Positions 1 to 29,293 of a DNA stretch of 29,293 nt are shown piece by piece (positions within the stretch are counted from its first letter, which is position 1; every line of letters begins with the position of its first letter). Position numbers and translations under genes: made by a program. This stretch comes from a virus, in IMG/VR virus record IMGVR_UViG_3300030098_001867, positions 1 to 29,293 of that record, one strand, 5' to 3'. The notes below the pieces were generated by a model that worked only from the letters and a program-made list of their open reading frames with translations, was not told the origin of the DNA and ran no database searches.

Positions 1-61
1 TAATTTAGAAATAGACACGCCGTTTTTTGACATAGAATACCAAGGAAAATCAGATGCCTAA
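1..61 (+). CDS. C-terminal end of an upstream plus-strand gene (partial)
   Basis: The frame beginning at base 2 is open from the window edge to a TAA at 59-61 and reads NLEIDTPFFDIEYQGKSDA. The next gene starts with ATG at 54, so the two overlap by 8 bases, the same kind of overlap seen throughout the plus-strand block. This fits the tail end of another late gene. Only 19 residues are visible, too few to name a family. The other two plus frames have stops in this stretch. Confidence 0.55.
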   Translation, partial: NLEIDTPFFDIEYQGKSDA

Positions 62-779
62 CGTAGGAGGAGTAGAATATCCTTACACACCAGAAGGAGT
101 AGCGGCAGCGCAAGAACACGCTCGCCAGATACAGATGTCGCCGCCCATGACAAGTCCGTCACACCCAATGGCTCAACGCCAAGTGCCAGATTTGCAACCC
201 GGCCCTTGGACTACACACTCTGCATGGCGTGGTGCTGCATCAAGGAGTCCATCAGCACCGTGGGCAAATGCTCCGACATACGAAGATAGATATACTGTTC
301 AGAATGATCCAAATAGATATTACGGAGGAACAACAAGCGTAGGTGGTGATCCCGTTAGGGGTCAAACTTATCCAGAAAGCCCATCAAATCCTTGGTATCA
401 ACCTGTTGCACCTGCGCCAAGAGGTAATGTTATAGAAACAAGTGGTCCAGCAAATTACGGCAGTAGTCCATCTAATCCCAACTGGGGTCAAGATACGGGT
501 GGTCGATCTATTCAGAAGATGGGGCCACAGATGTTACCGCAATCTAATGTGCAAGCGATCAGCCCACAAAATAGGATCAACGCAAACATAAGGGCGGTGA
601 TGTCTGGCCAGCAAGGACCGAGTCCCGGCACAAGTCCAACAGGCCAAGCACCGGCAAGACCGCCGAGTTATAAACCGTGGCAAAATCAATTTGGTCCGAC
701 AGGGCAACCAGTCTCAAGGACACCATTACAAAAAGACAACATGGTAAACAACGTAGTTAAACAATTACCGGGAGGTTAA
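54..779 (+). CDS. Proline/glycine-rich low-complexity protein, probable virion component
   Basis: This 241-residue protein begins MPNVGGVEYPYTPEGVAAAQ, then becomes rich in Pro, Gly, Ser, Asn and Gln with no predicted membrane segment or catalytic motif. The opening VxGVEYPYTPEG resembles short phage proteins (V-G-K-x-Y-P-Y-T-P-x-G) found in late regions of marine podoviruses; that is recollection, not an alignment. AAGGA lies seven bases before the ATG at 54, a good ribosome binding site. It sits between an unseen upstream late gene and a very basic protein, so a structural or virion-associated role is likely. The exact function is unknown. Confidence 0.75.
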   Translation: MPNVGGVEYPYTPEGVAAAQEHARQIQMSPPMTSPSHPMAQRQVPDLQPGPWTTHSAWRGAASRSPSAPWANAPTYEDRYTVQNDPNRYYGGTTSVGGDPVRGQTYPESPSNPWYQPVAPAPRGNVIETSGPANYGSSPSNPNWGQDTGGRSIQKMGPQMLPQSNVQAISPQNRINANIRAVMSGQQGPSPGTSPTGQAPARPPSYKPWQNQFGPTGQPVSRTPLQKDNMVNNVVKQLPGG

Positions 780-783
780 ATTT

Positions 784-1941
784 ATGGCAATACGAAGAAA
801 AGGTGGTCAACGTCTTATGGACATGGCCAAAAAGACTGGAGCAGCAAAACGTGAGCGTAAACGTAAAGTTGCAGAGAAACTTAAAGAACAGGCTCGGCGT
901 AATGTTTCAGCTGGATCTAAACCTAGAAAGACTATTTCTAGGCAAGGTGTGACCATCACAAAACGCCCCGGTGGATCAGCACTAGCTCGTGTTGCACCAA
1001 CCAAACCTTCAACTAAATCCCCAACAAAGTCAGTTTCAACAAAAAGTAAGCCAAAGAAAGTAGCGAAAAAAGCTAAACCAAAAACTGACGCTCAGAAATT
1101 TGCGGATTGGCGTAAAAATCCGTCTAAAGGAATGGCTCCTCGTAATTTACGAACGCCAGCGCAACGCGCCGCTCTTAAGCAACGGTTAAAGAATCAAATG
1201 TCTGAAGCTCGTAGCATGTCTGATCTTGCAGCTGGTTTGACTGGAGATCTTGCTGATGCAGAATGGGCAACAAACGCAGCAATAACAGCTGCTACAGTAC
1301 CATTAGGTGGTGGTGTTGGCCGAGGTGCTTTGACAGGTGCAAAAGCTCTTGCTAGAGGTGCAAAAACTGCAGGGTCTAAAGCACTTACAGGTGCTAAAGT
1401 AACAGGACAAGCTGCAAAGAAAGCTGCAAAGAAAGCCGCTAAAGCAACAAAACGTGCCGCAAGAAAGGCCAAAATTGGCTTGAAGAAAGCTGATCGCAAG
1501 TTGTTGAAGGCGCAAGGATTGAGCCGTCAAGGTGGTAAAGTTCGTAAGATAAAAGAACCAAATCCATTTAGCGCAAAGGCAGGTAAGGGAACTAAAACAA
1601 AGCCAAAAACCAAGTCCAGCAAAAAGAATCCTTTTGCGGGATCAGAGCGTAGTACTGGAAAATCCACAGGAAAACAGTTGGATGAACATGTAAAAACAAG
1701 GCGTAGGTCAAGAGCAGCTTCGCAACAAGATGCCCATGTAAAAACCTACAAAGGAGCTAAAGTTAAAAAAGGTCGGCGTAAAGCAGAGTCAGAACGTAAA
1801 AAAGCTGTAGCTGGTGCAAAAGAGCAAAGAGGAGCAAGAGCTAGAGCTAAAGAACAAGCTAAAAGCCGTAAAGTTGAGAGAGGCTACAAACAGTTTGATA
1901 AGGACAGAAAGGCTCGTTCCAGAAAGCGCGGCAAAGTATGA
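784..1941 (+). CDS. Very basic Lys/Ala-rich protein, histone H1-like composition, possible DNA-binding virion protein
   Basis: This 385-residue protein is dominated by Lys, Arg and Ala. Residues about 75-100 are KPSTKSPTKS-like and about 205-230 are AKKAAKKAAKATKRAARKA, resembling the tails of histone H1 and H1-like bacterial proteins. Between them (about 145-200) is an Ala/Gly-rich, less charged stretch that could be an amphipathic or membrane-seeking helix. A short repeat, D-E/A-H-V-K-T, occurs twice near residues 300-320. GGGAGG lies eight bases before the ATG, a strong ribosome binding site, and the stop overlaps the next gene in ATGA. DNA or RNA binding is likely from charge alone; whether it packs into virions or targets the host nucleoid cannot be told. 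Confidence 0.8.
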   Translation: MAIRRKGGQRLMDMAKKTGAAKRERKRKVAEKLKEQARRNVSAGSKPRKTISRQGVTITKRPGGSALARVAPTKPSTKSPTKSVSTKSKPKKVAKKAKPKTDAQKFADWRKNPSKGMAPRNLRTPAQRAALKQRLKNQMSEARSMSDLAAGLTGDLADAEWATNAAITAATVPLGGGVGRGALTGAKALARGAKTAGSKALTGAKVTGQAAKKAAKKAAKATKRAARKAKIGLKKADRKLLKAQGLSRQGGKVRKIKEPNPFSAKAGKGTKTKPKTKSSKKNPFAGSERSTGKSTGKQLDEHVKTRRRSRAASQQDAHVKTYKGAKVKKGRRKAESERKKAVAGAKEQRGARARAKEQAKSRKVERGYKQFDKDRKARSRKRGKV

Positions 1942-2096
1942 CTGAGAGACAACAGCTAGATGAGTTTACGCGAAGAATCTGTCAGGCAGTTGAGTATTCT
2001 GAACAGGAGCTTGACTTGACAATGGAGCAGATGATTGGTGTAATAGAAGTTGCCAAGCAAATGATTATTGAAAAGTTTTTGCATGAACCTAGATGA
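1938..2096 (+). CDS. Small helical protein of unknown function (52 aa)
   Basis: The frame starts at the ATG inside the ATGA that ends the preceding gene and runs 52 residues, MTERQQLDEF to EKFLHEPR, to TGA at 2094-2096. It has no cysteine pair or membrane segment; its heptad-like pattern (LDEF, AVEY, LTMEQMIGVIEVAKQMI) suggests one or two amphipathic helices. The 4-bp overlap upstream and the 14-bp overlap with the holin-like gene downstream support translational coupling in the lysis cassette. I do not recognise a family. Confidence 0.6.
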   Translation: MTERQQLDEFTRRICQAVEYSEQELDLTMEQMIGVIEVAKQMIIEKFLHEPR

Positions 2097-2241
2097 CATC
2101 AAAGTTACAATTGCGAGTGCGACAGGACTGGGAAGCTGGCTTGTCGTCATGGATAACTTTTTGAAAGTCGGAATCAGCATTTTGTCCTTATTATATATTG
2201 GAGTTAAATTAAAACAACTACTGGAGAATAGAAAGAAGTGA
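2083..2241 (+). CDS. Small membrane protein, holin-like (52 aa)
   Basis: The frame reads MNLDDIKVTIASATGLGSWL..., followed by a hydrophobic stretch (about residues 28-42, VGISILSLLYIGVKL) and a basic end (KLKQLLENRKK). Charged soluble N-terminus, one or two membrane passes and a Lys/Arg tail are typical of phage holins. It overlaps the preceding gene by 14 bases and its TGA (2239-2241) shares an A with the ATG of a second small membrane protein. Position between late genes and a lipoprotein of spanin type supports a lysis role. Holins are too diverse to name from sequence alone, so holin or antiholin is inference. Confidence 0.6.
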   Translation: MNLDDIKVTIASATGLGSWLVVMDNFLKVGISILSLLYIGVKLKQLLENRKK

Positions 2242-2414
2242 TGTTACAAGGTAAAAAAACATATATGACGGCAGTCGGAGGTATTCTCGCGGCTGTAGGT
2301 GCTTATTTCTCAGGAGAGATGGAAATGGGTGTGATGATTAATGTGGTTATCACCTCGTTGCTTGCAGTCTTCTTGAGGAAAGGCGTGAAGAGCGATACCA
2401 ATGGGGGTAGTTAA
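2241..2414 (+). CDS. Small two-pass membrane protein, holin-like (57 aa)
   Basis: The frame begins MLQGKKTYMTAVGGILAAVG, has a second hydrophobic stretch (about residues 30-45, GVMINVVITSLLAVFL) and ends RKGVKSDTNGGS. A short basic N-terminus, two membrane helices separated by an acidic loop (SGEMEM) and a basic tail give the hairpin topology of class II holins. MLxGKKTY openings are common in small membrane proteins near phage lysis genes; that is family knowledge recalled, not searched. The ATG overlaps the previous TGA by one base, with GAAAGAAG just upstream as a ribosome binding site. With the preceding gene it could form a holin/antiholin pair. Confidence 0.65.
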   Translation: MLQGKKTYMTAVGGILAAVGAYFSGEMEMGVMINVVITSLLAVFLRKGVKSDTNGGS

Positions 2415-2682
2415 ACTACTTGCAGCGTTGTTTAAGGCCATACCGTCGTTGGAACGGTTGGTCTACAAACTTGCAGATGCACTTAAGGAAGCCAACGCAA
2501 AGAACCGGCTTGAAGACAAGCTGGGTCATATTGATGCTCTTATTGATGGTGAGCGGGTGCAGCACACCACGGTTGGAGGGAGTGAAGGAACTGGCAAGTC
2601 ACCCAGAGTTCCAAAAAGCAAAGGAAGCGGCTCCAGAGTTCACAAGGGCCGCACTAAAAAAGGTGGCAAGACTGGAGTATGA
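2401..2682 (+). CDS. Small amphipathic protein overlapping a lipoprotein gene; possible inner-membrane lysis partner
   Basis: This 93-residue frame begins MGVVKLLAALFKAIPSLERL, a short hydrophobic/amphipathic segment, followed by a charged helical region (about residues 20-52, ADALKEANAKNRLEDKLGHI) and a Gly/Ser/Lys low-complexity tail. The tail lies where another frame encodes a lipoprotein, so its composition may be forced by that frame. It overlaps the preceding holin-like gene by 14 bases and the next gene by ATGA. In phages an Rz-like inner-membrane spanin often encloses or overlaps an Rz1-like lipoprotein, which this arrangement mimics; however, the N-terminal segment is short for a transmembrane helix, so the spanin reading is tentative. 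Confidence 0.55.
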   Translation: MGVVKLLAALFKAIPSLERLVYKLADALKEANAKNRLEDKLGHIDALIDGERVQHTTVGGSEGTGKSPRVPKSKGSGSRVHKGRTKKGGKTGV

Positions 2683-2698
2683 AATTGAGCGCAGATGA
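2510..2698 (+). CDS. Outer-membrane lipoprotein, Rz1-like o-spanin candidate, TTG start
   Basis: Started at TTG 2510-2512, the frame encodes 62 residues opening MKTSWVILMLLLMVSGC: Lys at position 2, a hydrophobic core and a lipobox (VSGC) with Cys17 followed by Ser-Thr-Pro. This is a textbook signal peptidase II site; Ser at +2 favours outer-membrane sorting in enterobacterial rules. The mature part is about 46 residues, helical and charged (KELASHPEFQKAKEAAPEF...). The gene is read in a different frame across the end of the 2401-2682 gene, and runs past it into the next gene. The ATG at 2534 would leave no basic n-region, so TTG is preferred although its ribosome binding site is poor. Function in outer-membrane disruption at lysis is inferred from type and position. 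Confidence 0.6.
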   Translation: MKTSWVILMLLLMVSGCSTPRLEGVKELASHPEFQKAKEAAPEFTRAALKKVARLEYEIERR

Positions 2699-2879
2699 TT
2701 GTCGTGAGTTGCGTGATGATCTTGATGAATTGTTGGAAACTGTAAGGGAATTAAGGAATGAGTTGGACAGCGATAACGAAGAGGTCAGGTCAGGCAAAAA
2801 GCGCAATCGTAAAAAGGGACGCAAGCACAGTCGCGGCAATAACAAAAAGAACCAAGCCAACGGTTTCAGCCATTACTAA
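2679..2879 (+). CDS. Small charged protein of unknown function (66 aa)
   Basis: The start codon overlaps the stop of the 93-residue gene (ATGA, 2679-2682), and CTGGAG just before it serves as a plausible ribosome binding site. Residues 1-35 are acidic and strongly helical (RELRDDLDELLETVRELRNEL), likely a coiled coil; residues 36-60 are basic (KKRNRKKGRK). The acidic coiled-coil head with a basic tail suggests protein-protein plus nucleic-acid contact, but nothing more specific. It sits between the lysis cassette and the adaptor gene. Confidence 0.6.
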   Translation: MKLSADDCRELRDDLDELLETVRELRNELDSDNEEVRSGKKRNRKKGRKHSRGNNKKNQANGFSHY

Positions 2880-2882
2880 ACG

Positions 2883-3929
2883 ATGAGTGCCGAGTATATT
2901 ATAGACAGGTTTGGTCGCAAGGTTGGCCTTAACGCAGGTGATGACAACCAGCGTTATATCATTCTCGATTTTCTTAACGAGGCAATGCAGTCCATCTATG
3001 AGCAGGTGGATATTCCCGGTTCGTTGGTTGAGGAGGAATTCTACGTTGCCGGTAAACAACGGATTGCGTTGAGTCGTGATGTTCATGCAATTCGTGCCAT
3101 GCGCGAGAAGGAGTCAAAGCTCACATGGAGTATTAACAACATGCTGTCGGAGTATAACCAGAACAACTGGCGAAGTGACAGTCGTTGCTGGCGTGTTGTT
3201 GGTTATGAACCACTCAAGAAATCCCTAACATCAACGACAACAGGTACAAGGGGATCAACTGCAACAGGCTTGACGTTGCTTGCTTATGCAAATATTGCAG
3301 CAACAGAAAAGTTTGCCATTACATTTGAAACATCTACATCAGATCGACAGACTGTTACGATAACTCCCGGCGCACACTCAGGGTCGTCACCAGATTCAAC
3401 TGCTATAACATTGGCAACGCAGCATACAATATCTGGTATTACAAGTTTTAGGCGATACGACACGGACAACGAAAGATACGGAAATCACGCAGAAGATAGT
3501 GGTGGCTTGGTCAAGTTGGTTGGGACATCTGATAATACAGTTGTTTATTCAGAAATAGCACATGACCAGACAGAAGCTCGTTACTTGATTGTGGACATCT
3601 CCGAGTTTCCGTGGGATGACACGGTTGCACAAGATGACTCACACACTCTGCAGGTTCTGTACAAGAAGAAGTTGAAGTACATCAAGAGCGACAATGATCC
3701 ATTTCCGCTTTACGGATTTGAGAACATTGTGATGCACAAGATGATGCAGTTGTTCTTGGAGGAGCAGGGCAAGATACAAGAGTCAGTGGTTTATGACGGC
3801 AAAGTGACTCGTGATTTGGGTCGTAAAATTGCTGATTTGGAGCGGGGTCAAAAACGCATGATGCAATTTGGCAGACATCCGCATGACAATATAACCTTGT
3901 CAAGACGTTGGCATTATCATCGTGGCTGA
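2883..3929 (+). CDS. Putative head-tail adaptor / tail tubular A-like structural protein
   Basis: This 348-residue protein has a helical N-terminus (YIILDFLNEAMQSIYEQVDI, about residues 25-45), a central Ser/Thr/Gly-rich beta region (about 115-245) and a C-terminal helical section (about 270-340, FENIVMHKMMQLFLEEQGKI). Helical ends flanking a beta insert is the plan of T7 gp11 / P22 gp4-type adaptors, which join portal to tail. Family assignment rests on layout, size and position just before a large beta-rich protein; T7 gp11 is shorter, and the beta insert would account for the difference. Its stop overlaps the next gene by 8 bases. Confidence 0.55.
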   Translation: MSAEYIIDRFGRKVGLNAGDDNQRYIILDFLNEAMQSIYEQVDIPGSLVEEEFYVAGKQRIALSRDVHAIRAMREKESKLTWSINNMLSEYNQNNWRSDSRCWRVVGYEPLKKSLTSTTTGTRGSTATGLTLLAYANIAATEKFAITFETSTSDRQTVTITPGAHSGSSPDSTAITLATQHTISGITSFRRYDTDNERYGNHAEDSGGLVKLVGTSDNTVVYSEIAHDQTEARYLIVDISEFPWDDTVAQDDSHTLQVLYKKKLKYIKSDNDPFPLYGFENIVMHKMMQLFLEEQGKIQESVVYDGKVTRDLGRKIADLERGQKRMMQFGRHPHDNITLSRRWHYHRG

Positions 3930-5691
3930 TTACGCACAACACTCGTTTGTTGGTGGAATGAACATGTCGGTTGACGACAATCGACTGGGTCAGGATGAAT
4001 ATAAGTTTGCCAAGAATGTTCGCAATCGCTTTGGCACATTGGAAGGTATCAAGAATGTCAATGACATCTCTGGTGACATAGGTGCATTTACAACCAACCC
4101 ACCAATTCAAAATATTTATTCGATTGGTGAATTTGTTTTTCTATTCTTTAAGGGTGGCTGCAAGTATCGTAAACCATTAAATCCAGATAGTACTTGGGCC
4201 GTTCTTTATCCGGGTGGCACTATGGATGAGACAGCTGAGATTTTTGTTCAAGCTGTTCCAGCTTCCACGCAAAATTTTCTGCGTAAAGAAACAAGTGTAG
4301 CCGGTGCATCACTTGAACTGGATACAGAAAATCCCGTACAAAAGACAGTCGCTTGTGTTATTGTTCAGGACGGCATCAGTCAACCGAGAATCATAGAACT
4401 GTCGGGAGGAGTTGCCAGTGATCGGGCAGCAAAGACTTACGATGAGTGGGTTGATGGAACCTATACATCACGCGAATATATTCCGATTGGCAGACAGATG
4501 GCTTTCTTTAACAACAAACTATTTGTTGTTAGTCCAGACGGGACAGAGATTTACCACAGCGTGAGTGGTCGTCCAATGGATTTTGTAGTGGCCATCACCA
4601 CGAATGGTCACAAGATAAAGGATGATACTGGAGCAACTGCCGTTGAGTCAGTTGGAGGCGCACCGGCAACTTCATACACAGTTGGGTACAATGAAATCAC
4701 AGCACTCACGGTTCTAAACAACGAGGCACTGTTTGTTTCAACAAAGGGCGGTAGTTACAGTGTAACTTTGGATTATAGTTTTACTTTGTTTGCTGAACCG
4801 ATGTTCAAAAAACAATTCCTGTTTACTGCCAACTCAATTAATCAGCATTCATTCGTTGATCTGTTGGGTGACTTTGCGTTTATTGATCCAGAAGGTTTGC
4901 GTTCGTTTAATGCCGTGATGCAGTCGAAAAATGAAGGACGAAACTCAGTCTTTTCTCTCAAGGTTGCGAGATTGTTTAAGGGAGTGGTTCAAGATACTCG
5001 AAAATGTGCCGCCATTGTATATGATGATTACGCTCTATTTGCTTGTAATACTATTTTTGGTCATGGGATTCTCGTTTATGATACACTTACGCAGCAGTTT
5101 GTAAGTTTCGATCAACTCACCGATGACAGCAATCGTAACATTGGACCTGTTATAGAATTTGCCAAGATAGAGACAAACAACAAACGTGAATTGTTTGCAA
5201 TCACACACGGAACAACAACCAATCTTGTTGACGGGGTTAAAGAGCCAGCCTACAAGTGTATTAAACTATACGAAGGTTCTAACTATGCGACAGCCTATGT
5301 TGAGACTAGAGCGTTTTGCACCAACGATACCAGAGTCGAACAGAAGCCGCAGGAACTTCGTTTGTTATTTAACCAACTACAATCGGCCTCGTCGGTTACT
5401 GCAATTCAGCGTGTAAACGACGAAACAACACCAGACTCGTCGGCTGGTTCACAAACCAAATCTTTATCTGCACAGTCCACGCCAATTAACTTTCCGGTTA
5501 AGTTGTCTACAAACTGGAGTGGTCCGAAGCAAATACAAAATTTACTTTACAACTTTCAAGGGGGTCAACAGGGTTGGAAAGTGTCTTATGCACTTAAATG
5601 GACTAATGGAATTAACCTGTCTAATATCCAACTTACAACACAAGATTTAACTCCAATGAATCCAATGTTATCACAGGCTTATGTCAGTTAA
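3922..5691 (+). CDS. Putative tail / DNA-stabilisation protein, beta-propeller type, GTG start
   Basis: This 589-residue protein begins VADYAQHSFVGGMNMSVDDN and is rich in short beta-strand patterns ending in FxDPEGLR-, FATxTIFGHGI- and KCIKLYEG-like turns, suggesting repeated sheets. Phage nozzle proteins (T7 gp12) and P22 gp10-type stabilisation proteins share the opening theme of a shared surface, GGxN, then N-R-x-G-xLE-G. GTG at 3922 is used because the frame has no ATG between the previous gene and N-M-S at residue 14; no clear ribosome binding site is seen, so coupling to the overlapping upstream gene is likely. A short-tail nozzle role is probable, the exact homologue uncertain. Confidence 0.6.
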   Translation: MADYAQHSFVGGMNMSVDDNRLGQDEYKFAKNVRNRFGTLEGIKNVNDISGDIGAFTTNPPIQNIYSIGEFVFLFFKGGCKYRKPLNPDSTWAVLYPGGTMDETAEIFVQAVPASTQNFLRKETSVAGASLELDTENPVQKTVACVIVQDGISQPRIIELSGGVASDRAAKTYDEWVDGTYTSREYIPIGRQMAFFNNKLFVVSPDGTEIYHSVSGRPMDFVVAITTNGHKIKDDTGATAVESVGGAPATSYTVGYNEITALTVLNNEALFVSTKGGSYSVTLDYSFTLFAEPMFKKQFLFTANSINQHSFVDLLGDFAFIDPEGLRSFNAVMQSKNEGRNSVFSLKVARLFKGVVQDTRKCAAIVYDDYALFACNTIFGHGILVYDTLTQQFVSFDQLTDDSNRNIGPVIEFAKIETNNKRELFAITHGTTTNLVDGVKEPAYKCIKLYEGSNYATAYVETRAFCTNDTRVEQKPQELRLLFNQLQSASSVTAIQRVNDETTPDSSAGSQTKSLSAQSTPINFPVKLSTNWSGPKQIQNLLYNFQGGQQGWKVSYALKWTNGINLSNIQLTTQDLTPMNPMLSQAYVS

Positions 5692-6010
5692 TGTATCTCA
5701 TACAGATTTTACAGATGCGACCACGTTGTTTGCCGATCTAGCGGCGGCAAACGCCATGCTTGACGGTCTGACAGTACCAGACGCGACAACCAGTACCGAT
5801 GGTGTTGTGCAGAAGGCTGCTGCATCAGCCGACATTGCATCTATTGGGGGTACATCTTGTAGTTCAGCGGCGGCACACACCGCCATAGGTTTCACTGCTT
5901 CGGATGCCGCACATCCGACCAAGGCAGAGATCATTGCCGTGCTTTGTGACATGGCAGAACAAATTAACCACTTAAAAAGCGTTCTGCGTACCGCAGGTAT
6001 ATTAACATAA
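5681..6010 (+). CDS. Small Ala/Thr-rich fibre-like structural protein
   Basis: This 109-residue protein starts at an ATG 11 bases inside the previous gene. It is rich in Ala, Thr and Ser, contains TSTDGVVQKAAASADIASI, and ends in a helix with heptad pattern (EQINHLKSVLRTAGILT). Small phage decoration or head-fibre proteins commonly show a T-x-x-G-V-V-x-x-A motif and a C-terminal coiled coil ending LRxAGI, which supports a trimeric fibre or decoration role by recollection. Late-gene position agrees. No enzymatic motif is visible. Confidence 0.55.
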   Translation: MSVNVSHTDFTDATTLFADLAAANAMLDGLTVPDATTSTDGVVQKAAASADIASIGGTSCSSAAAHTAIGFTASDAAHPTKAEIIAVLCDMAEQINHLKSVLRTAGILT

Positions 6011-6014
6011 CATC

Positions 6015-7154
6015 ATGCCAAACTGGTTAGATACACTTATAGATTGGGGAAAGACTGGCATAGATGCGGGTAAAAAGCATTTATGGGATCCCATAGTAAA
6101 TTCGTTGAAGGGTACTATGGGTGAGGATGGTTTACTTAACCCAAAAAATCTTGTTGAGCTTTCTATGGTTTACATACTGGCAGAACAGCTGGCAGATGGT
6201 GATAACAAGAAAACCGCAGAAAATATGCGGAAAGATTTTCAAAGATTTCTACCTGAATATGTTAAATCAAAAGTCGATGCGTTCAATGTAGAGCAAACAG
6301 CTTTGCGTGATGCTGAATATTTATTAAACAACGGTAAGAAAATTGAACGAGACGCTGCCGGTAATGTAAAGCGTGATGCAGAAGGTAATACTGTTTTTAC
6401 AGATGTTGGAGGTGGTCGTCGTGAGTTCTACAATAGGGAAATGTATGGTTTGTCTACCAAATGGGAGACAGATGAGCATGGTAATATTTTATTTGATGAA
6501 CAAGGTAATCAAAAAGTTCTTCGCACAGGTGAGCCGGGACAGCTGGAAATAGAGAATTTAGCGCAAATAGAGGCTGGAAGAAAACGAAGAATGGCTGGTG
6601 CAGCTACTTCGGCTGATGTTTATGCTCCCGAAACTGGTACTGTACAGACTGTTGGTAGAGGTGTTCGTGCATTTGAAGATGCTGCTGCTCCTTATCTTGA
6701 CCCAACTCAAGCACAACAAGCTGCAAGTTTTCAAGCATTACTGGCTTCACAAGACCCAACCAAGTTGTCTGGTTCAGAGATGGCGAATATTGAGCGAGGT
6801 CTAGGTCGCATGGGTATTGGTGTAGGTCGAACATCTAATATGGATGTTATTGGAGCATCTCACCAATTTGGTGATGCCTTGGCGCAAAAACAACAACGAC
6901 TTGCACAAGCGTTGGCGCAAACAGCACCAGTCGCGTCAAGTTTCAAAAGTGGCGTGAATCCGGGACTTATTGAAGGCCAACAAGGAATGGCTGGCACTCA
7001 AGTACAGAATGTTCCCGGTCAAATGACATTCGGAACTACCACACCTTATGAGGCATTACAACAAACCGCAGCAACTACTAGAAGCTCTAATCAAGGAACA
7101 TCTGGAGGTCAAGCTGTTTACGATCAACTATTTCCACCAAAACCGAGAGGTTAA
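6015..7154 (+). CDS. Putative internal virion / ejection protein (379 aa)
   Basis: The protein starts MPNWLDTLIDWGKTGIDAGK, an amphipathic region, then a helical charged middle (about 70-110) with a beta-turn repeat (DAAGNVKRDAEGNTVFTD; DEHGNILFDEQGNQK, about 117-165) and an Ala/Gln-rich helical end (ALAQKQQRLAQALAQT, about 287-305). Ala/Gln-rich helical proteins of this size placed before a giant protein match the internal core or ejection proteins of podoviruses (T7 gp14/gp15, P22 gp7/gp20 position). Sequence shows no enzyme motif. Ribosome binding site is weak; the gene is 4 bases after its neighbour's stop. Confidence 0.55.
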   Translation: MPNWLDTLIDWGKTGIDAGKKHLWDPIVNSLKGTMGEDGLLNPKNLVELSMVYILAEQLADGDNKKTAENMRKDFQRFLPEYVKSKVDAFNVEQTALRDAEYLLNNGKKIERDAAGNVKRDAEGNTVFTDVGGGRREFYNREMYGLSTKWETDEHGNILFDEQGNQKVLRTGEPGQLEIENLAQIEAGRKRRMAGAATSADVYAPETGTVQTVGRGVRAFEDAAAPYLDPTQAQQAASFQALLASQDPTKLSGSEMANIERGLGRMGIGVGRTSNMDVIGASHQFGDALAQKQQRLAQALAQTAPVASSFKSGVNPGLIEGQQGMAGTQVQNVPGQMTFGTTTPYEALQQTAATTRSSNQGTSGGQAVYDQLFPPKPRG

Positions 7155-7156
7155 TT

Positions 7157-8032
7157 ATGTCTAGCTTTTTTGACGTAGCACAAAGAAGGCGACAAGCCAA
7201 AGAATGGGCTGAGAAATTTCGTGAGGGCGCATCTCCAGATGAACTGGAGTACTTTGATCGCTTTTATCAAGAGCCATCGGCCAGCCCAATCATGCAACGT
7301 GGTGCGCTTGAAGGAGAGTTGGATGCTGTTGATGCAATTCAGCGACAGCTTATGGCGCGAGGCATGAATGCTTTGCAAGCTAAAGACGCAGCAGAGCGAG
7401 CCGCAGCTGAACGAGAAGCCTCGTTAGCGAGAGATGCAGAGAGTATTGCCACACAATATGGTCCCGGTGGTATTTACGGAACAGGTGAGGGAAGTTTTGC
7501 AGATTACCAGCAAGATTTAAGACGAGATCCAAGTGCTGCTGGTTGGGGTATTCATCCTGACGATAGAGATGTCGGCGGTTTATCACTTGATGAGTGGGCT
7601 AGACAACGAGCTATGGCGCAACAAATGGCTGGCAATGTTTCTGCTGAATCAAAAGCACGTTATGAGGAGCAAACAGTTGATGATCGTATTGATATGATTC
7701 AGCAACAAGCTGCCGCACTTGAAGGAGAACTTGAGGCTAAAGGAGTAAGCAATGAAGTAACAACCAACTTTATGACTGAAATAGGTAGGTTACTTAATCT
7801 CTCAATACAAGATCCAAATAATTCACAAACCTACATAAAACAAGCACAAGATTTACACAGCGTTATTAAGGCACAATCTGGCAATACAGGTTTTTCATCT
7901 TACGGTTTAGAAGGTTTTATAGATGATGAGACAACCCGATCTCGCGCTCAAGGCGCAACTGTTGGTAGTGAAGGTGGTCAGCAACTTATTGCTCCAAGAC
8001 AGAGTCACGTTGAAGGTGAATATCGTCCATGA
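7157..8032 (+). CDS. Putative internal virion / ejection protein (291 aa)
   Basis: An Ala/Glu/Gln-rich, mostly helical protein; residues 50-95 (DAIQRQLMARGMNALQAKDA...) and 170-200 (DDRIDMIQQQAAALEGELEA) look like long helices or coiled coils. AGAGG lies six bases before its ATG, one of the better ribosome binding sites of the block. Its stop is fused to the start of the 2045-residue gene by ATGA, implying coordinated amounts. Together with the preceding and following genes it forms the three-protein set expected for podovirus ejection machinery; that role is inferred from size order and composition, not from recognised homology. Confidence 0.55.
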   Translation: MSSFFDVAQRRRQAKEWAEKFREGASPDELEYFDRFYQEPSASPIMQRGALEGELDAVDAIQRQLMARGMNALQAKDAAERAAAEREASLARDAESIATQYGPGGIYGTGEGSFADYQQDLRRDPSAAGWGIHPDDRDVGGLSLDEWARQRAMAQQMAGNVSAESKARYEEQTVDDRIDMIQQQAAALEGELEAKGVSNEVTTNFMTEIGRLLNLSIQDPNNSQTYIKQAQDLHSVIKAQSGNTGFSSYGLEGFIDDETTRSRAQGATVGSEGGQQLIAPRQSHVEGEYRP

Positions 8033-11000
8033 CCCTTGAAGAAAAGAAGGAAAAATTTCGCAGAAAGCATGGATTACCTGCCGATTATCCTGTTTACACT
8101 CCAGAAGAGTACGAAGCTCAACAGATAGCTGAACAAACAAGCTCACTTGGCGCAGCATGGCAAGGAGCCAAGACAAATATAATACCGGGAGCAGGTGCGT
8201 TACTTGGGTTAAAGGGTGCTTTAACTGGCTTATCTAAACTTCCACTTCCCGGTTTACCCGGGAAAGCAATTAAAGGTGTTGGTGCTGTAGGCGCAGCCTT
8301 GATTGGTGATGTTGTCACACGCGAAGGTCAGGAAGCTGTACTTGACCTGACAAGAACTGAGGATGAGAAACAAGCTGCCCAGCTAAAACACCAAGAATTA
8401 AGACGACAACATCCCACTGCATACACAGCCGGTGAGGTTGTTGGCAGTGCGTTGGGTGGTGGCGTTGGTCCATCAACCAGAACATTAACTGGTCTTGGTG
8501 AAATTGTTAAAACTGCCGGTCGAGGTAAGGTAAATAAAGAGGTTGCCGATTTTGTCACACAAAATGTAGGTGTTGGGGCCGGGATGGGTCTTGCATTTGA
8601 AGGTGGCCGACAAATTGCCGAGGGTGAATTTCTTCCCGGTGCATTAGTTGCATCCACTGTTGGTGGTGCTTTATTTACCAAGCCCGTGTTGCATGGCAAG
8701 AAAGTCTTGGGGCAACAGATAGAGCCGGTTACGGAGGCAGCTCAAGCAGATGAAACTCGCAAGATGGATTTTGTTGAGGTGACGCCTAAAACAGAAGCGG
8801 GATTCTCTGGTCCGATAGCCGTTGAGAGGCAAGATCCAGCTGTCTTAAAATTTGAAGCTGACTTAACGCCGCAACAACAACAGGAATTAATTGATGCGTA
8901 CCAAAAGTCTCATCAAATCAAAGAGAAGGGTGACGCAGATGCAAAGAAGGCCGCAGAGAAATCCATTGAGCCTGACACGGAAGCAAGTTCAGAAGAGTTG
9001 GCCACGGAGTTACACCGAACTGATCCCAAGATTAAGGAGGCATTAAGCAAGAAGAAGCTAGATACACCAATCAAAGAGTCAGTACTGAAGGAGGGTAAAG
9101 CCAAGATAGACAAGATGGTTGATGATTTGCCCGAAGCCAAGCTGACCAGTTTGCAAAAGCAAATGCGATTGGGTGCGGCAACTGATTATATCAAGGAACT
9201 TGGTATCACGCCTCAAGATATAAAAGCTGAACTTAAGAAGAAGATTGCCGCCAATCTTGGCGACATGTATGAGTCAGTAAAAAATCTTGCAGCTAGGCGA
9301 AATGTTTCCCTGCGAGTCGCAACAGATGAGCTTGTAACAAAAGAAGGCAATCGTATCTTGGGCTTTGCTCCAAGAAAAGGTCGTGAGGTTATTCTCAGTC
9401 TTCACGACATGAATCCAGAAACACCCTTTCACGAACTTGCACATGTGTTTATTCGTGACTTGGTTGGTTCATCCAACAAAGTTGAGAGTGAGCGAGCAAT
9501 AAAATGGCTTAAGGATCTATACGCAGATCATCCAGAAATAAAATTAAGAAAGCCGACAAAGACAGAATCGGGTGAGGCATTTACTGAAAGCCAAAAGAAT
9601 CGAGTTCTTGAATTATTTGCACAAGAAACTGGTGAACGACTCTTGCTTCGGATGCGGAATTTACCAAAGGGTAAGTTTGCGAAGATGCGTCGGTGGTATG
9701 AGGATGTACAAAGGACTGCTAGAGTTAAGAGTCGTGAAAAAGGTGATTCATCTGCGCGATACAGTCCAGCCGCGAAGACTGAGCTTCTTGATTATATAGC
9801 ACAACGGATGGAGATTGACAGGAATCCCCTGACTGATGTGGATATAAACACACATGAAGGCACAAAGCTGGATGCTTACGTTAAGGCAAAGCAGGGATTG
9901 GAATTTGATCTTCAACTTGCTCCCGATGAAAGCTCCAAGTCTACACTTGTTGTTGATGGAGTTAAGTACACATCAACAGCAAATGCATACGCGATACCAA
10001 AGGAGGTTGCTGAGATATTCAATATTCCAGACATGCCAAAAGGTTTTGCAAAGAAGTATGCTGACAATATAAACAAGCTGAAGGCAGGTGTGGTAAACAG
10101 GACAGAGTATACTGGCGACCTTGAGTACCTTGATTCATTTAATTTTGCTGAGTTGCCTGACTATCCAAAGAACTACAAAAAGATGATGAAGGGTCTGCAA
10201 CAGCGTAACACAGGTGCGCTTAAGCAGATATTCAAGATGTTTGAGGATGAGCAGGTTGATATTATCCTTGAGACAAGTCAGCCAGATCTTCCCACGGGAG
10301 CGCATAGTAAAAATGAAATACGCATAAACGTACCAACTGTAGACAACAGCTTTGACATGGTCTTGGCTCAACACATGTTGAATCGGCACTTGGCCAACAA
10401 CAAGGATATGATGAACGACCTGACAGGCTTGTGGGGTCGAATGTTGAAGACAGAGAGATGGTCGCATGATTTTGAGCCGGAGATGGTCACAAGGTTTGTG
10501 GAATTTGCGGCTCGTAATGATTTGCCAGAAGAACTTCAAGCCGTTATTGCCAAGTATTATAACGAGCTTGATATTGCGAACATCAATTTCTCACAAAGGT
10601 TCGGTAACAAGAACGAGTCGATGCTGAGAAATTATGAACTATATAGCAATCGAATGTTGGGACAAGGCAATGCTTTGCACGGTGCATTACGAAACTTGCC
10701 TGACGATCTTCGCATGAAGTTTGCCAACACGATGATTATAAGGAATCGTTGGGGAACACCTGAAGAATTCTTGCGTGAGTTTGATGCAATGATGGACACG
10801 ATTGGTCTTACTGGATCGCGTGTTCGTGAAGATTTCTATTCCATAACAAGATCGCCACAGCACATCATGCAGAGTGCTATGGAAAAGGGAACCTATGACG
10901 TTCTTGATGGGATAAGTACGTTGTCGAAGACTGTTAATGAAGCGCAGACAGCTACATTGCCGGGATTTCCATTAGAAGATCCAACAAACAGAATTAGGAA

Positions 11001-14000
11001 ATACTGGGAAGCTCGCAAAATACCTGAGTCTGAATCCATGTTTGCTCGTATGCCAGCCTTGGATGCGATGACTCAACTTGCAGAGAACGCAACAGGCATT
11101 AAGGGTCTAAAGAATGTCTTTGAACGTGTGCAGTCCACGCCGGTCCCGCCGAGGTCAAATCGTGAGGTTGATTTTAGTCTTGGTGAAGTTATAGCAGAGG
11201 AGACAGGCCGCACAGATGCCTTGTTAAAAGGCATCAAACCTTCCAGCAAGAAGGTTACTCCCACTGTTGTGGATGATCGAACAAAGAAAGAACGTGAGGT
11301 GAGGTTCAAGACTTTACCTGACCCAAAACTTCGTGAGCCACTAACATGGAAACCATTTCAACGTGCATTGCGTGGGATGCGACCAATCGTTGATCGCGTT
11401 CGTGAACTTGGTTTAACCAAGTCATCCAAAGAGTTGGCACACTACATAGCTGATAAACTTAACGCTACAACCAAGGATGAAAACCTGTTGCGTGGTCAGT
11501 TCTTGGAGAAGCTGATGCTTGCGTTTAGTGAAGTTAAACTCTCACCGGCAGAGCTTAACACTCTTGGCGACTTTCAACTGGACAGGTGGCGTTCAAAGAT
11601 GGGCCTGCAAAAGAACATCGACGAGGATCTGTTGAAGGAATATTTAAACAATCCACGGTTGCGATATTTTGATCGCATGATGGAGAATATTTACAGAGAC
11701 ACGCGACAATACCAGAATGACATTGGTATGTTGGTTGAAACTTTTCGTAATGGCACAAGAACCTTGGGGCCGGGTAAATACACAGCGGAGTATACACCAG
11801 AAATTATTAACCAAGAAGTTCGTCGTGTCTTGATGAAGGTTCCAGACGAGTCACCAGAGCATCAAGCGTTGAAGAAAGAGGCTGTCGATTATTGGATGTC
11901 GATTGCCAAGAAGACTGACAAGGATGAACTGAAGACAGCGTTGTCTGACGTTGATCCAGAGGGGGCTGATCTTGGTAATGAGTCTGTGCTTCGCGGGAAG
12001 TTTGAAGTCATGTTTGACAACATGGCACACAGCCTTAAGGCAACACAACACACGCTTGGTTCACAAAAGTATAAGGCGTTGCGTGTGGCTACGGGTCGAT
12101 TTGGTATACCAAAGAATTGGGTTGAACGTAATGCCATGCAACGGTTGACCCGATATGTTGTGCGGTTTACCAAGGATGCAGCATTCTTTAAAAACATTGA
12201 GGGCGATGAGAAGTCTCGGAAGATCTTGGGTATCCCGGATCAACTGGGGAATTATTCTGATCCAGACATTCCGGGTCTTGAGAAGGGTGGGCCATTCAAT
12301 TTAAAGAATGTTGTCGATGGAAAGATTGTAGATAATCAGAAAGGCAAGACATACAACAAGGATGTGATGGGTAGTGATGACTCCTTGGATGCCTTTATGC
12401 AGGGCTACATTGGTTTCTATGAGAGTTGGGATTTGTGGTCGCGTAACTTTAACCGAATGGTTACATCAAGCTGGCTGGGTCTTGGTGCAGGTCTTCGTGA
12501 TTACGTCTCCTCTTATCTGTTTGCCTTGCCTTACATGCGAACACAGGATTTGCCATTACTTGTTACTCACATGTTTGAATGGCGTGATGCCTTCGTTAAG
12601 AGTCATACGATGGGTGTAAACAAGACTGCGCTTAATAACCTTGAGTGGACTCAGCAAAGTGTTAGTGAAGTTACTGACGGGATCAACAAGGCGGCAGATG
12701 CGATGCTTGTCATAGGTGGTCGATCTGTCTTGGAACGAAACACCAGAGCATTGCAATTCTCGCTGGGTCGCCAGTTGACAAGACAGGCACTACGTCAAGG
12801 ACTGCGATTAACTGAATATGTAGGTATTGGTGACTGGACAGCCAACAGGTTGTTAAGAAACTTGGATCAGCAGATGGGCGGTGGTGCAAACTATCGTGGC
12901 AGACGAGTCAGTTTGTCGGAGTGGGTGGGAAGTAAAGAGCCTATTCCGCAAGAGGTGTTGGACCAAGCGGGTGCTGCGTGGGTTGAAATAAATCAAGGCA
13001 CTTATGATATGCGTGGTCTACCCAAGTTCACGCAACGAGGTGTTCCCAGCATGTTTACCTCGCTTGCACGTTGGTCGATAGAGAAATCAGACAGGATGGC
13101 CAAGGACATCTGGCTTCCATTAAGAACACAGGGTGATTTTCTACCGCTACTTAAGGCAACATTTGGCGCAATTCTTGGCGGTGAAGCAATCAAGTACTTG
13201 AGTGAGGAGATTGCAAACAAGGTTCAGAGTGATCCGAAGTTGATTGAAGCAATTCAAATGGACAACCCGAAGGAGCAGTTGCAAGCAATTATAAACTCTG
13301 TTGCGTTTGCTGGTTACTTTGGTCTTCAGTCAGCAGTGTTGCATGATGTTGTGAGGGCAAGTCGTCGTGGAGTTCTTGAGGGGATTCCCGGCGGCCTGAC
13401 GTTCCCTGCCGCTGATGCTGCCACAACAATAGCCAGAGATTTCTTTCACTTGATGAGTTCTGGTTCAGCATTTGATGAAGGTTTTGCCAAGGCTTGGTTG
13501 AAATTTTTTAGAAGTACAGTGATGGGTATTAACCAGACTTTGCGCTACTCTTTGCAGCACCTTACATTGTCTGATGACATGTCAGACTTTAACGCAAGAG
13601 CGCAGCTTCGGAAGTTTAGAACGCTGGAGAAAGGCGAACTTGATCCCGGTGTACCAGCTGGAATTAGTAATCCTTACGACTGGCCAGCCAGAATTGCGTT
13701 TAAACGAGCAAAAAGTGTTGCCGAGGCTCGCAGATTATTACCAGCAGCAGTCAAGGAAGCTGCTGAGAAAGCGATGTCGGTGCGACCTGACAATCCAGTA
13801 GAGCAGTCAAGGTTGTTTAAACAATATTGGCAAGCACTCTATGCAAGAACTGGTCAAGGCTTTACGCCAGCATTACCTTCAACCAGAGAAGAGTCTAGGC
13901 ATCTGGAAAGAATGAGATACTTGGGACTCAAGGCTTCACCGAAAGTTGAGTCAAAGATGCATAGAAAAAAACCTGCGTTTCTTGGTTCAGAAACTTTTGG

Positions 14001-14166
14001 TCAGAAACTTGTAGATTTTGCAGGTGGCGAAATGATGCCGGGAACAGTCATCACGAAAGATCAAGCGAAGTCTGTCATGGCACAAGAGAAGCAGTTTTTT
14101 CACATGACCGAGGCTGCAAGAGATATGGTATTACGCTATATTGGATCTCGTGGTAGATCATTATAG
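8029..14166 (+). CDS. Giant virion/ejection protein with an HELAH zinc-metallopeptidase motif (2045 aa)
   Basis: The first 220 residues are Gly/Ala-rich and hydrophobic (ALLGLKGALTGLSKLPLPGL, about 49-68), suggesting membrane interaction. Residues 468-472 are HELAH, preceded by a beta-strand (EVILSL) and followed by a candidate third ligand, E528 or E533 in ELFAQE. This is the zincin signature seen in MuF-linked and 'large polyvalent protein' peptidases of phages. Long helical regions follow; around residues 1455-1505 an aromatic/hydrophobic stretch (GLGAGLRDYVSSYLFALPYM) resembles C-terminal polyvalent-protein domains. It is the last late gene, after two smaller ejection-type proteins, as T7 gp16 or N4 giant proteins are. 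Likely packaged and delivered into the host; peptidase target unknown. No lysozyme motif was seen. Confidence 0.7.
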   Translation: MTLEEKKEKFRRKHGLPADYPVYTPEEYEAQQIAEQTSSLGAAWQGAKTNIIPGAGALLGLKGALTGLSKLPLPGLPGKAIKGVGAVGAALIGDVVTREGQEAVLDLTRTEDEKQAAQLKHQELRRQHPTAYTAGEVVGSALGGGVGPSTRTLTGLGEIVKTAGRGKVNKEVADFVTQNVGVGAGMGLAFEGGRQIAEGEFLPGALVASTVGGALFTKPVLHGKKVLGQQIEPVTEAAQADETRKMDFVEVTPKTEAGFSGPIAVERQDPAVLKFEADLTPQQQQELIDAYQKSHQIKEKGDADAKKAAEKSIEPDTEASSEELATELHRTDPKIKEALSKKKLDTPIKESVLKEGKAKIDKMVDDLPEAKLTSLQKQMRLGAATDYIKELGITPQDIKAELKKKIAANLGDMYESVKNLAARRNVSLRVATDELVTKEGNRILGFAPRKGREVILSLHDMNPETPFHELAHVFIRDLVGSSNKVESERAIKWLKDLYADHPEIKLRKPTKTESGEAFTESQKNRVLELFAQETGERLLLRMRNLPKGKFAKMRRWYEDVQRTARVKSREKGDSSARYSPAAKTELLDYIAQRMEIDRNPLTDVDINTHEGTKLDAYVKAKQGLEFDLQLAPDESSKSTLVVDGVKYTSTANAYAIPKEVAEIFNIPDMPKGFAKKYADNINKLKAGVVNRTEYTGDLEYLDSFNFAELPDYPKNYKKMMKGLQQRNTGALKQIFKMFEDEQVDIILETSQPDLPTGAHSKNEIRINVPTVDNSFDMVLAQHMLNRHLANNKDMMNDLTGLWGRMLKTERWSHDFEPEMVTRFVEFAARNDLPEELQAVIAKYYNELDIANINFSQRFGNKNESMLRNYELYSNRMLGQGNALHGALRNLPDDLRMKFANTMIIRNRWGTPEEFLREFDAMMDTIGLTGSRVREDFYSITRSPQHIMQSAMEKGTYDVLDGISTLSKTVNEAQTATLPGFPLEDPTNRIRKYWEARKIPESESMFARMPALDAMTQLAENATGIKGLKNVFERVQSTPVPPRSNREVDFSLGEVIAEETGRTDALLKGIKPSSKKVTPTVVDDRTKKEREVRFKTLPDPKLREPLTWKPFQRALRGMRPIVDRVRELGLTKSSKELAHYIADKLNATTKDENLLRGQFLEKLMLAFSEVKLSPAELNTLGDFQLDRWRSKMGLQKNIDEDLLKEYLNNPRLRYFDRMMENIYRDTRQYQNDIGMLVETFRNGTRTLGPGKYTAEYTPEIINQEVRRVLMKVPDESPEHQALKKEAVDYWMSIAKKTDKDELKTALSDVDPEGADLGNESVLRGKFEVMFDNMAHSLKATQHTLGSQKYKALRVATGRFGIPKNWVERNAMQRLTRYVVRFTKDAAFFKNIEGDEKSRKILGIPDQLGNYSDPDIPGLEKGGPFNLKNVVDGKIVDNQKGKTYNKDVMGSDDSLDAFMQGYIGFYESWDLWSRNFNRMVTSSWLGLGAGLRDYVSSYLFALPYMRTQDLPLLVTHMFEWRDAFVKSHTMGVNKTALNNLEWTQQSVSEVTDGINKAADAMLVIGGRSVLERNTRALQFSLGRQLTRQALRQGLRLTEYVGIGDWTANRLLRNLDQQMGGGANYRGRRVSLSEWVGSKEPIPQEVLDQAGAAWVEINQGTYDMRGLPKFTQRGVPSMFTSLARWSIEKSDRMAKDIWLPLRTQGDFLPLLKATFGAILGGEAIKYLSEEIANKVQSDPKLIEAIQMDNPKEQLQAIINSVAFAGYFGLQSAVLHDVVRASRRGVLEGIPGGLTFPAADAATTIARDFFHLMSSGSAFDEGFAKAWLKFFRSTVMGINQTLRYSLQHLTLSDDMSDFNARAQLRKFRTLEKGELDPGVPAGISNPYDWPARIAFKRAKSVAEARRLLPAAVKEAAEKAMSVRPDNPVEQSRLFKQYWQALYARTGQGFTPALPSTREESRHLERMRYLGLKASPKVESKMHRKKPAFLGSETFGQKLVDFAGGEMMPGTVITKDQAKSVMAQEKQFFHMTEAARDMVLRYIGSRGRSL

Positions 14167-14202
14167 TCGGTCGAAGCGTCCTTCATAAACAAACAAGGCC
14201 AG

Positions 14203-14234
14203 AAAAAAATCTGCGGTACACTGTAGCCGCAGAT
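14203..14234 (-). terminator. Intrinsic terminator of the leftward transcript
   Basis: ATCTGCGG (14209-14216) and CCGCAGAT (14227-14234) form a perfect 8-bp stem around a 10-base loop. Read on the minus strand the hairpin is followed directly by six T (plus-strand A at 14203-14208), the form of a factor-independent terminator. It lies about 26 bases past the stop of the last leftward gene. On the plus strand the hairpin is followed by A rather than T, so it should act mainly in the leftward direction. Confidence 0.75.
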
Positions 14235-14259
14235 AAAAAAGAACCTTGGTTGACCCGAC

Positions 14260-15498
14260 TTAAAAACTCATCGTGTCGTAGACATCATCTACATTGGCTG
14301 TGAACCAACCACCGGCATTTGTAACCTGCTCTGTTGTTACAAGGAACTCAAGTACTTGATCCAGTTCTTGTTTACTTACCTCGGACACAAAATTCAACCA
14401 CAATTTTTTGTATCTAACACCTGCCTTGGAGTCGATAATAAAGCGCAGAATGTGCTTTGTAACCTCACCAATGGGATTTCTCCCGACTGTGTTAAAAGCT
14501 TCGTGCATCTTGTGTTCCGTGATCGTCAATAGCTTGAACGCTTTCTTCAAGTCATCAAGTGTGATGATGGGATCTGTGTTGTCTGCGAAGTGCATCAACA
14601 TGGCAGTCTTTAACAGATGAACATTCTTGCGTCCGTAATAATTGTCGAGCCTTGGATCTTTGTTGACCCGTTTCTTCGACAATGCACCTGACTCATACAA
14701 CTCCTTATGCCACTCCGAGGCTTCTGGCGACAGTCGAACTTCACCTGTGACCTTGTGCAGCTTGAGCATATAGTCAACTATATCATTGCGACACTGTCGT
14801 TGTTCCTCAGTTAGACCGGGGAATTGTCGAAAGAATCTGGGCGCATGACCAAACACCACGATAACACGCGAAGTGAATCCCTGCGAGATGATCTTGTCAC
14901 TAAATGCTTCACGAATAAATGATGGCGTTGTGCCAGCCAACATTGTCACGCAAAGATTTGTGATGTCATCTGATCCTTGATGCTTACTCTTGTAATGATA
15001 AGAGCGAGCATCGTAGAACTGGTTTAACATATTCACCATGTCTTCAGAGTTCTTGCGAAACAACACGCCAAGCTCTTCAATCATAAAACAAATTGAATAG
15101 TGTGATCGCTTGCGCTTTGCATTCCCACCAAGCCTTGTATCAAGTACTTCAAACTTTCTCATGCAATCATCACGCAGATAACGCAACAAACTTTCCTGTG
15201 TTGTTGTGTCTGCGCCAAATGGAAACATGGGAACCATCTTGTTCTTTTTCTTGTCTGGCTCAGTCAGCTTCTCGCTCTTGATTATATCGGCAATCTGCGA
15301 AATCACACGGGACTTGCCAGCAGCAGGTGGTCCGACAAGTAGCGTGAATATATTCGGATAGATTGCCATTGAATCTGGATACAACCAGACCCGTCTTTGC
15401 AAGGCGGCACTTATCAAACTGTAGAATCCCCAATCAATAAAGAGATCTGGGGATTCCATGTCCTTGAGATAGAACCGCCACTTCTCAAGGTTATTCAT
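14260..15498 (-). CDS. P-loop ATPase of DUF3987 type, probable replication helicase
   Basis: This 412-residue protein carries Walker A GPPAAGKS (56-63), Walker B ICFMIEE (136-142), a sensor-like LAGTTP (188-193) and a possible arginine finger in QGFTSRVI (R211). The N-terminal IDWGFYSLISAALQRRVWLY is typical of DUF3987 proteins, phage/plasmid ATPases thought to act as replicative helicases or helicase-primase parts. The last 80 residues look like a winged-helix (IGEVTKHILRFI...KKLWLNFVSEVSKQELDQVLEFL). No primase zinc finger or TOPRIM motif is visible. It is the last gene of the leftward block, 8 bases overlapping a small gene after the DNA polymerase, so a replication role is well supported; helicase activity is inferred. 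Confidence 0.75.
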   Translation of the reverse strand: MNNLEKWRFYLKDMESPDLFIDWGFYSLISAALQRRVWLYPDSMAIYPNIFTLLVGPPAAGKSRVISQIADIIKSEKLTEPDKKKNKMVPMFPFGADTTTQESLLRYLRDDCMRKFEVLDTRLGGNAKRKRSHYSICFMIEELGVLFRKNSEDMVNMLNQFYDARSYHYKSKHQGSDDITNLCVTMLAGTTPSFIREAFSDKIISQGFTSRVIVVFGHAPRFFRQFPGLTEEQRQCRNDIVDYMLKLHKVTGEVRLSPEASEWHKELYESGALSKKRVNKDPRLDNYYGRKNVHLLKTAMLMHFADNTDPIITLDDLKKAFKLLTITEHKMHEAFNTVGRNPIGEVTKHILRFIIDSKAGVRYKKLWLNFVSEVSKQELDQVLEFLVTTEQVTNAGGWFTANVDDVYDTMSF

Positions 15499-15682
15499 CA
15501 GATATTATTAGGCTTACCAAGTTTGCAACAATTCCATATTCTTCTAGCCTCAATGCAAATGTATTACCATTTACTGTAATCTGAAGTAAGTCATCGTGAT
15601 ATGAGTTGTCATCACCTATGACTTTGTCCAGTGCAACACTTATATTTGTGTCTTCTACGTTATACGATACTGTCGGTTTCAT
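15491..15682 (-). CDS. Small acidic protein of unknown function (63 aa)
   Basis: The frame overlaps the DNA polymerase C-terminus by 23 bases and the downstream ATPase by 8 bases, which favours a real coupled gene. It reads MKPTVSYNVEDTNISVALDK and contains a strand-rich middle (LLQITVNGNTFALRLEEY) and a hydrophobic end. Acidic, no cysteine, no membrane helix. I do not recognise it; by position it may be a replication accessory protein. Confidence 0.5.
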   Translation of the reverse strand: MKPTVSYNVEDTNISVALDKVIGDDNSYHDDLLQITVNGNTFALRLEEYGIVANLVSLIISDE

Positions 15683-18041
15683 CTATATCTTTCCAGTTTT
15701 GTCCAACCAACGCTTCTGAACGCATTTGAAATGGTTCACCACGCGGCGAGACGAGTTTACGGTTCATGTGCTTCATGGCCTCCTTTGCAACAAAGGGGAC
15801 ATCCTTCTCATAACATTGGAGCAAGACGCTGTCGTGATTATTTTGCAATACGTCAACGCCCATATCCATAAGATCTTGTCGGTTTTGTAGCTCGACAAAG
15901 GCTAGGTTAGTGATACATCCAACAGTTGATTGTGGTACAAATGCATAGGCTTCCTTGTACATTGATTCGTCAATAAAGCCGGTAAAGGTTCTTGGATAGC
16001 CGAAGAGATTCTTGAGCATCTTGGTTCTTTTGAGTGTACTGATTGTTTCGTTTTGCCATTGGCTGATTTCTGGGAATAGTTTGTGGTAGGTTGCAAGGAA
16101 GCGTTTTGCTTCCTTGTTCTCAAGCGCAATTGCGCCCTGAGATTTTTGTAGCATGTTGATACGGAAGGTTGGTGCTTTCATTCCATAGTTACTTGCGTGA
16201 CAAACCATCTTTGCCATGAAGTAATATCTACGGTTAGCTGGCCAGTTGTCGCTTGACTTGATTACTGCATCCACATCTTTCCAGCCCTTGATATTCTTTA
16301 GCTGACTAACTGGTGCAGAGCAGAATTCATCCATACTCTGACCAAGCTCGGCTTCCCACACATCGGAGAATAGACGCAAGGCAACGAAGACATGCGACTT
16401 AATTCCTTCAAGAAACAATTTTCTAAAATTCCCCGGCACACAAAGATAACCGACAACCATAGCCTCCGCACCTGACTGGTCTACTTGCATCAGAACCTTG
16501 CCGCGATCTGCGATAAATAACTTACGCAGTTTCTTGGGTATGTTCTGTACATTTGTTCCCCACTTACCAAGCAAGCGACGACTTGCGAGTCTGTAGGTTG
16601 TTGTGCCAGCCAAGTTATAGGCAGTTGTGATCCTGTCTACCATTGGCTTTGTATACAGACCTTCATAGGGCGGGAACTTGATCTGACCAGATTCCTTGGC
16701 AACAGATCGGTAGCGTAGAATCAACGAGACGGCTGGTAGATTGTGCTTGAGGCGCAACTGTAGCAGCGTTTTCTCATTGGTTGGATCACGGTCAGGTTTC
16801 TTTAGGCCAAGACCTTCGTAGAGATAGTTGGATACCTGCTTTGGACTGTTGGGATTCAACTCACGATTAAGTAAGACTGACAACAGGCGTTTCAACTGGA
16901 ACTGATAACGCTCGTTGTGCATCAAGATCCGCTTTAGTTCCGGCGTGTCTATCCGCATTCCCTGCAACATCGCAGTTAGGTATGGCCTAACCATAGAGTT
17001 AACCTGTTCAATGGATTTCTCCGCACGAATACTCTTTGCCAGCTTGTCCATTGACGGCTTAATAAGAGCCATCGTTAGTACATCCTTTACGTTGTATTCA
17101 TAGAGTTGCTGGAATTGGCTACTTGTCTGTGGATTGAAACAACCCTCGTTCTTGTGGTAAGGTTGGTCTGTGTATAGGGAAATGCAATGACCAAGTGACT
17201 TCTCTACTTCAGGAAACAAGCGATGTTGGGCAAGCATTGTATCAAATATCCGTGTTGGAGCAGGGATACCGTAGCGATATGCTATAACAAACAAATCAAA
17301 CAGGGCATTATGAATAATGACGGTGTTATCACGCAAAGCTACGGCCAAGGCGCGAAGAATCTTGTGAGTGTTGTCATAATAATAGTGATTGATTTGTAGC
17401 ATAGGCACACACCAGCCCTTGTCAGGACCAAAAGAGAAACCGAAACAAGTCATCTCCAAGTTTGGATTTGTTTCAATATCAAAGAACATCTCCTTGCCCT
17501 TGTTGTTTGTCAGCGCATCAATCACATCCTGTTCTTGCGGATATGTGATTAGCTCGCCGGATCTTGGATCAGCTGGGATCTTTAGGTATTGAGCAGCCTT
17601 GGAGACATCGCGCAACATCCAGAATCTCCAGTTGCTACGCTTGGTCTTACCGTGTCGAACTGTCTCGTACTCCATCTCTGTCTCATTGGCCAATGGATTG
17701 AAGTAGGTCTTACGATCAATGGCGTCTTGAGGGTGATAGGTTGCCAGATAGGTGCGCTTGTGAGCCAACCAAGGGCAACCACGCTGTTCCGCTAGTGGAA
17801 TGTTCTTAAAGGCTGTGAGGGACTTTTGTCCCATCAACAAGATGACCTTTGTGTCAGGCAGAAATCCCTCGCCTAATGTCTTGAGCAATCTAATGTCACA
17901 AGACTGACGAGGGATTCCCAATGCACCTTGAAACAGATGCCCTGCGTAGCCAGAAATAAGTTCGCAGTTGTCGAACCTACTTGGCTGATCGAGTATTACG
18001 GTTAGACCGCTGTAGTTTAGAGTTGGTTTGTGCCGCATCAA
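15660..18041 (-). CDS. Family A DNA polymerase with 3'-5' exonuclease and a UDG-like N-terminal domain
   Basis: Replicates phage DNA. Residues about 12-115 resemble the uracil-DNA glycosylase superfamily fold (SGYAGHLFQGALGI; VILLMGQKSLTAF; RGCPWL; YLATYHPQDAI with the HPS-like motif), but the catalytic GEAPG loop is absent, so this part is probably structural. The exonuclease follows: FDIET (187-191), HNALFDL (244-250), YNVKD (316-320). Polymerase motifs: DQSGAEA (A, 521-527), KMVCHASNYG (B, 611-620) and NNHDSVLL (C, 734-741). Motif C has HDS where most family A enzymes have HDE. The 793-residue size is usual for phage PolA with an N-terminal extension. The ATG overlaps the 94-residue gene by 65 bases; a later start is possible but would cut into the UDG-like domain. 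Confidence 0.93.
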   Translation of the reverse strand: MMRHKPTLNYSGLTVILDQPSRFDNCELISGYAGHLFQGALGIPRQSCDIRLLKTLGEGFLPDTKVILLMGQKSLTAFKNIPLAEQRGCPWLAHKRTYLATYHPQDAIDRKTYFNPLANETEMEYETVRHGKTKRSNWRFWMLRDVSKAAQYLKIPADPRSGELITYPQEQDVIDALTNNKGKEMFFDIETNPNLEMTCFGFSFGPDKGWCVPMLQINHYYYDNTHKILRALAVALRDNTVIIHNALFDLFVIAYRYGIPAPTRIFDTMLAQHRLFPEVEKSLGHCISLYTDQPYHKNEGCFNPQTSSQFQQLYEYNVKDVLTMALIKPSMDKLAKSIRAEKSIEQVNSMVRPYLTAMLQGMRIDTPELKRILMHNERYQFQLKRLLSVLLNRELNPNSPKQVSNYLYEGLGLKKPDRDPTNEKTLLQLRLKHNLPAVSLILRYRSVAKESGQIKFPPYEGLYTKPMVDRITTAYNLAGTTTYRLASRRLLGKWGTNVQNIPKKLRKLFIADRGKVLMQVDQSGAEAMVVGYLCVPGNFRKLFLEGIKSHVFVALRLFSDVWEAELGQSMDEFCSAPVSQLKNIKGWKDVDAVIKSSDNWPANRRYYFMAKMVCHASNYGMKAPTFRINMLQKSQGAIALENKEAKRFLATYHKLFPEISQWQNETISTLKRTKMLKNLFGYPRTFTGFIDESMYKEAYAFVPQSTVGCITNLAFVELQNRQDLMDMGVDVLQNNHDSVLLQCYEKDVPFVAKEAMKHMNRKLVSPRGEPFQMRSEALVGQNWKDIDETDSIV

Positions 18042-18261
18042 GTGCCTGTTCTTTTAGTTGGTCACGCATTGATTTACCGTCTTTACTGTCCTTGAGGTAG
18101 TCTTGAAGCATCAAGATTACATCATGTATTCCAGACAAATAACCATCAGCCACGGCTTCGGCAGTTTTGTCCATGTTAATTACACGCAAACGCTCAAGTG
18201 CTTGAGCGTATTTGGGTTGCTCGGCGCAAACCTCATCTATTATTGATTGTATTTCTTTCAT
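17977..18261 (-). CDS. Small helical protein of unknown function (94 aa)
   Basis: It overlaps the gene before it by ATGA (18258-18261) and the DNA polymerase by 65 bases. Residues 1-75 look all-helical (SIIDEVCAEQPKYAQALERL; IHDVILMLQDYLKDSKD), and the end is basic and polar (NSKLQRSNRNTRSAK). The tail is encoded over the polymerase start in another frame, which may explain its low complexity. No family recognised. Placement directly before the polymerase hints at a replication accessory role. Confidence 0.55.
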   Translation of the reverse strand: MKEIQSIIDEVCAEQPKYAQALERLRVINMDKTAEAVADGYLSGIHDVILMLQDYLKDSKDGKSMRDQLKEQALDAAQTNSKLQRSNRNTRSAK

Positions 18262-18470
18262 CGTATTCCTGATCCTTTCCTTTGCAGAGGTAGATCAAAT
18301 ATAAAATTTGTAATTCCAAGTGGTGTAGTATGTTTAACTGGCTTCTCTTGCTGCATGCTGACTAGGATTAGTATTATTACATAGAGCAGCAGGGTAAGAA
18401 TAGCTTTCGGATAGTCTTCGTTTTTCATGAATGTGTAGGCGATCAATGGAGAGTGATAGTCTCGTTGCAT
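18258..18470 (-). CDS. Small single-pass membrane protein (70 aa)
   Basis: Residues about 22-39 (AILTLLLYVIILILVSMQ) form one strong transmembrane helix, flanked by a charged N-side (MKNEDYPK) and a basic end (PLQRKGSGIR). The stop overlaps the next gene by ATGA, supporting translation. The start is uncertain: ATG at 18470 gives 70 residues, but the internal ATG at 18428 gives 56 residues with a more typical membrane-protein start. Neither has a convincing ribosome binding site. Membrane peptides in phage early regions often act on host envelope or exclude other phages; no direct evidence here. Confidence 0.45.
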   Translation of the reverse strand: MQRDYHSPLIAYTFMKNEDYPKAILTLLLYVIILILVSMQQEKPVKHTTPLGITNFIFDLPLQRKGSGIR

Positions 18471-18503
18471 CTTAATAGCAATCTGTACCTACACATCTAG
18501 TGT

Positions 18504-19007
18504 TTATACGATGTCTTGATCGGGCGCAGCCGACAAGAGTTGATTAACAGAATAACCGTTGAATGTGATAGGATCACCCGTTGAAGGGTCGAGCATTGCC
18601 TCACCTTCGGCATTTTTCTTGGTGATCTTCTCTGTGTTGATGGTCGCGTAAGCAGCCTTGCCCTTGTATAGGTCTGCATTAGTCTTGACCGTACCCCAAG
18701 GATCGTTTTCATCTTCACAATCCAACTCAAGAGGCAGGTTAAGAGTACGATGCACACGCTTTATACGAGCGGCAGACTTCTCCATGAACACCAAGTACTC
18801 GCGGAATTGCAAACCAGCAATCCGCACATTGCCCAATTCATCGTCGTCGATGGATTCGGGTGCAACAATTTCCCAAGACAAGACAACCATAGGATTGCCA
18901 GCTTGAGACGTTCTCGATTCTGCATCAGCAATGCGAATCGTGTATGTGTCTGCGGGTAAGAACGGTCTAGCGTTCTCCGATACTTCATTTAGGTTTATAG
19001 TAGGCAT
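18504..19007 (-). CDS. Putative phage ssDNA-binding protein (DUF669-like)
   Basis: From the ATG at 19007 the protein has 167 residues and begins MPTINLNEVSENARPFLPAD. The pattern P-A-D-TYTIRIADAESRTSQAGNPMVVLSWEIVAPE (strand, turn, G-N-P, strand) matches DUF669-type phage proteins with an OB-like fold proposed to bind single-stranded DNA; the tail is polar with DQDIV at the end, acidic as in other SSB tails. The frame stays open upstream to 19115, but those 36 residues do not look conserved, and AAGGA lies about 12 bases before ATG 19007, so I chose the shorter form. It follows the Sak4-like ATPase, its usual functional partner in phage recombination modules. Confidence 0.65.
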   Translation of the reverse strand: MPTINLNEVSENARPFLPADTYTIRIADAESRTSQAGNPMVVLSWEIVAPESIDDDELGNVRIAGLQFREYLVFMEKSAARIKRVHRTLNLPLELDCEDENDPWGTVKTNADLYKGKAAYATINTEKITKKNAEGEAMLDPSTGDPITFNGYSVNQLLSAAPDQDIV

Positions 19008-19177
19008 TTGTTTATGTATCCTTGCATCATGCAAGAAAGTTTGGAAATTCTCCTCGACCCACCAAGGAGTTAATGAGCCGAGGTTTAGTGGCGGTTGTTG
19101 CCCAGTCATCCCCAAGACCTGTGCCAGCCTTTCTAACTGGCGGGTTATTGGTTATTACTAACACCACTAAATTGTGT
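19008..19177. other. Intergenic gap with short repeats
   Basis: This 170-base gap, large for this packed block, holds the direct repeat GGTTATTGGTTATT (19143-19156), a 5-bp stem (GCCAG/CTGGC, minus strand near 19125-19143), and the weak sigma-54-like element described separately. A frame extending the ssDNA-binding gene crosses the left part, but I think it is non-coding. No terminator with a T-tract is seen. Confidence 0.5.
19112..19126 (-). promoter_or_regulatory. Weak sigma-54-like element upstream of the ssDNA-binding gene
   Basis: The minus strand reads TGGCACAGGTCTTGG. TGGCAC equals the -24 consensus and TTG the start of the -12 element at correct spacing, but the GC pair is GG. It lies in the 170-base gap (19008-19177) between the Sak4-like gene and the putative ssDNA-binding gene, about 100 bases before the chosen start. 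The missing C at the most conserved -12 position makes activity doubtful. Confidence 0.25.
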
Positions 19178-19822
19178 TTAGGCATAGTACTTTTCTAGTT
19201 GAGTTATAACTTCGTTGAGATCGTTTGGTATGTATAGATTCTTAAACAAACCAAGCGGCGTTTTTGCAGAAGTTATCCCGTCTGAATTTGTCTGGAAACA
19301 ATACTCGATGGAATCCTTCTCGCGTCTCACCTCGGTAAACAAAACAAGGAGTAGCTCCTTCTCTATGCAGCCTTCATGTACTTTGCCCTGCACCTTGATG
19401 CGACGGGTATTATACTCGCCGCCAGTTGGTTGCATGACCTTGACAATTTCATCTATGGCTGTGATTACAACGATAGCCTTCTCGTTCTTGAGGCTTTCAA
19501 GCATCTTGCGAATAGCCTTGTTGTAGTATGACCAGACATCATAACCCTTATACATTTTCTGGGCTGTGTCTATGAGGATTTCACAATACTTGGTGAACGA
19601 CTCGATGACAACGATGTCTGCATTTTTTGTAGCTGTGTCTATCGCCTTGTCTATCTCAGGCAACGTTGTAGCTGTGATTACATGGAAGTCTTTAGCTTCC
19701 TGAAATGGAAATCCCTTGCGCTCAAGGTCAATAATAATTGTATCCTTGGACGGTAGATTCCGCAGTGATGTTGACTTGCCGGTCCCACTAGATCCGACTA
19801 TTCCAATTAGAGGTTTGTTCAT
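19178..19822 (-). CDS. Sak4-like RecA-family ATPase (AAA_24 type), phage recombinase
   Basis: This 214-residue protein has Walker A in GIVGSSGTGKST (P-loop 10-18), the motif TIIIDLERKG (28-37) and Walker B ADIVVIES (68-75). The short single-domain RecA core, with DVWSYYNKAIRKMLESLKN and later TEVRREKDSIEYCFQT, matches phage Sak4-type proteins (Pfam AAA_24), which act with a phage SSB in single-strand annealing or RecA-like recombination. Both expected partners are adjacent: a DUF669-like SSB candidate downstream and a PD-(D/E)XK nuclease upstream. Its ATG overlaps the preceding stop (ATGA at 19819-19822). Confidence 0.75.
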   Translation of the reverse strand: MNKPLIGIVGSSGTGKSTSLRNLPSKDTIIIDLERKGFPFQEAKDFHVITATTLPEIDKAIDTATKNADIVVIESFTKYCEILIDTAQKMYKGYDVWSYYNKAIRKMLESLKNEKAIVVITAIDEIVKVMQPTGGEYNTRRIKVQGKVHEGCIEKELLLVLFTEVRREKDSIEYCFQTNSDGITSAKTPLGLFKNLYIPNDLNEVITQLEKYYA

Positions 19823-20064
19823 TTTTGCCTTTCTTTTAATTCTTTTAGTTCTCTCTCTCTTCTCAGTTTTTCTTTCAATACATAAAGGTAGTGAAATTGA
19901 TCTATCGTTTCTTCAATTGCGGAATCAACAAGTTGCTCAGTCGTCATGCGCCACATTCCCTTGTCTCCTTTGGGATTGTGTTCCATCATGCCAACCTCAA
20001 ACTTCTTGGGAGCTTCCTTTATAAACAATTCTAGAGCGTGTCTTTTTATTTCTGGATCTTTCAT
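19819..20064 (-). CDS. Small helical protein, possible MazG-like fold (81 aa)
   Basis: The frame overlaps genes on both sides by ATGA. It reads KFEVGMMEHNPKGDKGMWRM followed by LVDSAIEETIDQFHYLYVLKEKL. The combination K-x-x-x-G-x-x-E-H and an E-E-x-x-D-x-x-x-Y helix recalls all-alpha NTP pyrophosphatases (MazG / phage dATP-dGTP hydrolase relatives), but only one of the metal-binding motifs is evident and the protein is short. The C-terminus is highly charged (RRERELKELKERQK). Nucleotide pyrophosphatase activity is a guess; a recombination accessory role is equally possible from position. Confidence 0.55.
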   Translation of the reverse strand: MKDPEIKRHALELFIKEAPKKFEVGMMEHNPKGDKGMWRMTTEQLVDSAIEETIDQFHYLYVLKEKLRRERELKELKERQK

Positions 20065-20969
20065 GTTTGGAATTCTAATGGGTTGTAGAGTTTAGTATAA
20101 TATTCATTTTCTATAACAACTTCGGCGTGTTCGCCTGCATTGCAGACATTAGCGAATTTGCACATTCCAAATTTTGTCTCGCAACAATTGAAATTTGGCA
20201 AGAAGGGAATCATGTTTTTCTCCAATCCCAATCTGATATTGTCAGCAAAGTTCTTTACCGTCTGCGTCAAGTGGTTCTCGAATTTCTCCATTCTATCAGC
20301 AGAGAAATCAAGAATTGCACTCCGTTGAAACTTGTTCTTGCCGGACCGCGACAAGAATATGCCATTGATAATGGCTTGGTAGTTGCGGTCAGGGAACAGT
20401 TTGCGTAGCACCATCGTGTATGCCATCAGTTGTGTGGACATGCGATAGGCATTGAGGTAACGGTCAATTGCTGTGACTGCCGTGGACTTGTGATCGCAGA
20501 TTATGTTCTCGCCAAAGTAAGTGCCGAGAAAATCTATTGTACCACAAAGCAACACATCAACTGTGCCGTTTGTATAGAACGGATACGCGAACTTCATTTC
20601 AAGAAGTGGTTCGCCCATGTGCCGGTCAACTACAAGACCATCAATCTCTGCATAATTTTCAAAGTATTGATTCAAGCAGTTGGCCAGATGACCCGATGTG
20701 CGCCAGTCAGTTTCAGGCACAACAATTTCAGGGTTAGAGTAGTGTTCCAAGGCACGATTGAGTGCGGTAGTCTTGTCGCCGCTTGAATAGAATTCCTCAA
20801 GTGCCTTGTGATATGCAGTGCCATACTCCATTTTGTGATTCATGTGATTGTTCCGCAGACCACGAACTGTGGTGTAGTAGAACTTCAAGTCACATGTTGA
20901 TTCACGATAAGAAGAGGCATCTATTCTCAGGATGTACCTGTCTTCTGTTTTTTCAAGATAATGTTTCAA
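20061..20969 (-). CDS. PD-(D/E)XK exonuclease, Cas4/RecB-like, with a four-cysteine cluster
   Basis: This 302-residue protein shows YGTAYHKALEEF (H54 motif), GTIDFLG (D146), ICDHKST (D159, K161) and the helix motif STQLMAYTM (Q180), the standard RecB-family nuclease core. Cys26 near the N-terminus and Cys262/263, Cys270, Cys276 near the C-terminus give the arrangement that holds a [4Fe-4S] cluster in Cas4 and AddB nucleases. Family knowledge suggests 5'-3' end resection of DNA. It lies directly before the Sak4-like ATPase and SSB candidate, so it most likely supplies single-stranded DNA for phage recombination. No adjacent cas1 or CRISPR repeats exist, so a CRISPR role is unlikely. Confidence 0.85.
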   Translation of the reverse strand: MKHYLEKTEDRYILRIDASSYRESTCDLKFYYTTVRGLRNNHMNHKMEYGTAYHKALEEFYSSGDKTTALNRALEHYSNPEIVVPETDWRTSGHLANCLNQYFENYAEIDGLVVDRHMGEPLLEMKFAYPFYTNGTVDVLLCGTIDFLGTYFGENIICDHKSTAVTAIDRYLNAYRMSTQLMAYTMVLRKLFPDRNYQAIINGIFLSRSGKNKFQRSAILDFSADRMEKFENHLTQTVKNFADNIRLGLEKNMIPFLPNFNCCETKFGMCKFANVCNAGEHAEVVIENEYYTKLYNPLEFQT

Positions 20970-21129
20970 GGTTTAATTTGCGACCACGCCGCTTCTTTAC
21001 CATGTTTAATTCTTCTGGTTCATTTGGACGAGCGATCTCCAAGTAGGGCTTCATGTGTTCAAGAAGCTCCGAGTCAGTCATCTTCTCCAACTTGTCTACT
21101 GACACATCAAGTAATTGTTCAAGTGTCAT
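20953..21129 (-). CDS. Small protein with acidic helix and basic tail (58 aa)
   Basis: This short gene starts at ATG 21129, overlapping the previous stop by ATGA, and ends in TGA at 20953-20955, inside the first bases of the nuclease gene (17-base overlap). It reads MTLEQLLDVSVDKLEKMTDS, then an acidic helical stretch and a basic VKKRRGRKLN tail. Length and both overlaps support translation in the chain. The basic tail suggests DNA contact. No family recognised. Confidence 0.65.
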   Translation of the reverse strand: MTLEQLLDVSVDKLEKMTDSELLEHMKPYLEIARPNEPEELNMVKKRRGRKLNLETLS

Positions 21130-21413
21130 TTCACTAGCAAATCTGCATTAGTTGCAGATTTTTTATAAAGATATGATACATCTTTAATTGATTTTACATG
21201 CTTCTTGATTATTGCTTCTCTTTTTGCATGTTCTTTTTTCAACTTGGCTGTTCTTTTAGATAGCTCAGAGCTTAAATAGGCAGACAAGTGTCGATTTACC
21301 AAGTCTTCAACAATAGTTCCGATAGATACATGATCTCCTCCAAGTTTGTTGAAACTGTTTTTACACAACACCAAGTCTGCCCATACTTTAGAAGATAGTC
21401 TGATTGATTTCAT
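21126..21413 (-). CDS. Ribbon-helix-helix-like small regulator candidate (95 aa)
   Basis: The first 45 residues, a strand MKSIRLSSKV, a helix ADLVLCKNSFNKLG, a turn and a second helix SIGTIVEDLVNRHL, follow the Arc/MetJ/CopG ribbon-helix-helix order, in which a dimer's strand pair reads the DNA major groove. The rest is a long Lys-rich helix (KRTAKLKKEHAKREAIIKKH) and a tail. ATGA overlaps link it to the 31-residue peptide upstream and the 58-residue gene downstream. Candidate DNA targets are the short repeats in the gaps at 22.4, 19.1, 24.3 and 29.2 kb; that link is speculative. Confidence 0.5.
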   Translation of the reverse strand: MKSIRLSSKVWADLVLCKNSFNKLGGDHVSIGTIVEDLVNRHLSAYLSSELSKRTAKLKKEHAKREAIIKKHVKSIKDVSYLYKKSATNADLLVK

Positions 21414-21505
21414 GTGTTTATGTCAAAGGCTGCACAAAATAAACAACCAAAGAAGAAAAAGAAAAAGAGTGTACAAATTATGTCTGCAAACAATGCGTCA
21501 GTCAT
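21410..21505 (-). CDS. 31-residue hydrophobic peptide, coupled at both ends
   Basis: The frame starts at ATG 21505 inside the stop of the 166-residue gene and ends in TGA 21410-21412 inside the start of the ribbon-helix-helix candidate, so it has ATGA overlaps at both ends and exactly fills the space between neighbours. It encodes MTDALFADIICTL, six Phe in a row, GCLFCAAFDINT, a single hydrophobic segment with three cysteines. Exact tiling between two genes argues for translation; the alternative is a spacer read only to carry ribosomes across. Function unknown; a membrane peptide is the natural reading. Confidence 0.55.
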   Translation of the reverse strand: MTDALFADIICTLFFFFFFGCLFCAAFDINT

Positions 21506-22002
21506 TTCATCACCCTCACTTTCGATTCAGTTATATCCACTTCAGACTCAGGGCCAACTAGATTGTAGACCCACTCTTTATCATCATTGTTCACAGCGAC
21601 ACTTCGCTCAAATAACTCAGAGTCCTTGGCAGTCTTGTACCATGTCTCAAGATCATTCTTCCACTTGATTGAATCGTTGAATTCGTATTCGATCTCACGG
21701 AGAGCCATTGTATTCTTTGTTGTGTCCTTGAAGTAGACAAGGATTCCATTGTCCATCTTGCGAACAGCAACACGAGGTCGTAGTAGTGTGTATTTGTCCT
21801 CGTTAAAGTTGTCGATGATGAACTTAAAACCATCATTAAACTTAACGTACAATGTGTTGGGAGTCATGTTAGTCTCTTGTGACGACATGTAAGCGTCCCG
21901 CCCTGTCTCCAATAGCTGATCCAAGATAGGTTGAATCTGCTTGGCCGCTGCTGGTGAATAAGTTGAGCGTCTTGGCTTTATGCTAGTGTCTTCGCTTTGC
22001 AT
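21502..22002 (-). CDS. Conserved-looking protein of unknown function (166 aa)
   Basis: Residues 1-45 are polar and helical (SPAAAKQIQPILDQLLETGRD); from about 48 on strands dominate (TLYVKFNDGFKFIIDNFNED, RPRVAVRKMDNGILVYFKDT). No catalytic motif, cysteine cluster or membrane helix. It overlaps the upstream gene by 25 bases and the 31-residue peptide by ATGA. It is the second gene behind the putative sigma-54 promoter at 22.4 kb. I do not recognise it. Confidence 0.65.
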   Translation of the reverse strand: MQSEDTSIKPRRSTYSPAAAKQIQPILDQLLETGRDAYMSSQETNMTPNTLYVKFNDGFKFIIDNFNEDKYTLLRPRVAVRKMDNGILVYFKDTTKNTMALREIEYEFNDSIKWKNDLETWYKTAKDSELFERSVAVNNDDKEWVYNLVGPESEVDITESKVRVMK

Positions 22003-22379
22003 TGCTCCATTAATTCCTTTGCTTTATCTGTATCACCATTGGCCATAGCCTGTTGTGACATAATGAAGAGTTTCTTTGCGGATAACTCTCTTGTTGTTGG
22101 ATGCCAGCCGTTACAATCTTCCTTGGAGAAGATGCAACCGTCAGGGTGTTTGCGATAAAGCTCATCTTTGTACCGATGAAGCTGTGAGCTTGGCAAGTTT
22201 TTTGGCAGACTATTTTTCACTTTTGTGCGTAGCCTAGACTGAACTTGTTGATTGAGCAGGGCCAAAACAGTAGGTTCTGTGTAGGCTTCGACTGCTTCGC
22301 TTAACTTCTCAAAGACCGGAACGTAAAAAGAGATTTTACGGAAGTCTCCATCAATGAATTTTTCTAATTTGTATTGCAT
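21978..22379 (-). CDS. First gene after the sigma-54-type promoter; unknown helical protein (133 aa)
   Basis: The protein reads MQYKLEKFIDGDFRKISFYV..., then a basic helical part (QSRLRTKVKNSLPKNLP), a Cys/Trp-containing loop (GCIFSKEDCNGWHPTTRELS) and a C-terminal helix (QAMANGDTDKAKELMEQC). No known motif. Its ATG lies about 25 bases after the expected start point of the -24/-12 promoter at 22414-22430, so it would be first in that transcript. There is no strong ribosome binding site. It could be a replication or host-control protein; nothing is diagnostic. Confidence 0.65.
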   Translation of the reverse strand: MQYKLEKFIDGDFRKISFYVPVFEKLSEAVEAYTEPTVLALLNQQVQSRLRTKVKNSLPKNLPSSQLHRYKDELYRKHPDGCIFSKEDCNGWHPTTRELSAKKLFIMSQQAMANGDTDKAKELMEQCKAKTLA

Positions 22380-22397
22380 AGTAAGGTTTAAAAAGCA

Positions 22398-22436
22398 AAC
22401 CGATTAACATATTAGCAACTTGCATGCCAACCGATT
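22398..22436. repeat. Direct repeat AACCGATT flanking the sigma-54-type promoter
   Basis: AACCGATT occurs at 22398-22405 and 22429-22436, 31 bases apart (about three helical turns). The right copy touches the -24 element and extends into the palindrome CCGATTCGG (22431-22439); the left copy covers the likely transcription start. Spacing on one DNA face suggests an operator pair for a dimeric protein. Confidence 0.5.
22414..22430 (-). promoter_or_regulatory. Sigma-54 (RpoN) -24/-12 promoter candidate
   Basis: The minus strand reads TTGGCATGCAAGTTGCT. The sigma-54 consensus is TGGCAC-G-N4-TTGC with GG and GC ten bases apart; here GG (22427-22428) and GC (22415-22416) are exactly ten apart, with TTGGCA and TTGCT around them and one mismatch (T for C) in the TGGCAC element. 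Expected start is near 22403. It lies between the phage sigma-54 activator gene, whose stop is about 18 bases upstream, and the first gene of the replication block. Match and context together make it convincing. Confidence 0.7.
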
Positions 22437-22447
22437 CGGAGTTATTG

Positions 22448-23167
22448 TTAATAGTTGATTAATTCACCCAACAACTTGTACCGAGCAAGGATGCTTTGTA
22501 ATTCACGGTAGTTGCCGTAGAGTGGCGTTAGCTTCAAGATTTTCTCAGTGATTTCTTTCGGGTTATCGAAACCTTGCTTCTTGATATATAGAGCAAGGTC
22601 ATCTGGTCTATCTCGGAGTGGTGTGGTTTGGATAACAAAGACGCTGATCCTGTGGAATAGGTCGAGGCGAAAGCTGCCTTCCCTTACCATCTCACGCAAA
22701 TCCCTGTTTGTAGAACAGACAATTCGACACTTGGACTTAACCATCTTTGTTGCTCCGACTTTGCGAAACTTCTTCTCTTGTATGTACCGCAATAATTTGG
22801 GCTGTAAGGGAAGCGGTAACTCACCAATTTCATCGAGGAATAGAGTGCCATCTTCTGCATGTTGCACTAGGCCACCTGTTTCACGGGTTGCTCCCGTGAA
22901 TGAACCTTGCATGTGACCATACATAAGAGATTCAAAAAGATCTTCAGCCAGTGTGGTTGTGTTAACGGCTACAAAGTTGGAGCCGCGAGTTGTGTCTTTA
23001 CGAGTACGCTTGCCGTGTAGAATTTCAGCAAAATGCTCTTTACCCGTACCAGACTCCCCCGTCACCAAGACGGGGGAGTCGTGACATGCTAACACTTGAG
23101 CAAATCTAATTTGCTCAAGCATGTGCGGATCTTGCGTGATAAGTTTACTCATCCTTGTACTCATCAA
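22448..23167 (-). CDS. Stand-alone sigma-54 activator ATPase (NtrC/PspF-type AAA+), no receiver, no HTH
   Basis: Bacterial enhancer-binding proteins hydrolyse ATP to open promoters bound by sigma-54 RNA polymerase. This 239-residue protein contains the whole AAA+ core: Walker A GESGTGKE (37-44), the sigma-54 contact loop as GSFTGA (88-93; consensus GAFTGA), Walker B TLFLDEIGELP (108-118), sensor I CSTNRDL (151-157), arginine fingers in FRLDLFHRI (R167, R173) and sensor II GNYREL (218-223). It starts directly at the core, with no response-regulator or GAF domain, and stops 16 residues after sensor II with no helix-turn-helix. HTH-less activators that work from solution are known in Helicobacter and Chlamydia. 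A matching -24/-12 promoter lies just downstream, so it probably activates the phage's own replication genes. ATG-ATG start; the Met at residue 6 is an alternative. Confidence 0.92.
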   Translation of the reverse strand: MMSTRMSKLITQDPHMLEQIRFAQVLACHDSPVLVTGESGTGKEHFAEILHGKRTRKDTTRGSNFVAVNTTTLAEDLFESLMYGHMQGSFTGATRETGGLVQHAEDGTLFLDEIGELPLPLQPKLLRYIQEKKFRKVGATKMVKSKCRIVCSTNRDLREMVREGSFRLDLFHRISVFVIQTTPLRDRPDDLALYIKKQGFDNPKEITEKILKLTPLYGNYRELQSILARYKLLGELINY

Positions 23168-23339
23168 TTATAACTTCACTCGTTATGGCTTCCTCTAATA
23201 GTTTAGACCAATTCCAATCACTAGGATGATCGTTGTAGGATGACCACTCAAACGAGAGTGTTATCGTAATCCACTGTTTTTTCTCTGGCTCAACAGGAGG
23301 ATGTTCATTCTCTCGTTGACCCCATGCATCAAGTGTCAT
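23145..23339 (-). CDS. Small acidic protein before the sigma-54 activator (64 aa)
   Basis: The ATG overlaps the DUF932 gene's stop by ATGA (23336-23339) and its end overlaps the activator's start by 23 bases, so the three are likely one translation unit. It is Trp-rich (four or more Trp) and acidic: KKQWITITLSFEWSSYNDHP, NWSKLLEEAI, ending in DEYKDE. No known domain. It could modulate the neighbouring activator, as small partners do for PspF, but that is only positional. Confidence 0.55.
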   Translation of the reverse strand: MTLDAWGQRENEHPPVEPEKKQWITITLSFEWSSYNDHPSDWNWSKLLEEAITSEVIIDEYKDE

Positions 23340-24094
23340 GTTAGCTTTGCAAGGATTTGCTTGGAGACACGTTGCGTTAACTCAAACTTATCATCAGCAA
23401 GAGGCGTGAGATATTGAGTGACAGCATTGTATAGATTGTAAGTGCTGCGTGTTCTGTCCAGATCATAGGTTGGCTTTAGCCAGATCTTCTTGATCTCCTC
23501 AATATGTTTCTTGGCAACTTTGACAGGCTTCTCTGCAAGCGAATCCAAGAACTCCGTACCTTCAAGCGGAGTAATTAGTTTGGTTGACATGTGCTTGAAG
23601 AATTCAACAGAAGCAATCCAGCTTTCTTTGGATGCCTTAATCGTCTCTTCAAGGAACTCCAAGTTAATGTTGGTCGAGTGTTGGCGACTCACTTGTTTGC
23701 TGTCCGACATCACAATCATGCCGTTGGAGCAAACCATGCGAAGTAAACCAGCCCCCAACATAACACCAGTTGAACCATCGTATGAGTTCTTGGCCAACAG
23801 GCGAAAGCCAACATCATCTCCCGGTTGTATTTGACGGCGTTGATCGTTGAAATCATAGACGGCATAGATGCGCCGACCACCGTTGATTGAATAGACCTTG
23901 CGCTTGTAAGGGCCAAAGTCCAGATTATCCTCGATAGTATCGAGAACATTTTGGTGATGAATAATCTTGTACTTGTCTGATGTAACAGCAAGGCATTCAC
24001 CTGTGTCTTGTCGAAAGTTTCCTTTGTAACCTTCGATCTTGTTTCCTCCTCGATCAAAAATTGATCGACTAACGACTTGATAGTTATAGTTCAT
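23336..24094 (-). CDS. DUF932 (phage/plasmid-like) protein
   Basis: The 252-residue protein matches the DUF932 plan: an early Y-K-x-N-F-R..TGECLAVTSDKYKII-HHQNVLDTIE (about 22-55), GRRIYAVYDF (about 73-82), DVGFRLLAKNSYDGSTGVML (about 94-113) and RMVCSNGMIV (about 119-128). DUF932 proteins occur in phages and mobile elements; function is not established, though several sit in anti-defence or replication clusters. It overlaps the upstream 78-residue gene by 11 bases and the downstream gene by ATGA. Family call is fairly sure, role is not. Confidence 0.8.
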   Translation of the reverse strand: MNYNYQVVSRSIFDRGGNKIEGYKGNFRQDTGECLAVTSDKYKIIHHQNVLDTIEDNLDFGPYKRKVYSINGGRRIYAVYDFNDQRRQIQPGDDVGFRLLAKNSYDGSTGVMLGAGLLRMVCSNGMIVMSDSKQVSRQHSTNINLEFLEETIKASKESWIASVEFFKHMSTKLITPLEGTEFLDSLAEKPVKVAKKHIEEIKKIWLKPTYDLDRTRSTYNLYNAVTQYLTPLADDKFELTQRVSKQILAKLT

Positions 24095-24320
24095 ATATTA
24101 GTTTGTCTATTTCTTTTAGGTTTTTGTCATGTATTGTGACGTATGTGAATGCAAACACATACGCACGTTTATAGCCCTCAACACAAGTGTTGAGGACTCC
24201 GCATTTTTCGATGATTTTAAGGCAAGATCTGTTGTTGATTCTCTTGCAGATTCGATGCATCCATTCATCCAGAAGTTCCTCATCGGGCGGAATCTCCCAA
24301 GCATATCGGTGAATTACCAC
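24084..24320 (-). CDS. Unknown protein with GTG start (78 aa)
   Basis: The frame opens with GTG (plus strand CAC at 24318-24320) and reads MVIHRYAWEIPPDEELLDEW, then a helical KRINNRSCLKII and a strand-rich end (KRAYVFAFTYVTIHDKNLKE). No ATG is in frame until residue 21 (MHRICKR), which would delete the distinctive WEIPPDEE start. It follows a 74-base gap and overlaps the DUF932 gene by 11 bases. No ribosome binding site is clear. Start is uncertain; the protein is probably real. Confidence 0.5.
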   Translation of the reverse strand: MVIHRYAWEIPPDEELLDEWMHRICKRINNRSCLKIIEKCGVLNTCVEGYKRAYVFAFTYVTIHDKNLKEIDKLIYEL

Positions 24321-24384
24321 GGGTACAAATAATGTTGCTATTGGTTATGATGCTGGTATGGCTTACAACCGGCACACAAAACAT
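24280..24384 (-). CDS. Possible 34-residue Cys-containing peptide in the gap
   Basis: From ATG 24384 the minus strand has an open frame of 34 codons ending in TGA at 24280-24282, reading MFCVPVVSHTSIITNSNIIC and ending DSAR. It spans most of the 74-base gap and overlaps the 78-residue gene in another frame by 41 bases. Support is weak: chance frames this short are common. It is listed because it starts just after the preceding stop and would fill the gap. Confidence 0.2.
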   Translation of the reverse strand: MFCVPVVSHTSIITNSNIICTRGNSPICLGDSAR

Positions 24385-24394
24385 AGCGATTGGT

Positions 24395-24739
24395 TCACCA
24401 AAAACATTCATAGGTTACAGTGCAGCCATCGGCAAGTGCTTTCCTTGCTTTTGCAACGAAGTTTAAATCATTGGTAGTGTGATAATTCATATCATCATAC
24501 GAATCTCTACCAAAGAAGAATCCCTCAGTCTTCGGCAACATTGCACCACGGACTGTCTCTTCTAGTTCATCTATATCATCAGAAGTTAATTCAATTGGTA
24601 TCAAATTGAATACTTCGTCACCACCTCGACTGCGATAGAGATTATCCATCCAGCCTTGTAGCCGATTGTGCTTGCGCCACTCGGCTAATGTTATTTCCTT
24701 GCCACCTTTTGTGGCATACGCTCTTTGATCTAGTCCCAT
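24395..24739 (-). CDS. Conserved phage hypothetical protein, MGLDQxAYA family (114 aa)
   Basis: It opens MGLDQRAYATKGGKEITLAE, then WRKHNRLQGWMDNLY, and later GFFFGRDSYDDMNY and ARKALADGCTVTYECFW. This whole pattern recurs in a small protein found widely in phages of diverse hosts, sometimes mislabelled phosphoglycerate kinase; function is unknown. The statement is from memory of the family, not a search. It overlaps the upstream gene by 10 bases. No catalytic residues can be assigned. Confidence 0.75.
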   Translation of the reverse strand: MGLDQRAYATKGGKEITLAEWRKHNRLQGWMDNLYRSRGGDEVFNLIPIELTSDDIDELEETVRGAMLPKTEGFFFGRDSYDDMNYHTTNDLNFVAKARKALADGCTVTYECFW

Positions 24740-24945
24740 TTATTTTCCTTTCTTGCCCAGCGCACCCATTTGTCAGGATTGCCGTAGATTTTTCTTGCCC
24801 TGTTTATCCTATACTTTTTGTCAGGATAATTTGTCTTGTAGTTTGCTGTTCTACTTTCATGTAGACCAACCTCACTCCTATTCAGTCCATGCCGTATAGC
24901 AAACTTCTTAAAAGCATCATCAAAACTTTTACAATAATTATTCAT
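24730..24945 (-). CDS. Small basic protein of unknown function (71 aa)
   Basis: It reads MNNYCKSFDDAFKKFAIRHG... and ends KWVRWARKENKWD; it is rich in Lys, Arg, Asn and Tyr, with helical halves (DDAFKKFAIRHGL; YRINRARKIYG). The basic character would suit nucleic-acid binding. It overlaps the upstream 104-residue gene by ATGA and the MGLDQ-family gene by 10 bases, supporting translation. No family recognised. Confidence 0.6.
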   Translation of the reverse strand: MNNYCKSFDDAFKKFAIRHGLNRSEVGLHESRTANYKTNYPDKKYRINRARKIYGNPDKWVRWARKENKWD

Positions 24946-25256
24946 ATTAGTCCTATATAAGAATTAAAAATTGAGTAGTCTTTTGGTGGTAGTACTTCTA
25001 GTGGAGGAATGCAACAGTGTACCTTGTGTTCTAGCATGTACTTGTATTGATCTATTGTTTTGTTGCACTCAGGTGGATCTTCCCAATCGTTGATATAAGA
25101 TTCAAAGTACTTGTTTTTAGCCGGATACTTTCGCAGCACAAGTTGACCATTGCTTTTCTGAGTTAACCAATTGCGTGAAAACTTGCTGTTGTGATGCTTA
25201 CCTCTTCTAGACCGTTTGCCGTAAGCAAAATCATTATCCCACCAATTATAGTCCAT
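24942..25256 (-). CDS. Small Tyr/Trp/Lys-rich protein of unknown function (104 aa)
   Basis: The frame opens MDYNWWDNDFAYGKRSRRGK, is aromatic and basic in the first half, and contains a Cys pair (HKVHCCIPP) near residue 81. It overlaps the upstream gene by 11 bases and the downstream gene by ATGA. Unusual composition (many Trp, Tyr, Asn and Lys) is common in phage early proteins that bind host factors. No motif permits a call. Confidence 0.6.
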   Translation of the reverse strand: MDYNWWDNDFAYGKRSRRGKHHNSKFSRNWLTQKSNGQLVLRKYPAKNKYFESYINDWEDPPECNKTIDQYKYMLEHKVHCCIPPLEVLPPKDYSIFNSYIGLI

Positions 25257-25647
25257 ATCTGCTAACCCTTTCTATTCCTAATTCATCTCGCAGTGTGTTT
25301 GGATAAAAGTCTATTACCTTGTACCAACTCCGACTGTCAATAGGTTGTGTCCATTGATGGCCCACAAATGAACCGAGGTATTGTTCGTGGTCCTCTTGAA
25401 AGAACCGAATACTTCTATCATACTCAGCAAACAAGGCGTTGAGTCTTGACTTGGTTGTGGGTGTTGGCCAACCCGCTAGTGTAACGAAGAGTTGACCGTT
25501 GCGTCGTCGAGCAATAACGTGACCGTGCAAGATTAACTCAGTCATTGGCCCAGCGATTGTCTTTGTTGTTCTAACTTGCGTATTGTCGCGTGTGAATTTG
25601 CGATCATTGCGAAATGCGCGAGCTGCGTCTTGTGCTATTTTTCTCAT
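25246..25647 (-). CDS. Conserved phage hypothetical protein, MRKIAQxAxxAF family (133 aa)
   Basis: It starts MRKIAQDAARAFRNDRKFTR, followed by DNTQV...ELILHGHVIARRRNG and a WPTPTTKSRLNAL stretch. The run K-I-A-Q-x-A, N-T-x-V, LHGxxIA-R and GW-x-T-TTKSRLNAL recurs in a common small phage protein of unknown function, here extended by about 50 C-terminal residues. Basic and probably nucleic-acid binding. ATGA overlap with the HNH gene upstream. Confidence 0.7.
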   Translation of the reverse strand: MRKIAQDAARAFRNDRKFTRDNTQVRTTKTIAGPMTELILHGHVIARRRNGQLFVTLAGWPTPTTKSRLNALFAEYDRSIRFFQEDHEQYLGSFVGHQWTQPIDSRSWYKVIDFYPNTLRDELGIERVSRYGL

Positions 25648-26876
25648 ACTATTTTCTTTCCTTTCTTTAGGTTGTCAACCGCCCATAGCGGTTGTAAATT
25701 TGACCAATGAAAGCATTCACGCTGCTCCTCTTCATTGGTTAGATCAAATGCCGCACATGGCATGATGTGGTCGATGTGAATTTTACCGCCGGATTTTAGG
25801 AATACATCCCAGTTCATGCCCGCTGTGAACTTTGATTCAATGTGAATCACCAAGTCATCAAAGGAGCAACCTACTAATTCTTCAGTAGACATTCTTTTTT
25901 TCAAGCCTGACTCTAGCATTAATGCATCTCTCACCCTACCTCTCAGGCGACAGGCCACTGCGTATGATGGACTTGTTTTTCTTAAAGTTCTCATATAGGT
26001 GTTTCTCTTTAGTTGAGCCTCACGGTTGTTCCTCATTCTGTTGAGGTGTCTCAGGTAGTTCTTCTCTACCATCTCCGGGTGTAGTTCCCTGTAGTGCTTT
26101 ACGGAACAAGCTTGGGAGCAGTATCTTTTAGGATTGTGGCTCCTGTTAAGTCTGCCTTTTGTAGTGGTGAAAGTGTTTGAACATTCGGGACGTTTACACA
26201 CCGCTTGCACCTTTTCCACAAGCGGTTTTGCCCAACTCTTTGCAGCTATACGCATGGCCAAGGTATAGCATTTTTTGTTGCAGTATTTCTGTGATGAATA
26301 AATAAATGGGATGGATTTCTCTACTCTACCGGCCCAATCCCGTGAGCCGACTTTGGCCAGCGATTCTGCTTCACTGACTTTCTTGTATGTTCTCACACCG
26401 ATGGTGAACTTGAACCACTCACCACACTGGACACAATTCCTTCCATGTTCTTTTTTCTGGTTTTCTTTTGTCTTCTGTCTGCACCTTGCTAGGTGTGCTT
26501 CATACTCAGGGCTTTTCTTTTGCTTACGCATTCTTGCTTTGCTCTCACAACTCTTGGCCCCATAGCTACAATAATTAAGCATCTTGTTTGGACACTCATA
26601 CCTATAGGCAAGCATCTCTTTGCCACACTCGTCACACTTTTTCTTGAGCTTTCTTCTTTCTGCTCTTTGCTCATCGTTCAGCCTTGCACCTTCTCCTCTT
26701 GACTGTCTTTTCCTTTCCGCAAAACGTTGGGCGCATTTAGTTGAGCAATACTTGGGCCTCTTGCCGTTGGAGTATGTGCCTGTTTCAGGGTTGTATGTAG
26801 ATATATGATTGGTTTGATTTCTCTTGGTGGGATCAAACATCTTGTCACACCACTCACACTTGATTTGTAGGATCAT
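25644..26876 (-). CDS. HNH endonuclease with four zinc-knuckle repeats (410 aa)
   Basis: The C-terminus holds an HNH nuclease: HIDHIMPCAAF (D369, H370), then WSNLQPLW (N393) and DNLKKGKK (401-408), an arrangement common in phage HNH proteins. Before it lie four Cys4 repeats, each CxxC or similar plus YC-x(2-6)-C: C7/C10/C44/C48, C81/C84/C103/C110, C148/C151/C199/C203 and C227/C232/C253/C257. Each should bind a zinc in a treble-clef or TRASH-like knuckle and probably gives DNA specificity. ATGA overlaps on both sides show it belongs to the operon instead of interrupting a gene. It may be a homing-type or host-DNA-degrading nuclease; the target is unknown. Confidence 0.85.
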   Translation of the reverse strand: MILQIKCEWCDKMFDPTKRNQTNHISTYNPETGTYSNGKRPKYCSTKCAQRFAERKRQSRGEGARLNDEQRAERRKLKKKCDECGKEMLAYRYECPNKMLNYCSYGAKSCESKARMRKQKKSPEYEAHLARCRQKTKENQKKEHGRNCVQCGEWFKFTIGVRTYKKVSEAESLAKVGSRDWAGRVEKSIPFIYSSQKYCNKKCYTLAMRIAAKSWAKPLVEKVQAVCKRPECSNTFTTTKGRLNRSHNPKRYCSQACSVKHYRELHPEMVEKNYLRHLNRMRNNREAQLKRNTYMRTLRKTSPSYAVACRLRGRVRDALMLESGLKKRMSTEELVGCSFDDLVIHIESKFTAGMNWDVFLKSGGKIHIDHIMPCAAFDLTNEEEQRECFHWSNLQPLWAVDNLKKGKKIV

Positions 26877-27646
26877 GTTGTGGCCTCCAGTTGTGCGCCG
26901 TTGATAGGAGAGTAGGCGTTGCCGTCTTCAACGAAGATCAGTCCTTGACCTCGCAGTTGTGGATCATCAGTTGCCTTGTAGGTTTTAAGGTCTTCGCAAC
27001 CGTCTCCATAGAAGTTGTAACCGTCGTCTGTGTACCAAGAGTGTGAGTTGTCGTTTGTTCCAAATGGCATGATGGTTTGCTTGGGGTCAAGCGTGTTTGG
27101 CGCGTAAAGATGTGCGTCTGTGTAGTAAAAAACCTCTTCGCCACAACTAAAGATGCGTGGCATTGTGTACCCACCACGAACATCAGCACCGTTGTGGACT
27201 TGGATTGCCACATAATCATCGCAACCGTGAATGGTGAATTGTGTGTACTGTATTGTTTGTGACAGCAGACACTCACCATTGTAAGTATTCTCACCCACTG
27301 GATCTTGACCTATAATAGAAGTTGCGTTGAAACACTTGATGAAGTTCTCAACTACTGTCGGCCAGTGTAAATCAACTTGTGATTTGCGTGTAGCAAACTT
27401 TTGAAAAGCAGAATCAATGCGCTCATCGTAGTCTAGCCTGTCGATCATCCAGTGGTAGAGGCTGTGAGTAATGCAGATGTCTAGTTCATCTTTGTAGATT
27501 GAGAACTCCGCTGTTGTCTCTGGCTCGTTGTCGAAATCACGGCCTTGGTTGCGTTGCCAGTGGCGATTATTTGCCCCGCCACTATCTAACATGTGACGGC
27601 CTGTGTTCTCTGTCAGCATTTGCTTGACTATGGTTTCAGTTTTCAT
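26873..27646 (-). CDS. Conserved hypothetical protein, LTENTGRHxLDSGGA family (257 aa)
   Basis: It opens MKTETIVKQMLTENTGRHML, followed by DSGGANNRHWQRNQGRDF. That TGRH-x-LDSGG-A-x-x-R-x-W-x-RN run recurs in a family of phage and plasmid proteins of unknown function, recalled rather than searched. The middle is beta-rich with DICITHSLYHW and HGCDDYVAIQVHNGADVRGG. No membrane helix. It overlaps the HNH gene by ATGA and the upstream gene by 11 bases. Likely an early host-takeover or metabolism protein. Confidence 0.75.
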   Translation of the reverse strand: MKTETIVKQMLTENTGRHMLDSGGANNRHWQRNQGRDFDNEPETTAEFSIYKDELDICITHSLYHWMIDRLDYDERIDSAFQKFATRKSQVDLHWPTVVENFIKCFNATSIIGQDPVGENTYNGECLLSQTIQYTQFTIHGCDDYVAIQVHNGADVRGGYTMPRIFSCGEEVFYYTDAHLYAPNTLDPKQTIMPFGTNDNSHSWYTDDGYNFYGDGCEDLKTYKATDDPQLRGQGLIFVEDGNAYSPINGAQLEATT

Positions 27647-28142
27647 GGTAGTGTATAGTTACATTTGTATTTTTTAGTTTTCCTTTTCTTATTAGATTCT
27701 GCACACGCAGAATAAAATTCTCAGAGTGTGTGGGGATTAATACTTTCAAGGTGAATAATTCATCTAGTTTTTCACGCAACCCCATCAGATCGGCAATTGG
27801 CCACTCGTAAATTAGGTTAAGAATTAGATTAGGCAATTCACATTGTATGGCAGGGTGCAAATGTTCTTCAGGGAAAGGCCAAACGCAGTTTATTTTGTTG
27901 TCTACTGCGTATGTGAAATGCAAAAGTGAGTTGTAAATGGTTGATTCACCGTTGCCCATCATTTTTGGTGAATCTTGTGTACCAATGAGCTTGTTAGATA
28001 GGGCTTGCGCTCTTTTTTTATTTGTTGATTTCGGAAGTTCTTTAATCTCTGGCCAAGTATATGCAAGGGGATCATAAGAAATGCGCGGTCCACACAAGAT
28101 ATTTAGCCAAGATGTTTCTAATTTTTGTGATTTTATTTCCAT
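27636..28142 (-). CDS. Unknown helical protein (168 aa)
   Basis: The sequence reads MEIKSQKLETSWLNILCGPRISYD..., a region with TWPEIKELPKSTNKKRAQAL, and a helical C-terminal half (ELPNLILNLIYEWPIADLMG, LREKLDELFTLKVLIPT). No catalytic motif, no membrane segment. It overlaps neighbours by 10-11 bases on each side. A role cannot be assigned; position in the early block suggests host interaction. Confidence 0.65.
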   Translation of the reverse strand: MEIKSQKLETSWLNILCGPRISYDPLAYTWPEIKELPKSTNKKRAQALSNKLIGTQDSPKMMGNGESTIYNSLLHFTYAVDNKINCVWPFPEEHLHPAIQCELPNLILNLIYEWPIADLMGLREKLDELFTLKVLIPTHSENFILRVQNLIRKGKLKNTNVTIHYHEN

Positions 28143-28504
28143 ATTTCAACCCAAGGTAGCCGCTCTTTACAATGAGCGATAAAATCTGAGGTGCAATGAG
28201 ACTCCCAAGCACCCCAAACACAAGACTCCGTGTCTGTTTCCTCGTCAAATCGGTGATAGCATGTGACTCTGTTCCACCCACCAAATACATTTTTGTTTAT
28301 ACAAAAATCATCCAATGCCTCACACGCTGCAAATATATAAAAGCCAATTGCAGCAGCCAGTTCTTTGGGCGGTGGTCCACTTATGGTTGGAATTCCGTTG
28401 TTGTCTACGAAATCTTCAGCAGGGAATGTATTTTTAAATTGCTTATCGTTTGGCCTAGATAAGCCAAGATTTTTAGCAAATGTTTCAAGTTCTGATTTGT
28501 TCAT
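28133..28504 (-). CDS. Unknown small protein with C-terminal Cys/Trp cluster (123 aa)
   Basis: It reads MNKSELETFAKNLGLSRPND, then an Ala-rich helix (KELAAAIGFYIFAACEALDD), and a C-terminal section with several Cys, Trp and His (TCYHRFDEETDTESCVWGAW, SHCTSDFIAHCKERLPW). The Cys/His arrangement could bind a metal, but spacing does not match a named finger. It starts 10 bases after the perfect palindrome at 28515-28536. Confidence 0.6.
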   Translation of the reverse strand: MNKSELETFAKNLGLSRPNDKQFKNTFPAEDFVDNNGIPTISGPPPKELAAAIGFYIFAACEALDDFCINKNVFGGWNRVTCYHRFDEETDTESCVWGAWESHCTSDFIAHCKERLPWVEIWK

Positions 28505-28514
28505 TTATACAAAT

Positions 28515-28536
28515 GGGGGGTGCAATTGCACCCCCC
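28515..28536. repeat. Perfect GC-rich palindrome between two early genes
   Basis: GGGGGGTGCAA is followed at once by its exact reverse complement, giving an 11-bp-per-arm inverted repeat. As RNA it would form about a 9-bp stem of six G-C and three further pairs with an AATT loop. It lies 8 bases after the stop of the first early gene and 10 bases before the next ATG. On the minus strand it is followed by ATTTGTATAA, a poor T-tract, so a strong terminator is unlikely; attenuation, an RNase site or a protein operator are possible. Confidence 0.7.
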
Positions 28537-28544
28537 TTGTGGTT

Positions 28545-29135
28545 TTATGCGTTCAGTTTGTCGTGTTCTGCATCAAGCGCATCCATTTTGGCATAGATTT
28601 CATCTTGTGCTTTTCCTTTTGCTTTGCGGGATGCAATTTCAAGTTTCCTGCGTTCTTTGAATATTTCATCCATTCGCGCTTGCCGTTCCTCAGTCTCCTT
28701 TAGTTTGGTTTTGAGTGTAGATTGAGACTCGCCGGGAGTTCTGATTTTGAAGCACTCTTTACCGGCAAGAGCATTTGTGACATTGTCGAGCTTTGCCTCA
28801 ATGCCCAAGTTGTCAAGACGTTCACCATCTTTGCTGGTCTTTTGAGCGGTCTTAAATGCTCCATTGTTGAGCCGGTAGGCAATGGCGTCCCTAATGAATT
28901 CGTCTGCTTCACAATCAATTGAACCGTTATTTTTTAGTTGGCAAATCCAGTCAACGTAGTCTTGTAGATCGTTGACTGCTTGTGTTCCATAGGTGAATCC
29001 CCAATAGGTGAATGGTGTTTTCCCTTTTGAGCTATTTTCAAGAGCAAGCGTGAGTTGTGGTCCTTGTGAACCGTCTTCATTTACTAGGCAGACTGTCGCC
29101 TGCTTTCCGTCATTGGATATTAATTTAGTTTTCAT
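28545..29135 (-). CDS. First early gene: unknown helical/coiled-coil protein (196 aa)
   Basis: From ATG 29135 (MKTKLISNDGKQATVCLVNE) the protein is 196 residues: a strand-rich N-terminal half and a strongly charged C-terminal coiled coil (about residues 138-190, LKETEERQARMDEIFKERRK). An upstream in-frame TTG at 29150 would add five residues. It is the gene nearest the putative promoter at 29.17 kb and so would be the earliest product; such proteins often bind host polymerase or nucleoid, but nothing in it names a family. It is followed by the 28515-28536 palindrome. Confidence 0.65.
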   Translation of the reverse strand: MKTKLISNDGKQATVCLVNEDGSQGPQLTLALENSSKGKTPFTYWGFTYGTQAVNDLQDYVDWICQLKNNGSIDCEADEFIRDAIAYRLNNGAFKTAQKTSKDGERLDNLGIEAKLDNVTNALAGKECFKIRTPGESQSTLKTKLKETEERQARMDEIFKERRKLEIASRKAKGKAQDEIYAKMDALDAEHDKLNA

Positions 29136-29162
29136 ATGTAGTCTGGCCAAGCCAGTTCAAGG

Positions 29163-29191
29163 ATGATGCGGCAGGGGGTAAGTTTTGTCAA
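29163..29191 (-). promoter_or_regulatory. Sigma-70-type promoter for the leftward early genes
   Basis: On the minus strand TTGACA (29186-29191) matches the -35 consensus and CATCAT (29163-29168) matches four of six -10 bases, with 17-base spacing. The start would fall near 29156, about 20 bases before the first leftward ATG. AT-rich DNA lies immediately upstream. This is the only good leftward -35/-10 pair seen at the head of the block. Confidence 0.6.
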
Positions 29192-29198
29192 CCCTTAA

Positions 29199-29223
29199 TT
29201 TTTGAATTTTTCAAAAAATATTT
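29199..29223 (-). promoter_or_regulatory. AT-rich inverted repeat and UP-element-like tract
   Basis: TTTTTGAA (29199-29206) and TTCAAAAA (29210-29217) form a perfect inverted repeat with a three-base spacer. Read on the minus strand, 29207-29223 fits the UP-element core AAAWWTWTTTTNNNAAA at every defined base, although it begins about one helical turn farther from the -35 than usual. It may raise early promoter strength by contacting the polymerase alpha subunit, or be an operator. Confidence 0.45.
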
Positions 29224-29248
29224 AAGAAGGTTAGCGGGCTTGTGGTTG

Positions 29249-29264
29249 GGTTGATTGGTTGATT
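29249..29264 (+). repeat. Tandem repeat (GGTTGATT)2 next to a TTTATAAA palindrome
   Basis: GGTTGATT occurs twice head to tail, preceded by a partial copy (TGGTTG, 29243-29248) and followed at once by the 10-bp palindrome ATTTATAAAT (29262-29271). It lies in the 146-base intergenic region between the leftward early genes and whatever starts at the right window edge. An operator or origin-like element is possible; two copies are too few to call iterons. Confidence 0.5.
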
Positions 29265-29281
29265 TATAAATTAACATCAAC

Positions 29282-29293
29282 ATGGATACCCCT
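29282..29293 (+). CDS. Possible start of a rightward gene at the window edge (partial)
   Basis: ATGGATACCCCT (M-D-T-P) runs off the window end, preceded by the -10-like TATAAA at 29265-29270 but by no recognisable ribosome binding site. With the leftward promoter opposite it, this would be a divergent control region. Only four codons are visible, so the call is weak. Confidence 0.15.

Follow-up and report, generated by a model that had tools for sequence, protein, structure and literature searches.

A lipoprotein gene conserved in the second frame of another gene is probably part of a spanin-like lysis pair in uncultivated marine phages

A small lipoprotein gene lying in the second reading frame of another gene is conserved and constrained at the amino acid level in an IMG/VR virus record and its relatives. 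We analyzed the complete 29,293-base stretch of this record (hereafter, the window), in which the lipoprotein (2477-2698, plus strand) occupies the +1 frame relative to a 93-aa ORF (2401-2682, plus strand). Judged from sequence comparison and gene context, the lipoprotein is probably the outer-membrane component of a lysis pair of the spanin-like kind, with the conserved head of the 93-aa ORF as its inner-membrane-associated partner. The pair appears to belong to an uncultivated, marine phage group, in which it would most likely open the outer membrane at lysis.

The lipoprotein frame has three candidate starts (ATG 2477, ACG 2495 and TTG 2510) and carries a VSGC lipobox whose Cys codon lies at 2558-2560. 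From TTG 2510 (2510-2698, plus strand), the version proposed in a sequence-only reading of this DNA, it encodes 62 aa and reads MKTSWVILMLLLMVSGC. The mature part comprises 46 residues, is charged and ends in LEYEIERR, and the hydrophobic maximum of the protein is its signal peptide. Other small plus-strand genes surround the pair: a 52-aa protein with one membrane segment (2083-2241), similar to a gene three genes upstream of the lipoprotein in locus L123; a probable holin of 58 aa with two hydrophobic segments (2238-2414, ATG 2241 being an alternative start); a 66-aa ORF with a coiled-coil-like head (2679-2879), found only in the near clade of relatives; a 42-aa ORF (2758-2886) in the +1 frame relative to the 66-aa ORF; and a probable, SU10 adaptor-like head-tail adaptor (2883-3929; PF24175 E = 0.001, under the curated cut-off), which was our synteny anchor. 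The extents given earlier for the 93-aa ORF, the end of the lipoprotein frame and the 66-aa ORF are borne out by the sequence. A simple six-frame lipobox scan of the window returned two candidates, of which one is probably spurious; by itself the motif is weak evidence, and conservation decides.

To follow the frame among relatives, we collected 36 distinct loci from IMG/VR by searching with the adaptor protein; for the upstream stretch, the window and 35 loci yielded 29 distinct rows. One locus, L001, is identical to the window over the 493 compared bases and differs from it elsewhere along the shared length. Stop codons in close relatives had been named as the observation that would speak against the gene, and none occurs: the lipoprotein frame is open in all 24 distinct near-clade relatives, of which MQRIGWKTSWATLMLLLMVSACSTPQLEGVKELSQHPQFQKAREAAPEFTRAALRKVAKLEYEIERR is a typical reading. 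Substitution patterns in both frames were compared using 574 parsimony changes placed on a tree of 25 rows (the window and these 24 relatives), with duplicates merged; L010, L011, L012/L013 and L035 were left out for their different length, and L036 lacks the region. Expected counts came from the alternative positions within the stretch at which an identical base change would have affected the other frame in an identical way. Given the 93-aa frame, the lipoprotein frame across 2510-2679 showed 60 nonsynonymous changes versus 117.4 expected (p = 0.0002) and no stops versus 6.8 expected. Constraint on this frame was weak over the signal-peptide stretch (23 versus 26.7, p = 0.013) and detectable on the window's own branch of 24 changes (15 versus 19.2, p = 0.0125). 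A second clade (14 distinct of 18 rows, 96 changes; L035 and L089 omitted because their start is cut off) gave 14 changes in the mature lipoprotein versus 33.2 expected, with a clean control (18 versus 18.0). The hidden lipoprotein of the sequence-only reading is thus a real gene, with an open frame and amino-acid constraint among relatives.

That the frame is merely a chance opening within the 93-aa gene is very improbable. Such an explanation could draw on the lipobox scan, which yields about one spurious candidate per window, and on the control, the lipoprotein frame upstream of the start (2401-2494), which is also short of stops (2 versus 8.6, p = 0.004) and slightly depleted in nonsynonymous changes (75 versus 83.6, p = 0.02). 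The latter indicates that the test is imperfectly neutral, but the effect is far smaller than that in the lipoprotein frame. A chance opening is also hard to reconcile with the strong nonsynonymous depletion in two clades, with the 93-aa frame being the unconstrained one of the two in the mature part, and with homologues in L127 and L128, where the partner gene stops short of the lipoprotein start or ends on it.

An alignment search with the lipoprotein recovered 117 relatives, 80 of which were taken further. As in o-spanins, a signal peptide II sequence and a lipobox (of the VSGC/VSAC type) are kept, and nine diverse members have in common the lipobox and a C-terminal motif, HPxF...APEFTRxAL...LEYE[IL]E. 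The lipoprotein has no C-terminal membrane helix, the mark of a unimolecular spanin of the T1 gp11 type. In the window, neither the mature lipoprotein nor the 93-aa ORF contains a cysteine besides the lipidated one; relatives in L125, L128 and L129 do carry one (EWCR). The spanin survey by Kongari et al. 2018 (PMC6139136) calls a universal role of intermolecular disulfide bonds potential. PHROG and Pfam scans of the lipoprotein and its partner returned weak matches only, the best PHROG spanin match having E = 0.017 and such matches lying mostly over the signal peptide. No cultured relative of the pair was found among 50,697 phage records: the lipoprotein frame hit nine of these, none convincingly, and queries with the adaptor, a divergent lipoprotein, the partner head and a 589-aa gene returned zero matches each.

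The sequence-only reading held that the lipoprotein signal appears only with a start at TTG 2510. This does not hold, since ATG 2477 is in frame and open, and relatives start at an ATG at the 2495 site. In the window, the frame is open upstream to 2420, a stretch including ATG 2477 (MHLRKPTQRTGLKTSWVILMLLLMVSGC, lipidated residue Cys28) and ACG 2495. All 24 near-clade rows have ATG at the 2495 site, TGG at the 2510 site and a stop at 2483-2485 (14 TGA, 10 TAA), where the window has ACG, TTG and TTA, respectively. By our reading of the codons, all three differences fall at third positions of the 93-aa frame and are silent there; together they opened the lipoprotein frame back to ATG 2477, removed the start of the relatives and created TTG 2510. 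In the second clade, all 14 rows carry ATG at both the 2477 and 2510 sites, while at the 2495 site 11 rows have ACG and 3 have ATG. Because of the conserved ATG at the homologous position, TTG 2510 stays a candidate start. The position of the Shine-Dalgarno-like sequence suits ACG 2495 best (-6.1, spacing 4), and TTG 2510 is poorly served (-0.9). In a third clade, all six rows have a CTG codon upstream of an ATG (one row) or ACG (five rows), and the Shine-Dalgarno match of the CTG is strong (-8.3, spacing 6). Taken together, the start sites of the three clades make start-site turnover and non-ATG starts plausible for the family, the window itself having three candidate starts.

The 93-aa ORF consists of a conserved head (2401-2560, ~53 codons) and a tail (2561-2682) that resembles a passive read-through extension over the lipoprotein gene. 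Its frame is strongly constrained across 2510-2560 (4 nonsynonymous changes versus 14.5 expected) and without detectable constraint across 2561-2679 (120 versus 124.7, p = 0.07; 4 stops versus 5.3). In the second clade, the partner frame over the mature lipoprotein is at expectation (49 versus 48.0), with fewer stops in the tail than expected (0 versus 3.0, p = 0.03), and the tail is missing from the partner homologues of L091 and L115, which are 55-58 aa long. The tail is best read as a passive extension that followed the loss of an earlier stop and persisted because selection acts on the underlying lipoprotein gene. For overlapped pairs, the survey (PMC6139136) describes i-spanins as diverging within the overlap and o-spanins as remaining conserved. 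We dropped the idea that the cationic tail is a disruptin-like peptide, as L010 has an acidic tail, L091 and L115 have none, and the tail sequence is unconstrained.

The lack of constraint on the tail also bears on a proposed spot at 2679-2682 where all three plus frames would be coding. All three ORFs do touch the ATGA at this site, but with the 93-aa tail unconstrained at most two frames matter there, which weakens the claim. Immediately downstream, the 66-aa frame is constrained at 2699-2757 (51 versus 78.3) and unconstrained over the 42-aa ORF (2758-2876; 131 versus 120.0), and the 42-aa frame, conditioned on the 66-aa frame, does show constraint (82 versus 99.9; stops 0 versus 4.3). A constrained head with an unconstrained tail over the next gene thus occurs twice in 480 bases. 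The 42-aa product is cationic, with four repeats of ~10 aa (AITKR or AVTAR), and its gene has an ATGA overlap with the adaptor gene; copies lie at L068 2695-2823, L077 2704-2832 and L106 1868-1996, and its length was 42 aa in the copies read, also in near relatives.

The lipoprotein and the 93-aa head are linked throughout the family. After reducing 83 loci to 65 unique pairs (L124, which is cut, and L129-L132 excluded), the head accompanied the lipoprotein in every pair, and all 65 had the gene placement of spanins (embedded, overlapped or adjacent). The survey (PMC6139136) defines embedded, overlapped and separated spanin pairs; here, 59 pairs were overlapped, 4 embedded (L082 and L084; L107 and L108) and 2 separate (L127, with another ORF between the genes, and L128, with a 4-nt overlap). 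Every one of the 63 overlapping or embedded pairs had its lipoprotein in the +1 frame. Lipoproteins of embedded members were 52% (L107) and 58% (L082) identical to that of the window. When partner heads were concatenated with mature lipoproteins to build a tree (65 rows, 113 columns), rooted by choice on the prophage group, the two sets of embedded pairs fell within different overlapped clades, with modest support (64 to 90) at several nodes. This placement suggests that embedding arose twice.

Bacterial genomes gave information on probable hosts and on gene neighborhoods. Searching 84,980 bacterial and archaeal genomes with the lipoprotein identified three relatives, all in Verrucomicrobiota assemblies, and a sample of 387 genomes, drawn from this phylum alone, yielded seven matches, six of them real on inspection, with L123 common to both search sets. 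The rejected match, L132 (E = 5.5e-4), is a segment of a long unrelated ORF. That all lipoprotein relatives in bacterial genomes (L123, L124, L125 and L127-L131) are from Verrucomicrobiota hints that this phylum may include the hosts of the uncultivated phage group. On an Opitutae contig (L125), a holin gene (PF23987 E = 4.6e-16) is followed in turn by those of the inner partner and the lipoprotein, a membrane-plus-coiled-coil gene and a tail-sheath gene. In L127 and L128, which lie in contigs of 3.6 Mb and 503 kb, a membrane-plus-coiled-coil gene again follows the pair, and a longer stretch around L127 (L133) contains a Mu-type portal ~3.2 kb downstream of the pair (PF06074 E = 1.1e-40). Two further, prophage-like loci, L123 and L124, adjoin chromosomal-type genes (DUF1501, SUI1), and each has a PDDEXK_5 endonuclease gene directly 3' of the lipoprotein (L123 767-1150, E = 2.2e-11; L124 204-593, E = 6e-12).

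A second small lipoprotein gene (CKSLPGxLEIDTPFFDIEYxG) lies 2.4 kb upstream of the pair. Its C-terminal end alone falls in the window (2-61, plus strand), where it is cut by the edge; it is complete in L001 (2057-2179; MQKVVVILLILLGTGCKSLPGNLEIDTPFFDIEYQGKSDA) and also found at L003 1652-1879, L028 1989-2144, L106 877-1113 and L114 424-576. The L003 and L106 copies overlap, in the +1 frame, a membrane-plus-coiled-coil protein of 98 aa, and the L028 copy abuts one; directly before the second lipoprotein in L001 (1674-2069) and L114 (42-437), a 131-aa protein replaces the 98-aa coiled-coil protein, that of L001 matching a mechanosensitive-channel beta-domain (PF00924 E = 2e-4). A ~105-aa protein with an apparent signal peptide precedes a two-segment membrane protein in L081 (1846-2163; no Pfam match for this copy), L082 (342-719) and L107 (651-977). 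Elsewhere in the window, a minus-strand region (22448-23167) encodes mostly a sigma-54 interaction AAA domain (PF00158 E = 1.4e-56), with a similar ORF in G001 (L121 15599-16327), and a 2045-aa ORF (8029-14166), which takes up a fifth of the window and has a 2025-aa counterpart in G001, showed no confident match in Pfam or PHROG.

The properties of the 93-aa head leave its membrane role less clear. Its predicted structure has helices at residues 2-13 and 15-56 followed by a disordered tail, and the low confidence of this AlphaFold model (mean pLDDT 55) makes it too weak for a fold search. On a dG-like membrane score, which is our own approximation, the N-terminal helix of the window's partner scores +2.13, no clear membrane helix; in one set of members the values range from -1.03 (L127) to +3.72 (L110), L115 scored +3.82 in a separate set, and references give -3.64 for lambda Rz, 0.04 for T7 18.5 and 0.52 for the Rz-like protein of Ssp-JY42. 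In most members, positive charge follows the hydrophobic stretch instead of preceding it, which speaks against an N-in/C-out topology, and the conserved part beyond this stretch is only ~40 residues. Given the marginal helix score and the charge placement, the partner may be membrane-associated, and it does not clearly follow the i-spanin topology rule. The Rz/Rz1-like arrangement with an atypical inner partner put forward by the sequence-only reading therefore stands as regards the arrangement, given frame conservation, the uniform +1 offset and the holin-adjacent distant relatives, but the membrane helix and topology expected of the partner are absent or marginal.

These features are also what could be said for a different inner partner. 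The lipoprotein would then be o-spanin-like, its true partner being another membrane protein, for example the 98-aa protein that L003 and L106 carry next to the second lipoprotein, or the product of the gene that follows the lipoprotein in prophages, and the 93-aa head would serve, for example, in holin control. Membrane-plus-coiled-coil genes do stand behind the lipoprotein in L125, L127, L128, L130 and L131. We consider this unlikely, as it leaves unexplained the linkage of head and lipoprotein in every unique pair; moreover, the window's own virus (L001) has the MscS-like 131-aa protein instead of the 98-aa one, and the comparable Mu gene product, gp25, is a releasin and not a spanin (PMC9239132).

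In relatives, the genes near the pair are of lysis type. The 58-aa protein matches a PHROG holin weakly (phrog_3428, E = 0.015), and a homologue (46.9% identity, E = 3e-5) is present in Synechococcus phage Ssp-JY42 (PP438432.1). There it is flanked on one side by an M15 endolysin (PF13539 E = 1.5e-11) and on the other by an Rz-like gene of 170 aa, in whose +1 frame a lipoprotein is embedded (the Rz/Rz1 naming is ours). A Pfam holin lies directly upstream of the pair in L125, and the window has this probable holin homologue. No endolysin was recognized among the proteins scanned in the window group, selected ORFs of G001 included, and PF13539 was absent from 10 of 10 window-group records.

Small phage lipoproteins that act on the envelope or on superinfection exist. 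For the window's lipoprotein, such a function with no role in lysis is rather improbable: a weak match to phrog_1119 (Cor superinfection exclusion; E = 0.3, residues 1-19 only) and the presence of the second lipoprotein gene, which also counts against a lysis pair, would favor it, but the strict linkage to the partner gene with a +1 overlap and the holin-type neighbors in different phage types do not fit. With the pair located behind a Pfam holin or ahead of a Mu-type portal in Verrucomicrobiota prophage relatives, a spanin-like pair is the best reading.

Compared with lambda Rz/Rz1 and T7 18.5/18.7 (embedded) and P2 LysB/LysC (overlapped), the window has the same plan of a short second-frame lipoprotein overlapping a helical, membrane-associated partner in a lysis-type neighborhood. 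Unlike in those systems, the partner is short, its membrane helix is marginal and its charge distribution unfavorable, the lipoprotein is not Pro-rich, the pair has no extra cysteines, and sequence homology was not recognized. In Mu, the spanins gp23/23.1 have the endolysin gp22 nearby, and the membrane-tethered protein gp25 comes shortly after them (PMC9239132). The Verrucomicrobiota pair resembles this in standing ahead of a membrane-plus-coiled-coil gene, with the Mu-type portal downstream in L133; however, its downstream protein has no match to DUF2730 (PF10805), and a SAR endolysin was not identified. The Ssp-JY42 cassette has a homologue of the window's probable holin beside its Rz-like gene, but the Rz-like protein is 170 aa and its lipoprotein Pro-rich, and no similarity to the window pair was noticed by eye. 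The consulted portions of the literature on spanins and uncultivated marine podoviruses, the evolution of spanin architecture, Verrucomicrobiota and TTG-start o-spanins (including PMC12596118, PMC4411677 and PMC6775973) contained no report of this pair.

In the mechanism we envisage, the lipoprotein would be lipidated and sorted to the outer membrane; after holin triggering and loss of peptidoglycan, the two proteins would meet via the conserved C-terminal helix, and the paired proteins would then disrupt or fuse the outer membrane. More tentatively, as a possibility that we do not yet favor, this may be a new spanin-like family in uncultivated phages that probably infect Verrucomicrobiota. 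A single homologous pair would then take separate, overlapped and embedded forms; overlap would have been gained neutrally by stop loss, embedding would have arisen twice, the start would drift among ATG, TTG, CTG and possibly ACG, and the inner partner would in essence be an amphipathic protein of 55-65 residues outside the usual i-spanin topology.

The lipoprotein illustrates why gene callers overlook such genes, and the pair points to the lysis gene set of a phage group with no close cultured relative in the collection searched. The survey (PMC6139136) reports no spanin family that mixes embedded with overlapped or separated members, and describes a hypothetical and more complex path to embedding in which a stop codon is lost and the gene is then extended. 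One homologous pair in all three arrangements, with an unconstrained tail, would contrast with that picture, our family being grouped by profile homology and tblastn, unlike the clustering used there. The three arrangements together with the unconstrained extension make the stop-loss route to embedding testable.
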